The notes under the pieces: model-generated | The model's database searches: none | What the model saw: only the letters and a program-made list of their open reading frames with translations | What the model was told of the DNA's origin: nothing | Source of the DNA: a virus | Strand: one strand, 5' to 3' | Virus record (IMG/VR): IMGVR_UViG_3300048839_000702 | Coordinates: 1 to 48,717 of that record | DNA length: 48,717 nt | Program-made: the position numbers and the translations under genes | In this document: positions 1 through 48,717 of the stretch, one piece after another | Position numbering within the stretch: position 1 is the stretch's first letter | Layout of the letters: every line of letters starts with the position of its first letter

Positions 1-225
1 CTGCACTGGTCATGCCCTACCCCATGCCCTGCACTGGTCATGCCCTACCCCATGCCCTGCACTGGTCATGCCCTACCCCATGCCCTGCACTGGTCATGCC
101 CTACCCCATGCCCTACCCCATGCCCTACCCCATGCCCTGCACTGGTCATGCCCTACCCCATGCCCTACCCCATGCCCTACCCCATGCCCTACCCCATGCC
201 CTACCCCATGCCCTACCCCATGCCC
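1..225. repeat. G/C-skewed tandem array of 12-bp and 16-bp units
   Basis: Two units alternate. The 12-mer CATGCCCTACCC occurs 12 times (starting at 11, 39, 67, 95, 107, 119, 147, 159, 171, 183, 195, 207). The 16-mer CATGCCCTGCACTGGT occurs 4 times (23, 51, 79, 131), with a partial copy at 1-10 and a final CATGCCC at 219-225. On the minus strand the 12-mer reads GGGTAGGGCATG, so adjacent copies supply four G-tracts with 2-3 nt loops, the pattern of a G-quadruplex. Each minus-strand copy also carries an in-frame TAG followed two codons later by ATG. Open frames through the array are low-complexity and are not called as genes. It could be part of an origin, a packaging or recombination site, or a control element; the sequence alone does not decide. 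Confidence 0.95.
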
Positions 226-278
226 ATTGTGCAAGTAATAGACGATAGACAATGGCCTGTTTAGTGTCGCTACGTGAT

Positions 279-293
279 GTGACATTGTGTCAC
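279..293. promoter_or_regulatory. Short perfect inverted repeat, possible operator
   Basis: GTGAC-ATTGT-GTCAC is a perfect 5-bp inverted repeat with a 5-bp centre in the non-coding control region. Its size suits a small dimeric DNA-binding protein, but it is short enough to occur by chance. No matching second copy was noticed in the window. Confidence 0.25.
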
Positions 294-349
294 TAGGTTC
301 TGGGCAAAGCGGGTACGTAGGGTCTTTTTACGTGAACGCGCTCCCCTAT

Positions 350-595
350 CTATTAACGCAAGGCCCATTTTTTCCCAAAGCCCAAAAATTGTCCGAAAAT
401 GCAAGTAGTTCAGTCCTGTCCAGTACGGAACTTATCGCGAAGGTCATTTTTTCCCAAAGCCCAAAAATTGTCCGAAAATGCAAGTAATAGACACAGTAGG
501 GTACGGGACTTAACGCAAGACCCATTTTTTCCCAGTGGTGGATTTTTATGTACAAGTAAGTCACAACTAACTTTTTATACGCAGGGCCATTTTCT
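350..595. repeat. Iteron-like direct repeats (about 79, 78 and 65 bp spacing)
   Basis: Two 42-bp blocks at 366-407 and 445-486 are identical: each begins CATTTTTTCCCAAAGCCC and ends TGCAAGTA. A third, diverged copy begins at 523 (CATTTTTTCCCA, then TACAAGTAAG at about 551) and a fourth start, CATTTTC, lies at 588. Each CAT is preceded by a related element of the form TAACGCAAGGC. The short motif GCAAGTAATAGAC also appears alone at about 231. With the array at 1-225, this fills the gene-free stretch up to 632. Tandem copies at regular spacing suggest binding sites for a replication initiator, regulator or terminase; which one is not known. Confidence 0.85.
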
Positions 596-597
596 TC

Positions 598-624
598 TTG
601 ATTTCAGTCCTCACTTAGTATACA
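598..624 (+). promoter_or_regulatory. Possible sigma70-like promoter for the packaging genes
   Basis: TTGATT at 598-603 and TATACA at 619-624 are separated by 15 bp. They lie just upstream of the ATG at 633, with no Shine-Dalgarno between. If used, the transcript would start almost at the start codon. The spacing is short and the call is weak. Confidence 0.25.
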
Positions 625-632
625 TCTATAAC

Positions 633-1700
633 ATGCAGCAATTAGGATCACAGAAGATTAGCGACCCTGCTGAGGTGCGACCGTTCTTGTTGAATGGTCC
701 GTACTCTATGCCTGTCTTTGATTCCCCGATGCAGTATCTGTCTCCAAACTCACAGGATGAGGTTGATGCAGCACAGTTCTTCCCGGGTATGGAGTGGTAT
801 CAAGAGCAGGAGGAAGAAATAGATATCACCTGCAAGGAAGACTATGACCTGATGGTGGCCAGGTTATTCCAGGAGAAAAACAAGGATATGTTTATGACTC
901 TCGGGGATTTGTTGGAGTATCGCATCCCAACAGCCTACCGACTGGTCAGGGCGTTGGCCTACCGGTTGGATCTGCTGCAGGAGGACGAGAGACTGTCAGA
1001 CATAGATCCCACCACCATCCAGAACCAAATAGAGATACCTACCACTCTTCGAAGGAGGTCCTTCATAGATGCGTCACCGAGTGAGTATGCCACAACCTCG
1101 TTGTGGCCTCCCAACACACCACCGGCCCCGGATGGTCAGGACACGCCCATCGTGGATTACTGCAGGCTGCTGACGTATATTTCGCAGACATTGGGCATGA
1201 CTGGTATGGTCAGGGAGGATCGTTTCGGGCTGGCGGGACTGACAGAACCGTCCTTGGTCAGGGTAGCATTTCCTTCATACTGGACGCTCACTCGCTTTGA
1301 GGACCAGTTGATATTCACCACCCTCAGGGAGTTGGCAGTTAGTTCGCTGTTTGACACCTACGATTACCTCCGTAAAACGCATCGCATGCAGGAGAAGGAG
1401 GCCAGACAACTGATTCAACTGGCCAGGATCAAGGCTACTGAGATGACAGCAGAGGACACAGAAGAGGCCAAGGCCATAGCGATACTGCAGTTCGATGAGC
1501 TGGCCAGTCAGGCAGGTCAGGCCCTGGACCCACGCGCCAAGATAGCATCCCTCAAGAATAAGTCCCTTATTCAGGGCTTGACAGCAGATACTGGTGATAG
1601 TACCATGAAGGAGTTCTTAAAGATAGCCCAGGACAGGTCCCACAGAGAGAGGAAGTCCGTGGAGTCCCAACAGGTTCCAGCGGGGTATATAACAGAGTAG
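633..1700 (+). CDS. Hypothetical protein in small-terminase position
   Basis: This 355-residue protein has no family I can name. It is acidic near the N-terminus (a DEVDAAQFF and EQEEEID stretch) and mainly helical-looking in the C-terminal third, with many Glu, Lys and Ala residues. It lies two genes upstream of the large terminase on the same strand, where a small terminase subunit or a DNA-recognition packaging protein is expected; that role is inferred from position only. The frame is open back to 399, but that start falls inside a direct repeat, so the ATG at 633 was chosen. No clear ribosome-binding site precedes it. A later in-frame Met is possible. Confidence 0.7.
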   Translation: MQQLGSQKISDPAEVRPFLLNGPYSMPVFDSPMQYLSPNSQDEVDAAQFFPGMEWYQEQEEEIDITCKEDYDLMVARLFQEKNKDMFMTLGDLLEYRIPTAYRLVRALAYRLDLLQEDERLSDIDPTTIQNQIEIPTTLRRRSFIDASPSEYATTSLWPPNTPPAPDGQDTPIVDYCRLLTYISQTLGMTGMVREDRFGLAGLTEPSLVRVAFPSYWTLTRFEDQLIFTTLRELAVSSLFDTYDYLRKTHRMQEKEARQLIQLARIKATEMTAEDTEEAKAIAILQFDELASQAGQALDPRAKIASLKNKSLIQGLTADTGDSTMKEFLKIAQDRSHRERKSVESQQVPAGYITE

Positions 1701-1720
1701 CAACTAGGAAGGGACCATAT

Positions 1721-2095
1721 ATGATCGAGCACTTGCCGGAAATCATAGTCGTCATTTCAACATTATCCGGACTCCTGGGCCTCGGGGCCTGGATGGTCAG
1801 TCAATTGAATTCGGTACGGAATAAGTCAAATGAAGATGTAGATAACCTTTACACAAGGATCAATGGTGTGAAAGAGGTATTGGAAAAAAGGATAGAGAAG
1901 ACCGATGCCAAAGTCATCAGCGCAGACCAGAAGCTGGCCGTGATCCAGGAGACTCTGCATGGCCTGTCAGTCCAGATAGGAGCGTTCGCGGAGATATCCA
2001 AGGGCATGTTGGATAAAGTAGTAGATAACTCCAAGCAGATTGGTAACGTACAGGCCAGATGTGAAGCGATTCAGTCTTCTAAGAAGCAGCAGTGA
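1721..2095 (+). CDS. Single-TM coiled-coil protein (unknown; holin- or spanin-like topology)
   Basis: The 124-residue product has one hydrophobic segment at about residues 7-27 (IIVVISTLSGLLGLGAWMV) followed by a charged, heptad-like helical tail to the end. This suggests a membrane-anchored coiled coil. Some phage lysis proteins and minor virion proteins look like this, but no lysis family motif was recognised. A strong AGGAAGGG lies about 8 nt before the ATG. It sits between the candidate small terminase and the large terminase. Confidence 0.75.
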   Translation: MIEHLPEIIVVISTLSGLLGLGAWMVSQLNSVRNKSNEDVDNLYTRINGVKEVLEKRIEKTDAKVISADQKLAVIQETLHGLSVQIGAFAEISKGMLDKVVDNSKQIGNVQARCEAIQSSKKQQ

Positions 2096-2137
2096 CCAAC
2101 AGGGAATAGTGAATGGGCTGTAGTGGAGTGCATGTAT

Positions 2138-2161
2138 AGTAGGCCTCTATTAAGGCCTACT
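2138..2161 (+). promoter_or_regulatory. Perfect hairpin in the terL leader
   Basis: AGTAGGCCT (2138-2146) and AGGCCTACT (2153-2161) form a perfect 9-bp stem with a 6-nt loop, 16 nt before the terL ATG. No T-run follows on either strand, so it does not look like a terminator. It may affect translation or stability of the terL message. Confidence 0.5.
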
Positions 2162-2177
2162 GTTAATGAAATAAAGA

Positions 2178-4868
2178 ATGGGCAGATTCACCAAGAAATT
2201 CGGGCCAGTGTACAACAACCTGTGCTCCGACATCTTCAAATTCTGTGAAGTGATGAATTTCACACCATCCTTGCAGCAAAAACAGGCATTGGAAGCAGTC
2301 CAAAGAGCCCAAAACGGCATCGGGAGTAACTGGATAGCGGTGCGCAGCGGCCAGGGGCCAGGTAAGTGCCTGACGGGTGATTCTGAGGTCCTGGATGCCG
2401 TAACTGGTAGGCTATGCACACTGGAGGAGTTGGCAGGCACAGGCCGTAGCATTAGCGTATACTGCATGGACACCGTCACACAGAAAATCAAAACGGCCCC
2501 TGCTCATGCATTTCCCTCCGGGGTGAAGGATTGTGTGGTTATCTCCACCGATGCTGGTCAAAAGATAAGCCTCAGCACAGACCACCCGATGTTCACCCCA
2601 GCCGGTTGGAAATCTGCATGTCTCCTAAAAGAAGGTGATCTGGTAGCAACTCCACGAAGACTGCAAACACCTATTCTTCCGTCGCGGATGACCGACAACG
2701 AAGTCATATTCCTGGCATATATGTCCGCTGATGGTGGTACTGCTGGAGGTAGTTGTGGTTTTACCCAGATGCCTGGGAAGGTACTAGACGAGTTCCTGGA
2801 TGTTACAGTACGGCTTGGTGGATCTACTCGCCGGAAGAAGAGCATGAGCAAGGCCAATGAGTACGGCATTAGTGGGATGCGCCCGTTATCGTCGGTGCAC
2901 GGACTTAACGATTGCCTTGCTAAACACAAACGGATACCTCCGGAAGTCATGGGACTTCCTGATAGACAACTGGCATTGTTTTTGAACAGGTTCTGGGCCT
3001 GCGATGGGTATATCGAAAAGGACGGCCCTGGGACCTGCCTTGCCAGTGAATTGCTGGTGCGAGATATCCAGACAGCACTATTGAGGTTCGGCATACGAAG
3101 CAGGGTCAAGTACAAAGCATGCAGATATGAGAAAGAAGGCAAAGTATTCGATGCTTGGAGATTGACTGTATCCGGAGTCACCAATCTTCTGACCTTCTAC
3201 GCCAACATAGGCATGGTGTTAGGTAAAGAGCCTGCGTGCCAGAGATCATGTAACAAGGCTCTGTGCAAGTCTGAGAACACTAACACAGATATTGTCCCTA
3301 TCCAGATTAAAGAAATGCAGGATATTATTTCTGATTTAGGCGTAGCGAGTAGGAAGGGACAGAAACCAGAAGCTGGGCAGTTGACCAAAGGCAAGATTCG
3401 AAAGATCTGTCGCGGTCGTGATTATTCGTACTTGTCCAGGGACAAGTTCAAAGCATTTTGTGAATTGGCAGATTACCAGGGCAAGTACCGTAAACTGGCC
3501 GAAAATGACATATATTGGGTCCGTGTGCGAAGTACGAAGAGCATAGGACAGATGCCTGTATACGATATGGAGGTCCCTGGTGTTGGTAATTTTGTCTGTA
3601 ACAATCTTATTGTACACAATACGGCCCTGAGTACTATAATCGCTTTTTGGAGAGCTTTCAGGTCTTACAAGAGCCTCACAATCGTCACGGCTCCGACTAT
3701 GAGACAGTGCAAGGACGTGTGGTTGGCTGAAGCCAGGAGAAATCTGGAAAAAGCGGAACCATGGATCAAGGGGTTCATCAAAATCACCAAAACTAGGGTA
3801 GTTATCGCCAAAGATCCTGAATGGACTATCCTCACAGCCACTGCAACCCGGTCAGAGGCAGCCCAAGGGTTCCACCAGGACAATATGACAGTCATCGCAG
3901 AGGAGGCCTCTGGTATTCCAAGGGACTTGATCACCCAATATAAAGGCACTTTATCCAACAGGGATGCTCTTTTCTTGATGATCGGGAACCCCAACGTGCG
4001 GGATTGTGCCTTTTTCGACTGTTTCTATGGCTTGATGAATGACAGGTGGTTTAAGTTGGTGTTCAATGCGGAAGAGTCTCCTCACGTAAATCCGCAACGA
4101 AACAAGGACCTGGAAGAGGAATTCGGTCGGGATTCGGACGTTTACCGCATCCGAGTCCTCGGTGAGTTCCCTCTGGTGGACCCGAATTGTGTCATGGGCT
4201 CTGACGAAGTCATTAAATGCATGGATTCCGCTATCCGGCAACGCGCAATTGGGACAGAGAAGGCAGCGGAATACGGCGGCGGGTTGGTCCGGGCCTTCGG
4301 GCTTGACTTTGCCCGTATGGGCGGCGATGAGAATGTCCTGTCCAGGCGATTGGGCATGGCCCAGACCAAACTGGACATACTTCCTCACTCAGAGCCAATA
4401 AAACTCGTCAGAATGGCCTTTAAGCAGCAAGAACAGATGGGGTGGTCAGATAGTCAGACACTGTACGTTCCGGATGCCACAGGCATGGGACAGGGCGTTT
4501 TATTCTCATTCTATGAGCAGAATAAGCGAGTCCATGAGTTTCATAACCATGGGACACCGTATTCTTCTAAATATGCCAATAAAGTCACCGAGGGATGGTT
4601 CCACATGAGGGGATTGGTCAGGAAATCGAATTGTTACCTGATCCAGGACCAGGTCCTTTTGAGTCAACTGTCAAACAGGCAATATTTCCATAACAAAAAA
4701 GGACAGATTATCGTAGAATCCAAGGATGATTACATCAAAAGAGGCAATGATTCCCCTGACCGGGCAGATGCCACTATTCAGTCGTTCTATGATTGTCCGT
4801 TCGTCCCAGCCAAAGTCAGTTCTCGGGACTCAGGAACCCATCTGGTAGGCACAGGAGCAAATAGATGA
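2178..4868 (+). CDS. terL: Terminase large subunit (TerL) precursor, interrupted by an intein
   Basis: The product is the ATP-driven DNA packaging motor with a headful or cos nuclease. The 896-residue precursor holds a 418-residue intein (residues 64-481), leaving a 478-residue mature protein, a normal TerL length. Walker A is GQGPGK at residues 58-63, completed by Thr482 only after splicing. Walker B is VIAEEASG at about 572-579. C-terminal RNase H-type nuclease acids are likely in GLDFAR (about 707) and in NDSPDRADA (about 858). The start is preceded by AAAG only; the next gene overlaps its stop as ATGA. Without splicing the ATPase site cannot form, so packaging depends on intein excision. 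Confidence 0.95.
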   Translation: MGRFTKKFGPVYNNLCSDIFKFCEVMNFTPSLQQKQALEAVQRAQNGIGSNWIAVRSGQGPGKCLTGDSEVLDAVTGRLCTLEELAGTGRSISVYCMDTVTQKIKTAPAHAFPSGVKDCVVISTDAGQKISLSTDHPMFTPAGWKSACLLKEGDLVATPRRLQTPILPSRMTDNEVIFLAYMSADGGTAGGSCGFTQMPGKVLDEFLDVTVRLGGSTRRKKSMSKANEYGISGMRPLSSVHGLNDCLAKHKRIPPEVMGLPDRQLALFLNRFWACDGYIEKDGPGTCLASELLVRDIQTALLRFGIRSRVKYKACRYEKEGKVFDAWRLTVSGVTNLLTFYANIGMVLGKEPACQRSCNKALCKSENTNTDIVPIQIKEMQDIISDLGVASRKGQKPEAGQLTKGKIRKICRGRDYSYLSRDKFKAFCELADYQGKYRKLAENDIYWVRVRSTKSIGQMPVYDMEVPGVGNFVCNNLIVHNTALSTIIAFWRAFRSYKSLTIVTAPTMRQCKDVWLAEARRNLEKAEPWIKGFIKITKTRVVIAKDPEWTILTATATRSEAAQGFHQDNMTVIAEEASGIPRDLITQYKGTLSNRDALFLMIGNPNVRDCAFFDCFYGLMNDRWFKLVFNAEESPHVNPQRNKDLEEEFGRDSDVYRIRVLGEFPLVDPNCVMGSDEVIKCMDSAIRQRAIGTEKAAEYGGGLVRAFGLDFARMGGDENVLSRRLGMAQTKLDILPHSEPIKLVRMAFKQQEQMGWSDSQTLYVPDATGMGQGVLFSFYEQNKRVHEFHNHGTPYSSKYANKVTEGWFHMRGLVRKSNCYLIQDQVLLSQLSNRQYFHNKKGQIIVESKDDYIKRGNDSPDRADATIQSFYDCPFVPAKVSSRDSGTHLVGTGANR
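2367..3620 (+). mobile_element. LAGLIDADG-type intein inserted in the TerL Walker A motif
   Basis: Residues 64-481 of the TerL precursor form the intein. It begins with Cys (CLTGDSEV, block A), has a block B-like STDHPMF at about residue 133, and ends IVHN with the usual penultimate His and terminal Asn; the +1 extein residue is Thr. Two LAGLIDADG-like dodecapeptides, FLAYMSADGG (about 178) and FLNRFWACDG (about 268), mark a homing endonuclease. The insertion point is between Lys and Thr of the ATP-binding loop, a highly conserved site that favours homing and makes imprecise loss lethal. All splicing residues I can identify are present, so it is probably active. Confidence 0.93.
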
Positions 4869-5059
4869 AATGTGAAAAATGTGGTGGTAACTTGAAAGTG
4901 ACCAATACTTACGAGATACCGCATGGCGCGGTGCATCGCAGGGAGTGCCTAGTGTGTCAGATCGTGTTCGTCACTGAGACTGCAGTACTCGCCGTCAACC
5001 CTGCGTGGGGTCATGGAGCGTCAGCGATTGCAGTACAACGAAAAAAGGAACCCAGGTGA
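4865..5059 (+). CDS. Small zinc-ribbon protein, NrdR N-terminus-like
   Basis: The 64-residue product has CEKCGG at residues 3-8 and RRECLVCQ at about 26-33, a four-cysteine zinc ribbon. The spacing and the RRECLVC..VFVTE run resemble the N-terminal zinc ribbon of the NrdR repressor, but the ATP-cone that NrdR needs is absent. It overlaps the terL stop by four bases (ATGA), so it is translationally coupled to packaging. A role as a DNA- or RNA-binding regulator is inference. Confidence 0.75.
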   Translation: MKCEKCGGNLKVTNTYEIPHGAVHRRECLVCQIVFVTETAVLAVNPAWGHGASAIAVQRKKEPR

Positions 5060-5075
5060 GCGAGTCCTGGGTTCC
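5041..5075 (-). terminator. Rho-independent terminator of the minus-strand structural operon
   Basis: GGAACCCAGG (5047-5056) and CCTGGGTTCC (5066-5075) form a perfect 10-bp stem with a 9-nt loop. On the minus strand the stem is followed directly by six T (complement of 5041-5046). It therefore ends leftward transcription coming from the tail genes. Its sequence overlaps the stop codon of the convergent zinc-ribbon gene; on the plus strand no T-run follows. Confidence 0.9.
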
Positions 5076-5104
5076 CTTGAAAAGAAGGAGAGAAGAGAAT
5101 GCCC

Positions 5105-5572
5105 TTACGGGGCTGCGTGTGTCACATCTAAAGAATTGTGGTAATTCCCGAACGTAGGATTCACCGGGGCTGGGCCGATATTGACCGTCACAGTTTCTAC
5201 CGTGGCATCTGTCAGGTCGATCTCCACCAGCCCGGCTGCATCACTGAGGAAGATACCATACTTGTTGGTGGTTATCCATTCCACGAGCGTGGTGCTGCCT
5301 CCTGCGGCAATCGTGGCGTTGGTGGAATTGATCAAGGCCCCGTCATTAGAGACCCGTACAGCGATAGCCACTTGCTCTGAGACAAGCGTACCGTTGGCGT
5401 CTTCCAATTGGATCTCTATCGCACTGGCAGTGCCTGTATCACCCTGCGTGGCAATGCTCATAGCAAAGGTCTTGATGAATGCCATGATGGTGTCAAAGTT
5501 GGTGTCCACGGTGGCTTCCCAGGCGGCTTGCTGGGAGACCACATCTAAGAGGCTGAGTAGTTCTTGGCTCAT
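5105..5572 (-). CDS. Hypothetical structural protein with Ig-like domain
   Basis: The 155-residue protein has a helical N-terminus (about 1-45), then a beta-rich region of alternating Thr/Val/Ile with an IQLEDANG motif and an AGLVEIDLTDA motif, which looks like an Ig-like or adhesin-type domain found in phage fibre and virion proteins. It is the last gene of the leftward structural operon, just upstream of the terminator, and overlaps the preceding lipoprotein gene by ATGA. It is probably a tail fibre accessory or surface protein; the exact role is unknown. Confidence 0.7.
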   Translation of the reverse strand: MSQELLSLLDVVSQQAAWEATVDTNFDTIMAFIKTFAMSIATQGDTGTASAIEIQLEDANGTLVSEQVAIAVRVSNDGALINSTNATIAAGGSTTLVEWITTNKYGIFLSDAAGLVEIDLTDATVETVTVNIGPAPVNPTFGNYHNSLDVTHAAP

Positions 5573-6072
5573 GATACTTGGGCTTTCAATGCCTTGACTT
5601 GATCAAGGGTGGTTTTGGATATCTGTGCTGCAGCCAGGGCATCGGTCAAAAGGGTCTTAGGCTGCCCTGCTGCTTCGAGTTTTTTCTTGGCTTGCTGGAT
5701 ACCGGCCACGGTCTCTTTGAGGGATGTGGTAGCGATGGCCTTGCCCTCTTCGGCCTTTTTCTGGGCTACTTTAAACACACCCGCAGCCCCACCTCCGATC
5801 AGAGCGCCAAGGATAGCAATTGCATTCAGGGCATCAGTCACAGGGGCTTTTACGGTCTGAGGCACTGGAAGTGCATCCACTATGTCTTTGGCCCTTTCCG
5901 CTGTTTCTGTGACCTTATTGATTGTAGACACTACTTTACCATTAGGATCTGTGACATCAGCAACTTTCTGTACGGCCTTCTGTTGCTCAGGGACTGTACA
6001 GCCTATTAATGAGATAGACAACAAGATTGACATGGCATAACTCAAGGCCAGGACTTTCATTAACTGTTTCAT
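5569..6072 (-). CDS. Phage lipoprotein with internal hydrophobic segment
   Basis: The 167-residue product starts with a signal peptide (MKQLMKVLALSYAMSILLSI) ending in the lipobox LIGC, so Cys25 is probably lipidated after cleavage by signal peptidase II. A second hydrophobic, glycine-rich segment (AIAILGALIGGGAAG) lies at about residues 86-100, followed by Lys-rich helices. AAAGGAG lies about 8 nt before the ATG. Possible roles are outer-membrane modification, superinfection exclusion or part of lysis (an o-spanin normally is shorter and lacks the second hydrophobic part). It supports a Gram-negative host. Confidence 0.75.
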   Translation of the reverse strand: MKQLMKVLALSYAMSILLSISLIGCTVPEQQKAVQKVADVTDPNGKVVSTINKVTETAERAKDIVDALPVPQTVKAPVTDALNAIAILGALIGGGAAGVFKVAQKKAEEGKAIATTSLKETVAGIQQAKKKLEAAGQPKTLLTDALAAAQISKTTLDQVKALKAQVS

Positions 6073-6093
6073 GACTTTTCTCCTTTATTTAGG

Positions 6094-6582
6094 TTAGTAA
6101 CCTATGGCAATCCAATAAAACCCGTCCATGTTTTGCACAACTGCTTGGCTTTCTGAGTAGTTTATCGTGAACGCTGACACCGATGACGCAGATATTCCGT
6201 GACGTAAACTCTCAGGATAAGTCGGACCTTTAGGTGTTATATTTACCGACAACACACCCGCAGGAAACGCAGTGCCATATGTTACTGTCACAGTTGGATT
6301 TCCAGACACATCTCCTGTTGGTGTGGATGTTTTTCCGAATTTCATGATTAAGCCATTTGGAAGTGTAACACTCTCTTCTCCAGCATAAGCGTGGGGGGTA
6401 TGTCCCGCACCTACCTTATAATCCAGACTCGTCGTAACAGCAGATCCATCCACCCCTACCTTGGCTTCCAAAGCATCATGTGCAGCCAATTGAATATTAT
6501 GAGGCGTGGCCTCGACGATAGTAACCCCGTCTTCCCAGGATTGGTTCGTGACTAGTGCACTGAATGTACTTGGGAATGCCAT
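6094..6582 (-). CDS. Tail fibre tip protein with gp53-like C-terminal domain
   Basis: The 162-residue protein has a short N-terminal region with the HDALEAKVGVDGS motif common in fibre stalks. The C-terminal beta domain runs from LPNGLIMKFGKT (about residue 74) through VTVTYGTAFPAGVLSV to the final FYWIAIGY. That ending is typical of the gp53-like receptor-binding fibre tip family. It probably trimerises at the distal end of the tail and contacts the host surface. The ATG shares one base with the stop of the upstream gene (TAATG). Confidence 0.85.
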   Translation of the reverse strand: MAFPSTFSALVTNQSWEDGVTIVEATPHNIQLAAHDALEAKVGVDGSAVTTSLDYKVGAGHTPHAYAGEESVTLPNGLIMKFGKTSTPTGDVSGNPTVTVTYGTAFPAGVLSVNITPKGPTYPESLRHGISASSVSAFTINYSESQAVVQNMDGFYWIAIGY

Positions 6583-6845
6583 TATGCTGTCCCTCTCTTA
6601 GCTTTGATTTTGGTTTTGATCTCAGACAGGTTGCCTAACACTGCCTTTTTCTCTGACCTGTTCATGGAACGTATAAGCCCCACATATTGTTGGTCTATTC
6701 TCTCCGAAAGAGGTACTTTGAGTTGGTTCTCTGCCCACATTTGCGTAGTCAGTGCAGGACCTTTTGGGTGCTCTTTGCTGTAAATATCCACCAAATCTAA
6801 CAACTCTGCTGCCTCTTCTTCTGTTAGTTCTATGCTAATTATCAT
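6582..6845 (-). CDS. Small hypothetical protein coupled to the tail-tip gene
   Basis: The 87-residue acidic and basic mixed protein begins MIISIELTEEEAAELLDLV. The start at 6845 gives an ATGA overlap with the stop of the 1546-residue tip gene; a start 11 codons further upstream also exists. It is helical with no TM segment or known motif. By position between central tip and fibre tip it could be a fibre assembly chaperone, but this is not shown by sequence. Confidence 0.7.
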   Translation of the reverse strand: MIISIELTEEEAAELLDLVDIYSKEHPKGPALTTQMWAENQLKVPLSERIDQQYVGLIRSMNRSEKKAVLGNLSEIKTKIKAKRGTA

Positions 6846-9800
6846 ACGTCTTCCCATGTCGGAGTTGCGGAGGTGCATCTGCGAAGCACCCCGTTTACCA
6901 TAGTGATATCACCCACAGTACCTGCGGATGCGTCTGTTATCCTATCATAAAAATGGAAATCTGCAATAGAATCTTGCAAACCCACCACCTCAAAGGGCCT
7001 GCCTGTGTTGGTATTATTTATTCTCGCGAGCTGTCCAGTACCTACAATCGCGTTAGATCCACCATTGGCCGAGGTCCCTACGACGATATTATCGCCGCCA
7101 TTGGCTGTGGTTCCTACGGTGCCTGCTGCTGCGTAATCCGAGTGTAGAATCATTCCGTCTGAGGTCATTTCTAGCCTACGCCCTGACACGGCAGATTTTA
7201 TTATATTACCTACCAACACGGAGGAGGTAAGATAGGCTGAGTTAACCGTCCCCAATACGGCCTGTATGGCGGCTAGGGATTCTGCCACTATTAGATTCGC
7301 GGCCACGGTGCTAAGCGTGGCCAAAGCACCTTGTCCTGTGATGGCCGCTGCGGTGTTTGAGGCGGTCACATCCGCGTTATCGGAAGGCTTTCCTGTTCCA
7401 GAGACTCCAGACCAAGTAGCCGTGGTGGCCGCTGTGGCAATCGTTCCGTCCTGGACAGAGACCCAGGCACTTCCTGACCATCTGTACAGCTTGTTGCTGT
7501 CATCGGTGTCAGTCCATAAGTCTCCAACTCCCTCTGCCGTTGGGGCTGTTGTTTGGTAGAAACTAACTATCTTGCCATCGGCAGTCGACTGGGCTGTTGC
7601 TGCATTGGACAGAGCTGTTCCTATGGCTGTGTCTTGGACTACTGCCCAGGCACTTCCTGACCACCTGTACAATTTGTTTCCGTCATCTGAATCCATCCAT
7701 AAATCGCCAGTACCTTCCGCGGTTGGGGCAGATGTTTGGACGAAGGTGGTGACTTTGCCATCGGCTGTGCCCTGTGCTGTGGCTGCGTTTGATATGGCTG
7801 TGGAGGCATTGGACAATGCAGTGGATATATTGGATAGAACGGTGGCTGATGCCGTTCCTCCTACCGCGTTAGTATCTGCTGAGGTATTGCTTCCAGTTAC
7901 ATCCGCATTATCATCCGGCTTCCCAGCACCGCTGACACTGGACCATACTGCGGTCTCTCCGAGGGCAGCCCCGTCAGTTACTTCGTTCGTATTGGTGATG
8001 TAGTTGGCGATGGAAGTCCAATCAGCGGCGTTATATGCTCCTGTGAGTCGTTCTGTAGAGCATCGTTTAATGATCCTTGGACTGCCACCCGCATCCCATA
8101 AGTCCCCGACCTCATAAGGAGTAGTTGGTTCTGAGACGAAGACACGCCTTTTACTATCTGCAGTGTCCTGGGCCGTGCTGGCTGCCGAGAGGGCTGTTGC
8201 TATGTCGGAGTCAGACAATTGCAACCAGGAATATGTTCCGGTCACCACCCTGAACCTGTATGCATATCCTGTGACATTGTCGTAATACAGGTCTCCTAGG
8301 TGGGCATCTTTCAGGGCAGTGGTTGTCCAGCCTACTGCGGGGTCATTGATTAAAGTAGGAGCTCCATCATAGAACCAAGTCGTGATATTCCCATCTATCT
8401 GCGATTGGAGGTCTGATACATCACTGGAGTGAGTTACTGTAGTGACAAAGTTTGTGTCTGCATAATTCTTGGCATTAGTCTCTGCGGTGTTGGCTTTGGA
8501 TGTGGCGTCAGCGGCTGCTGTGGCCTCTGCTGCTGACTGAGCACTATCTGCTTTGCTCTGTGCTCCAGATGTACTTTCTGTGGGGAGGAAAGATTCAGTA
8601 GATAACGAGAATCCTTCTTTGATTTCCAGTACTGCTGCGCCGGTGTTGACAGCTTTCGGGAAATTACCAGATCCGAACAATGTCACGAGACTGTCTGTGG
8701 CCAGGAATGCGGTGTCTCCAGCATGCCAGTACACGTACTTGCCTGTGATGGGGGCAGGGGACGCAGGGATCGCTATCAGTGATCCTTGATAGAGAACTGT
8801 GCCAGCAGACCATATAGTGTCCGTCCCGTCCAGGCTGAATACCACGTCACTGAACGTAGGAGAGTCACTGATGTTGATGGAAGTCGTTATTGCTGATACT
8901 GTGGACGAATACTCGGTCTCGTTCTGGTTTGTGGACTTGTCTCTGGTCTTGACCCTGAAGGAGTAAACAGTATTGGACAGGAGGCCTGTAGCTAGGTAGA
9001 TCCTACTATCCTGCCAACCACTGTCATAGGCAGCATTCTCAAGGCATTCAAAGTAGTATTCTACCCCACTATCGTCTGTGGCAGTGTTTGCCGACATCGT
9101 GATAGTTGACCACGAGGTCCCTATAGGTTCACTGGACCAAGTGCTGGGGTTGGGTGTCGGAGAGGTTGTGTCAACCGCCACTGTCTCAGTATTTTTTGTG
9201 ATGTCGATGCTGACTGCAGTGGACTGATAGGAACCGTAGATTTCTGAGATTGTGGCTGTGATGGTATCTTGTTCGGTCGTGAAGTCTTCAAGGATATCTG
9301 AGTTGTAATAGGTCCAGGTCCGGGTCCCTGCTGCCAGTGTCTTTGTCCTACCGCCTGTGATCGTAATGAGGAAGGTACCCTTGCTGTCAGGCACTGATCC
9401 CACGATATCACCTGCCAACTGTTCCCCTGCAGCCGTGCCTTGTCCGTCAGGCACTCTATAGTCCCAAGTGAAGGCGATCTTGTCACCTGACGCATAGGAG
9501 TTGCTGTGGTTGCCCCTGAAGTTCAAGACCTTGGATGGTTTCAGATACAGTGCTTGGATTGTCTTAGTTTGGGCTGTCACAGTTGCAAGGTCTACGGACT
9601 TGGCCTCTGTGTATGGCTGGGCCTTCATACTGATAGAGGCACCTGGGATTAGCAAGGGACTCGCTATTGGTTTGAGTTCCGAGGGAGAGAGAATGTAGAC
9701 GGTATCTCCGATCTCATGAGCTTGCTTTTCTGATCCTTTTCGTCCACGGATCAAGCCTTCTAGGCGATAAGTAGTTGATGTGATACCGTCCACATTCCGT

Positions 9801-11482
9801 AAGTAAAACAACTCGTCATTGATAATGGCGATTTGGTTGCCGGATCTCCAGCCAGCCTCGTTGCTGGACAGGTCTTGTATGGTGTCTGAATCCACGGCAT
9901 CTATTGTGAAAGTGGGGCCTGACTCTATGATGGATGGATCGTCTGCAGATATCGCTTCCAACAACACGCCACCGGCCACAGTAGCCGAATCATTGCCTAC
10001 TTGGGTGTATGATGTGCCATTTGCGGATAGCCAGATAATAGCACCCTTGACCTGGGCGTTGGCTCTTATGCGTAGGGGTACTATGGCAATTGACGTGCTT
10101 CCATACGCCACAGGTAGTTCGTAGAAGGTAGCGAAGGTATCTTCGTCTGGGTCGTCCTGTGGAACGTCTTGAGAAGGACCTGTCTGAGTCAGGACAGGGG
10201 ACGCTGTGCTGTAGAGGTCTGCATATGCTGAGTGTTTGACCCTACCTGTGCCTGCTATGATTTGAGTTTCAAAGATTCTGAGAGGCACTGTGTTGCCTGT
10301 GAGCGTCACGAGATCCCCAGGACGCAGGGCTCTGGCTTCTCGCGTGACGTTGAGGTTGATGGAGTGCATGCTCGACAGCACTTCAGGCTCTCGGCGGCTT
10401 GCGATGACTTGGGCAACAGTACCGTTGACTACGTTGTCCAAGGAGGCTTCTTCGGGCTTGCGGTATCCTATGTTGGTAGCACTGTCATTGCCTAGGATGA
10501 TGTCTACCTCAGAATAGGCATGGTCTTCACTCATGTAGGTGAACACTGCTGATGTTGGTTGGATGGTGTTCAGGGAGATTTCGTCTGTAGGTAAGGGACG
10601 CACCCACATGTCCGAGGTAATTTCCAAGGACGGGGTGTCTTCCCGGATTAATGCGAAGGACACAATACCATCCTTTTTTGTTACCATCATGCCGAGATCT
10701 TCGAGGACGCTGTTGATGACTTTCTGAGCACTCGTGCCTTTCTCTGCGATGGTTGAGAATCCAGTGTCCTCTGCGGTCAGGGCACTGTCGAACCCAGCCA
10801 AGGTTGTGAGGTCGAATTGAGTGTAGTCAACACCGCACCCGTGGGGGTAGGGGGCTGTGAGTATGTTGTCTATGAGGTGGAGTGGATTGATGCCACCTGT
10901 GAGTTCCAGGGACAATCCGGATAGAGCGGATGAAGGTGAGTAGTCATTGACTGCCTCAACTTCATATTCTAAAGAAGGCCAAGTAGCAGAAGCCCCTAAA
11001 GTTTTCTTGTTCCAGAACACATAACATACGTAAGGCCAACGAGAAGCCACACCAGAAAGAGTTGCCAAGGCACTGTCTACGGGCTGGTCTATTTCTCCCC
11101 AATAGATATTGAAACTGCCCTCACCTGCCAATGTGATGGTGCTGCCCGATGGGTAGGTTGTGGAGTCTATCGTCGTTGCGAGAATTGGCTCACCGTTCTG
11201 TGTGATGCGGTAAATCTTTTGGGCCGGACCTACTACCAAGGCTTGCATGCCTGATTCGTAGTAGGTGCTGGCGTCAGTACTGCCTGCTGTGGTTCCTCCC
11301 TTACCACCTACATCTACCTTGCTGTGACTCACTGTCCTGTTTCCGGCCCAGCAGAATACAGGTGCCACTCTTCGTTTGCCTTGGAGTAGTGGGAGGTAGC
11401 CGCCTCTTGTGGTAAGGGGTGCGGGGATATCGTCAAATACGAAGTCTTGCTTAGGTGCTTTTATGCCAAAGAGAGAACCCAT
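6842..11482 (-). CDS. Central tail fibre / tail tip protein (host-specificity type)
   Basis: This is the largest gene (1546 residues). Residues about 1-430 resemble the hub part of lambda J/GTA-type tip proteins. A fibronectin type III-like domain lies at about 770-870. A helical, Ala/Ser/Thr-rich stalk (about 985-1035, then interspersed) links modules of the form F.Q..APTA.G.GDLW.D.DD.NKLYRWSGSAW, clear at about 1247 and 1306, with diverged versions at about 1037 and 1115. These look like carbohydrate-binding or fibre-stalk repeats. The C-terminus (about 1450-1546) is a small-residue beta domain. It forms the tail tip and probably recognises the host. It overlaps the NlpC/P60-like gene by 22 bases. 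Confidence 0.9.
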   Translation of the reverse strand: MGSLFGIKAPKQDFVFDDIPAPLTTRGGYLPLLQGKRRVAPVFCWAGNRTVSHSKVDVGGKGGTTAGSTDASTYYESGMQALVVGPAQKIYRITQNGEPILATTIDSTTYPSGSTITLAGEGSFNIYWGEIDQPVDSALATLSGVASRWPYVCYVFWNKKTLGASATWPSLEYEVEAVNDYSPSSALSGLSLELTGGINPLHLIDNILTAPYPHGCGVDYTQFDLTTLAGFDSALTAEDTGFSTIAEKGTSAQKVINSVLEDLGMMVTKKDGIVSFALIREDTPSLEITSDMWVRPLPTDEISLNTIQPTSAVFTYMSEDHAYSEVDIILGNDSATNIGYRKPEEASLDNVVNGTVAQVIASRREPEVLSSMHSINLNVTREARALRPGDLVTLTGNTVPLRIFETQIIAGTGRVKHSAYADLYSTASPVLTQTGPSQDVPQDDPDEDTFATFYELPVAYGSTSIAIVPLRIRANAQVKGAIIWLSANGTSYTQVGNDSATVAGGVLLEAISADDPSIIESGPTFTIDAVDSDTIQDLSSNEAGWRSGNQIAIINDELFYLRNVDGITSTTYRLEGLIRGRKGSEKQAHEIGDTVYILSPSELKPIASPLLIPGASISMKAQPYTEAKSVDLATVTAQTKTIQALYLKPSKVLNFRGNHSNSYASGDKIAFTWDYRVPDGQGTAAGEQLAGDIVGSVPDSKGTFLITITGGRTKTLAAGTRTWTYYNSDILEDFTTEQDTITATISEIYGSYQSTAVSIDITKNTETVAVDTTSPTPNPSTWSSEPIGTSWSTITMSANTATDDSGVEYYFECLENAAYDSGWQDSRIYLATGLLSNTVYSFRVKTRDKSTNQNETEYSSTVSAITTSINISDSPTFSDVVFSLDGTDTIWSAGTVLYQGSLIAIPASPAPITGKYVYWHAGDTAFLATDSLVTLFGSGNFPKAVNTGAAVLEIKEGFSLSTESFLPTESTSGAQSKADSAQSAAEATAAADATSKANTAETNAKNYADTNFVTTVTHSSDVSDLQSQIDGNITTWFYDGAPTLINDPAVGWTTTALKDAHLGDLYYDNVTGYAYRFRVVTGTYSWLQLSDSDIATALSAASTAQDTADSKRRVFVSEPTTPYEVGDLWDAGGSPRIIKRCSTERLTGAYNAADWTSIANYITNTNEVTDGAALGETAVWSSVSGAGKPDDNADVTGSNTSADTNAVGGTASATVLSNISTALSNASTAISNAATAQGTADGKVTTFVQTSAPTAEGTGDLWMDSDDGNKLYRWSGSAWAVVQDTAIGTALSNAATAQSTADGKIVSFYQTTAPTAEGVGDLWTDTDDSNKLYRWSGSAWVSVQDGTIATAATTATWSGVSGTGKPSDNADVTASNTAAAITGQGALATLSTVAANLIVAESLAAIQAVLGTVNSAYLTSSVLVGNIIKSAVSGRRLEMTSDGMILHSDYAAAGTVGTTANGGDNIVVGTSANGGSNAIVGTGQLARINNTNTGRPFEVVGLQDSIADFHFYDRITDASAGTVGDITMVNGVLRRCTSATPTWEDV

Positions 11483-11949
11483 AGGTCTTTATCTTTCGGT
11501 CTTTCCACGAATAAAATCTCCTCTGTCAAGAGGCCTGATCCAGTCATACACACGCCCACGCCCTTCATTGCATGCCAAAGCGTGTTTTTACGGGTTCCTA
11601 CCCAGAGTGCGTGTCCTGCTAAAATGCCTCGTTTCACACATATGATGTCTCCGGGCATTATTATGTTATCTTTTATTGTTTCTGTTGGGTAGTTTTTTCT
11701 TAGAAATCGGGCCAGATTTTTGACAGCAGAGAGGTTGTGCATGGAGGCATCTGCACACAATCTTGGTATAGGCATTCGTTGCCTTCTGTAGAGTTGATCC
11801 AGCCCAGCAGTCACGTACCGGATACAATCCACCCCCACGCCCTCTTTTGAGAACCCTTCCCGGTAGGGGGTTTCCTTCCATCTGGAGTAAATGCTCTCCA
11901 AGGCTGCATGCACTTCTATTGATTCGGGCACCCAGGTCAAAGGAGTCAT
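11461..11949 (-). CDS. NlpC/P60-like tail peptidase
   Basis: The 162-residue protein has the catalytic Cys in GVDCIRYV (about residue 41) and a His in GHALWVG (about 112), with HAMKG after it, fitting the Cys-His pattern of NlpC/P60 cell wall hydrolases of phage tails (lambda K-like, GTA gp14). It probably cuts peptidoglycan during DNA entry and assembles in the tail tip. The start at 11949 has a strong AAGGAGG and shares one base with the upstream stop (TGATG). An earlier in-frame start would overlap the upstream gene by 57 bases. Confidence 0.85.
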   Translation of the reverse strand: MTPLTWVPESIEVHAALESIYSRWKETPYREGFSKEGVGVDCIRYVTAGLDQLYRRQRMPIPRLCADASMHNLSAVKNLARFLRKNYPTETIKDNIIMPGDIICVKRGILAGHALWVGTRKNTLWHAMKGVGVCMTGSGLLTEEILFVERPKDKDLWVLSLA

Positions 11950-12764
11950 CAAGAACCTCCTTCGAATATTGGATTGTAATTTGGCATGTTGAGTCCCAGA
12001 CCACAAAACTGAGATTCGTTATCCCATTTAGTGCGGCAGGTTGTAAGCTGCTTGTCGCAGCCCGGCACAAGTGTGATGGTGTTGCCTACTTCCCAGGAAG
12101 ATGGGGGGTATTGCACGAGTGTGAGAGTACCGTCCACTGCCTTGCGGATGTTGATTCTGACCCCGTCCTTCTCCACCCGACCTCTGAGGTAATAATCTGC
12201 AGTCGCTGGAGTGGCTGATGTTTCCAGGACGAGCCCTGAGATGGATGTAATGCCTGCACTTACTTTCAAGGGAGCCAGGGCGATCCCACAAGGACTGTCG
12301 TTCTCGTCCCCAAAGGACCAGACACAAGTAGTCCCGCAGCCTATGCCTAGTGCCATGTCTGTGAAGACAAGATCATCTTGGATGGTTATTTCTGTGATCC
12401 CTGAAGTGCCGTTTGAGTCGTTGGTTATCCCGGTCACTACTCCTTGCATCAAGAGACGCATGGAGGTGGTGTCTTCTGGATTGACTTCGTAGACGTGGCA
12501 ACGAACCATGGCATGCGGTCTGCCGGTTGAGAGAGTATCTGCCGGAGAGTATGTCTTTGGTATCTTGATTGTGAGCCTATCTGGCTCCGGTCTTGCCAGA
12601 AATCCGTCAAAGTCTATTTCCATTTCCGGTACTGACGTGTAGCTGATGCTGGATATTGTCAGTGCCGAGGAATAGGACGTGTACCTTGCTACTTGTATGT
12701 CCCAGGCAAAGACAGCAAGGAATGCCTGGGCTTTAGCCGTGTTGGAATCTAATGTGTTTGTCAT
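11949..12764 (-). CDS. Minor tail protein, BR0599 / DUF2163 family
   Basis: The 271-residue protein ends in a signature PGCDKQLTTC..KW.N.SQFCG region (about residues 229-255), which is diagnostic of the phage BR0599 C-terminal domain seen in GTA gp13 and related tail hub proteins. Upstream are beta-rich segments with a DFDGFLARPE motif. It lies between two distal tail proteins and the NlpC/P60-like gene in the canonical order. Its Cys residues may bind metal or an Fe-S cluster, as proposed for GTA hub proteins; that part is family knowledge. Confidence 0.88.
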   Translation of the reverse strand: MTNTLDSNTAKAQAFLAVFAWDIQVARYTSYSSALTISSISYTSVPEMEIDFDGFLARPEPDRLTIKIPKTYSPADTLSTGRPHAMVRCHVYEVNPEDTTSMRLLMQGVVTGITNDSNGTSGITEITIQDDLVFTDMALGIGCGTTCVWSFGDENDSPCGIALAPLKVSAGITSISGLVLETSATPATADYYLRGRVEKDGVRINIRKAVDGTLTLVQYPPSSWEVGNTITLVPGCDKQLTTCRTKWDNESQFCGLGLNMPNYNPIFEGGS

Positions 12765-13951
12765 ATGTCAAGTGCCTCTGTGATTTCCATGGTCATTTCA
12801 ACTACGCTGGGAGTCAGCCAAGACTCTTTCATTTCATCTGACGTGAACCTGGATAACACCCCAAGGCTTGTTCTACGTATTTCTGCCAAGGTAATGGGCG
12901 GGATTGTGTTGGATAGGGTCACTACATCTAATCCAGCCCCTCGTGCCACGGAGCCAACTATTCCAATGACTACAGTGCCGTTGGTCTTGACTATGGCCAG
13001 TGCTTTTACTTCGTCCCAGGCACTCTCAGGCCCCACAGAGGTGACTGTTATGGAGCCGGTTGTGAGTGCTGTTGTGGTAAAGTCGCTTGTTGGTGACGTA
13101 GCCCAAAAACTTTTGCATTTGCCCTTTACTGAGTCAAATAATTGGCAAATGTCCCAGAACTCGTCACGTTCCAAGATCATAGGTATGCTGTAGCTCTGCA
13201 GGGGATACGCACTAAAGGTGTTGAAGTATTTTGCCGTGTTCAGAGTTGCTGAATTGCCTTGGGTCAAGAGTTTTTTTCTGACATCTCCCCAGTCGTAGTA
13301 TTCCGGGAGTGTTGGGTAGGCAGTGTACGATTCGGAGCTTGCAGGGATTGCGGTGCCTCCAACAACCTCTTCTACGGAGAAGGGCACTGAGATCACGCTG
13401 TCTGTTTTTGGCTCAAGTTCTGTTTCCAGGGTCAGGTAGATTTCCATGACAGGGCTGATCTTAGAGCCTGCAGGAAAGGAAGCGGTGAGTGCTTCTGTCA
13501 GGGACAATTCCGTGTCTGATATGCTGGCAATGACACCGTACTCAAAGGAGGAGTTATCTGCTGTTGAGATAGCAGCCCGGCCCCCTGCGTAGAACCTGCG
13601 GTATGCGAAATCTCCGGAGAAGGTAGTATCGTCTGCGTTGGTTGTGGTGACTTCGTCGCACAGAAGCGGGAACATGCCTTTGGCCTGTCCAAGCCTGCTG
13701 ATGTATATAGAAGCCAGTCTTCCTTTGGCTACAGTGTCTGTGAGTGCTACAGGTTCTGCTACGCGGGAGGGTCTGTCAGTCTTGGCTGCTCGACTCTCTT
13801 TGACAGATCCGGCTGATTGGATGTCGGTTTGCCAATTGCTGTACAGGACAAAGGGCTCGTCCCAGTTATGGGTGGGCATATACACAGGCTCCCAGAGTTG
13901 AGTGGGGCTTGTTATGGCCGTGTCCTGAGATATGACGGTGCTGCTAAGCAA
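12761..13951 (-). CDS. Distal tail protein (GTA-type tail module)
   Basis: The 396-residue beta-rich protein follows the tape measure and precedes the BR0599 protein, the position of the distal tail/hub adaptor. It carries aromatic motifs such as WEPVYMPTHNWDEPF near the N-terminus and a C-terminal LGVLSRFTSDEMKESWLTPSV ending that resembles phage tail proteins which close the tube. Assignment is from order and style rather than a named domain. It overlaps the next gene by four bases. Confidence 0.75.
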   Translation of the reverse strand: MLSSTVISQDTAITSPTQLWEPVYMPTHNWDEPFVLYSNWQTDIQSAGSVKESRAAKTDRPSRVAEPVALTDTVAKGRLASIYISRLGQAKGMFPLLCDEVTTTNADDTTFSGDFAYRRFYAGGRAAISTADNSSFEYGVIASISDTELSLTEALTASFPAGSKISPVMEIYLTLETELEPKTDSVISVPFSVEEVVGGTAIPASSESYTAYPTLPEYYDWGDVRKKLLTQGNSATLNTAKYFNTFSAYPLQSYSIPMILERDEFWDICQLFDSVKGKCKSFWATSPTSDFTTTALTTGSITVTSVGPESAWDEVKALAIVKTNGTVVIGIVGSVARGAGLDVVTLSNTIPPITLAEIRRTSLGVLSRFTSDEMKESWLTPSVVEMTMEITEALDI

Positions 13952-16900
13952 TGCCCAGTTCTCCTTTGATGAGAGATCTGTTCTCCCGCATGAATTTTAA
14001 CACACCATACCTGCCACCGTCCAGCATAGTCTTTGCGGTCTCATCATTTGCCACCATTACAGCACCCACCAGAGAAGCCCCTGACTGGCCCTGTGTGCTG
14101 CGGGAGCCCCTGGCCCCGGCAACGGACCCACCTTCAGCGAATCCTGTCCCGTGGCGTCTAGGAGGCGTATACCTGTGCCCCGTGGCAAGTGCTCTCAGGG
14201 AGGCAGGGTCTATGAGGCCTTGATTAAGGGCAGACAGTACGTGATGTCCGTATTTACGCACGGACGCGGCCCGGATAATCCATTCTTTGGGATCGGCCCA
14301 GATGGGCACGGTGTCGGACGGGTGCAGTCCTTTCGGACGGATAGGAGAAGGCTTGTTGGGGATACCGCCCAAGGAATAGCCTCTTGCGTTCTTGAAAATA
14401 GCGTCGAGGGCACTGACGCTGCCGCCTGTGTTGGCTACAGCGGCGGCTGTACCAAGAGCCACAGCCGATGGGTTAAGTGTGACTGCTCCAAGGGCAGCAG
14501 CGGCAAGGCCCAGACTTTTGGATGCAAGTTTGAGAGTGATTGAAGATGTCACAAGAGAAGCAGCAGCTATGGTAAGTCCTGCGGCCCCCGTGTCCAATCC
14601 TAAAATTACTATGAGTAGTTGGGCGATGAAGTAAGATATTATTTGACTTAGAATCTGCTTGGCTAAGACCTTCAACAAATTGCCTACGGCTTGGGCAATG
14701 GACGTATTGTTCGTTGGGTCGAAGGAATCGACAATAATGTCAGCCACTCCTTGAGACACTTGTTGTAGCATGCTTGTGAGGTTCTGGGATACTATCTCAA
14801 AGAGAGTTGGTGCTTCTTTCACGAATTGCCGAAGCCCTTCTAGGGCACCGAAGTATATAGGTTGTTGTTCTTTCTTAATTTGTTCATCAAGCAGATAGTT
14901 AGCTTCTTTTAAATGCTCATTTTCTATCTCTCGTTCTTTATTATTCCGTTGCAAAACTGCATTGAGTTGGTTCTCTGCTGCTGCTTTATTTTCTGCATTA
15001 CCAGAGGCGGTTGCTCTGGCTACTTCTGCCCTGTATGCCTCTTCTTCAACTTTTCGTTTTTCTTCTGCAAGTTGTTTTTGTCTCACCAAGATATCCACAT
15101 TATCTGTAGCTATCTTCAGATCTCGTGTTTGCTGATTCGCATTTTTCAGGAGCAGGTCTTGCTTAGCCTTGAGCAAGTCTATTTCCAGTCTACGTGACTC
15201 CAAGCCGAGTTGCCGGGTGTTCTCGTTCTGTTGAATGCGGAGACGCTCTTGCATTGCTGAGTTGATGAGTTCTTCGAGTCGGAGCAGGTCCTTCTTGACG
15301 CTGACTTCACCCTCACCAATTACTTTCAGTAGGGCTTGTCTCTCTTGTTGTTCTTTTTGAAGTGCCGCTATTTCCTTGTCTATTTCAAGTTTTTTGGAAT
15401 CGTTGCTATTCATCCGTTCGGCTTGAAGGTTCCCTATCTTCTCTTCTGCCCTGGCCTGCTGCAATAACAAGCCAGTCTTCGTGGATTCAAGATTTGTGAT
15501 CTCGGTTTGGAGTTCTTTGGATTTTTCGTACAGGGTATTTGAAGCTGTAATACGGAGTTTGTTCTGTTCCAGGATGCTGCCAGTAAGTCCGAGCAGTCCC
15601 TTACTGTCTTCAAAGGCTTGTTTGCTCTTACGCAACTCTTCGTTGAGATCATAGACAAGGCCTGCGGCATCCGCTAAGGATTTTGTCATCCTCGTGACAA
15701 GTACTCCTGTGTCTTCCATGCTCTTGCCGAATTCATCTGTGGGAAGCTTGATGGAAACTATCTTGTCAAGGAGATCTGCCACAGACTTAGAGATGTCATT
15801 GAATACGTTATCGTCAGGAGCCAGTTTGCCGCCAGGAGGAGAGTCCTCGGATATTTGTTTGTATAGGAGATCTTTTTGTTTATTGTAGTTGTCTATTGCC
15901 TCTAAAAGAACCTGTATTCTTTTGTTGGTAGCTTCCTTTTCTTTTTTCCCTGCTTCCTCTATGAAGGATAGGCCAAGTGGATTGTACTTGGAAGTGTTTT
16001 TATTTTGTAAGGCGTCTAGCTCTTGTTTCAGCCCACCAATCTCTATCTCAAGTGCTTTTATTTTGGCTGCTGGTACTGCGGTATCTTTCACTAGACGTAT
16101 CATGCCGGACAGAGTTAGATTCTCTCCAGAGGATATCTTGGTAATTTTCTGAATCAAGAGATAGACAGCAGCCAACGAGCCCGCCAATGTCAGTATGGAT
16201 ACGTTGGTGGACAAGAAGGCCGATTTGATAGCCAGCAACGGGCCGGAGAACAATTTCAGGGTGGTCAAGATACCCGTCACCAAGGCAGCTGCAATGGCTA
16301 TTTCCTTGGCGTCGAATATGGCGAAAAGTTTCCCTCCTGCGAGTTTATCCAGCTTTTGGAGTATGATGTCGATCAGTCCTATGACTGTCAAGAATCCTTG
16401 GACCACTCCAATGACCAAGGCCCCTACGACTTTCAAGGTCACGCCCAAGGCATGTGCTGCTCCTTCAAGTATCCTGAAGTCCAGAGATAAGATAGTCTCT
16501 TTGGCCAATCTGACTATCTGTTGAAGTTGATCTGACATCGCCCGGAGGACGATCACAGCGTTTGGGTTTATGACCGGGACCCCGGACAGATCGTCAATCT
16601 CCACGAGAGTGTCAAATACACCTTGCAGGGACTTTTTCAGTTCATCAAACAGGCCTATGAACCCTTCCCCGGATACGATCTTTACAGCGTCCTTGGTACG
16701 GGTCACGATCACTGAGAAGGTCTGTCCAATGAGCTTTCCGGCTTCCCCGAAAGCTTGGAATTTCTTGGTGAGGAGATCTGCGAGGGTCCCCATCTCTTTG
16801 GCTGTTCTGATGTCTTCGCTCGTGATGTCAAGAGCCACAGCGATACGGGTATTCTGCGGCTTGATGGTGCCTGATAGGATGGACCTGATCTCTTCAGATA

Positions 16901-17666
16901 GCTGTCTCTGGGGCACGGAGAGGGCCTCAGCGGCCTGTGAAATCCTGAGTGCGAAGGTGCGTATCTGATCCACGCCGAGCCCGGCCTTGAGCCCTGGGGC
17001 CAGGGCCACTTGATAAGTGTCAACCAATTGCTCGAAAGTAGCACTAGTGAGGAGGGCATCCTTTCTGAGCTTTTGCATATCCTTGCGGGATGCTTCGATA
17101 GCAGCAGGGAGCTTCTGGGCGATATCGAGTTGATTGCCTTGAGCGTCCCGGACATCAGCCACAGCAGTATAGAGGGAGGCGATGCCCAGGGTCATTCGCT
17201 CAATGCTCTTGTTGAACTCGACAGATCCCTTGATCATCTCAGAGAAGATCTGTACGACCTTACGCGCAGCGGTAAATGCTGCCAGGATACCGAACAATCT
17301 ACGGAAGGAGAAGGACAGCCTATTGGCTGCTGAGGCTTGTCCGTTCATCGCTGAAGTAGTTGACTTGACAGTTCTGGCGTGTTGTGTTTGCTTCCTGCCT
17401 AGTGCCTCTGTAGCTTTGGCTGTATTGGCTTTGGCCTTGTTGAGAGATGCGTACTGGGTAGTTAAGTCTTGGAGTCCTTTTTTCTGATCCTTCAGTCCTT
17501 GTATAGCAGCCGCATCAACTGGCTTGACGCTGGTGGAGGTAGATGCTTTGAAGGAGTCCCAAGTTTGTTGGGCAGATGCTAATTGTGTTTTGAATGCCTG
17601 TAAGGGGGCTGTGAAGTTGTCCTTTACTTCGATGCCGTAATTTAGACCACCTCTATCAACTGTCAC
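13944..17666 (-). CDS. Tail tape measure protein
   Basis: The 1240-residue protein sets tail length and is ejected during infection. Hydrophobic segments lie at about 405-440 and 455-505 and a long one at about 1010-1065. Coiled-coil stretches rich in Gln, Glu, Lys and Leu run at about 620-930. The C-terminus is Gly/Ser/Arg-rich. The N-terminal part (MTVDRGGLNYGIEVKDNF) is of the usual phage TMP kind. It follows the frameshifting chaperone pair, the universal siphovirus order. By the rough rule of 0.15 nm per residue the tail would be about 185 nm. Confidence 0.95.
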   Translation of the reverse strand: MTVDRGGLNYGIEVKDNFTAPLQAFKTQLASAQQTWDSFKASTSTSVKPVDAAAIQGLKDQKKGLQDLTTQYASLNKAKANTAKATEALGRKQTQHARTVKSTTSAMNGQASAANRLSFSFRRLFGILAAFTAARKVVQIFSEMIKGSVEFNKSIERMTLGIASLYTAVADVRDAQGNQLDIAQKLPAAIEASRKDMQKLRKDALLTSATFEQLVDTYQVALAPGLKAGLGVDQIRTFALRISQAAEALSVPQRQLSEEIRSILSGTIKPQNTRIAVALDITSEDIRTAKEMGTLADLLTKKFQAFGEAGKLIGQTFSVIVTRTKDAVKIVSGEGFIGLFDELKKSLQGVFDTLVEIDDLSGVPVINPNAVIVLRAMSDQLQQIVRLAKETILSLDFRILEGAAHALGVTLKVVGALVIGVVQGFLTVIGLIDIILQKLDKLAGGKLFAIFDAKEIAIAAALVTGILTTLKLFSGPLLAIKSAFLSTNVSILTLAGSLAAVYLLIQKITKISSGENLTLSGMIRLVKDTAVPAAKIKALEIEIGGLKQELDALQNKNTSKYNPLGLSFIEEAGKKEKEATNKRIQVLLEAIDNYNKQKDLLYKQISEDSPPGGKLAPDDNVFNDISKSVADLLDKIVSIKLPTDEFGKSMEDTGVLVTRMTKSLADAAGLVYDLNEELRKSKQAFEDSKGLLGLTGSILEQNKLRITASNTLYEKSKELQTEITNLESTKTGLLLQQARAEEKIGNLQAERMNSNDSKKLEIDKEIAALQKEQQERQALLKVIGEGEVSVKKDLLRLEELINSAMQERLRIQQNENTRQLGLESRRLEIDLLKAKQDLLLKNANQQTRDLKIATDNVDILVRQKQLAEEKRKVEEEAYRAEVARATASGNAENKAAAENQLNAVLQRNNKEREIENEHLKEANYLLDEQIKKEQQPIYFGALEGLRQFVKEAPTLFEIVSQNLTSMLQQVSQGVADIIVDSFDPTNNTSIAQAVGNLLKVLAKQILSQIISYFIAQLLIVILGLDTGAAGLTIAAASLVTSSITLKLASKSLGLAAAALGAVTLNPSAVALGTAAAVANTGGSVSALDAIFKNARGYSLGGIPNKPSPIRPKGLHPSDTVPIWADPKEWIIRAASVRKYGHHVLSALNQGLIDPASLRALATGHRYTPPRRHGTGFAEGGSVAGARGSRSTQGQSGASLVGAVMVANDETAKTMLDGGRYGVLKFMRENRSLIKGELGIA

Positions 17667-17677
17667 AGCATATCTCC

Positions 17678-17947
17678 TTACAAGCCACTTCCGAATGTTT
17701 CCAGGAAAGCGTCTTGGTCATCTACGGGTTCAGCAAACTCGCCATCAAAGACTGTCAAATCTTGCTGTATCTTTATCCATTCGTTCACTATCTTAGCATC
17801 GCATCCTTGAGCCATCTGCGCGGCACTGAACTGGTTCAATGTCTCTTGTGCCTTGAGTCTTTCACTGCTTCGATACAAGGCCCCGAACGATTTAACATCC
17901 AGGCACAGTATGTAGTCAGGATCGTGACCCCTTTCTACGAGGGACAC
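17678..17947 (-). CDS. Tail assembly chaperone, downstream (GT-type) frame
   Basis: The frame starts with GTG at 17947 if read alone and gives 89 residues. However the same frame is open and looks coding well upstream of the GTG (residues A-G-P-V-R-E-L-D-S-W-T-E-L-Q-D-R-A-V), across the stop of the previous gene and into its 3-prime end. It lies in the -1 frame relative to that gene. The likely product is a fusion to the upstream chaperone made by -1 ribosomal frameshifting, as with lambda G-GT. It would bind the tape measure during tail assembly. Confidence 0.8.
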   Translation of the reverse strand: MSLVERGHDPDYILCLDVKSFGALYRSSERLKAQETLNQFSAAQMAQGCDAKIVNEWIKIQQDLTVFDGEFAEPVDDQDAFLETFGSGL

Positions 17948-17976
17948 AGCCCTGTCCTGAAGTTCAGTCCAGGAGT

Positions 17977-18558
17977 CTAATTCTCGGACTGGCCCAGCTT
18001 TCCTTTTACTTGTGCCTTTACTCCGTCTACCACGTCTTTGGGTAGGCTCTTGACGAAAGGGTCGAAGATACCTTTATTGGCTTTGTATAGCCCAATAGCA
18101 AAGTCTCCAATAACATCCGAAGTTAGTGTGTTTTGAAACTCTTTGACAGGTGGGTTGTTAGGATCTTTTGGAGGAAATACTTCCTTGAGACTGTCCATCA
18201 ACATATTAGCCAGTAGGGTGTAGGTATCGTCTGACAGGATAGTTTCCACAAACTCTGTGATGGCTACTTGTTTCTCGGTCAACCTCATGGTAGCAAGTTC
18301 TGGGTCTATGGCTGATCGGCTGACCTCTGCCATTCTGATCTTCTCGTTCTCATCCAGTTCCTGGTGGGTCTGCTCCACCACGTCCTTGGAAGTATTCGTG
18401 AGAAGGGTCATGATAGCTTTGGACAATGGGGATGCCAAGGACTTGAGCTTAAACAGGTATCCAACGCTGATAGGATAGAAGTTCAGGGTCTGTCCATTGA
18501 CGACATGCTCAATGGATGCTCTGTGACTGATGTAATGTAATTTTTCTTGCCAACTCAT
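17977..18558 (-). CDS. Tail assembly chaperone (G-type)
   Basis: The 193-residue protein is mainly helical and lies between the tail tube and tape measure genes, where the tail assembly chaperone always sits in siphophages. Its C-terminal Lys-rich segment (VKAQVKGKLGQSEN) overlaps a second open frame in -1 register. A candidate slip region AAAAGGAAAG is at 18007..17998 on the minus strand; AGGAAAG differs by one base from the lambda heptamer GGGAAAG. Made alone it would be the short form, and with slippage the long form. Confidence 0.82.
   Translation of the reverse strand: MSWQEKLHYISHRASIEHVVNGQTLNFYPISVGYLFKLKSLASPLSKAIMTLLTNTSKDVVEQTHQELDENEKIRMAEVSRSAIDPELATMRLTEKQVAITEFVETILSDDTYTLLANMLMDSLKEVFPPKDPNNPPVKEFQNTLTSDVIGDFAIGLYKANKGIFDPFVKSLPKDVVDGVKAQVKGKLGQSEN
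17998..18007 (-). promoter_or_regulatory. Candidate -1 frameshift site
   Basis: AAAAGGAAAG, read in the chaperone frame as AAA-GGA-AAG, sits seven codons before the TAG stop of the first frame. Slipping back one base on AGGAAAG would enter the open -1 frame that continues into the 17678-17947 gene. The heptamer is not fully canonical, because the glycine codon would re-pair on AGG, so the precise slip point is uncertain. Confidence 0.5.
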
Positions 18559-18585
18559 TCTTCTAATCTCCTGTGTGTGGGTTTA

Positions 18586-18616
18586 ATAAAGGCACGCCCC
18601 GTTACAGGGCGTGCCT
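18586..18616 (-). terminator. Intercistronic terminator after the tail tube gene
   Basis: AGGCACGCCC (18590-18599) and GGGCGTGCCT (18607-18616) form a perfect 10-bp GC-rich stem with a 7-nt loop. On the minus strand it is followed by TTATT. It lies between the tail tube stop (18639) and the chaperone start (18558), so it would reduce transcription of downstream genes relative to the tube protein. Confidence 0.7.
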
Positions 18617-18638
18617 AACGATTCAATCAATTGCCTGT

Positions 18639-19493
18639 TTATGCTGCGGCTGCTGGATCAACCGTCCTAATCGTCATGGTCGGGGATGCCGAATCTGCTG
18701 TGGCATCTGCCTCCAGGGCGCAGGTGAATCCGAGGTTCGTGTACTCTTCACCAATCAGGGCCAGGTCTCCGTCAGCCTTTAGGTTGACAGAATGAGAGGT
18801 GTACTCTCTCTTGGCACCATCATTAGCAGGGTTGTTGGCGATGAACTTGAGCTTGCCTTGGACAGCGGATGCGGTCAGGACCTGAACTTCGTGGACATCG
18901 GACGCGGTGGCTTCTGCTGTCAATACAGCGGTTATAGCTTCGTCTCCAGAAATAGCCGTGGCTACTTTGGTTGACGTTGACAGGATGAAGACACGACCCA
19001 TCTCAGAATCCAGGGTATAGTCAGTGCCTGCTACCAATGACACAGGGGATACATTTGACGTGGCCAGGGCTAGGTCCGTTGTGTCCACATCATAGGCCCT
19101 CTCACCTGAAGCGTTAACGATATCATACCACCTGCCCAATTCCAGGTCATCTGCAGGGATCATTGAGAAGATAGTGAATCCTGCAACAGCCACGTTGGTG
19201 TGAGATGCCTTTCCACCGGAGAAGAACAAGCTCAGGTTCTCGTCGTTCAGTTCGTCGAGGGTGAACGAGGACGTGGTTGTTCTGGAGAGAGTCACTTCTT
19301 TGTCCAGAGTTTTCAGACCTGATCGAGAACTGAAGTGTTGCAGTGTTTCACTTGTGGTACTGATCGTGTACGCTGTGCAGTTTCCCAGGTCTCTCCATGC
19401 AGAAGTACCTGTGGGTTGAAAGTACAGGATACCTCTTCCCAGATTGTAGTCTGCAGTGTTGGGCAGGCCTGTTGTGTTTGGTCCATTTGACAT
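18639..19493 (-). CDS. Major tail tube protein
   Basis: The 284-residue beta-rich protein starts with a typical tube N-terminus (NLGRGILYFQPTG.. WRDLGNCTAYTIST). It has the sequence style of a tail tube subunit that polymerises into the hollow tail: short strands, frequent Thr, and a conserved loop of the form F.LDELNDEN. It directly precedes the chaperone pair and tape measure, and a terminator follows it, fitting a highly expressed virion protein. An AAGGAGA site lies about 8 nt upstream of the ATG. Confidence 0.88.
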   Translation of the reverse strand: MSNGPNTTGLPNTADYNLGRGILYFQPTGTSAWRDLGNCTAYTISTTSETLQHFSSRSGLKTLDKEVTLSRTTTSSFTLDELNDENLSLFFSGGKASHTNVAVAGFTIFSMIPADDLELGRWYDIVNASGERAYDVDTTDLALATSNVSPVSLVAGTDYTLDSEMGRVFILSTSTKVATAISGDEAITAVLTAEATASDVHEVQVLTASAVQGKLKFIANNPANDGAKREYTSHSVNLKADGDLALIGEEYTNLGFTCALEADATADSASPTMTIRTVDPAAAA

Positions 19494-19508
19494 TTGTGTG
19501 TCTCCTTG

Positions 19509-19949
19509 TTATTTGGTTAGGTACTCTGACGTTTCAAACAAGAGGGTGGCGATAGTCCCGTTTGTCGATGATTGGGCAGGCGGGTGTTCTACGTCACTTT
19601 TAATTAATTTAAGAAACACCCTTGATAAATCCAAGGAGGTATCTTCTGGTAGTGTAACTGGATTCAGCAAAAGGTCAAGCACAAAAGGGTCAGGATCTAC
19701 CTCTTGGTTGAATGCGATTACGAGAGATAAAGACCTGGTCATGGTATAAGACAATGACCTGGTTTGTTTTTGATCTCGTTCGTAGTTACTTCCTGTTTCA
19801 TTGCATCGTACAGAGGCCGGGTTTGTGTGTGTGTCGTTATGAGAGGCCAGTCCGGTGCTAGGACTATACGAGATCACCGGAAAGGAGAAAGCCCTAGCCT
19901 TTCCTATGAGGTAGTTTTGAGTACGTGTCCTTTGTGTGTTGGTGCTCAT
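19509..19949 (-). CDS. Neck or tail completion protein (hypothetical)
   Basis: The 146-residue protein lies just upstream of the tail tube, where tail terminator or neck proteins are found. Apart from its place there is no family motif I recognise. The ATG at 19949, 7 nt after the previous stop with GAGGTGG before it, was preferred to one at 19970 that would overlap the upstream gene. Confidence 0.65.
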   Translation of the reverse strand: MSTNTQRTRTQNYLIGKARAFSFPVISYSPSTGLASHNDTHTNPASVRCNETGSNYERDQKQTRSLSYTMTRSLSLVIAFNQEVDPDPFVLDLLLNPVTLPEDTSLDLSRVFLKLIKSDVEHPPAQSSTNGTIATLLFETSEYLTK

Positions 19950-19956
19950 GGTATTG

Positions 19957-20265
19957 TTATGCCACCTCATTCACTTCGTCAACCTGCAACGATTCTCTTC
20001 GAAGCTCCGCCATGTCAATGTCCTTGGTCAGCCGCACATATGCTTGACCATCGCCCCCAGAGGTCACTGCACCGGTATCGGGGTCCGTGGACTCCCATAC
20101 AGGGTTCAAGACGGTGTCGATGGCACTGTCTTTGTCTTCTGGGTCAACGTGGGCCGCATACATAGCGATACATGACTCTATCAGTTCCGCGTCACCTGGA
20201 CTAGGTGCGTAGACAGACATCATGTTGCCACGCGTATCAATGATGTAATATGCTTTTATATCCAT
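19957..20265 (-). CDS. Small hypothetical head-tail region protein
   Basis: The 102-residue acidic protein begins MDIKAYYIIDTRGN, followed by a probable alpha/beta fold and an acidic C-terminus. The start at 20265 is two bases after the upstream stop (TAATTATG). A start ten codons earlier would overlap that gene. It could be a neck protein; no motif supports a more exact role. Confidence 0.65.
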   Translation of the reverse strand: MDIKAYYIIDTRGNMMSVYAPSPGDAELIESCIAMYAAHVDPEDKDSAIDTVLNPVWESTDPDTGAVTSGGDGQAYVRLTKDIDMAELRRESLQVDEVNEVA

Positions 20266-20267
20266 AA

Positions 20268-22118
20268 TTAACTCGCTGGAATACTGACCGTCCATCCCTT
20301 ACCTGGCAATGTTGTGGTTGCGTCTGTCAAGCCTTGGCCTGTCGGTCTGGGCACATTTGTCAATGTCACGGTGCAATCCCTCGCTGCCGATCCAGCCGCC
20401 TCATTAATCACAAGGGACGCGAAGAAGCTGTTGATCTCGTCCACAGTCAAGTTCGCACCATCAATTGTGATCGTGGTCAGCAGCGTGTGGGCATTGAGTG
20501 CTCCTGTGGTCCAGGCCAGATTGCTGGCTCCATTGATGTTCAGAGTCGTCAATGACGTGGGCAGAGAAGCGTAAGTGCCGATGTTTGTTGTGGGCCAGGG
20601 GAGTAGGAGGACGTTGTCAAATGTGATATCATTAGCTACCCCAACGGATGCCCTACCCAACACCCAAGATGTCGCATCTGCGGTGAAATAGAACTGATAA
20701 TTCCCAGAGGATGCTATATTTCTATAAACAGCCGTTCCCTGGACTTTCAGAGTTCCAGAAGTAACAGTAGGCACTGAAATCGAAAATCTATATTGAGTAC
20801 CTACAACAACAGAAGACGCTGGACTCGTAATTAAGTATATATATGTTCCATCTGTAACAAGTCTAGCCTGTCCACCAGCAACGCTCTGCGTGATATAGTA
20901 CGCTGGATCATCTCCACTAACTGTCCACCCCGTAGGTGTATCTGCGGTCGGCACACCAGTCCACGCATCAAACCCGCCGTTAGCGACTTCATTGGTGATG
21001 GCCTTGACGGAGAACACATTGAATGATACTGACGCTCCATCACTTACTGCCACAACATTGATCTGCCCAGTTGCCGCTTGTGAGAAGAATGTGACGTCCT
21101 GCGTTCCAACGGCAGTGATTGATTTAATGACAGCCCCATCGTTATCTTGAATCTGAACCGTTCCTGATGTCGCTGTGACGTGGATCTGTGCTGTATAGAC
21201 AGAACCTTTTGTAAGAATTGTTTGGCCGGCACTTGTCGCACCGTTCGTTCTCGCTACAGTGATTACTCCACCTGAAACCGAGACAGTACCGCCTGTCTCA
21301 ACCGCAGTCCAATTGGTCAGGGCTGCGGGGAAAGCTCCGTCAACAACCAACTCCGTATCCACAATATGGTCCGTGGGGTCCATATTCGGAAGCGTCAATT
21401 CCTGGAGATTGCTGAACTGCGAGAACTGGCTCACGTCCCCACGGAGGCGGGCACCATCCATGTTGATATAGGTGACAGTTTCGGGATTGCTAAAGACCAG
21501 ATCGACTCGCTGGCCTCTTGTGGCGTAGACGGAGGTTATACCATATAACTTCTGCAACGATACGTTATCATACATAGCCGCAAATGTGGATGTACTGCCC
21601 AATGATATATTCGTTATCCCGGTCGGCAAAGAGATATTGGATGCATACGTATTGGGCGTTCCAATAGCTAACACAATATTATCAGCATACATTGTAGCCC
21701 CATCAGGAACCGTCGTTCCATACCCCACGACAAACGTGCCTCCAGTGATACTGACAGCCGTATAGGTTAATCTATATCTGCCATTTTCAACTGAGATGCC
21801 TTGGTATCCTACGGAATAACTGCCATTATCGGCAACGTTCAACTGCCCACTAGCCACAGATAATATGGAGTTTACTGCTGTCCATCCATTTGTTGCAGAG
21901 TCAAATGTTCCATTTGCCACTCTTTCAGCACCCAACGGATCGACAGAGCCCAGCAGCACACCGTCAGCATAAACGTCACAGGTGCCCTCGTGGGCGATTG
22001 CTAGGTTGATGTAGCCTGAGAGGGTGGCCTCGAAGGACATGATCGCACCGCGTGCGGTAGTGTTGATCAAACCCCTATTTACCAAACCATCATTGATTTT
22101 GGTGCGAGCAATTACCAT
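20268..22118 (-). CDS. Virion appendage protein with carbohydrate-binding-like and leucine-rich modules
   Basis: The 616-residue protein contains at least three modules of the form NG.FD....GW, followed by beta-rich runs with W, T, V and G (about residues 66, 260, 370). These look like carbohydrate-binding or jelly-roll domains. A leucine-rich-like stretch lies near 190-250 and another at about 535-590 (LTTLNINGASNL and similar). It is placed between the connector proteins and the tail tube, an unusual position for an adhesin, so it may decorate the capsid or neck. It overlaps the next gene start closely. Confidence 0.7.
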   Translation of the reverse strand: MVIARTKINDGLVNRGLINTTARGAIMSFEATLSGYINLAIAHEGTCDVYADGVLLGSVDPLGAERVANGTFDSATNGWTAVNSILSVASGQLNVADNGSYSVGYQGISVENGRYRLTYTAVSITGGTFVVGYGTTVPDGATMYADNIVLAIGTPNTYASNISLPTGITNISLGSTSTFAAMYDNVSLQKLYGITSVYATRGQRVDLVFSNPETVTYINMDGARLRGDVSQFSQFSNLQELTLPNMDPTDHIVDTELVVDGAFPAALTNWTAVETGGTVSVSGGVITVARTNGATSAGQTILTKGSVYTAQIHVTATSGTVQIQDNDGAVIKSITAVGTQDVTFFSQAATGQINVVAVSDGASVSFNVFSVKAITNEVANGGFDAWTGVPTADTPTGWTVSGDDPAYYITQSVAGGQARLVTDGTYIYLITSPASSVVVGTQYRFSISVPTVTSGTLKVQGTAVYRNIASSGNYQFYFTADATSWVLGRASVGVANDITFDNVLLLPWPTTNIGTYASLPTSLTTLNINGASNLAWTTGALNAHTLLTTITIDGANLTVDEINSFFASLVINEAAGSAARDCTVTLTNVPRPTGQGLTDATTTLPGKGWTVSIPAS

Positions 22119-23221
22119 TAGTTTACCCTGAACTGCTTAGTTCGTGTCTCATCTTCGGCATCCGTACTCATCGGAAGGTCGCATACCAAGATTAGGTCAG
22201 TTATGTCGAAGTCTGCCTGATCTGATGGCCATGTGACGTTGTCAAGTGACTCTTCCATGTACAAGTAGATATTGCCATCCGTGCTGGTAACGTCTGCTGT
22301 GACTGTTAAGGCACCTTTTAGTCCCTCGTATTTAGAACTGATGTTGCTGTACACTGCTCCTTCTGCTTGAGCTGAAGCAACTATCGTACCTCCTGCTTTA
22401 AGGAAGCTGGTGTCTTCTGTTGTATCAGCTTGGTAAGTCAGAACTCCGCTTCGTATGAGCCAACCATAATACTCTACTGAGATGCGTGCCCCATCGTCAT
22501 ACGCAAGTGTCTGGTCTGTAGAGTTCAGTATTCTAAATCTAAAGTATTTGGATAGCATTATCTTTGACCTTCCATTAAGGGCTACAGCTATGGCTAATTC
22601 TTCTGCATCAACGGCAATGGTGTCTACGACAGTGTCTATAGTCGTAATCAGACCATCAGTAGTAGCATGAAGACCAGCAGCGGTTCCAGCCGCATCCGGG
22701 ACTGTGGTGTTGGCTCCGTCAGTGCCTCTCATAGCTTCTCCATCTAGTCCAGCGACATCAACGGCAATGGTGTCTACGACAGTGTCTATAGTCGTAATCA
22801 GACCATCAGTGGTAGCATGAAGACCAGCAGCAGTTCCAGCCGCATCCGGGACTACTGTGTTGGCTCCGTCAGTGCCTCTCATATACCGATTTTGAAGAGA
22901 GAAGGACCCGATGACAGAAACAATCACTTGACTGTCTATGGTTTCGTCTGGGGCGAGAATGACTTGGTAGTCAGAGCCAGCAGCCCAGTCATCACCGTCA
23001 TTGTTGGACGTGTCGATGTCTACAGCATGGAGGCCTACAACTGAGTCAAGGGGGCTTGTCATAGTTATGCCGCTGGGCGTAAAAGCTGCGTTGTCCTTGT
23101 ACACTTTAACGTCAGCCGCCTCAAACGCAGATGAAGGGGCGACAGCCGCACCGTTGACGTTATTGGTCGTGAATGTGATGCGTACTGTATTGCCTAGGGT
23201 GTAGTCACCTATATAATTCAT
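22118..23221 (-). CDS. Structural protein with an internal duplicated module
   Basis: The 367-residue protein starts with a beta domain (about 1-110), then has two nearly identical copies of a module with MRGTDGANT, PDAAGTAAGLHATTDG and ITTIDTVVDTIAVD, about 50 residues each. The C-terminal part (about 215-367) is a further beta domain. MRGTDGANT motifs recur in phage virion proteins near head-tail connectors and fibres. The repeat may form a trimeric helical stalk. Its DNA is duplicated at 95 percent or better. Confidence 0.75.
   Translation of the reverse strand: MNYIGDYTLGNTVRITFTTNNVNGAAVAPSSAFEAADVKVYKDNAAFTPSGITMTSPLDSVVGLHAVDIDTSNNDGDDWAAGSDYQVILAPDETIDSQVIVSVIGSFSLQNRYMRGTDGANTVVPDAAGTAAGLHATTDGLITTIDTVVDTIAVDVAGLDGEAMRGTDGANTTVPDAAGTAAGLHATTDGLITTIDTVVDTIAVDAEELAIAVALNGRSKIMLSKYFRFRILNSTDQTLAYDDGARISVEYYGWLIRSGVLTYQADTTEDTSFLKAGGTIVASAQAEGAVYSNISSKYEGLKGALTVTADVTSTDGNIYLYMEESLDNVTWPSDQADFDITDLILVCDLPMSTDAEDETRTKQFRVN
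22606..22883 (-). repeat. 128-bp tandem duplication inside a virion gene
   Basis: 22606-22733 and 22756-22883 are direct repeats with a 150-bp period. I count about five mismatches in 128 bases. Most differences leave the encoded module nearly unchanged. It represents a recent in-frame module duplication. Confidence 0.92.
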
Positions 23222-23273
23222 ACCAGTTCTCCGATTGACTTACATTACATCGCGGCTAAGCGGCCAATATCTT

Positions 23274-23777
23274 CTATGTGTATAATGACATCCCCACATA
23301 ATTGGGAGATGTGCTGGGTCCGATTGTTTTAATCTTCATCTTCGGGCTATCCTGGGATGTGCTGAGTTCTTGCAGGGCACCATCTATCTCGTTCTTTAGC
23401 CTGGTGATTTGTGTCTCTGTATCAAAAGCCGATGCATCCCTGGTCAGTCCCTCTTCGTTCCATGTCTGGCCCACCTGCCCTCCACCATCAACGAACATGC
23501 TGGGCAGTTCTTGGAGGAGAAGCATCCGCACCCACGATACCTCGGTCTGATTGGCTTTGGCCCTGGTGATGCCGTTGGTAGTGGTCGGGTTCTCTGAATA
23601 CGTCATCGCTACGATTGTGCTGACCCTGGATGCGCCTAGGGCATCATAGAATCCGACTCTGGCCTTTTCTACGGCCCTATCCAGGATGGCCAGGGAGTCA
23701 GTGGACGCAGTCCCTGACAGTCGTAGAGCAGCCTTGAGGACCGTCATACTAGATACAAATAAAGGGGCGGTAGCCAT
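23274..23777 (-). CDS. Head-tail connector/adaptor-like protein
   Basis: The 167-residue helical protein follows the capsid gene cluster. Its arrangement of three or four helices with a central WVRMLLLQELP segment resembles head-tail adaptor proteins that sit below the portal ring. The family is inferred from order and helical pattern, not from a diagnostic motif. Its ATG at 23777 shares one base with the stop of the upstream gene. Confidence 0.65.
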   Translation of the reverse strand: MATAPLFVSSMTVLKAALRLSGTASTDSLAILDRAVEKARVGFYDALGASRVSTIVAMTYSENPTTTNGITRAKANQTEVSWVRMLLLQELPSMFVDGGGQVGQTWNEEGLTRDASAFDTETQITRLKNEIDGALQELSTSQDSPKMKIKTIGPSTSPNYVGMSLYT

Positions 23778-24208
23778 TATTGAGCATCCATCGTCAATAG
23801 GTCAATTGCATCTTGCGACTGAGTAAACGGCACTCTGTCTTTGTCTCGTTCCAAGACCATGTCATTCAGTTCTTGCAGTGACAGTCCTTCAAGTTTATCC
23901 TTGTCAACGGTCCAGACAGATTTCGGCTGTTTGATCTGGCCTGTAACTCTGCTCTTATCCGGTTTATTTTCCTTCTTGGTCTCCACAGAAACCTTAGGCG
24001 CAGGGGGAATGATAGGAGAAAGGGGTTGCGAGATCTTGGTCTTTTGCAGTGTCCCATCTTTCTCCATTTCCTGTAGCCTGGATGTGGGGATGTTCTGCAC
24101 AGTTACTTTACCTATTTGGATCGTCTCTGATGTGCTGTCGATCACATACCCAACAGGGATGAAGACTCCACTGTGCCTGATCGTCATTTTTACGAGGTAT
24201 TTTGCCAT
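23777..24208 (-). CDS. Hypothetical capsid-proximal protein
   Basis: The 143-residue protein starts MAKYLVKMTIRHSG. An N-terminal beta part is followed by a Lys/Pro-rich linker (about 60-95) and a helical C-terminus (EGLSLQELNDMVLERDKDR). This plan resembles the small proteins after the capsid gene in many siphophages, including FI-like packaging helpers, but no family can be named. The start has AGAGAGGAC before it; an earlier frame start at 24292 lies inside a terminator and is rejected. Confidence 0.65.
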   Translation of the reverse strand: MAKYLVKMTIRHSGVFIPVGYVIDSTSETIQIGKVTVQNIPTSRLQEMEKDGTLQKTKISQPLSPIIPPAPKVSVETKKENKPDKSRVTGQIKQPKSVWTVDKDKLEGLSLQELNDMVLERDKDRVPFTQSQDAIDLLTMDAQ

Positions 24209-24240
24209 TTCATGTCCTCTCTGTATAGGGTCGTGCCTAA

Positions 24241-24278
24241 AAAAAACAGGGAGGCAGGCTAGGCAGGACCTGCCTCCC
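24241..24278 (-). terminator. Strong terminator after the major capsid gene
   Basis: GGGAGGCAGG (24249-24258) and CCTGCCTCCC (24269-24278) form a perfect 10-bp stem with a 10-nt loop. On the minus strand it is followed by CTGTTTTTTTT. It lies between the capsid stop (24301) and the next start (24208), limiting expression of the later head and tail genes. Confidence 0.9.
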
Positions 24279-24300
24279 ATAGAAACCCACAAGGCGATTG

Positions 24301-25377
24301 TTAGATCACCTTCACAGAGACTGACGCATTCGGCTTCATGGGCACGGGCAACGGGCGACTATGGATCAGGCTCATCATACTGGAAGGATCACTGATCTTC
24401 CAGGATTTGGCGAATCGTCTCATCTGTCCCAGCCCCTGGGGACTGGCAGCAAACGCATCCATGTCAGGAATAGCACCGTAGTACATCTTCCTGGCAGCCA
24501 TACCTGCGTTGCGGTTGACGAACTCTGCATATTCCGAGCGGATCAAGGCCGTTTCAGTACCATCCTGATCTTTGACAGTTCTGGAGTATTCCCACCAGTC
24601 CAGGCCATGTACTCTACCGAGATACAGGACACCGTCTTGTCTGAAACTTTCAGCCATGGTCACAGTACCTGCGTCCACGTTCCGAAGTTCCAGGGGCTTG
24701 ATCAAGCCCATTTCTACCAGTTTAGTGAAGGCGTCAGATGCGCCCTCTCCAAGGATAACGTCTGTGGCACCGCCTGCATCTGCTTGAGAGAGCAGCCGCT
24801 GGACTGGTTTGACACAGTCATTGTACAGGAGGACCGTGGCATCAGCCACACTCCACAGAATGGAAAGAGTAAACGAATGCGCAGCCAATCTTGGATAGGT
24901 GATGGTGTAGACCTCTTCGTCAGCAGACGAGTAGGTGATAGATCCAGTCAGGGACTGAGAGATCATCCATTCTTCAGCATTGGAGACTTGGTCGGCCATG
25001 TACTGGAGGTCTCTGGCGATAGCCTTCTGAACTTCAGCACGTTGGCTTTGTCCAGGACCCAAGACGATGGCTGACCCAGGCGTCCGGTTGAACATCAGGT
25101 TGGATGCCGTGAAAGGACGTTTGATTCGGATGTTGGGAGCTTCCACCACAACGGACTTGCTGGTGGTTCCACCAACCATGATAGCTTCACCGTTCTTGCG
25201 AACGAACGGAGCCATGACACGTTCTCCCACAAGAGTAGACACCTCAATGTTCTCTGTGGTCAGTGTTTCGTATGTTGACGGGGGATAAAGGAACCTGGAC
25301 AAGAAGGTGTTCGGAGATTGGATCTCGTTTACCACTCCTGTCATGTTCCTCCATTTGAGTTCTGCAATAGGCACCAT
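24301..25377 (-). CDS. Major capsid protein, lambda gpE-like
   Basis: The 358-residue protein matches the lambda E/HK97-fold family in several places: N-terminal SPNTFLSRFLYPP (about 21), the VAPFVR/GG region, and the C-terminal SWKISDPSSMMSLIHSRPLPVPMKPNASVSVKVI ending in which SRPLPVP is characteristic. It builds the icosahedral shell. It follows the decoration protein gene, as in lambda, and has its own downstream terminator. AAGGAAAC precedes the ATG. Confidence 0.93.
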   Translation of the reverse strand: MVPIAELKWRNMTGVVNEIQSPNTFLSRFLYPPSTYETLTTENIEVSTLVGERVMAPFVRKNGEAIMVGGTTSKSVVVEAPNIRIKRPFTASNLMFNRTPGSAIVLGPGQSQRAEVQKAIARDLQYMADQVSNAEEWMISQSLTGSITYSSADEEVYTITYPRLAAHSFTLSILWSVADATVLLYNDCVKPVQRLLSQADAGGATDVILGEGASDAFTKLVEMGLIKPLELRNVDAGTVTMAESFRQDGVLYLGRVHGLDWWEYSRTVKDQDGTETALIRSEYAEFVNRNAGMAARKMYYGAIPDMDAFAASPQGLGQMRRFAKSWKISDPSSMMSLIHSRPLPVPMKPNASVSVKVI

Positions 25378-25431
25378 GATGTGTTTCCTTATGAATTAGG
25401 TTGTTATTTGGTTACAAGCCACTGGCCCAGG

Positions 25432-26457
25432 TTATCGAACCTGATCCAGCCCTTGAACGATGATGCCCAAAGCCCTGCATTGGGTCCGAAGGGCCTCTTT
25501 GAGATCGTTGACGTATTGGCCACTAACGAGCGGGATGTCGTCATAGTGGATCTTGCCTGACATCAGCACATTGGCGATAACTTCGCCAGTTGCCGACAGA
25601 GTCACAGAATCAGGCCAGATAAAGCCCTTGATGTCGCTGGCACCGTTGATCGCAGCACCTGCGATCATGGTAGCCAGAACATGGACGTTACCTGTCAGGC
25701 TCAGAGTCACAGACACATCTACACTGGTCTCAGCCAGAGCACCCTTGAAGATGATCGTACAGCCGCCGCTATTGGCAGCCAGACCGCCACCAAAGTCTAC
25801 CACATCCACGTCAGCAGCGTTGATGCCGCCAAGCACGATCAGGGCAGCCTCAATGGTGGCTGCAACAGCATCATGCGCGAGTGCTGAAGTGGTTTCACCG
25901 TTCACCGTGATGGTGAAAGTCCCGTCTGTCGCAGTAGTGGCATTGGCCGTGATCGTGCTGATCTCACTGGCGTCTGTGGCCAGGACTGCCAGTGTGTGGG
26001 CGTTTCCGGTCAAAGACGAAGTCGTGATGGACACTGCCGGGTTCTTGGACAGGAAGTAGATATACACACCACCACTATTGGTGCCAAGGCCGCTGCCGAA
26101 TGTCTGAACAGTAACATCGCTCGTGGTGAAATCGTCCAGGGCGATGATGGCTGTTTTGATAGCGGAAGCGATGGCATCGTGGTCGATATCGCCGGTCTCT
26201 TCTCCATCCAGGGTGAGCGTAAATGTACCGTCTGTGGCGGTAGTAGACGCAGCCGTAATAGAGATGACCTCGGAAGAAGTGCCTTGTCCCCAGGCTACCC
26301 ACTGGTTGGTTGATGTGTTGTAGGCTACCGGTGTAAGAGGGGCCAAAGTCCCCGATCCGATAGCGAAAGTTTTTGGCATGATTGATGTTGCTTCTACTCG
26401 GAGAAACGGATCAGGTCCAGTATCCGAGTTCAGCAGTGCATTTGCTGTATACGCCAT
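25432..26457 (-). CDS. Head decoration protein, gpD-like, with two inserted repeats
   Basis: The 341-residue protein is far longer than lambda D (110 residues). Residues about 28-60 (PKTFAIGSGTLAPLTPVAYN) and about 262-341 (GFIWPDSVTLSATGEVIANVLMSGKIHYDD, then RTQCRALGIIVQGLDQVR) form the split D-like domain. Between them lie two related modules of about 95 residues, each starting E.ITA.ATTATDGTFT and ending LTGN.H.LA. The insert probably projects from the capsid surface as extra beta domains. It lies between the protease and capsid genes, as in lambda. Confidence 0.88.
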   Translation of the reverse strand: MAYTANALLNSDTGPDPFLRVEATSIMPKTFAIGSGTLAPLTPVAYNTSTNQWVAWGQGTSSEVISITAASTTATDGTFTLTLDGEETGDIDHDAIASAIKTAIIALDDFTTSDVTVQTFGSGLGTNSGGVYIYFLSKNPAVSITTSSLTGNAHTLAVLATDASEISTITANATTATDGTFTITVNGETTSALAHDAVAATIEAALIVLGGINAADVDVVDFGGGLAANSGGCTIIFKGALAETSVDVSVTLSLTGNVHVLATMIAGAAINGASDIKGFIWPDSVTLSATGEVIANVLMSGKIHYDDIPLVSGQYVNDLKEALRTQCRALGIIVQGLDQVR

Positions 26458-26513
26458 GGTTTGTTTTCCTTAATTCAGTGTGTATATGTCAGTTACGGTT
26501 CCCGGACGCTACA

Positions 26514-27524
26514 TTATGCCAGGCACTTCACCATCGACTTGACCACGTCTTCGTCGAAGTCCGGATCTGTGTTGTCAGTTTTGCGAGTCGCAGTTTGGTT
26601 GCTCTTGGGCTTTTCGTTCTCGATAGCCTCAATAGCAGCAGCCGCCTTCTCTAGGGCTTCCGGATCGTTCTCGTCCAGTCCTTCCAGGACAGCAGCCTTT
26701 TTGGCCTCTTTGGCTTTCTTACGAAGCTCTTCGGCCTTGGTCAGAGGAGTTTCCTCCTTCTTCTTGTCTGCGGCCTTTACCAGTACCAGAACACCATCTT
26801 CTCCACGTTTGTAGGAGTTGCCCTTGTCGTCCTTTTCGAGGACTTCAGGAGCCAAGGCCTTGATGACAGGGGCCAGTGACTCGGTCAGTGTCTTGACGAG
26901 AGCCACATTGTTTTGCTTCATCAGTTCGGCGAGTTTTGTTTCGTCCATTTCAGTTTCCTTTTCTTTCACAAGGGGACTTAATAGTTTTTCAAGTGTACGT
27001 ACCAGCCAGGTATCTTCCTTGGCGGTTTCTTCTACCTCTGCCACCCCACCGAGACTTACCCCTTGCCATTTACCGTCTCTGTACTGTTGTCTGAGGTCTT
27101 CATTGTCTATTTTGAGTACTACACCCCAGCCCCCAGTAACATCCACAGGGGTCCCATCATAGGTAGTCATGCCATGGAAGCGAGAATCTGTCTTCTGGAT
27201 CTCGAAACTCTCGGCCACAAAGGCATCCTCCTTGGAAACGGCCTTGCCGTTGTGTTGGATGTCTATCTGCACACCTTCCCTGGAAGACTCGTACATCATT
27301 TCTTTGATGACTTCCTGAGAAGCTATATCCCCCTGACTGTCTCGGATCTCAGGTGCATAGACAACTGCCAGTAGTTCGCCCTCTTCTTTGCCTTTTTTGG
27401 TAAGGAGAGTGAGGTTGAAGTGATCCTTGCCATTCTCTTTATAGAGTGTGGGCAGTTGGTTGGCTCCCTTGGGGACAAGGGATATGAAATGTACTCTTGC
27501 CTTCTTAATGCGCCTTTTTCTCAT
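26514..27524 (-). CDS. Prohead protease, XkdF-like, with scaffold tail
   Basis: The 336-residue protein begins MRKRRIKKARVHFISLVPKGANQLP, typical for the XkdF-type phage serine protease. The conserved block from GELLAVVYAPEIRDSQGDI (about 48) through DIQHNGKA and FEIQKTDSRF to KWQGVSLGG (about 150) forms the protease domain. The C-terminal half is a charged Lys/Glu helical region, probably the scaffold. It therefore matures the capsid. The start at 27524 excludes an unlikely extension to 27776 that would overlap the divergent portal gene. Confidence 0.88.
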   Translation of the reverse strand: MRKRRIKKARVHFISLVPKGANQLPTLYKENGKDHFNLTLLTKKGKEEGELLAVVYAPEIRDSQGDIASQEVIKEMMYESSREGVQIDIQHNGKAVSKEDAFVAESFEIQKTDSRFHGMTTYDGTPVDVTGGWGVVLKIDNEDLRQQYRDGKWQGVSLGGVAEVEETAKEDTWLVRTLEKLLSPLVKEKETEMDETKLAELMKQNNVALVKTLTESLAPVIKALAPEVLEKDDKGNSYKRGEDGVLVLVKAADKKKEETPLTKAEELRKKAKEAKKAAVLEGLDENDPEALEKAAAAIEAIENEKPKSNQTATRKTDNTDPDFDEDVVKSMVKCLA

Positions 27525-27642
27525 TTTACAGGGCCTCTGTAATAAAATATAAATCTTGTACTTTTCTGAAAATACAGTAGTATCAAGGCGTACGTAAAGA
27601 GAAAACTTTCTATTATTATATATGTATACAAAGGATGGGATC
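27525..27642. promoter_or_regulatory. Divergent intergenic control region
   Basis: This 118-bp A+T-rich gap separates the leftward protease gene from the rightward portal gene. On the plus strand TTGTAC (27556-27561) and TAGTAT (27578-27583) are 16 bp apart. On the minus strand TTTACG and TATTTT are 18 bp apart. These are weak sigma70-like matches, so phage-modified polymerase is also possible. Each gene must start its own transcript here. Confidence 0.45.
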
Positions 27643-28965
27643 ATGGAGTTAGAAGTGTCCGAATCTAAGGTGATTTCTGTGAATAAGTCGATGCCTTTGT
27701 CTTTTCCTATGATCAAGAGTGAGACGGGCAACATCCTGGATATCTTGATGAACAAGGGCATCAACACAAGCACCAATCAAACAGAGAATGTCGGGGATGT
27801 AGATCAGCCAATAGACATGGTGAAGGCCGCTGCTTTCCGTATCTCCAACGAGCACCATGCATCCTGTATCCAGACCAAGACATCGGCCACGGTAGGATTG
27901 GGTTTTGCGGATAGTCGGGAAGAGTATGTGGATGAGTTGACTGGGCAAATCAAGGCCAGGGAGAAGGATTCAGTAGTGGACCTGATCCTGGACCCTTTGT
28001 GTGATGTATCTTTCGCCACCACGCTCTGGGACATTGGAGAGGACTTTTGGGAAGTAGCCAATGGCTATATGGAGGTAGTGCGACTGGGGTATGAGCCAAA
28101 GGGTATCATCACAGGGCTGTTCCATATTCCTGCCAGTACCTGTCGTGTCCATATAGATGACGAAGATGGCAATTTTCATTATGTGGTATCCTCTGGCAAT
28201 GGCAATGACAAGCACTTCGCCAGGTATGGTGATTTGGAACGATTCAAGGTAAAGAAATTGGGAGGAGATCAGGACAAGGTATCTGAAGTAGTCCATTTCA
28301 GGAAACCATCGTCTCTAAACAAGTACTATGGGTTCCCTGACTGGTTGAGTGCTTTGGCGTCTATCGAACTTTCCCAATGCCTGAAGCAATACAAGTACGA
28401 TTTTTACAACAATCGAGGGGTGCCTGAACTGTTGGTTACAGTCACTGGTGGGGTTTTAGACAATGATACTTGGAAGAAACTGGAAACAGCACTGCAGGCC
28501 AACATCGGCAGAGGCAATACACAAAAGTCAGTTGCGTTGAATATTCCTAATCCAGACATCACAATGAAGGTAGACAAGTTAGCCATGGAGGGGAAGGGGG
28601 ATGGTGACACTTTTGAGAACAACACAAATACCTTGGCACTCAACATAGTGACAGCCCATCAAGTCCCTCCCCTCCTGGCAGGTATCCAGATTCCTGGAAA
28701 ACTCGGGGCTAACAACGAGTTGCCGAATGCATTGACATCTTTCCAGTTGCTGAAGATCCGACCTGCTCAAAGGTTGATTTGCCAGATCCTGAAGAACACC
28801 ATTTGCCAAGACCCCAGTATCGGAATCTCTGGTGATGTGATTGTCTTCCGGACCATCATGGACGAGATCAACATGAACATCTTGAATACCGTGGGCGGGA
28901 TGAGGCAGTCCTTGCCTGAAGCCAACGCAGAAGGCCGTGACCTCAATACAGGGGCTAAGGACTGA
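27643..28965 (+). CDS. Portal protein, PBSX-type
   Basis: The product (440 residues from the ATG at 27643) is the dodecameric portal through which DNA enters and leaves the capsid. It shows the usual portal features: an N-terminal clip region, an SFATTLWDIGEDFWEVANGYMEVVR segment (about 125), then AGIQIPGKLGANNEL (about 345) and a helical C-terminus, all typical of PBSX/SPP1-like portals. AAAGGA lies about 8 nt before the chosen start, whereas the ATG at 27622 lacks a site. It is on the opposite strand to the capsid genes and far from terL. Confidence 0.9.
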   Translation: MELEVSESKVISVNKSMPLSFPMIKSETGNILDILMNKGINTSTNQTENVGDVDQPIDMVKAAAFRISNEHHASCIQTKTSATVGLGFADSREEYVDELTGQIKAREKDSVVDLILDPLCDVSFATTLWDIGEDFWEVANGYMEVVRLGYEPKGIITGLFHIPASTCRVHIDDEDGNFHYVVSSGNGNDKHFARYGDLERFKVKKLGGDQDKVSEVVHFRKPSSLNKYYGFPDWLSALASIELSQCLKQYKYDFYNNRGVPELLVTVTGGVLDNDTWKKLETALQANIGRGNTQKSVALNIPNPDITMKVDKLAMEGKGDGDTFENNTNTLALNIVTAHQVPPLLAGIQIPGKLGANNELPNALTSFQLLKIRPAQRLICQILKNTICQDPSIGISGDVIVFRTIMDEINMNILNTVGGMRQSLPEANAEGRDLNTGAKD

Positions 28966-29528
28966 TGGCTGTGGTATCAGACCAATTTCTGACAGGCCTG
29001 CTGAGACAGATCGGAAGGATGGGTGTCTTCCGTGCGCGTAAGGTCATTCCATCCAAGACACTGAAACAGGCAGTGTTTTTCCGGGAGGACACGCCCACGT
29101 CAGGAGGGGTGTACATACCCCATTACTGGGCTGTGTATCTGCATGATGGCCATGGCCGGGTCTATCCGAAGGGGGGTAAGTTCCTGGTCTGGTTTAGGGA
29201 CTCCAAGGATGATCCCAGGCTACCGTCTGGCTACACACCAGAGAGATACGCCCAAACACAGCACTTGACTCGGGCTGCTTTTGAGAGGGGATTGGCTGAT
29301 AACAAGAGGGCAAGGGAATTGGGGATGCCTGAGCCGATGATCGTTAGAAAGTCTTCCGGACCAGCCCCGTCCACAGACTTTTTCTCCAACGAGAAGGGAT
29401 TCAAGGGGTTCTCCAGGAATGTGAATGATGCCTTGAATGGTGAGGTCCTGGACCATATCAGGGAATTGCTGGGTCCGGACGTGTTCAAGGTGAAGAAAGA
29501 CAAAGCGGTGTTGGTCATTGGGAAATGA
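28965..29528 (+). CDS. Conserved virion-type protein after the portal
   Basis: The 187-residue protein has a central motif YIPHYWAVYLHDGHGRVYP followed by FLVWFRDSKDDPR. I cannot name a family, but its place directly after the portal suggests a minor head or head-completion protein. The start shares one base with the portal stop (TGATG), so the two are translated together. The gene is convergent with the Mom-like gene, with only 21 bp between. Confidence 0.75.
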   Translation: MAVVSDQFLTGLLRQIGRMGVFRARKVIPSKTLKQAVFFREDTPTSGGVYIPHYWAVYLHDGHGRVYPKGGKFLVWFRDSKDDPRLPSGYTPERYAQTQHLTRAAFERGLADNKRARELGMPEPMIVRKSSGPAPSTDFFSNEKGFKGFSRNVNDALNGEVLDHIRELLGPDVFKVKKDKAVLVIGK

Positions 29529-29549
29529 CTAGAGCATATTCTGCTTGTG

Positions 29550-30122
29550 TTAAGGGCTGTAAATGTGACGAAATTTGTGTTTAGAAAAGCGGCCAACCAT
29601 CTCTGCCCCCATGGCTTCCATTTCTCCCTTAGTCCTTGTTTTCGGTCCTGCCTTTCTTGCCACCATCCTTCCATCCAGGAACCAAGTAGCTTCTTTGGCA
29701 GTCTTACCTAGATACTCCCAGTTGGTCGCCTTGTATATTCTACCAGTGTGCCCCTGCATCTCGTCTGCATATGTCACTAGGCAGGGCCATTTGACCCTAT
29801 CAATCAGTTTCATGCTCCTACCCAGTAAGAAGGACGCCCCGTTAGTAGGCACCTCTGGCTCTATGGCAAGCCTAGTTAAAGCCAACACTCCCCTCCAATT
29901 CTCAGGGTATGTGGCATTGGCTGCTGTCTTAGTAGGCGGAATCCACCAAGCTACTCCGTAACATCTAACATCTCCATTTCTAAAAAGACCATGCCTATAT
30001 GTGGCTGTATTGGAGCCTCCACCAGAATAATGGAGTCTGCCAACCATTTCTTGACACACGATAAGCTCTACAGTTTTAACGTACCAATCACACCTCCGCA
30101 AGTGATGGTGGTGTGCTGTCAT
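29550..30122 (-). CDS. Mom-like DNA adenine modification enzyme (GNAT-like)
   Basis: The 190-residue protein matches the Mom family of GNAT-fold DNA modification enzymes, known from phage Mu, where Mom converts adenine to a carbamoylmethyl form that blocks restriction. The diagnostic C-terminal segment is TYADEMQGHTGRIYKATNWEYLG (about 117-139), preceded by an L.L.RLAIEPEVPTNGASFLLGRSM segment (about 81-105). The start at 30122 has GAGGAGAG upstream and overlaps the previous gene as ATGA. No Com-like activator is obvious, although small zinc-finger genes are present elsewhere. Activity on the phage DNA is inferred. Confidence 0.8.
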   Translation of the reverse strand: MTAHHHHLRRCDWYVKTVELIVCQEMVGRLHYSGGGSNTATYRHGLFRNGDVRCYGVAWWIPPTKTAANATYPENWRGVLALTRLAIEPEVPTNGASFLLGRSMKLIDRVKWPCLVTYADEMQGHTGRIYKATNWEYLGKTAKEATWFLDGRMVARKAGPKTRTKGEMEAMGAEMVGRFSKHKFRHIYSP

Positions 30123-30427
30123 ATTATCTCTCCTCTGTGTATCCGGTTGCCTCGGTTGTGAGACACGAACCCTGCCAGAACCACAGGAGGCTTTTTGGAA
30201 AGTATCCAAGGCCTTTTCTTGGAAATTTTTCCAGGCAGGGGATGTATCAATCTCCAAAATTCCCTACGGAAGCTGCTGCAATCATATCTATGAGTTGTCT
30301 TTTCCCACTTCCATCCTACGAAATATACCGTTTCTGTCTTCACTTCTATGGGATCTGGTAAAAAGTCTGTCCTGGTCAGTTCGAGTTCGTAATCCAATCT
30401 GCCATAGTACGGATCGTATGCTATCAT
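30119..30427 (-). CDS. Hypothetical protein coupled to the Mom-like gene
   Basis: The 102-residue basic, aromatic-rich protein (VYFVGWKWEKTTHRYDCSSFRREFW) is joined by ATGA overlaps to both the RuvC-like gene before it and the Mom-like gene after it. No family was recognised. Tight coupling suggests a partner or regulator of the DNA modification step, which remains inference. Confidence 0.72.
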   Translation of the reverse strand: MIAYDPYYGRLDYELELTRTDFLPDPIEVKTETVYFVGWKWEKTTHRYDCSSFRREFWRLIHPLPGKISKKRPWILSKKPPVVLAGFVSHNRGNRIHRGEII

Positions 30428-31038
30428 ATCTTCCCTGCCCTTGCTAAAACCATCTGTTTGTGCCTATGTTTGAAGAAAGTCTCTTTGGCGTACATGGCCA
30501 GCCCGATAGAGTCTGTGATGTGCTTCCAGTCTCCTTTATTGAGGTTCCCGTTCACGCATTCACAGAATCGCATGTCTTTGTCCTCCCAGGATACAGGGCA
30601 GCAATACCCTGACTTGGTCTCGTACTCCCATCCGAGTTTCTGGAACACTCTGGCCTGGTGTATCACTTTCCTAACGGACCCTTTCCACTTCTGTGGCGCA
30701 GGCAAATAAACCTCCCCGACACCACAGCAATGACCTAAGAACACCAGTGCCCCAGAGATCGGGGCTATGGTCAGCAAGTCCCCTGGATTGGCCCCTGACT
30801 GGGCTGTGTAGGAGATCTCCTGGGACTCTACCGCCATGGCTGCTATCCTGGTATGGTCACTGAATGAAGGCAGTTGGTAAGCAAACGTCACCATCCTGGA
30901 AATCATTTCCACGGCTGCTGGTCTGCCCTTTAGTTCCTTGTCGTTCTTTATCACTATGACATCCACTACATGATCCTTATCGTTGCAGGCAGCGATGGAG
31001 AGAGTATGTAGATCAGGATCTGCGCCCAAGAAAATCAT
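30424..31038 (-). CDS. RuvC-like Holliday junction nuclease
   Basis: The 204-residue protein shows the RNase H/RuvC acid pattern: D7 in FLGADPDLHTL, E71 in MAVESQE and D176 in HITDSIGLAMYA. These carboxylates would bind two metal ions. RuvC-like phage nucleases resolve branched DNA before packaging. It is encoded between the sigma-like factor and the small gene before the Mom-like enzyme, with ATGA overlaps on both sides. Confidence 0.78.
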   Translation of the reverse strand: MIFLGADPDLHTLSIAACNDKDHVVDVIVIKNDKELKGRPAAVEMISRMVTFAYQLPSFSDHTRIAAMAVESQEISYTAQSGANPGDLLTIAPISGALVFLGHCCGVGEVYLPAPQKWKGSVRKVIHQARVFQKLGWEYETKSGYCCPVSWEDKDMRFCECVNGNLNKGDWKHITDSIGLAMYAKETFFKHRHKQMVLARAGKI

Positions 31039-31538
31039 AAAGTCACTCCTTCAGTTTTCTTTATCTTCCGGAGCATGTAGGAGATATTTGATTCACATAC
31101 TCCGTACTTCATGGCTATTTCTCGTTGGGTCATACCAGACAATTTCAGCAGGAGTATCTCTTGTCTCTGTTTCGAGTAATTTTTCAGGAATTTCAGGACC
31201 TCGTCTACCAATTCGCAGACTGGGGTCTCTGTTTCATAATAAGGTTGATAGAAGGCTTCTTCCTTGAGTGTATCTAAAGAATATGATTGTCTACGAATAG
31301 TAGAGAGGTTCTTTGATTTAGCTGATTTACCTCCAGAAACCATCTGTTTCATGGACCTGTATGCTACTGTAGCCACAAACCTGATATCAGCATCTCCATC
31401 TAGCCTGCGAAGGCTATCTAACCAGGCATGGTTTATCAAGTCATATGCTTCCAGGCCGTGTCCCGTATAGGATCTGGACAAGACTTTGTGTGCTATCTTC
31501 TCAAGAACAGGCAGCCAGTCTGGGTTCCAGTTTTTCAT
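31035..31538 (-). CDS. Sigma factor-like transcription regulator
   Basis: The 167-residue protein resembles a small sigma70-family factor. Residues about 24-80 (AYDLINHAWLDSLRRLDG, then FVATVAYRSMKQMV) look like region 2, and about 118-160 (RQEILLLKLSGMTQREIA.KYGVCESNISYMLRKIK) is a typical region 4 helix-turn-helix. It probably redirects host RNA polymerase to phage promoters, perhaps the late genes. The ATG at 31538 overlaps the previous stop as ATGA; longer starts would overlap that gene by more than 20 bases. Confidence 0.82.
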   Translation of the reverse strand: MKNWNPDWLPVLEKIAHKVLSRSYTGHGLEAYDLINHAWLDSLRRLDGDADIRFVATVAYRSMKQMVSGGKSAKSKNLSTIRRQSYSLDTLKEEAFYQPYYETETPVCELVDEVLKFLKNYSKQRQEILLLKLSGMTQREIAMKYGVCESNISYMLRKIKKTEGVTL

Positions 31539-31807
31539 TTCACCATTATGGCTAGACATCCGCTGTCCGTCAATCTGGTTTTGTATTTTCTCCCTCTGAC
31601 ATGAAGCCCGGCCCGGAGCATGGCTGCCCAGACCATATTCTTGTACTGCCTGCATGTCAGATCATCAGGAGGTGATAACAGTAAGACCTCGTCTCTTTTA
31701 AGGTCTCTCAGGTCATTGAATATCCATTCATACTTAGACCCTGTTTTAGGCCTATCCTTTTTCCTGAAGGACACGTCCGTCTTCTTTTTCACTGTTGATT
31801 TTCTCAT
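31535..31807 (-). CDS. Hypothetical basic protein after DNA polymerase
   Basis: The 90-residue product is very Lys/Arg-rich in its first 30 residues and then has a helical part (RQYKNMVWAAMLRAGLHVRGRKYKTRL). It is coupled by ATGA overlaps to the polymerase before and the sigma-like gene after. It may bind nucleic acid; no family was recognised. Confidence 0.7.
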   Translation of the reverse strand: MRKSTVKKKTDVSFRKKDRPKTGSKYEWIFNDLRDLKRDEVLLLSPPDDLTCRQYKNMVWAAMLRAGLHVRGRKYKTRLTDSGCLAIMVK

Positions 31808-34023
31808 ATTGGTTTTCCGTTCTCCTTGTCCCAGTTATGCATCAATACACCCTCATATTTGGATACAACGTCAGGCGTCACTACCCGCATGGCCCCTGTC
31901 ATGATCTCACCAACCTCCCGGAGTCTGGCAGAGGCTTGTTCGTCATCAGCCAACTCCGCAATGTTCTCGTCGTGAACGAAGTTGATAACTCTCGCAACGG
32001 GACCGTACTCATCACAGCCATAAAGAATAGACTTCAAGCTGGGGTCATAACAGGCCCGGACCACACGGTAATTCCCCAGCAAGGCCCCTTCAGCAGAAAA
32101 GGCCTGGAGCCCGGCCCCGTTGCATGCAGCACAGTAGTCAGCCCCAGCCCGGTACATTCCGAAGGGGGTAGTATAGGCATACAATTCATCACCCTTCTTG
32201 TGCTTCCTGAGATGCAAAGTGGATGTGTTGCGTTCATCCACGCAGTTGTCTGTGATCCATTTGAAGTACAATTTCATCTCAGGGTAGGTTTCGAACCAAA
32301 TCTCTTTCAATCTGGTAGCGAGTTCCTTGGTTAAGACAACATGGTATGTGGCTGCGGCAAACTGGATAAATGTGGCAATGCCCAGGCCACCAGGCAGGCC
32401 AAGGCCGGTTGGCTTGGCCATGGTACGATAGTGCTTGAACATATCATGGTGTTTCTGTTCCCACAATGAACTGTCCTTCATCTGCACAAATAAGTCATAT
32501 ATCGACTCTTTGTCGCGACACTGTGCTTTGTCTGCTATGGCCCTGAACTCGTCATCCACATGGTAGGCGATCTGCGACCCCAAATACGCATGCGCATCGA
32601 CTCCGGCATTGATCTTGTCGGCCAGGACAGAAAAGCCAAAAAGTTGCAAACACTTCTGCGCAAGCGTACCAAGCTCCATACCGCTGAGGTCAACTGATCC
32701 CAGGATTCTGTGAGGTCTGGCCCTGTAACACTTCCTGACCCTGGGGTCAATGTTCTGACCGTTGGCAGATGGGAACGAGTCGGATGCCTTGGATGAAGAT
32801 CTTCCTGTTTTCTTGAGGCTGTCGTAGGGAAAGCGAACGATGGGAGATATTACCCCATACCCATCCTGGTCCAAGATTGGGTCTTTGTTCTCATCCTTCA
32901 GGCACATGCGAGGAAGCTCCGTAGTGACCAGCTTCTGCACGGCCTCTCGTTGTTGCAGGGCATGCAAGATTGGGTCCATATGTGCATACTTTTCCAGCCA
33001 AGCTGCGGAGACGCTTATCTGACCGTCCGGGTAGGTGTCCGAGGGTGCCGTGTAGTCGAGTTCGATGTCCGGATTGTCCTTGGCCAGTGTGGAGACGTAT
33101 GACTTGAGGTTGTTTGTGCTCTTGGCCTCTTTCTTGCCCTTGGTCATCTTGGGAGGACAGTCACAATTAACTTTCTTCCCAGAAATAGGGTCTTTCCAAG
33201 ATTTCTTGCATCCCTCTCTGTGCTGCTTGACTCCCCTGGCTGCGGGTCGAGGAGGTATGGCAGGACTCAGTATCTTGGCATCGTAGAGAATTTGCATCTT
33301 TTCGGGAGATAGTTCTTTTGCCAGAAACTCGTCAATTTTCTTTTTCTCCGTTGCGTCCGTGGCCATGCCCCAGGCCGTAACCAGGGATAGGCTAAAATCG
33401 AACATGCAGCGATATGTGAGAGGTTTAAATGGGTCTATGCCTGTTGCTGCCAGGAAAGTGTTCTTTCTGTCTTCCTGGGCTTGCCAGAGCCTCACGACCC
33501 ATACACTGTCGTCCGTGGCATACTGAACAGCAGCCTCTGGCCAATCAGCCGAAGGAATGGTTTCCAGCTTATCGTAGTTCATGCGCCACGCATCAGCCCC
33601 CTCTTTGCCTCCTATCTTCTGGCCAAAGTACTGAAAGACCAGATCAGCCAGGGAATACTTGATAGGGGCACCCACCAAGGGGTCGGATGAGATCCCACCA
33701 TGGTCTGCCAAGTTCAGGAGCTTTTCCCGGATGATGGTGCAATGCAACCGGCCTGATTCCAGAAGCTCGAACACGTTGGTAATGATCTCTGGTCTGCGGT
33801 TGATCAATACCCCCAAATCGAAGGATGCTCTGTGTGCGATCCGGATCATGGGACTGTCGAGGTCAAAGAGGGCGTCTATCAGATCGTCCATACCTTCGTC
33901 GGTGCCGCCCACCAAGCCCTTGCTGGTCTCGTCCCCGGTACACCAGGACGTGCAAATCAAGGGAGGGGCCACATGATTAATGTCTATAAGATGTGTCTCT
34001 GTGTCAAATCCTAATAATTCCAT
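31804..34023 (-). CDS. polA: DNA polymerase I family A with 3-prime to 5-prime exonuclease
   Basis: The 739-residue protein has a DnaQ/Pol I-type proofreading domain (GFDTET at 5-10, AHRASFDLGVL near 75, YATDDSVW near 168) and a family A polymerase domain. Motif A is VDLSGMELG (about 444), and motif C is FVHDENIAEL (about 681) with its HDE core. The O-helix reads MAKPTGLGLPGG (about 534), unlike the usual K...FG..YG, but it keeps the Lys. It replicates phage DNA. A terminator precedes the gene, so it likely has its own promoter or depends on read-through. Confidence 0.93.
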   Translation of the reverse strand: MELLGFDTETHLIDINHVAPPLICTSWCTGDETSKGLVGGTDEGMDDLIDALFDLDSPMIRIAHRASFDLGVLINRRPEIITNVFELLESGRLHCTIIREKLLNLADHGGISSDPLVGAPIKYSLADLVFQYFGQKIGGKEGADAWRMNYDKLETIPSADWPEAAVQYATDDSVWVVRLWQAQEDRKNTFLAATGIDPFKPLTYRCMFDFSLSLVTAWGMATDATEKKKIDEFLAKELSPEKMQILYDAKILSPAIPPRPAARGVKQHREGCKKSWKDPISGKKVNCDCPPKMTKGKKEAKSTNNLKSYVSTLAKDNPDIELDYTAPSDTYPDGQISVSAAWLEKYAHMDPILHALQQREAVQKLVTTELPRMCLKDENKDPILDQDGYGVISPIVRFPYDSLKKTGRSSSKASDSFPSANGQNIDPRVRKCYRARPHRILGSVDLSGMELGTLAQKCLQLFGFSVLADKINAGVDAHAYLGSQIAYHVDDEFRAIADKAQCRDKESIYDLFVQMKDSSLWEQKHHDMFKHYRTMAKPTGLGLPGGLGIATFIQFAAATYHVVLTKELATRLKEIWFETYPEMKLYFKWITDNCVDERNTSTLHLRKHKKGDELYAYTTPFGMYRAGADYCAACNGAGLQAFSAEGALLGNYRVVRACYDPSLKSILYGCDEYGPVARVINFVHDENIAELADDEQASARLREVGEIMTGAMRVVTPDVVSKYEGVLMHNWDKENGKPI

Positions 34024-34040
34024 CTGCCTATGTCTCCGTA

Positions 34041-34088
34041 TAAAAAAGGACCTCCCTGCCCTGGGAGTCGGAATACGGACAGGGAGGT
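34041..34088 (-). terminator. Terminator between the SSB-like gene and DNA polymerase
   Basis: ACCTCCCTG (34050-34058) pairs with CAGGGAGGT (34080-34088), a 9-bp stem with a 21-nt loop. On the minus strand it runs into TTTTTT and then ATA. It lies just downstream of the 34099-34740 gene, so that gene can be expressed at a higher level than the replication genes after it. Confidence 0.75.
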
Positions 34089-34098
34089 GGAGGAGGGT

Positions 34099-34740
34099 TT
34101 ATGCTGTCGGTTGCTGCTCTTTCTGAATCAGGAGATCCAAGGCACCGTTGGGATACATGGCTGCTATGTGCTCGGCAGGCATCAGTGTTTTTACCTCTGC
34201 AGCAGACACAGGACGGAGGAACTTGATGTTGGTGAACAAACCACCTGCTTGTGTGGGTCTTTGGGTTCCACGCCATTCAACGAAAGCTCCGGACAGTGGA
34301 TTTTCATCAGAGAACACTCTGGTGCAGATCTGCTCTGAGACCTGCTCGAACGGTGCTCCGATAGTGCCAGATACAAAGCCACGGATCTCTGAAGGGAAGT
34401 ACAGGTTGCTGACCTTGAGGAACCACGATACATCGTCCCCTACCCTGTGGCCCTGCCCCGCTGCATCATCCAAGACACATACGATTCGCATCTCCACGAT
34501 AGTGGCTTGTTCTCGCTTCTGTGTGACCTTGTAGAAGCACCTGATGATCTGGGATACATATCTACCCACCCCGCAATACACAGCCGACACTACAGGTTTC
34601 GCGTTCTCGATACCTGAAAAGATTCCTGCACTGAATCCACCTGCTGCTGGTGTGGCCGGTGCCGGTGTGATGGGCTGTTGGACCTGGGGTTGTACTGCGG
34701 TGGTTTGTGCTTGCTGTGTGGTTTGAAAATTAAATGCCAT
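34099..34740 (-). CDS. Probable ssDNA-binding or replication accessory protein
   Basis: The 213-residue protein has a low-complexity Gln/Thr/Pro-rich N-terminus (about 1-35), then a beta-rich domain with EMRIVCVLDDAAGQGHRVGDD and FEQVSEQICTRVFSDENPL, and a short acidic/Gln C-terminus. Its own good promoter (34795-34822), a strong AAGGAG site and a terminator after it suggest an abundant product, as expected for an ssDNA-binding protein next to the polymerase. The fold is not proven by a motif. Confidence 0.55.
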   Translation of the reverse strand: MAFNFQTTQQAQTTAVQPQVQQPITPAPATPAAGGFSAGIFSGIENAKPVVSAVYCGVGRYVSQIIRCFYKVTQKREQATIVEMRIVCVLDDAAGQGHRVGDDVSWFLKVSNLYFPSEIRGFVSGTIGAPFEQVSEQICTRVFSDENPLSGAFVEWRGTQRPTQAGGLFTNIKFLRPVSAAEVKTLMPAEHIAAMYPNGALDLLIQKEQQPTA

Positions 34741-34794
34741 GGTACTGCTCCTTAAAAGAAATTAATATTTAGCCTCATCAGGCCTTTATTTACT

Positions 34795-34822
34795 ATTATG
34801 CTTACTTGCTACGGTTTGTCAA
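34795..34822 (-). promoter_or_regulatory. Sigma70-like promoter for the SSB-like gene
   Basis: On the minus strand TTGACA (34822..34817) and CATAAT (34800..34795) are 16 bp apart. The -35 is a perfect consensus and the -10 matches five of six. It lies in the 110-bp gene-free gap upstream of 34740. Confidence 0.75.
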
Positions 34823-34850
34823 TTACTATATTTAGTTTTTATCCCTGTTC

Positions 34851-35096
34851 TCAATTTTTGTTCGTCTTTTTTATTTGTCGATATCGGCGTCTGCACAGGA
34901 AAGCCCTTTCCTCCTCGCATAGCTTTTTCATGACCTTGATGTTGAGGCTGGTCCTGGGGATGTCTCTCTTATCCAGTTCCTTCATGACGCAAATGGCACA
35001 GAGTCTCAAAGGCTCCTCCTCGGTAGATATGACCAAGTCATCGACCAGGTGCTCCGGGAGTTCCTGCAGGCATTCGTTACACTTTTTAAGTATCAT
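34851..35096 (-). CDS. Small four-cysteine zinc-finger protein
   Basis: The 81-residue protein has CNEC at residues 6-9 and CAIC at about 33-36, which should form a zinc-binding knuckle, and a Lys/Arg-rich C-terminus (RAFLCRRRYRQIKK). It may bind nucleic acid or a protein partner. It overlaps the previous gene by ATGA and has AAGGAAC before the ATG. Confidence 0.75.
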   Translation of the reverse strand: MILKKCNECLQELPEHLVDDLVISTEEEPLRLCAICVMKELDKRDIPRTSLNIKVMKKLCEEERAFLCRRRYRQIKKTNKN

Positions 35097-35332
35097 TCCA
35101 GTTCCTTCCTAATGGCTTCCCACATGCCTATTTCTATCTCTACTAATCTACCTCTACCCAAGACGTATTGGAGTTGCCCAGGGTACTTACATACGCCTTG
35201 TTCCATCAACCTCTGACTGAGTCCCTTTACAGTCAGCCCCTTCGATTTAATTACTTTTACGAGCCTAATTCTCTTAACGACTCGATAGGATACTATTTCC
35301 TTCTCACAGTCTCTCAGGGTTATGTCTCTCAT
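35093..35332 (-). CDS. Small helix-turn-helix-like protein
   Basis: The 79-residue protein has a segment LTVKGLSQRLMEQGVCKYPGQLQYVLG (about 33-59) with the length and pattern of a helix-turn-helix, followed by VEIEIGMWEAIRKELE. It may regulate transcription of neighbouring genes. A hairpin plus GCAGGAG module precedes its ATG. It is coupled by ATGA overlap on both sides. The family is not certain. Confidence 0.6.
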   Translation of the reverse strand: MRDITLRDCEKEIVSYRVVKRIRLVKVIKSKGLTVKGLSQRLMEQGVCKYPGQLQYVLGRGRLVEIEIGMWEAIRKELE

Positions 35333-35550
35333 TCTACATCTCCTGCCGCTTCTGCGGATTTTACTGCTTTCTCGCCTGGGTAGTTATATATTATCACTGT
35401 ATTATGGTCTGTGCCGATTTGGATTGCATCATCACCTTTATGCAGTTCAAATAATCCGTTACAGACCCTATCCAGGTCAAATCCTTGACGAATCATAGCA
35501 GATACAACAACTGCTTGAATGGCCTCTGTCGCTATTATATTACGTATCAT
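35329..35550 (-). CDS. Small hypothetical protein
   Basis: The 73-residue protein begins MIRNIIATEAIQAVVVSAM and contains CNGLFELHKGDDAIQIGTDHN. No family was recognised. The ATG at 35550 has GCAGGAG 7 nt upstream, which is better than the TTG at 35556. Its last codons share a 20-nt hairpin-containing module with its own leader. Confidence 0.65.
   Translation of the reverse strand: MIRNIIATEAIQAVVVSAMIRQGFDLDRVCNGLFELHKGDDAIQIGTDHNTVIIYNYPGEKAVKSAEAAGDVE
35346..35357 (-). promoter_or_regulatory. Hairpin next to a ribosome-binding site (copy 1)
   Basis: CCGC-AGAA-GCGG on the minus strand, followed by GCAGGAGAT and the ATG of the HTH-like gene at 35332. It repeats the module at 35563-35576, so it is either duplicated or selected. 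Confidence 0.5.
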
Positions 35551-35562
35551 TGTCAATCTCCT

Positions 35563-35576
35563 GCCGCGTCTGCGGC
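35563..35576 (-). promoter_or_regulatory. Hairpin next to a ribosome-binding site (copy 2)
   Basis: GCCGC-AGAC-GCGGC on the minus strand forms a 5-bp stem, followed by AGGAGATTGACA and the ATG at 35550. It lies in the short gap after the 35578 gene. Confidence 0.5.
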
Positions 35577-35577
35577 T

Positions 35578-35769
35578 TTATAATATTGAATTTGTCTTTG
35601 GATCATTTTTGCAATTGTCGCACACTGTAGGAGGCACGCTTTCATCCATCTTGGTAAAACTTACTGGCGGCATTCCCATAGCGGCTGCAATATTTTCCAT
35701 TTGTGTCCTGTGCTGTTCACAGATTGATGTGTCTCTACCTGGCCAGTGTGCAATGTATTTAGCTTTCAT
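35578..35769 (-). CDS. Small zinc-binding-like protein
   Basis: The 63-residue protein has C18-E-Q-H21 and CDNC near residues 50-53 (C..H and C..C pairs), a likely single zinc site. It is coupled to the upstream helicase gene by ATGA overlap. The role is unknown; small zinc proteins of this kind are frequent in phage early operons. Confidence 0.7.
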   Translation of the reverse strand: MKAKYIAHWPGRDTSICEQHRTQMENIAAAMGMPPVSFTKMDESVPPTVCDNCKNDPKTNSIL

Positions 35770-37988
35770 TTCATACTCCCGAATTTGTCTTCCATCAATT
35801 CTCTTTGCTCTGCTGACAACTGTTTGTTCTGCAAGCCACGTTCTCTCAGGACTTCTGAGGGCATTATCACAGGGAGGGGGTCGTAGGAGGCATATACCAA
35901 CTTTTGCCTGTTGCCTGTGGTCTGGTGGATATACAGGGCATCGTTAAGACAGGCAGCGAAAGAGAGGAAATCGAATTCCAGAGTGTTAAAAGTCCCTGCT
36001 ATGATCTCATCACTTCGCTGCCCACTGCGATGGAGCCTGCCTAATGCCTGTTCTGCTGTGATTGGGTTTCTAGGCCATTCCACAAATACCTGATTGGAAA
36101 ATGCCTGAAGGTTCTTGCCCGTGCTGTGTGCTGGTATTGACGCCACCATGATCCTGTGTTCGTTCTCCGGATTAATGATGTCAAAGTTACCCTTGGGTCC
36201 AGCAGGGCAGTGTATGGCATCCACACCAGCAGCCTGCAAGGACTCCACCATCCAGATACCCATCTCCTGGTGCATTACCCATATGATGGCTCCTATACCT
36301 TCCTCAGACAACTCCATAGCCCATTGAGTAGCCGCATGCACTTTGTAGTCACATACCCTCACAGCCCTGGCATCTCTATCCGGTCGTCCCTCAAAATCAA
36401 GGCTCTTGTGGTACATCCAAGCCTCATAGAGGTCAGTGCCTACGTTCTGGGCTCCATGGTTGGACATGTCCAGTCCCACAAGGTCCGGGGTGTCTAGTCC
36501 GCTGCGTCCCCTCTCTCGCAACCAAGTCCGAAGGACACTATTGTATGCTTGGCCAGCTTCTTGGTGCAGCTTGGCCCTGTCCAGGATATCCTCGGCCTCT
36601 TCCTCTGAGATGTCCTTCCTCTTGGCGTATTTCTCTGTACTGGGCCAGATCAGTTCATTGTAGAATCCTGCCGTCAATTCGTTGAACCATTTCCATTTGT
36701 GGATCGCATGTGCGATCTCGTCACCGTTGGGTGTCCTGTCTTCTTCCTGGACTACCCTGATAAGTTCGGTCAACTCTTCCCATCCGGGCCTATTCTCAGG
36801 ATTCTGCACAGGGGTGTTTTGAAGGATCAAAGACACACCGATATCGAGATCCCCGGAGGATACCACACCTGGGGCTGAGACGAGCCTGCATCTGTAGGCT
36901 TTACGGAAACCAGTCTTATCCTCAGTGATGTGCTCTGTAGGGAAGTTGGTCTGAGCCCACTCTACCAGGGGTAGTAATGGGCCTGTATTCGATACCACTG
37001 GACCGTCCTGCACACTGCCGTCAGAGTCTATGACAGCCGCCCATTCATTAGCTAGGCTGGCTGTGTTCGGTAGCGGATTATTCTCTCCCAATGCCCATCT
37101 GATCAAGTGGTAGTAATCTCGAATGGACTTAGAGGTAATGGTGCCCGACAGATGCACTCCTGCAGGACGGTATTTATCCACGTACTTCAAGAGCCTCCCG
37201 GTCCTGGCAGCAGATTTATTTTTAAGTTTGTGCGCCTCATCACACTCTATAAGTTCTGGCCTTATGGCTTCCAAAAGGTAATCAGTATCTTTAACGGACA
37301 GCAAAGAATAGGGCATTATATAGAGACCCTTGTTTCCGCTGTCGGCTATGCGTTTTCTCTCCCTGGCTGACTTATTGCCCAGGACCATGATGGGATACGA
37401 GATAGCCACGTGCCGTCTGGCCATCTTGATATCCACTGTGACCAATTGCTGCAAGACTTCTGGAGGTAGGAGAAGCAGAATTTTCTTGGTGCCTTGCTTA
37501 AATGCATGGTTAGCGATCATCAAAGTAACCAGAGTCTTACCGAAACCCACCCCTATCGGAAAGAACCCACCTCCTGTTTGCTGAAAGGCTCTCAACGCTT
37601 CTGCCTGGGGAGTGAACAACCGCCAACCCCTTTGATACATCTCGGCGTTGACGTGGTAGTAATTGAAAAGCTCCAACTGCTCTTTGGTCATGGGCGGGTT
37701 TATCGGGATCTTGACAATCCTGTCCATTTCCAGATTCTTGGCGTATTTGCTGGTATGTGCTTTTTTGTCCAGCAAGAGCATGCTATTAGGCACATCACCA
37801 TCGAACACTCGACCCAGGCCACTCTCTTCCAGGTCTTGGACCGTGTGAGTGACGTGGGGTGTGTAGGATCTTTGTTTTAGGAATGTGTCTAATGCGTTTG
37901 TCTCTTCTTCTGGATCTAGGCCGCCTATGTATGTGCATGCCTTATCGTAAGGATCGTTTTCGTTGCCTGGGTCCCATCCGGTAGTCAT
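35766..37988 (-). CDS. SNF2-type superfamily 2 helicase
   Basis: The 740-residue protein has the ordered helicase motifs: Walker A GVGFGKTL (about 144), DEAH-box ECDEAHKLKN (about 247), motif III LSGTITSKS (about 280) and motif VI QALGRLHRSGQ (about 646). The last motif is typical of Swi2/Snf2 enzymes. It likely moves or remodels DNA-protein complexes during replication or recombination. A long insert separates the two RecA-like lobes (about 300-520). Its stop and start overlap neighbours by ATGA. Confidence 0.9.
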   Translation of the reverse strand: MTTGWDPGNENDPYDKACTYIGGLDPEEETNALDTFLKQRSYTPHVTHTVQDLEESGLGRVFDGDVPNSMLLLDKKAHTSKYAKNLEMDRIVKIPINPPMTKEQLELFNYYHVNAEMYQRGWRLFTPQAEALRAFQQTGGGFFPIGVGFGKTLVTLMIANHAFKQGTKKILLLLPPEVLQQLVTVDIKMARRHVAISYPIMVLGNKSARERKRIADSGNKGLYIMPYSLLSVKDTDYLLEAIRPELIECDEAHKLKNKSAARTGRLLKYVDKYRPAGVHLSGTITSKSIRDYYHLIRWALGENNPLPNTASLANEWAAVIDSDGSVQDGPVVSNTGPLLPLVEWAQTNFPTEHITEDKTGFRKAYRCRLVSAPGVVSSGDLDIGVSLILQNTPVQNPENRPGWEELTELIRVVQEEDRTPNGDEIAHAIHKWKWFNELTAGFYNELIWPSTEKYAKRKDISEEEAEDILDRAKLHQEAGQAYNSVLRTWLRERGRSGLDTPDLVGLDMSNHGAQNVGTDLYEAWMYHKSLDFEGRPDRDARAVRVCDYKVHAATQWAMELSEEGIGAIIWVMHQEMGIWMVESLQAAGVDAIHCPAGPKGNFDIINPENEHRIMVASIPAHSTGKNLQAFSNQVFVEWPRNPITAEQALGRLHRSGQRSDEIIAGTFNTLEFDFLSFAACLNDALYIHQTTGNRQKLVYASYDPLPVIMPSEVLRERGLQNKQLSAEQRELMEDKFGSMK

Positions 37989-38155
37989 TTGGAGTTCCTG
38001 AGAAAAGTATTAGAGACAAGGATCAATATCCAAAAAATAATTGCGCTGCTTATGCTTTTGTATGTCATTTTTGTAAATCCATCAGTCACCAGTATACCTA
38101 AAGCAAAACAAATAAAAGGCACCAGCAGCAGCTTATTTATCTCTCTGGATTTCAT
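37985..38155 (-). CDS. Two-TM small membrane protein (56 residues)
   Basis: This 56-residue frame is below common length cut-offs but is joined by ATGA overlaps to both the MazG-like gene before it and the helicase gene after it. It has two hydrophobic segments, LLLVPFICFALGILVT (about 9-24) and AIIFWILILVSNTFL (about 38-52), with a short polar link and a Lys/Arg N-terminus. A holin, membrane anchor or superinfection factor is possible. The holin idea fits the two-TM shape but not the position among replication genes. Confidence 0.75.
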   Translation of the reverse strand: MKSREINKLLLVPFICFALGILVTDGFTKMTYKSISSAIIFWILILVSNTFLRNSK

Positions 38156-38520
38156 TTGCCTGTGCTCTCCAAGGACTCTCTTTCCTGGTCCAAGTCTCTG
38201 AATAACGCCTGTTCGCTCTCAAACTTTTCGGGATACCTGATTTTCAGCTTCTGTATGTTCTTTGGCCATATATCATCCTCGAATGAGTAACCTAATTTGT
38301 TGGCTATCAGGGCGATGTACCATTGCAAATCACCAAGCTCTTCAAGAATGTTCACATGGTCTAAAGGCTTCCCGTAGAACATGGCTTTCTTGACCGCGTC
38401 CATCAACTCTGCTGCTTCCGTGACGCACCCCGCAGCACCATGTATAATATCCGAATCTATGGCATGCACCTTCCCGGACGCTGTTCGTTTGCATAGTTTT
38501 TTATACTCTTCACCTGTCAT
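38152..38520 (-). CDS. MazG-like nucleotide pyrophosphohydrolase
   Basis: The 122-residue protein contains the all-alpha NTP pyrophosphohydrolase pattern TEAAELMDAV then ILEELGDLQWYIALIANKLG (about residues 33-77), with metal-binding EAAE and EELGD acids. Such enzymes hydrolyse NTPs or alarmones to monophosphates and may adjust nucleotide pools or (p)ppGpp in infection. It is joined by ATGA overlap to the LigA-like gene before it. Confidence 0.85.
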   Translation of the reverse strand: MTGEEYKKLCKRTASGKVHAIDSDIIHGAAGCVTEAAELMDAVKKAMFYGKPLDHVNILEELGDLQWYIALIANKLGYSFEDDIWPKNIQKLKIRYPEKFESEQALFRDLDQERESLESTGK

Positions 38521-38885
38521 GATTGCCTCCCTAAAAGCACTCTGCCTACAGCATTGTAGATTTCAAAAGTAGGTTGATCGAACTCTATTGCATACCCTGT
38601 CCCGGCCTGGAGTTGTTCTTTGTCCAGAAACTTTTCTGGGTGCCTGACCTGGGTTTTTAAGAGGTCATAATTCACATACAAAAACTGACACAAGGCATCA
38701 TACCAGGCATCCGACATCAGGCTTACGTTCATCTTGTAGTAGGCCATAGAAGTCACCAGATAGAGCGTGTGTGACATAATCAAAGGGGCCTCATGCAACT
38801 GGGCTTCTCCTGTCTTCAGAAGGTCCATGTAAGCCACCAGGTTTTCGGCTGCCTCTGCCCAAATGTCGTCGTATGAAGGTGTCAT
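38517..38885 (-). CDS. LigA-related small protein (DNA ligase domain Ia-like)
   Basis: The 122-residue protein resembles the N-terminal Ia domain of NAD-dependent DNA ligases in its middle and end: SLMSDAWYDALCQFL (about 55-69), then HPEKFLDKEQLQAGTGYAIEF (about 82-102). The adenylation domain and its catalytic Lys are missing, so it is not a ligase alone. Stand-alone relatives occur in phages next to replication genes; the role is unknown. Confidence 0.65.
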   Translation of the reverse strand: MTPSYDDIWAEAAENLVAYMDLLKTGEAQLHEAPLIMSHTLYLVTSMAYYKMNVSLMSDAWYDALCQFLYVNYDLLKTQVRHPEKFLDKEQLQAGTGYAIEFDQPTFEIYNAVGRVLLGRQS

Positions 38886-38897
38886 GATATTCTTCTA

Positions 38898-38939
38898 AAA
38901 TACACCAGGGAATGGGGCTGTGGATACCCCACTCCCTGG
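38898..38939 (-). terminator. Terminator after the Cas4/RecB-type gene
   Basis: CCAGGGAATGGGG (38905-38917) and CCCCACTCCCTGG (38927-38939) form a 13-bp stem with a 9-nt loop. The one mismatch on the plus strand becomes a G-U pair in minus-strand RNA, so the hairpin is fit for leftward transcription. TATTTTA follows. Confidence 0.82.
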
Positions 38940-38964
38940 CTGAGCAAAAAGATGAAAAAGTCAG

Positions 38965-39984
38965 TTATGAACTGATGCCCGAGAAGGCGATACCAGCATA
39001 CGGCCTCAGAGACTCCACGAAGACGGTAAAATCGGGGGTATAGTGCGTGCTGGCCACTTGCAAGATGTCAGTACCGAGCATTTCAGCAATGGCATCCGCT
39101 GACTTGGCCAGCCTGTCCCTGCGTTTCCACACATCCAGGTCATAGAATGATTCTACATTGTTGTCCCCGGCTATTGCAGATTTGACATCCTCAAACAGGC
39201 GATAGGCATCATGTACGTGCCTGCCAGAACCCTTGCGCCAGTACCCGTCTGTGTGAGCCACCCCAATGAGCATGATGAAGGATTTCTTGGACCGCCCCAC
39301 TTTCTTTCTGGTCTCCCTGGCAGGCTCTGTGTTCTCTTCAGGTTCCTCTGCTTCTTCCTGTTCCACCTCTTCGACCTCTTCTGTCTCGACCTCAATCACT
39401 TCTGGCTCGACCTCAATCACTTCTGCTTCTGGAGGTGCAGCAGGCTCGGTTGTTACATTGAAGGTGAACTCTCCAGTTGTCTTGACAGGCTCAGCCTTGG
39501 GTGTGCTAACAGCTACAGGGGCCACCTCATTGGGTGTCATCTGGCATCTGGCAGCAATGGCTGCTGCTGGGGTGTTGGGCTTGCCCTTGATGGGCACCAT
39601 GCCATTGACCGGCTGATAAACCACAAACATGTCAGAGGTGTAACCGCCCTGCTGTCTGCTCAGGGCATCTGATATCTGACTGGGTTCGCCCTTCTCGTTG
39701 AAACCACACCCGCCGTTAGTGGGATCTCCTGAATGCGCCCACGGTGCGATACCGACAGGCCAAGACAGGATGTCCTGCATGGTCACGGCTGCTGGTGCCT
39801 GCACCTGTACCGGTGCCGGAGCGGGTGTACTGACAGGTGCCGGTGTAGCCACTGGTGTTGGTGTACTGACAGGTGTGGGTGCAGGTGCAGCCACTGGTGT
39901 GGGTGCAGATGAAGCCACTGGTGGGTTGATTGCTGATGCTACCTTGTTCTGTGCCAGCTTAGCTGCGAATGGGTTCGTTGTCAT
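38965..39984 (-). CDS. Possible nested in-frame product of the nuclease gene (C-terminal domain)
   Basis: The ATG at 39984 (MTTNPFAAKLAQNK) is preceded by AAGGAG 9 nt upstream, a better site than that of the full-length start. The resulting 339-residue protein would hold only the Pro-rich linker and C-terminal domain. Such nested starts can provide an excess of one subunit. Alternatively this marks a former gene boundary that was lost by fusion. Listed as a candidate only. Confidence 0.45.
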   Translation of the reverse strand: MTTNPFAAKLAQNKVASAINPPVASSAPTPVAAPAPTPVSTPTPVATPAPVSTPAPAPVQVQAPAAVTMQDILSWPVGIAPWAHSGDPTNGGCGFNEKGEPSQISDALSRQQGGYTSDMFVVYQPVNGMVPIKGKPNTPAAAIAARCQMTPNEVAPVAVSTPKAEPVKTTGEFTFNVTTEPAAPPEAEVIEVEPEVIEVETEEVEEVEQEEAEEPEENTEPARETRKKVGRSKKSFIMLIGVAHTDGYWRKGSGRHVHDAYRLFEDVKSAIAGDNNVESFYDLDVWKRRDRLAKSADAIAEMLGTDILQVASTHYTPDFTVFVESLRPYAGIAFSGISS

Positions 39985-40929
39985 CTCTTTGTTCTCCTTG
40001 TTTTCTGGTTTGGGTTGTTTATGTTCAATATATTTCAGCATTCTATCCTCGTAAGTTTCCGGGGATTCTCGTCCATAGCAAATAGTCATGAACGGACAGC
40101 CACCGTACGCCCTACATGTTGTTTGTGTATCCTCTGGGTCTGGGATATCAAAGTATTGCTCTGTAGTATCCCGAAGCACTACCATTTCTCTACAGTCTTC
40201 TACGACTTGCTCCCAATGAGCCAGTACGTCAACGACTGGGATTTTCGTCTCTGTCTTGCGCACCTCCAGAGCATTGGGGTTCTTGCAGAACTGGTTGTGT
40301 CGTAGATTGATCTTCTCAGGCACGGCTCCGCCAGCGTCTTGGATTTTCTTTACCGCAACGAATGCATAGATCAACATCTGGGGATCAATCTTCAACTTGG
40401 CCTTGGACTTAAACCACTTTTTATCCTTGGATGTCTTGTGGTCCTGTACTTCTTTGGGAAATAGAAGGTCCACGAATCCAACCATAGACACAGTGCAATT
40501 ACCGCCGGAAGGGATGGGCAGTTTTCCGACCTGGAAGTTGAAAGGTTCTTCCACGGATCGCCCTGGCAGTCTTTCCAAGATGCCTTCTTCCAGGGCCTTG
40601 TCTATCAATCTCTTGACGGTGTCCTGCTCTACCGGAGTAAGCCTGCCTTCTTCCTTGCCTGTGTACTTGTCATAGGCAATCTCCCATCCCTCCGGGTAGA
40701 GGTCCACAGGATTACCTTTCTCGTCCCTGCCCAGGTCGTCTGCCCGGTTGTATCTCTCTGCAACTGCATGGAGAACCGTACCGAATACGTTAGCATCCGA
40801 GGAAATTACTGGGATCTTTCGGACTTTCTCGAACCACCACTTGCGATTACATAATCGTTTGGTAGTGATCTGGGAAGCCGATACTAACAAGGCCTTACGC
40901 TTCGATTTTTCTCTCCATGATTTGGTCAC
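38965..40929 (-). CDS. Cas4/RecB-type PD-(D/E)XK nuclease fused to a C-terminal domain
   Basis: The 654-residue product has an N-terminal nuclease of the RecB/Cas4 type: SASQITTKRLCNRKWWFEK, LHAVAERYN (metal-binding His), GFVDLLF and DHKTSKDKKW (D and Lys of motif III, about 165). Cysteines in TTCRAYGGCPFMTIC (about 270-285), with one further upstream, could hold an Fe-S cluster. A 40-residue Pro/Thr/Ala/Val linker follows from about 345, then a second domain of unknown family with an acidic VEVE/EEVEE stretch. The GTG at 40929 is chosen because GGAG lies 6 nt before it. An internal ATG at 39984 also has a good site. Confidence 0.82.
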   Translation of the reverse strand: MTKSWREKSKRKALLVSASQITTKRLCNRKWWFEKVRKIPVISSDANVFGTVLHAVAERYNRADDLGRDEKGNPVDLYPEGWEIAYDKYTGKEEGRLTPVEQDTVKRLIDKALEEGILERLPGRSVEEPFNFQVGKLPIPSGGNCTVSMVGFVDLLFPKEVQDHKTSKDKKWFKSKAKLKIDPQMLIYAFVAVKKIQDAGGAVPEKINLRHNQFCKNPNALEVRKTETKIPVVDVLAHWEQVVEDCREMVVLRDTTEQYFDIPDPEDTQTTCRAYGGCPFMTICYGRESPETYEDRMLKYIEHKQPKPENKENKEMTTNPFAAKLAQNKVASAINPPVASSAPTPVAAPAPTPVSTPTPVATPAPVSTPAPAPVQVQAPAAVTMQDILSWPVGIAPWAHSGDPTNGGCGFNEKGEPSQISDALSRQQGGYTSDMFVVYQPVNGMVPIKGKPNTPAAAIAARCQMTPNEVAPVAVSTPKAEPVKTTGEFTFNVTTEPAAPPEAEVIEVEPEVIEVETEEVEEVEQEEAEEPEENTEPARETRKKVGRSKKSFIMLIGVAHTDGYWRKGSGRHVHDAYRLFEDVKSAIAGDNNVESFYDLDVWKRRDRLAKSADAIAEMLGTDILQVASTHYTPDFTVFVESLRPYAGIAFSGISS

Positions 40930-40950
40930 TTTATGCTCCAAAGATATTCG

Positions 40951-41136
40951 TTATATTTTACCACAAGCCCTGGCCGCTAGGACTAGGTCTGCCGCTCTTT
41001 GCAGCGAATTACACACTCCCTCGACCGTCTTGTTTCCGACGACTATTCGATGGTGGTAATTGTTGTCCCAATCCAGACGAATAGCCTCCTTTTCGCCAGG
41101 GTTACGCTCTATCCAAATCTCTTTTAGTTCGGCCAT
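40951..41136 (-). CDS. Small hypothetical protein
   Basis: The 61-residue protein begins MAELKEIWIERN and is charged at both ends with a central HHRIVVGNKTVEGV. No family was recognised. The ATG at 41136 has GGAG 5 nt upstream; the TTG at 41148 is less likely. Its leader TTTGGAGCATAA is repeated before the nuclease gene. Confidence 0.65.
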   Translation of the reverse strand: MAELKEIWIERNPGEKEAIRLDWDNNYHHRIVVGNKTVEGVCNSLQRAADLVLAARACGKI

Positions 41137-41137
41137 C

Positions 41138-41224
41138 TTATGCTCCAAATATCTTTACCCAGTGATACGCGATCACCAATATTGCGTACAGTGTTAATAG
41201 TGTGATGTAGATTTTATCTTTCAT
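41138..41224 (-). CDS. 28-residue single-TM peptide, possibly leaderless
   Basis: The frame encodes a mostly hydrophobic peptide (MKDKIYITLLTLYAILVIAY..) ending with GA before TAA. It begins 10 bases after the -10 hexamer of a near-consensus promoter, so the mRNA might start at or within a few bases of the ATG. No Shine-Dalgarno is present. It may be a leader peptide or a small membrane protein; coding is not certain. Confidence 0.4.
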   Translation of the reverse strand: MKDKIYITLLTLYAILVIAYHWVKIFGA

Positions 41225-41233
41225 ACAAGTAAT

Positions 41234-41262
41234 ACAATAAGTTACTTTTAAAACGCTGTCAA
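41234..41262 (-). promoter_or_regulatory. Near-consensus sigma70-like promoter after thyX
   Basis: TTGACA (41262..41257) is a perfect -35, followed 17 bp later by TATTGT (41239..41234). It overlaps the thyX stop codon and would drive the small gene and the nuclease operon to its left. This is the best promoter match in the window. Confidence 0.8.
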
Positions 41263-42017
41263 CTATTATTTCGGTTTATTTGTAATTTTTCTTTAATCTT
41301 TTCCAAGCTATCCAGATAGCTCTTAGTACCTGTTATTTCAGAAGGTGCTAAGACATGATCCACAAAAGCCTTCCAGGCTACTGGGACAATGTGTGACGCC
41401 AAAGCGGCCACAGCGATGGCGTATGTTCGGATCTCCAATTGGGCATGGTGATCCAATCGGAGGCCCAAAAAATGAAAGAGGTTGTGTAGGTCAATCTTCC
41501 AGTACGCCTCGGTGTAGGTGGACAACGGCAGATCCTTCCTGGCTTGCTCCCGTGCCACTCCACACTTCAATCGCTCCTGGTATATCTCTCGTGCCAGGTC
41601 GTGAAGGTCTGTTTCCCTGCAAGACAGCACTCTGCCTACGTATGCGTCCAGGAAACCACCAGAACCTTGCTTGTTGTCCGTGGCTTGCAATCTCCACTGA
41701 TAAGGGGCTGTGGTCTGCATAGAATCAATAGCCACAGAGTAGCGAGTACTGTACTCATTCACGCTGGCTGTGCGGTGACGTATCCATTGCCTCCAACAAT
41801 CCATAGGCACACGGACATGAAATTTCAATACAACCTGCTCGAACGGAGACGTGTGCCGGTGCTTGAGTAGGTAGGCTATTAGTTTCTCATCTTCCCGCTT
41901 TGTCTTGGTGCCGTCACCATAAGACACCCTGGCCGCCTGGACTATGGCATTGTCATCTCCCATCGAATCCACTAACCTAACAAACCCATCATTCAATACC
42001 TTGATCTCTGTGGTCAT
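41259..42017 (-). CDS. thyX: Flavin-dependent thymidylate synthase
   Basis: The 252-residue enzyme makes dTMP from dUMP using FAD, NADPH and methylene-tetrahydrofolate. The ThyX motif RHR-TA-S-VNEYS-TRY is at about residues 77-92 (RHRTASVNEYSTRY). SPFEQVVLKFHVRVP lies before it, and a C-terminal LRLDHHAQLEIR segment fits the family. Full length and active-site residues look intact. It supplies thymidine for phage DNA. The start at 42017 is one base after the upstream stop. Confidence 0.95.
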   Translation of the reverse strand: MTTEIKVLNDGFVRLVDSMGDDNAIVQAARVSYGDGTKTKREDEKLIAYLLKHRHTSPFEQVVLKFHVRVPMDCWRQWIRHRTASVNEYSTRYSVAIDSMQTTAPYQWRLQATDNKQGSGGFLDAYVGRVLSCRETDLHDLAREIYQERLKCGVAREQARKDLPLSTYTEAYWKIDLHNLFHFLGLRLDHHAQLEIRTYAIAVAALASHIVPVAWKAFVDHVLAPSEITGTKSYLDSLEKIKEKLQINRNNS

Positions 42018-42018
42018 A

Positions 42019-42384
42019 TTACTTCTCTTTCTTGACAGCATGCACTCCGTCGTCTACTGATTCAAAATGTTTCTTTGGGTGATCCCCAAACTCGAACTCC
42101 AGTAGGCACATATTAGCCGCATCTACTAAATGCTCGGTGTTTCCGTCTTCCAAATACAAACTGATTCGCTTAATGGCTTCTCTGGCTGTATCATACCTCC
42201 ACTTACTGGCTCTCTTCGACTCGAAGTTTTCATAACGGAAAGATCCCATGACCAAGCGATTACGCATCAGTTGATAGAACCTGGGACTCCACTCGGATCG
42301 CTGCCGCCGCTGCCACAAACTCAAAGGTTTCAGGTTCTGGTTGCGACACCAGGACTCATAGATAATTCTCTGTGCTTCATCCAT
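42019..42384 (-). CDS. Conserved phage hypothetical protein
   Basis: The 121-residue basic protein has helical segments and a C-terminal LVDAANMCLLEFEFGDHPKKHFESVDDG motif that I associate with an unnamed phage family. It lies between ThyX and the primase-helicase in a coupled operon, so it may aid nucleotide or replication metabolism; function unknown. Confidence 0.75.
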   Translation of the reverse strand: MDEAQRIIYESWCRNQNLKPLSLWQRRQRSEWSPRFYQLMRNRLVMGSFRYENFESKRASKWRYDTAREAIKRISLYLEDGNTEHLVDAANMCLLEFEFGDHPKKHFESVDDGVHAVKKEK

Positions 42385-42385
42385 T

Positions 42386-44977
42386 CTATTTGCCCTTTAG
42401 TTTCTCTCTGTTGTTTAATAGTATCTGTAAAATGTCACACTTCCATCCATCACGCTTGGTCACGTCCAGAAGGATATGCAAATCAAGTTCATGCCATCGC
42501 CTGCGTCCCATCACTTCCCTGTCAGACAACACCATACCTCCTCTGGTGGTCTTAGAACACGATACACTTTTCAGGGTGTTGAGTACCATGGCCATAGAAA
42601 ACTGCTCTTTTCCGTTGGATGCTGCCCTGTGTGCTGTCAGGATATCTGCTGCCAGAATAAAGATCTGACCTGTCCTATGTCTGATCACCAGCCCAGGGCG
42701 ACTGGCCCCCGAAGCAATCATGTTGATTATGGTCTCGATAATCAACGGCGCAGATCCTGACTGGGTCTGCATATCGAACATCAGTTCTTCATTGTATTCA
42801 CCTTCAACCAAGAACCGCTTACCACAGGGTCCCAAGGCTCTACGGTGTTCGTACAACCACAGAAAATGCTTTGCGAGGATGTAATCACTTTCCACCCCTC
42901 CGTCCGGGGCTATCCATCTCTGCCCCAGTCTGCCAGTATATTCGATACCCCCGATATTTCGCAAAAACTCAGGGGCTCGCCTGTCGTACTCAATATGAAA
43001 CAACCGCTGAGCCAAGGCCTGCCGGTCGTCTGGCGATAATTCCCTGTTGGCTGTGAGCACCTTGATAACATCCATGTTGTTGGCCGTGAATAAAATCCTA
43101 ACTGGATTCTTGATACTCACCGGGTGACGGAACTTTTCAACCGCCATTATCGGATCACCCGAGGTTAGTTCCCTGAACTTGTCTGCAGGGTGCATACCGT
43201 TGGCTGACCTGGGCCAGCCCTCGTTGATGAGAAGGAAAGGGCTTCTCCTCAGACCGTACTGGTATTGCCCTACGAGGTCTGCAGAACTCGCCAGGGCGGG
43301 TTTTTCCAGGGTCTCGGCTAATCCCTGGGCAAATAGTTTTTTGCCTGCTCCTGGAGGGCCTGCAAGACTCAGAGCACATATAGGACCCTCTTCAAACGCC
43401 AAGGCCCAGGCTATCCACTGAATAGCTTTATCGTAATGCTCAGCAAACAGACACCGGAGCCATTCATCCACAGTGGTGTCAAAGTGAGGTACAAGGAAGG
43501 CATTCCTACGGAAGGAAGGGAGAACCAGTGTGGCGTCAGGCCGGTCTATGTTTCTGATCATCCCACCATCCAGGCACGGCACAGCCTCTATGTCTCCCAC
43601 AGGGGAGGAATGATTCGAGAGAATATCCAGGAGAGAGACAGGAACCAGGCCGGTTCCCGTTGCGTTGGGTGCCTGCAATTGGATAGCCCCACTCATTCCA
43701 AGGGCCTTTATACGGGGTATTAACTGCCTGTAAGCGGTAGGCATAGCGTCATAGTACCCATCTTTTTTCATCACAAAAAAAGACTCTCCTGTGTTGGCTA
43801 TCAAGTGCCTGGATACCCAGTCAACCGCTTCATGGGAATCTAATTCGGGATGGTCGCACCATTTCTTCATGTTCTCAGCAATCTCGGGCAGGCTTTCCGA
43901 CCCCAGGGCCATCTCTTGTTTGACAGCCAGTTTCCTGGCTTCATAGCTGGCTGTCTCCTTGGCCCAGATCCGCAATACCGCCGACCACAGCACGTCTGTC
44001 CAGTCCGGTGTCTGGTCGTCTCCCTCTAATTGCAGGACCGGGTCCAGGAAGAGGGCATAGACTTTCTCCGGCCCACAGTCCTTGAGCCTGTAAATGGACC
44101 TGACCACCTGGCCCACAAACCTGACGATTGTATCGTCTCGTTCTCCCTCTTCTGCCAAAGGAACCCAATCAAACAGCACCGGATACACTGGCTTGTTTCT
44201 CAGACTAAGCCTGGCCCGCTCCACCCAGGGGGCTCTTTTGGTGGGGTCCTCTGGCTTTGCGAGGATTGCATGGGCTTCTTCAATCGAGGGCTTGGGTAGG
44301 TCCGGGATGACGACATTTACATAATTGGATGTGCTCGATTTCTCGCTGCCCAAGTCCTTTAGGGCCAGGATACTGTCTGGTTGGTACTCCCCGTTAAAAT
44401 ACGGCTGTTCCCAGGTGTTCTTGCCGTCCCTCAGTACCTGGGGAAGTCTGAATACTCTGGTCCAGTCAGAACACTTGTGGTCCAGCACCAGCTTGTGTCT
44501 GAAAAGTTCCTTGACCATCCATTTGTGGTGTCCCTCTGCCTGGTCTACTGGGATCGTTTGGTCCAGGAGATAGATGATGCGCACGCCATGCTCAGTGAAA
44601 TAGGAGTATGTCCACTTGCTGACCCAGGGTATATCCTGACCCAGGGCCTTAAATGCATCCATCCAGGCTTCCGGCTCTCTGGGGTTCCAGGCCCTGTGTC
44701 CGGGCAGGTCCCAATCGAACACCATCATATCCGTCACCAAATCCTCTTCCCGGTTGCGTATCTGTCCCAGGACGGTCTTGTTGCACCTGGGATACGGGTC
44801 TCGGGTCTTCAAGGGGCGGTAGGTGACGAAGTGGGCATCGGTGGAGTACTCGGTAGACAGGGCCTCCTCCAGGGGCGTAGGTGTCATAGAAGGTATGCCT
44901 GTGTCTGTGAGGTTGTACATCCCTTTCAGGTACTTATGAGGCATGACCCCCACCTGCCTAAGTAGTCCGTTGCTCAT
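42386..44977 (-). CDS. AEP primase fused to SF3-type helicase
   Basis: The 863-residue protein has an N-terminal archaeo-eukaryotic primase region with the MMVFDWDLPG acid pair (about 85-93) and SDWTRVFRLPQ (about 168-178). A C-terminal helicase has Walker A AGPPGAGKKL (about 540), a Walker B-like FLLINEGWP (about 576), and the sensor RILFTANNMDV (about 626). This plan matches phage D5-like primase-helicases that prime and unwind at the fork. The GAGK is followed by Lys rather than Thr or Ser. Its N-terminal MSNGLLRQ is shared with the next gene upstream. It overlaps that gene by ATGA. Confidence 0.88.
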   Translation of the reverse strand: MSNGLLRQVGVMPHKYLKGMYNLTDTGIPSMTPTPLEEALSTEYSTDAHFVTYRPLKTRDPYPRCNKTVLGQIRNREEDLVTDMMVFDWDLPGHRAWNPREPEAWMDAFKALGQDIPWVSKWTYSYFTEHGVRIIYLLDQTIPVDQAEGHHKWMVKELFRHKLVLDHKCSDWTRVFRLPQVLRDGKNTWEQPYFNGEYQPDSILALKDLGSEKSSTSNYVNVVIPDLPKPSIEEAHAILAKPEDPTKRAPWVERARLSLRNKPVYPVLFDWVPLAEEGERDDTIVRFVGQVVRSIYRLKDCGPEKVYALFLDPVLQLEGDDQTPDWTDVLWSAVLRIWAKETASYEARKLAVKQEMALGSESLPEIAENMKKWCDHPELDSHEAVDWVSRHLIANTGESFFVMKKDGYYDAMPTAYRQLIPRIKALGMSGAIQLQAPNATGTGLVPVSLLDILSNHSSPVGDIEAVPCLDGGMIRNIDRPDATLVLPSFRRNAFLVPHFDTTVDEWLRCLFAEHYDKAIQWIAWALAFEEGPICALSLAGPPGAGKKLFAQGLAETLEKPALASSADLVGQYQYGLRRSPFLLINEGWPRSANGMHPADKFRELTSGDPIMAVEKFRHPVSIKNPVRILFTANNMDVIKVLTANRELSPDDRQALAQRLFHIEYDRRAPEFLRNIGGIEYTGRLGQRWIAPDGGVESDYILAKHFLWLYEHRRALGPCGKRFLVEGEYNEELMFDMQTQSGSAPLIIETIINMIASGASRPGLVIRHRTGQIFILAADILTAHRAASNGKEQFSMAMVLNTLKSVSCSKTTRGGMVLSDREVMGRRRWHELDLHILLDVTKRDGWKCDILQILLNNREKLKGK

Positions 44978-45756
44978 GCCTTGGCTATCCTCTCTGATGC
45001 TATCTCAAAGTACTTTTCATCTAATTCTATGCCTATGAAAGTTCTGTTCAGATTCTTGCAGGCCACCCCGGTCGTTCCGCTGCCCATAGCGAAGTCCAAA
45101 ACTGTCTCACCTTCGTTGGTGTAGGTCTTGATAAGGTATTCCATCAGGGCGACAGGTTTTTGGGTGGGGTGGACAGTATTCCCTTCGTTCTTAATAGATA
45201 AGACCGAGTTAGGGAAATTTGTGTACTGCTGTATTCTTTCTGCTTTATGGCTTGGCCTCCCAAACCTATGCCCACCAGAATCGGCGACACATGTCTTTAT
45301 ACCGCTTACCCTCTTATTGACCTCTATCAAATCTTGAGGATTGTATGTCATTCTATTCTTGCATCGATTAGCACAATTCCCAAAACTAAAAACTATAACG
45401 TCCTCATGTTTATTCATTGGCTTATTTTTAGCATTTGGAAAACCCACAGCCCTGCTCTTATCCCACACCCAACAATACTTAAACATCTTCATATTAGACG
45501 CTATCAAGGTCGTGGTGAACGGCTGTGAGGCGGTCATAACAATCGCACCATTGGGCTTGATGACTCTTTTTAGATGCTCCCACATTGGTTCCAGCGGAAT
45601 CATGCTATCCCAATGACAATTTGTCGTTTGGTAGGGCGGGTCTGCCATCACCATATCTACAGACCCATCAGGAATCTCTGACATCCATTCCAGGCAGTCG
45701 CCCTGGACCAAGAAAACCTCGCTCTTCCTGTCCTGCCTAAGTAGTCCGTTGCTCAT
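44974..45756 (-). CDS. DNA adenine methyltransferase, beta class (DPPY)
   Basis: The 260-residue enzyme has DPPY in MADPPYQTTN (about residue 39) and the SAM-binding FAMGSGTTG (about 221) at the C-terminal side. This IV-before-I order is that of beta-class N6-adenine/N4-cytosine enzymes; DPPY favours adenine. It probably methylates phage DNA to avoid restriction or to regulate it. Extra basic residues lie in the target recognition region (about 80-150). The N-terminus MSNGLLRQDRKSE repeats a tag shared with two neighbours. Start chosen by ATGA overlap with 45753. Confidence 0.92.
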   Translation of the reverse strand: MSNGLLRQDRKSEVFLVQGDCLEWMSEIPDGSVDMVMADPPYQTTNCHWDSMIPLEPMWEHLKRVIKPNGAIVMTASQPFTTTLIASNMKMFKYCWVWDKSRAVGFPNAKNKPMNKHEDVIVFSFGNCANRCKNRMTYNPQDLIEVNKRVSGIKTCVADSGGHRFGRPSHKAERIQQYTNFPNSVLSIKNEGNTVHPTQKPVALMEYLIKTYTNEGETVLDFAMGSGTTGVACKNLNRTFIGIELDEKYFEIASERIAKA

Positions 45757-46043
45757 GCGTTTTCTGCTTCCCATTTCTTGAAATCAATCATCCGCTCAGG
45801 AGACATGTCATAGTCTTCTATCATCCCACCATCTTCGCAATTAGGACATAAATCGACTAAGTAATACCCACTCTCCCAGTCGCCATCCTCCTCTTGGGTA
45901 CATTCCGATACCTTGCCAGACCAACCGCACTCACTGCACCTGGCCATGTCTGGTTTTGGCATTCTATGAGATTGCTTGGCCCCAATCAGGAAATCTCTAA
46001 GAATATCGCTCTTCCTGTTCTGCCTAAGTAGCCTATCTTCCAT
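45753..46043 (-). CDS. Zinc-ribbon small protein with shared N-terminal tag
   Basis: The 96-residue protein begins MEDRLLRQNRKSDI, similar to the neighbours' tag. CSECGWSG (about 36) and CPNCEDGG (about 68) form a likely four-cysteine zinc ribbon, followed by an acidic C-terminus. The ATG at 46043 has an AGAGG site. Function unknown; it may act with the methyltransferase coupled to it by ATGA. Confidence 0.75.
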   Translation of the reverse strand: MEDRLLRQNRKSDILRDFLIGAKQSHRMPKPDMARCSECGWSGKVSECTQEEDGDWESGYYLVDLCPNCEDGGMIEDYDMSPERMIDFKKWEAENA

Positions 46044-46060
46044 GTTGCGTCTGCCTCTGA

Positions 46061-46390
46061 TTAAAAAGTGTCGAGAACATACAATACAGGAATATCCATA
46101 GATCCCGCAAGGGCTATTTCTGCCTGCACGCCTTTTGATTCCTGCCAGCCGTCCAGGCACAACACGACCACCGTGTTGCAGATGCTCAGGATCTGCCGGT
46201 CGTATTCTGCCCAGAAGTCCCATCCAAGGGGCAAATCCCCTGCCAGGGCTATGGGGTGGGTATGGCTGATCGGACTGAATACGTGGTGCCCCTGGCCCAT
46301 CAAACGGGCAGCCCCAATGTTGGCCATCTGGAACCTCTGCTCTCTGACCTCCGGGTCCGAGTGACTGTAGGGGATTGCAAGATAGATCAT
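46061..46390 (-). CDS. DUF1937-type protein (nucleoside deoxyribosyltransferase-like fold)
   Basis: The 109-residue protein shows the DUF1937 pattern: MIYLAIPYSHSDPEVRE, VFSPISHTHPIA and VVLCLDGWQESKGVQAEIALA. The fold resembles nucleoside 2-deoxyribosyltransferases, which act on nucleosides, and the Glu in GVQAEI fits the catalytic acid. A role in nucleoside metabolism or DNA modification is family knowledge; the exact reaction is unknown. The start at 46390 overlaps the YopX gene as ATGA. Confidence 0.85.
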   Translation of the reverse strand: MIYLAIPYSHSDPEVREQRFQMANIGAARLMGQGHHVFSPISHTHPIALAGDLPLGWDFWAEYDRQILSICNTVVVLCLDGWQESKGVQAEIALAGSMDIPVLYVLDTF

Positions 46391-46770
46391 GGTATCAACT
46401 CCGGGTTCTCGTGGATATTCCCGATGACTGTCAGGGTATACCATCGTTGTTTATCACCACAGCAATCGCAATCGCCCCAAGGCCAGAACTTACCTCCTCC
46501 TTCTGTGCTGTCATCCCATTCCACCACATGCACATGCCCGTGCTTGCACTCAACGACATCTCCATCAAAGATCTCAACATCTCCTTGGTCTAGTTGTCCT
46601 GTGGATTCGACCAAAATAAAGTTAGTCAAGGGCTTATGCCAACCTTCCCCGTCGAAAACTCTGACTGACATCTTATTTGTCTTCTTAGGATGTGGTGCGA
46701 AGTCGATAGAAGTCACATCACACATTTCCTGGGAATCTAAATCCCATGCTCTGAATCTGTATCCTCTCAT
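46387..46770 (-). CDS. YopX family protein
   Basis: The 127-residue protein fits YopX (known from phage SPbeta): N-terminal YRFRAWDLDS, FILVESTGQLDQGDVEIFDGDVVEC (about 51-75) and a C-terminal VIGNIHENPEL. The barrel-like fold is common in phage genomes but its function is not known. CDCCGDK might bind metal. It overlaps the genes before and after by ATGA. Confidence 0.88.
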   Translation of the reverse strand: MRGYRFRAWDLDSQEMCDVTSIDFAPHPKKTNKMSVRVFDGEGWHKPLTNFILVESTGQLDQGDVEIFDGDVVECKHGHVHVVEWDDSTEGGGKFWPWGDCDCCGDKQRWYTLTVIGNIHENPELIP

Positions 46771-46937
46771 TCGATCACCCTATCCCATATCTGTTGCAAA
46801 CAGTCCATTTGTCTCTCCGTGTACGGACCTTTCCAGTCCAGCATGTCCGACACAAAATTACATTCCCAGTTAGTCAGGCCTGATTCCATGTCACACAGGC
46901 CCTCTACAATTTCTCGATATTCTGATTATTTGGTCAT
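46767..46937 (-). pseudogene. Small gene interrupted by an in-frame TAA at codon 4
   Basis: An ATG at 46937 overlaps the previous stop as ATGA, the pattern used throughout this operon. Its frame is ATG-ACC-AAA-TAA, then stays open for 52 codons to a TGA that again overlaps the next start by ATGA. The region after the stop (SEYREIVEGLCD, then LTNWECNFVSDML and TERQMDCLQQIWDRV) looks like a small helical phage protein. Translation may restart at the ATG at 46889 (40 residues). A sequencing error or recent nonsense mutation is possible. Not a recognised family. Confidence 0.6.
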
Positions 46938-47368
46938 CTCGTCTCCAGTTCTTTCGCTCCACAGGCCTGGCAATAGATGCCGGTCTGTGCTTCTTTGTAT
47001 GTGTTAATCCAGTCCCCGCACTCTATGCACTGGGAGATATGGTTGATCCCGGAAGGGTCAAACTCGGTATGGCACAAGGGACAGAACACGTTATCGTCAT
47101 CTGCGCCCATGACATCAAAGCAATCGACATCATCTATATACCGACACTTGGGGCACTGTACTGGGCTTTCTGCCACACCTCCCTCGTTTATCGCATACCA
47201 GAGATACGCACCTCGTTGGGCATTGAAGAACACAGCGTATTTGTCCTGTGCCCTGTAGAGCGGTACGCCGTTGGCGTCGTGGCCTTTGGTCCCTACTCTC
47301 TCAGGAAAGGCAATCCGACCCCCTACCGGAACCACCGGACAATTGAAAATATAATCTGCGAAAGTCAT
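46934..47368 (-). CDS. Multi-zinc-ribbon protein
   Basis: The 144-residue protein has three cysteine pairs: CPKC (about 72), CPLC (about 97) and CIEC (about 114), with a final CQAC (about 134). It probably folds into two zinc ribbons. The N-terminal part contains FADYIFNCPVVPVGGRIAFPE. Likely a nucleic acid or protein binder; function unknown. The ATG at 47368 has GGAGG 4 nt upstream. Confidence 0.78.
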   Translation of the reverse strand: MTFADYIFNCPVVPVGGRIAFPERVGTKGHDANGVPLYRAQDKYAVFFNAQRGAYLWYAINEGGVAESPVQCPKCRYIDDVDCFDVMGADDDNVFCPLCHTEFDPSGINHISQCIECGDWINTYKEAQTGIYCQACGAKELETR

Positions 47369-47369
47369 A

Positions 47370-47738
47370 CTACCTCCAAGAATACAGGTCAACAACCTTG
47401 TGGCACATGGCTTCATCGAACATAGCAATATGGCACTCGCTCTTGGATATGCCCAGGCTCCTGGCCAATTCCTTATACGCAGTAGTGCGTTTCATGCCTA
47501 TGCCCTTCCACCATCCATCAAAGGCTTCATGGGCCTTGCACCGGAGCATTCGTAGGGGTTTGTCTGCCATTGTCCCTAACGGCTGGTGGTCTTTGGATGC
47601 CCTGTGAGTCCCGACATAAGCCCCGCAAGGTGAGCAAGACCAGTAGTAGTTGCTGTGCAGGTTCTCCAACTCCGGGTAAATAAATGCCCCCGTCACCAGA
47701 ACAGCAGGCTGTTTACAGTATGGGCATATTACTTTCAT
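47370..47738 (-). CDS. DUF3268-type zinc-finger protein
   Basis: The 122-residue protein fits DUF3268 (zinc-finger-containing domain): CPYCKQPAVLVTG at 5-17, CSPCGAYVGTH (about 35), GTMADKPLRMLRCKAHEAFD and a helical C-terminus ending CHIAMFDEAMC. The two Cys pairs bind zinc, and the AH..FD.WW region is typical. Its role in phage is unknown. Confidence 0.85.
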   Translation of the reverse strand: MKVICPYCKQPAVLVTGAFIYPELENLHSNYYWSCSPCGAYVGTHRASKDHQPLGTMADKPLRMLRCKAHEAFDGWWKGIGMKRTTAYKELARSLGISKSECHIAMFDEAMCHKVVDLYSWR

Positions 47739-48043
47739 CTCTTTTGCTCCTTCTTGACATACCCAGAAAGGGCATCATAGTCATAAGGCCCTTCTTGCCA
47801 GATCATTTCACTGATCAGGCCTCCAGGCCTGTGGTACTCTTGGAGTTGGCCAGCAGTCCAAGCAATCATCCAGGCATCCTCCCTATTGACATACCTATCC
47901 AGATTGGTCCAGAAGCCTTGCTTGGCAGTCCGGACGAAATCATATGGAGTCCTGCCCAAGCACTCGGAATGGTCCCGGCCCAGGACTATGACGTTGTCCC
48001 CTCGTTTGACGGCTGCATGTGTGATGTGTTCTGGGGTTTCCAT
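47735..48043 (-). CDS. Conserved phage protein of the ITHAAV family
   Basis: The 102-residue protein starts METPEHITHAAVKRGDNVIVLGRDHSECL, then has GFWTNLDRYVNREDAWMIAWTAGQ and GGLISEMIW. The combination is a recurrent small phage protein without a known function. The ATG at 48043 has an AAAGGAT site; longer starts would overlap the next gene strongly. Confidence 0.82.
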   Translation of the reverse strand: METPEHITHAAVKRGDNVIVLGRDHSECLGRTPYDFVRTAKQGFWTNLDRYVNREDAWMIAWTAGQLQEYHRPGGLISEMIWQEGPYDYDALSGYVKKEQKR

Positions 48044-48045
48044 GA

Positions 48046-48519
48046 CTATCCTTTCTCTGTATGTGACTTGACCATGCGCACCAACACCACGACCTGCTTG
48101 ATGTCTTCGGCATACACCAGACGCCACCAGGTATCGTTATGCAGCACCCAGGTCCGAAAGGCCGTCCCCACGTTGCTATTGTCCGTCAGGAACGCAGGGG
48201 ACACCACAGCCAGAAGCGTGCTGTCCGGTGCCATGTCCTTGTATGCCTTCCATATGAGAGACGTGGAAAGCCCGTGATCGTCTTGAGGTAAGCACATGAC
48301 CACACCTTTGTCAAGGTGCCTCTTTGTTTCCATGAACTCGTCGCATGAAAACTTGACGGGCTGAAGTCCCAGTCCCCTGGCTTGCCACTCCCTCAGTGTG
48401 GATATCAAAGAAGCGTTCTCCTCAGTGACATCATAGATGTTGTAGACTTTGTCCTCCGGGTCCACGGACTCCATGAGGTTACAGATTATCTGGCTGTTGG
48501 TGTGTTTAATTTCGTACAT
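48046..48519 (-). CDS. Divergent methyltransferase-like protein, catalytic motif lost
   Basis: The 157-residue protein resembles the central part of class I DNA methyltransferases: KVYNIYDVTEENASLISTL (where the SAM acid would be), a VKFSCDEFME strand, VVMCLPQDDHG in the place of the usual NPPF/Y, then IWKAYKDMAPDSTLLAVVSPAF. The catalytic NPPY is replaced by CLPQD, so catalysis is doubtful. It may be a regulator, or a decoy for restriction systems. The family link is moderate only. Confidence 0.5.
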   Translation of the reverse strand: MYEIKHTNSQIICNLMESVDPEDKVYNIYDVTEENASLISTLREWQARGLGLQPVKFSCDEFMETKRHLDKGVVMCLPQDDHGLSTSLIWKAYKDMAPDSTLLAVVSPAFLTDNSNVGTAFRTWVLHNDTWWRLVYAEDIKQVVVLVRMVKSHTEKG

Positions 48520-48717
48520 TCTCAGTCTCCTTGATTTGTTGGTTGTATATCTCTCTCATTTCGTCTGACAGAATAGAAGCTCGTGCTAACGAATAATCTC
48601 TGTCGAACATGGCTGAACATTTGATATGTGTCATTGACTCAGGCAGGGGGTTATAGAAGCATCCTATGCAAATCCCTTGCTCGTCAATGACATACAATTT
48701 CTCGGTGTAATCCCAGT
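48506..48717 (-). CDS. Hypothetical protein, 5-prime end beyond the window edge
   Basis: The frame is open to the right edge. Inside the window it encodes about 70 residues ending EIYNQQIKETENVRN, with a CIGCFYNPL motif. The TTG at 48697 is not a likely start. If the ends of the window are joined, the frame continues over position 1 to ATG at 13..11 and gives a 74-residue protein starting MTSADWDYTEK. A TAG lies two codons upstream of that ATG, within the repeat array. Confidence 0.65.
   Translation of the reverse strand, partial: WDYTEKLYVIDEQGICIGCFYNPLPESMTHIKCSAMFDRDYSLARASILSDEMREIYNQQIKETENVRN

Follow-up and report, generated by a model that had tools for sequence, protein, structure and literature searches.

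Organization of the terminase locus

The window, by which we mean the whole virus record of 48,717 bases, contains on its plus strand an ORF of 896 aa (2178–4868) without internal stop, which divides into 63 residues of N-extein, 418 of intein and 415 of C-extein (Table 1). The intein occupies ORF residues 64–481, in frame, and splits the P-loop of the terminase large subunit (TerL) exactly between Lys and Thr, SGQGPGK/T: the AAG codon for Lys ends at 2366 and the TGC codon for Cys1 begins at 2367, whilst the AAT codon for Asn418 ends at 3620 and the ACG codon for Thr+1 begins at 3621. A first-pass annotation, made from the sequence, had placed an intein at 2367–3620 between these two P-loop residues; the codons at both junctions show its coordinates to be exact and bear out the insertion site. 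The 478 residues that it had calculated for the spliced product are also correct (63 + 415), and correspond to the large terminase obtained when the exteins are joined without the intein.

Table 1. Coordinates of the intein-bearing terminase gene and its parts (window positions)
Feature	Position	Strand
N-extein of large terminase, 63 aa, ends SGQGPGK of Walker A	2178–2366	+
Intein, 418 aa, class 1 (Cys1, His73, Asp400, His417, Asn418)	2367–3620	+
N-terminal splicing (HINT) half, residues ~1–97, block B S70-T-D-H73	2367–2657 (boundary approximate)	+
Two-motif LAGLIDADG endonuclease, residues ~98–300	2658–3266 (boundary approximate)	+
LAGLIDADG motif acids	Asp122, 2730–2732; Asp213, 3003–3005	+
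Region between endonuclease and C-terminal splicing half, residues ~301–380	3267–3506	+
C-terminal splicing half, blocks F and G, residues ~381–418, ends VHN	3507–3620	+
C-extein: rest of TerL ATPase and nuclease domain	3621–4868	+

Both exteins are intact. The C-extein matched the PHROG terminase large subunit profile phrog_2 (6.7e-24), and it carries in its ATPase part the +1 Thr, a Walker B-like VIAEEA and GNPN, and in its nuclease domain LDFAR, PDATGMG and SPDRAD, motifs that are conserved in alignments with TerL relatives. The profile match, together with these ATPase and nuclease motifs, identifies the host protein as the large terminase of a tailed phage. As the window also encodes portal, major head and tail proteins as well as a DNA polymerase, a helicase and a methylase, it is the genome of a tailed phage, in full or in large part. 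The GC content of the intein, 0.489, is close to the 0.497 found over the remainder of the window, and its codon use departs only slightly from the typical; neither was taken to indicate a recent arrival.

Several minor features of the window were recorded alongside. Between the plus-strand TerL gene and the plus-strand portal gene lie ∼23 kb of minus-strand genes (4868–27622), including those for tail and major head proteins. A 64 aa ORF (4865–5059) that overlaps the TerL stop codon contains two CxxC pairs, resembling a small zinc ribbon. The ORF at 22118–23221 holds a tandem 150-base unit (22606–22883, 96 % matches), and the left end of the record (1–225) carries CATGCCCTACCC-type tandem repeats.

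Splicing and endonuclease domains of the intein

The intein matched the Pfam families Intein_splicing (PF14890, 5.7e-18) and LAGLIDADG_3 (PF14528, 1.6e-13), both over the curated cut-offs. With the NCBIfam models it scored just past the cut-off for intein_Nterm and under it for intein_Cterm; its strongest NCBIfam alignment was to an intein-bearing DnaB (PRK07773), and its nearest solved relatives by sequence were DnaB splicing domains. An AlphaFold model, for which the input was an alignment of 16 inteins (the window's and those of the loci from our scans only), had a pLDDT of 91.2 and a pTM of 0.90, with its lowest-confidence stretch (residues 331–334) lying between the endonuclease and the C-terminal splicing half. 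Along its full length the model matched solved intein-endonucleases, the TliVMA intein 7qss (residues 1–418; Z 35.6, rmsd 3.4, 373 aligned) and 2cw7 (Z 33.6, rmsd 2.9, 348 aligned); it also matched the stand-alone splicing domains of Ssp DnaB and Mtu RecA (1mi8, 2imz; Z ∼22). Together with the PF14890 match, these comparisons predict a HINT splicing fold. The intein thus shares this fold with DnaB and RecA inteins (4o1r, 1mi8, 2imz) but differs from them in host protein, and those three structures are splicing domains without an endonuclease.

The residue set of a class 1 intein (C1, H73, H417, N418 and T+1) is complete in the window; C1, H73 in block B, D400 at F:4, H417 and N418 are, moreover, invariant in the 16 aligned inteins. 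The Cys1 and the terminal His-Asn named in the first-pass annotation are therefore in place, as are its two LAGLIDADG motifs, each with its acid. The TDH block B that it described holds for T-D-H itself and for His73, but at B:7 the usual Thr is Ser70. In addition, the His position of block F, F:13, is Gly407. Positions 4 and 13 of block F are less conserved assisting residues (Mills et al., 2014; PMC4031507), and within this intein family F:13 may be G, H, Q, K, A or S, whilst B:7 is Ser or Thr. As both positions vary, neither residue is by itself a sign of decay, and to judge from the alignment the two would call for mild caution only. At two other loci, L034 (4001–5029) and L039 (4001–5242), the endonuclease of a TerL P-loop intein has decayed: the first LAGLIDADG region is missing from L034, and both motif acids are gone from L039.

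Empty and occupied sites among terminase relatives

Relatives of the window's TerL were taken from IMG/VR. In the same collection a scan with the single intein sequence gave no matches, and one with an alignment as query did. An uninterrupted GK-T was found in 12 TerL loci (L004, L005, L008 and L011–L019), as would be expected of an in-frame insertion into a conserved protein; across the window's family the intein is absent from 12 of 15 distinct TerLs. Homologous inteins occupy the window's codon in L006 and L007, which are near-identical, and in L020, and the fragmentary locus L009 does not extend over the insertion site. Occupancy changed at least three times on the extein tree. We found no intein-free counterpart that was nearly identical to the window; over the 40 flanking bases, the closest intein-free site agreed at 68 %. 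A search of genome contigs with the TerL alignment gave one match only (L101), distant, terminase-like and intein-free. The L006 and L007 inteins hold too few differences for a selection test.

The trees of inteins and host genes disagree. In the TerL tree L006, L007, L008 and L020 form a clade (100/100) with the window outside it, and joining the window with L020 is rejected by the extein data (p-AU 2e-58), whereas in the intein tree the window and L020 are sisters (99/91). Identities run the same way: 44 % between the window and L020 inteins vs 32 % between those of L006 and L020, as against 39 % and 57 %, respectively, for the exteins. L020 (IMG/VR contig 3300025433_000001) thus resembles the window in codon, TerL family, intein (∼44 % identity) and the Gly at F:13, but its TerL, only 39–40 % identical, is placed by the TerL tree on its other main branch. 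Lateral movement of TerL P-loop inteins is likely from these comparisons; we grade it no higher because holding the L006 and L020 inteins together gave a p-AU of 0.0755, which is not rejected at 0.05.

A wider clade of nine inteins that includes the window's (100/99) takes in inteins from a second TerL family, inserted at GK/T or GK/S. Those at L021, L025, L026, L027, L034 and L036 are 33–38 % identical to the window intein, but their host TerL, as tested with L021, resembles that of Vibrio siphoviruses. It is conceivable, at somewhat less than an even chance, that the window intein is a member of a single lineage, specialized for the P-loop of TerL, whose transfers at one and the same Lys/Thr codon pair have spanned two or more terminase families. 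The presence of related inteins in both TerL families would offer a means of testing how such elements pass between distant packaging genes.

Proposed function and alternative explanations

With its anatomy, predicted fold, catalytic residues and empty and filled alleles established, we consider it almost certain that the element is an intein of class 1 that carries a LAGLIDADG homing endonuclease and interrupts the large terminase of a tailed phage between the Lys and Thr of its P-loop. That the window copy splices, cuts and homes is our inference. Until the intein has excised itself, the 896 aa precursor would lack a functional P-loop. In the expected reaction Cys1 would form a thioester, Thr+1 would take over the N-extein and Asn418, aided by His417, would cyclize, resulting in the ligated terminase. 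The endonuclease would in turn cut intein-free TerL genes of co-infecting phages at the same P-loop-coding DNA, and the intein would be copied into them.

The alternative that carries some weight, although we think it unlikely, is that the intein splices but that its endonuclease no longer cuts, in which case it would be inherited vertically and have no mobility. The transfer test does miss the 0.05 level, and endonuclease decay has taken place in the relatives L034 and L039; the window copy, however, keeps both LAGLIDADG acids, contrary to what a non-cutting enzyme would suggest, and the grouping of the window and L020 inteins against their host genes argues against vertical inheritance.

A failure to splice, leaving the terminase inactive or its function to another gene, is highly improbable. 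The Gly in place of the block F His and the Ser at B:7 could be taken to favour it, but L020 has the same two residues and yet an intact TerL, the window retains all of C1, H73, D400, H417, N418 and Thr+1 together with its extein motifs, and no second TerL was found among the larger window ORFs scanned, contrary to replacement by another gene. Nor do we give much credence to a regulatory role, in which conditional splicing would time DNA packaging. The P-loop site does tie ATPase activity to splicing, and a modulating role for such inteins has been discussed (Kelley et al., 2016; PMC5050341); against this, the TerL inteins tested in that study spliced readily, no regulatory feature was found for the window intein, and most distinct TerLs of its family manage without one.

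Comparison with known terminase inteins

TerL is the commonest intein host in mycobacteriophages, and the terminase inteins reported there are confined to its ATPase domain (Kelley et al., 2016; PMC5050341). Within this set, the TerL1-a inteins separate the invariant P-loop Lys from the Thr, a placement that the authors term a 'classic' one for the P-loop; of the TerL inteins at other sites, five were shown to splice and two of these also cut intein-free DNA (PMC5050341). The first-pass statement that terminase inteins are known accords with this work, but its suggestion that the exact P-loop insertion adds interest does not, because TerL1-a inteins at the same Lys/Thr were described in 2016 and the site is not novel. 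Its reading of a homing-type intein in the TerL P-loop stands, on the strength of domains, fold, empty alleles and same-site homologues, without the special status given to the site.

The window element is of the same kind and in the same place as TerL1-a, in another phage group: the two share the TerL host gene and the position between the P-loop Lys and Thr, whereas the window's host belongs to another terminase family (phrog_2/phrog_5902-like). At E 1e-5 the tblastn matches of the window intein included no TerL intein of a mycobacteriophage, which suggests that the two are not close in sequence. An environmental phage lineage, in which one and the same codon is empty in some members and filled in others, is added to the known P-loop TerL inteins.

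A separate observation concerns L036 (5255–7357), the TerL of which already has a P-loop intein and contains besides it another intein-like insert, small and lacking an endonuclease, at residues ∼490–630 of the C-extein. This insert starts with CFVGNT and ends with VFVHN, followed by SKDCSDSLAG, and it lies in the C-terminal, nuclease part of TerL, a location that may be unusual compared with the ATPase-domain inteins of PMC5050341.

Follow-up and report, generated by a model that had tools for sequence, protein, structure and literature searches.

The 48,717-base virus record analysed here in full (the window) in all likelihood encodes an intact Mom-family enzyme that stands at the end of a replication gene chain, puts an acyl-derived group onto N6 of adenines in the progeny DNA and so blocks host restriction. 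Mom would be translated at the end of a gene chain led by the DNA polymerase and made together with it, and it would transfer a small acyl-derived group (carbamoylmethyl in Mu) to N6 of many adenines, modifying newly made phage DNA during genome copying; the packed genomes would then resist, as host restriction enzymes would fail to recognise the DNA. To our knowledge, Mu is the one phage in which the chemistry of Mom has been established. The family has hundreds of environmental members (248 in one scan), some of them beside a replication polymerase, and represents a reservoir in which enzymes with other base groups, sequence ranges and timing could be sought; as regards the present phage by itself, the outcome is a solid annotation and a testable prediction.

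Mom-family GNATs have been described in jumbo phages as well, where DNA modification is predicted and the reaction, in the accessible part of the paper, is given as acyl transfer to adenine N6 (PMC7824862). The Mu base is named methyl-carbamoyladenine, and cited as not blocking DpnI, in the accessible part of PMC8281217. Further Mom-like genes are found in the available passages of PMC10434257 and PMC11318856, and a figure legend of PMC13232217 presents PHROG 1384 as modelled. A literature search on a tRNA-charged donor for Mom found no mention of 'glycyl-tRNA' in the papers it listed.

Family, fold and conserved residues

The gene opens with ATG, and its product, YADEMQGHTGRIYKATNWEYLG, matches the Pfam Mom model PF25680 with 100.1 bits (E 1.7e-28; curated cut-off 27.1 bits) and phrog_1384, 'Mom-like DNA modification protein' (E 7.8e-29), while phmmer against the PDB returns 8bv8, 'Methylcarbamoylase mom' (E 1.7e-7). 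These scores lie far beyond chance and bear out an earlier reading of the letters alone (the sequence-only reading), which had matched the protein to Mom. In a tblastn search of 50,697 phage records, 195 contained a match, every one below 60% identity and the top row at 33.9%. An AlphaFold2 model built on a 13-sequence alignment (the window protein and 12 relatives) reached pLDDT 90.5 and pTM 0.83. Foldseek placed both chains of 8bv8 first among PDB entries (E 6.8e-12 and 2.4e-11; next chain 5.2e-6), and VIA-align gave 8bv8 a Z of 17.8 over 179 residues with an rmsd of 3.2, the next entry reaching 14.6 over 135. The sequence-only reading had allowed that a structural search might place the protein in another GNAT family; the best PDB match was Mu Mom itself, and the comparisons support a Mom-family protein rather than another GNAT. 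The window gene is a well-supported new member of the family, and the enzyme itself is of an already known kind.

The window protein and Mu Mom (8bv8, NP_050657.1) share the fold and the family-wide residues at 24% identity. The PDB entry is titled 'Mom inactive mutant S124A', and S97 of the window protein aligns with Mu S124, numbered on the 241-aa Mu sequence. Conservation was followed across 83 aligned rows, comprising the window, Mu, six named phages and environmental loci (76 offered, one of which gave no row). R84, A119 and Y130 are invariant (83/83), and H31, Y32, N94 and D120 are kept in 82/83; the S97 column holds Ser in 81/83 and Thr in 2/83. The H125 column, part of a GHxG motif, is His in 82/83 rows and Arg in Mu only. 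The residues associated with activity in Mu (S124, from the title of 8bv8, among them) are preserved in the window protein as S97, R84, D120 and Y130. The published Mu mutants H48, R101, D139 and Y149, whose numbering runs shorter by ten, correspond to the conserved columns named above. A P-x-N-x-x-S signature precedes the helix formed by residues 95-106.

The replication gene chain and its neighbours

Mom is the last gene of a chain that runs from the family A DNA polymerase through p90, the sigma-like, the RuvC-like and the basic 102-aa protein (Table 1). ATGA overlaps join polymerase and p90, sigma-like and RuvC-like, RuvC-like and basic, and basic and Mom, and GGAGAG precedes the Mom ATG; with this gene order and its four overlaps, the replication operon proposed from sequence holds. 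The basic protein is an orphan without a family match; the one candidate relative, a single 16-residue match (L109), was read as chance. The score of the sigma-like protein against TIGR02937 (42.1 bits) falls just under the cut-off of 42.9.

Table 1. Coordinates of Mom and other features of the window
Feature	Position	Strand	Evidence
DNA modification protein of the Mom family (190 aa) with a GNAT fold	29550..30122	-	profiles, structure model, alignment
Basic orphan of 102 aa (pI 9.6, one Cys) sharing an ATGA overlap with Mom	30119..30427	-	no family match
RuvC-like protein of 204 aa, with D7, E71, H173 and D176 as candidate metal ligands	30424..31038	-	weak
Sigma-70/ECF-like HTH protein, possibly with an internal true start	31035..31655	-	below curated cut-offs
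90-aa protein (p90), weakly like the gene after the MW202816 polymerase	31535..31807	-	E 0.005
Family A DNA polymerase, first gene of the chain ending in Mom	31804..34023	-	Pfam, PHROG, MW202816 homology
SNF2/DEAD-type helicase, same replication module	35766..37988	-	Pfam, PHROG, MW202816 homology
122-aa protein, DNA ligase N-terminal domain	38517..38885	-	PF22745 E 4e-10
Beta-class DNA methyltransferase, possible second modification enzyme	44974..45774	-	PF01555 E 4.3e-34
Large terminase with intein	2178..4868	+	PF14890, LAGLIDADG_3

The mom gene of Mu is a late, Dam-dependent gene with com overlapping it upstream, whereas the window gene lies without com in a DNA polymerase operon. Upstream of Mom no overlapping com zinc-finger gene and no cluster of GATC sites just before the start were found, the nearest site lying 230 nt away at 30352 and the next at 30412, in agreement with the suggestion that a Mu-type Com/Dam switch is missing; since it has a single Cys and Mu Com is Cys-rich, the 102-aa protein is not a Com-type zinc finger. 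A consensus scan, whose promoter and terminator counts differ from those of shuffled sequences by no more than about two standard deviations, detected no minus-strand promoter-like site between 31545 and the Mom start but did detect a terminator-like site just upstream of the polymerase (34067-34047). Occlusion of the Mom start by RNA structure, as in Mu, was also considered and set aside: the 91-nt leader folds no more strongly than shuffled sequences do (z -0.71).

The RuvC-like nuclease of the sequence-only reading fared less evenly. Its motif and remote synteny with MW202816 weakly favour it: blastp against the annotated RuvC of that phage gives E 0.001 at 25% identity in a 14-protein subject set, and D7, E71 and D176 are in register with it, H173 being a candidate fourth ligand. 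Neither Pfam nor PHROG matched at 0.01, the PDB returned no RuvC, and AlphaFold without an alignment gave pLDDT 33. Peptide patterns found no relative in IMG/VR, and the phage records yielded one chance match (E 0.9). In MW202816 the order is SNF2 helicase, polymerase, a small protein, an N6-adenine methyltransferase, another gene and RuvC, small genes filling the gap from the helicase to the polymerase; both of these proteins are homologous to their counterparts in the window, and the DNA methyltransferase belongs to the same gene chain as the polymerase and RuvC. Because of this arrangement and these homologies, RuvC is probably part of an old replication module, and the RuvC-like gene probably lies beside Mom incidentally, as a member of that module rather than a partner of Mom. 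The phage is otherwise an orphan: patterns from its DNA polymerase find no relative in IMG/VR, and one phage record, at 27%. The 122-aa protein of Table 1 contains only the N-terminal NAD+-binding domain of an NAD-dependent DNA ligase, with no ligase catalytic part in its ORF.

About 15 kb from Mom lies the predicted beta-class DNA methyltransferase, whose class is confirmed by the PF01555 match and by the motif order, DPPY at residue 45 preceding the FxGxG-type motif (motif I) at 228. DPPY enzymes mostly make m6A. Mom and the methyltransferase probably both aim at adenine N6, and with a shared target they would compete at any shared adenine instead of stacking into the two layers of anti-restriction modification that the sequence-only reading put forward as a possibility. 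Palindromes are rarer in the window than expected, 6-mers reaching 0.70 of expectation as compared with 0.96 in the MW202816 stretch, and CTAG (45 vs 109 expected) and AGCT (84 vs 152 expected) being depleted among tetramers; the lineage therefore seems to be still under restriction pressure, which argues against full protection.

Relatives of Mom and their surroundings

Relatives of the window Mom were drawn from 95 loci, namely 13 loci, a further 80 (the best 80 of 248 encoding a relative) and two genome loci. After removal of 13 same-contig repeats, of L011 (its Mom gene being identical to that of L012) and of five loci with short or partial matches (L023, L065, L077, L095 and L096), 76 loci remained. 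In the Mom tree (76 rows, seven of the 83 alignment rows having been dropped), the window Mom clusters with L002 and L003 (support 100/98), within a separate environmental clade of 54 rows that is likewise supported at 100/98. The end branch of Mu is long, with 4.2 changes per column where the median is 0.45, and its placement is unsure.

When 22 window proteins were compared by tblastn with the 13 Mom-relative loci, Mom was matched in 13/13, and among the other 21 the methyltransferase alone was matched, at 35-41% and in three loci. Near the closest relatives, at 81% and 77% protein identity, no other tested window protein lies within 8 kb. Sequence comparison marks Mom as transferable cargo, since the genes closest to it reside in unrelated genomes. 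Because third codon positions of these two agree at just 33% and 39% in spite of the high protein identity, an old transfer or divergence between genomes is indicated rather than recent exchange; GC content (0.48 in the gene, 0.50 in the window) gives no sign of recent import. A second Mom-like ORF occurs within ~6 kb of the first at ten environmental loci (L079, L085-L093), and L090 has three in a row. Seven loci (L053, L055-L057, L059, L060, L067) have in common a ~410-aa protein ~1 kb after Mom, which by eye resembles a ParB-type N-terminus joined to a DNA-methyltransferase-like part.

The surroundings of Mom were read in ten named phages. Mom stands directly before polymerase I in the Microbacterium phage BarnCat (gp63) and directly before the DNA polymerase in the Salmonella phage VSiP (vsip_41), and follows polymerase I at ~0.9 kb in the Mycobacterium phage HermioneGrange (gp39). 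These three homologues resemble the window Mom in adjoining a DNA polymerase or lying within ~1 kb of it, but they share 26-34% identity with it and have other neighbours. In PK3.6, Mom is flanked by a helicase region and SSB, and an N6-adenine methyltransferase is present as well; Mom adjoins a helicase in Lupine and a DNA methylase in Vibrio 1.187.O, has neighbours of unknown function in ICP1 and PMBT8, follows an antiterminator in pAEv1818 and comes after tail genes in a Porphyromonas phage. Since other phages, too, have Mom beside a polymerase or helicase, its placement in the replication module is right for this phage but not peculiar to it. A literature search poor in subscription papers found no discussion of Mom beside phage DNA polymerases.

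Environmental loci point in the same direction. Among 101 of 197 neighbouring genes, mostly longer ones and hand-picked, PHROG recognised nine phrog_62 helicases, five phrog_17 polymerases and five phrog_116 DNA methyltransferases; Pfam recognised DNA_pol_A, SNF2 and C5 DNA_methylase five times each and N6_N4_Mtase three times. For the control, 176 genes were collected at 66 places unrelated to one another, and the 101 longest were used; these came from 54 of the places and averaged 348 aa (346 aa for the Mom neighbours). As the first 15-base control pattern had drawn 36 of its 78 loci from one phage group, each group was reduced to a single locus and another pattern was brought in. In the control, with its single-member families partly listed, the families of polymerases, helicases and DNA methylases had at most one match each (Fisher: 9 vs at most 1, p 0.019; 5 vs at most 1, 0.21), a hint from sequence that Mom neighbours may be richer in helicases than the control, some Mom loci being related to each other. 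By tblastn with queries taken partly from the same loci, a polymerase A or helicase lies within 6 kb of Mom at 18/76 loci, and a methyltransferase match was obtained at 19/76.

Alternative functions

Against the reading of the protein as a DNA-modifying enzyme of the Mu kind, its identity to Mu Mom is 24%, the targets of most other GNATs with this fold are small molecules or proteins, and the His of GHxG stands where Mu has Arg, so that the group transferred may differ. It is quite possible that this Mom-family DNA modifier adds a group other than the carbamoylmethyl of Mu and that Mu is a divergent outlier of its family, as the long Mu branch (of unsure placement), the nearly universal His and the separate, supported clade of the window would suggest; on the other side, the window protein preserves the residue matching Mu S124 along with the rest of the family-wide positions, and the fold of the window Mom is closest to that of Mu. 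A broader proposition, which we consider doubtful, is that momylation coupled to replication is the common form, that the late, Com/Dam-gated Mom of Mu is the exception and that GHxG-His enzymes add a non-Mu group. If this is true, unrelated phages carry Mom in modules of polymerase, helicase and DNA methyltransferase, and their DNA would be modified while it is made.

An acetyltransferase that targets a protein or small molecule in the course of infection would fit the fold common to GNATs (Z of 12-14 against NatA, RimI and others), a weak partial match of residues 79-158 to the NCBIfam family XF1762 (NF045478; E 0.0005, 19.9 bits against a cut-off of 50) and the plain label 'acetyltransferase' borne by several phage homologues. 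We find it rather improbable, given that Mom models win in Pfam, PHROG and Foldseek alike and that P-x-N-x-x-S takes the place of the usual GNAT motif, R/Q-x-x-G-x-G/A. Less credence still is due to a dedicated modification-restriction pair of Mom and the RuvC-like nuclease. It would recall the Mom-REase fusions proposed in jumbo phages, Mom there being typically fused to nuclease domains according to the accessible part of PMC7824862, whereas the window Mom stands alone. Although only one small gene separates the two in the same chain, RuvC proteins are usually resolvases, and the RuvC-like gene is absent from the fetched flanks of all 13 Mom relatives, which share no such neighbours; it was rejected as a conserved cassette partner, and a special association between the two genes, which the sequence-only reading placed next to each other, is not supported. 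In MW202816, moreover, RuvC comes after the polymerase, and the 37.6 kb examined out of 48.5 kb showed no Mom.

Outside these modules, the large terminase carries an intein, recognised by the PF14890 splicing domain (residues 81-481) and LAGLIDADG_3; its flanks, GPGK and T, point to the ATPase P-loop as the site that it interrupts.
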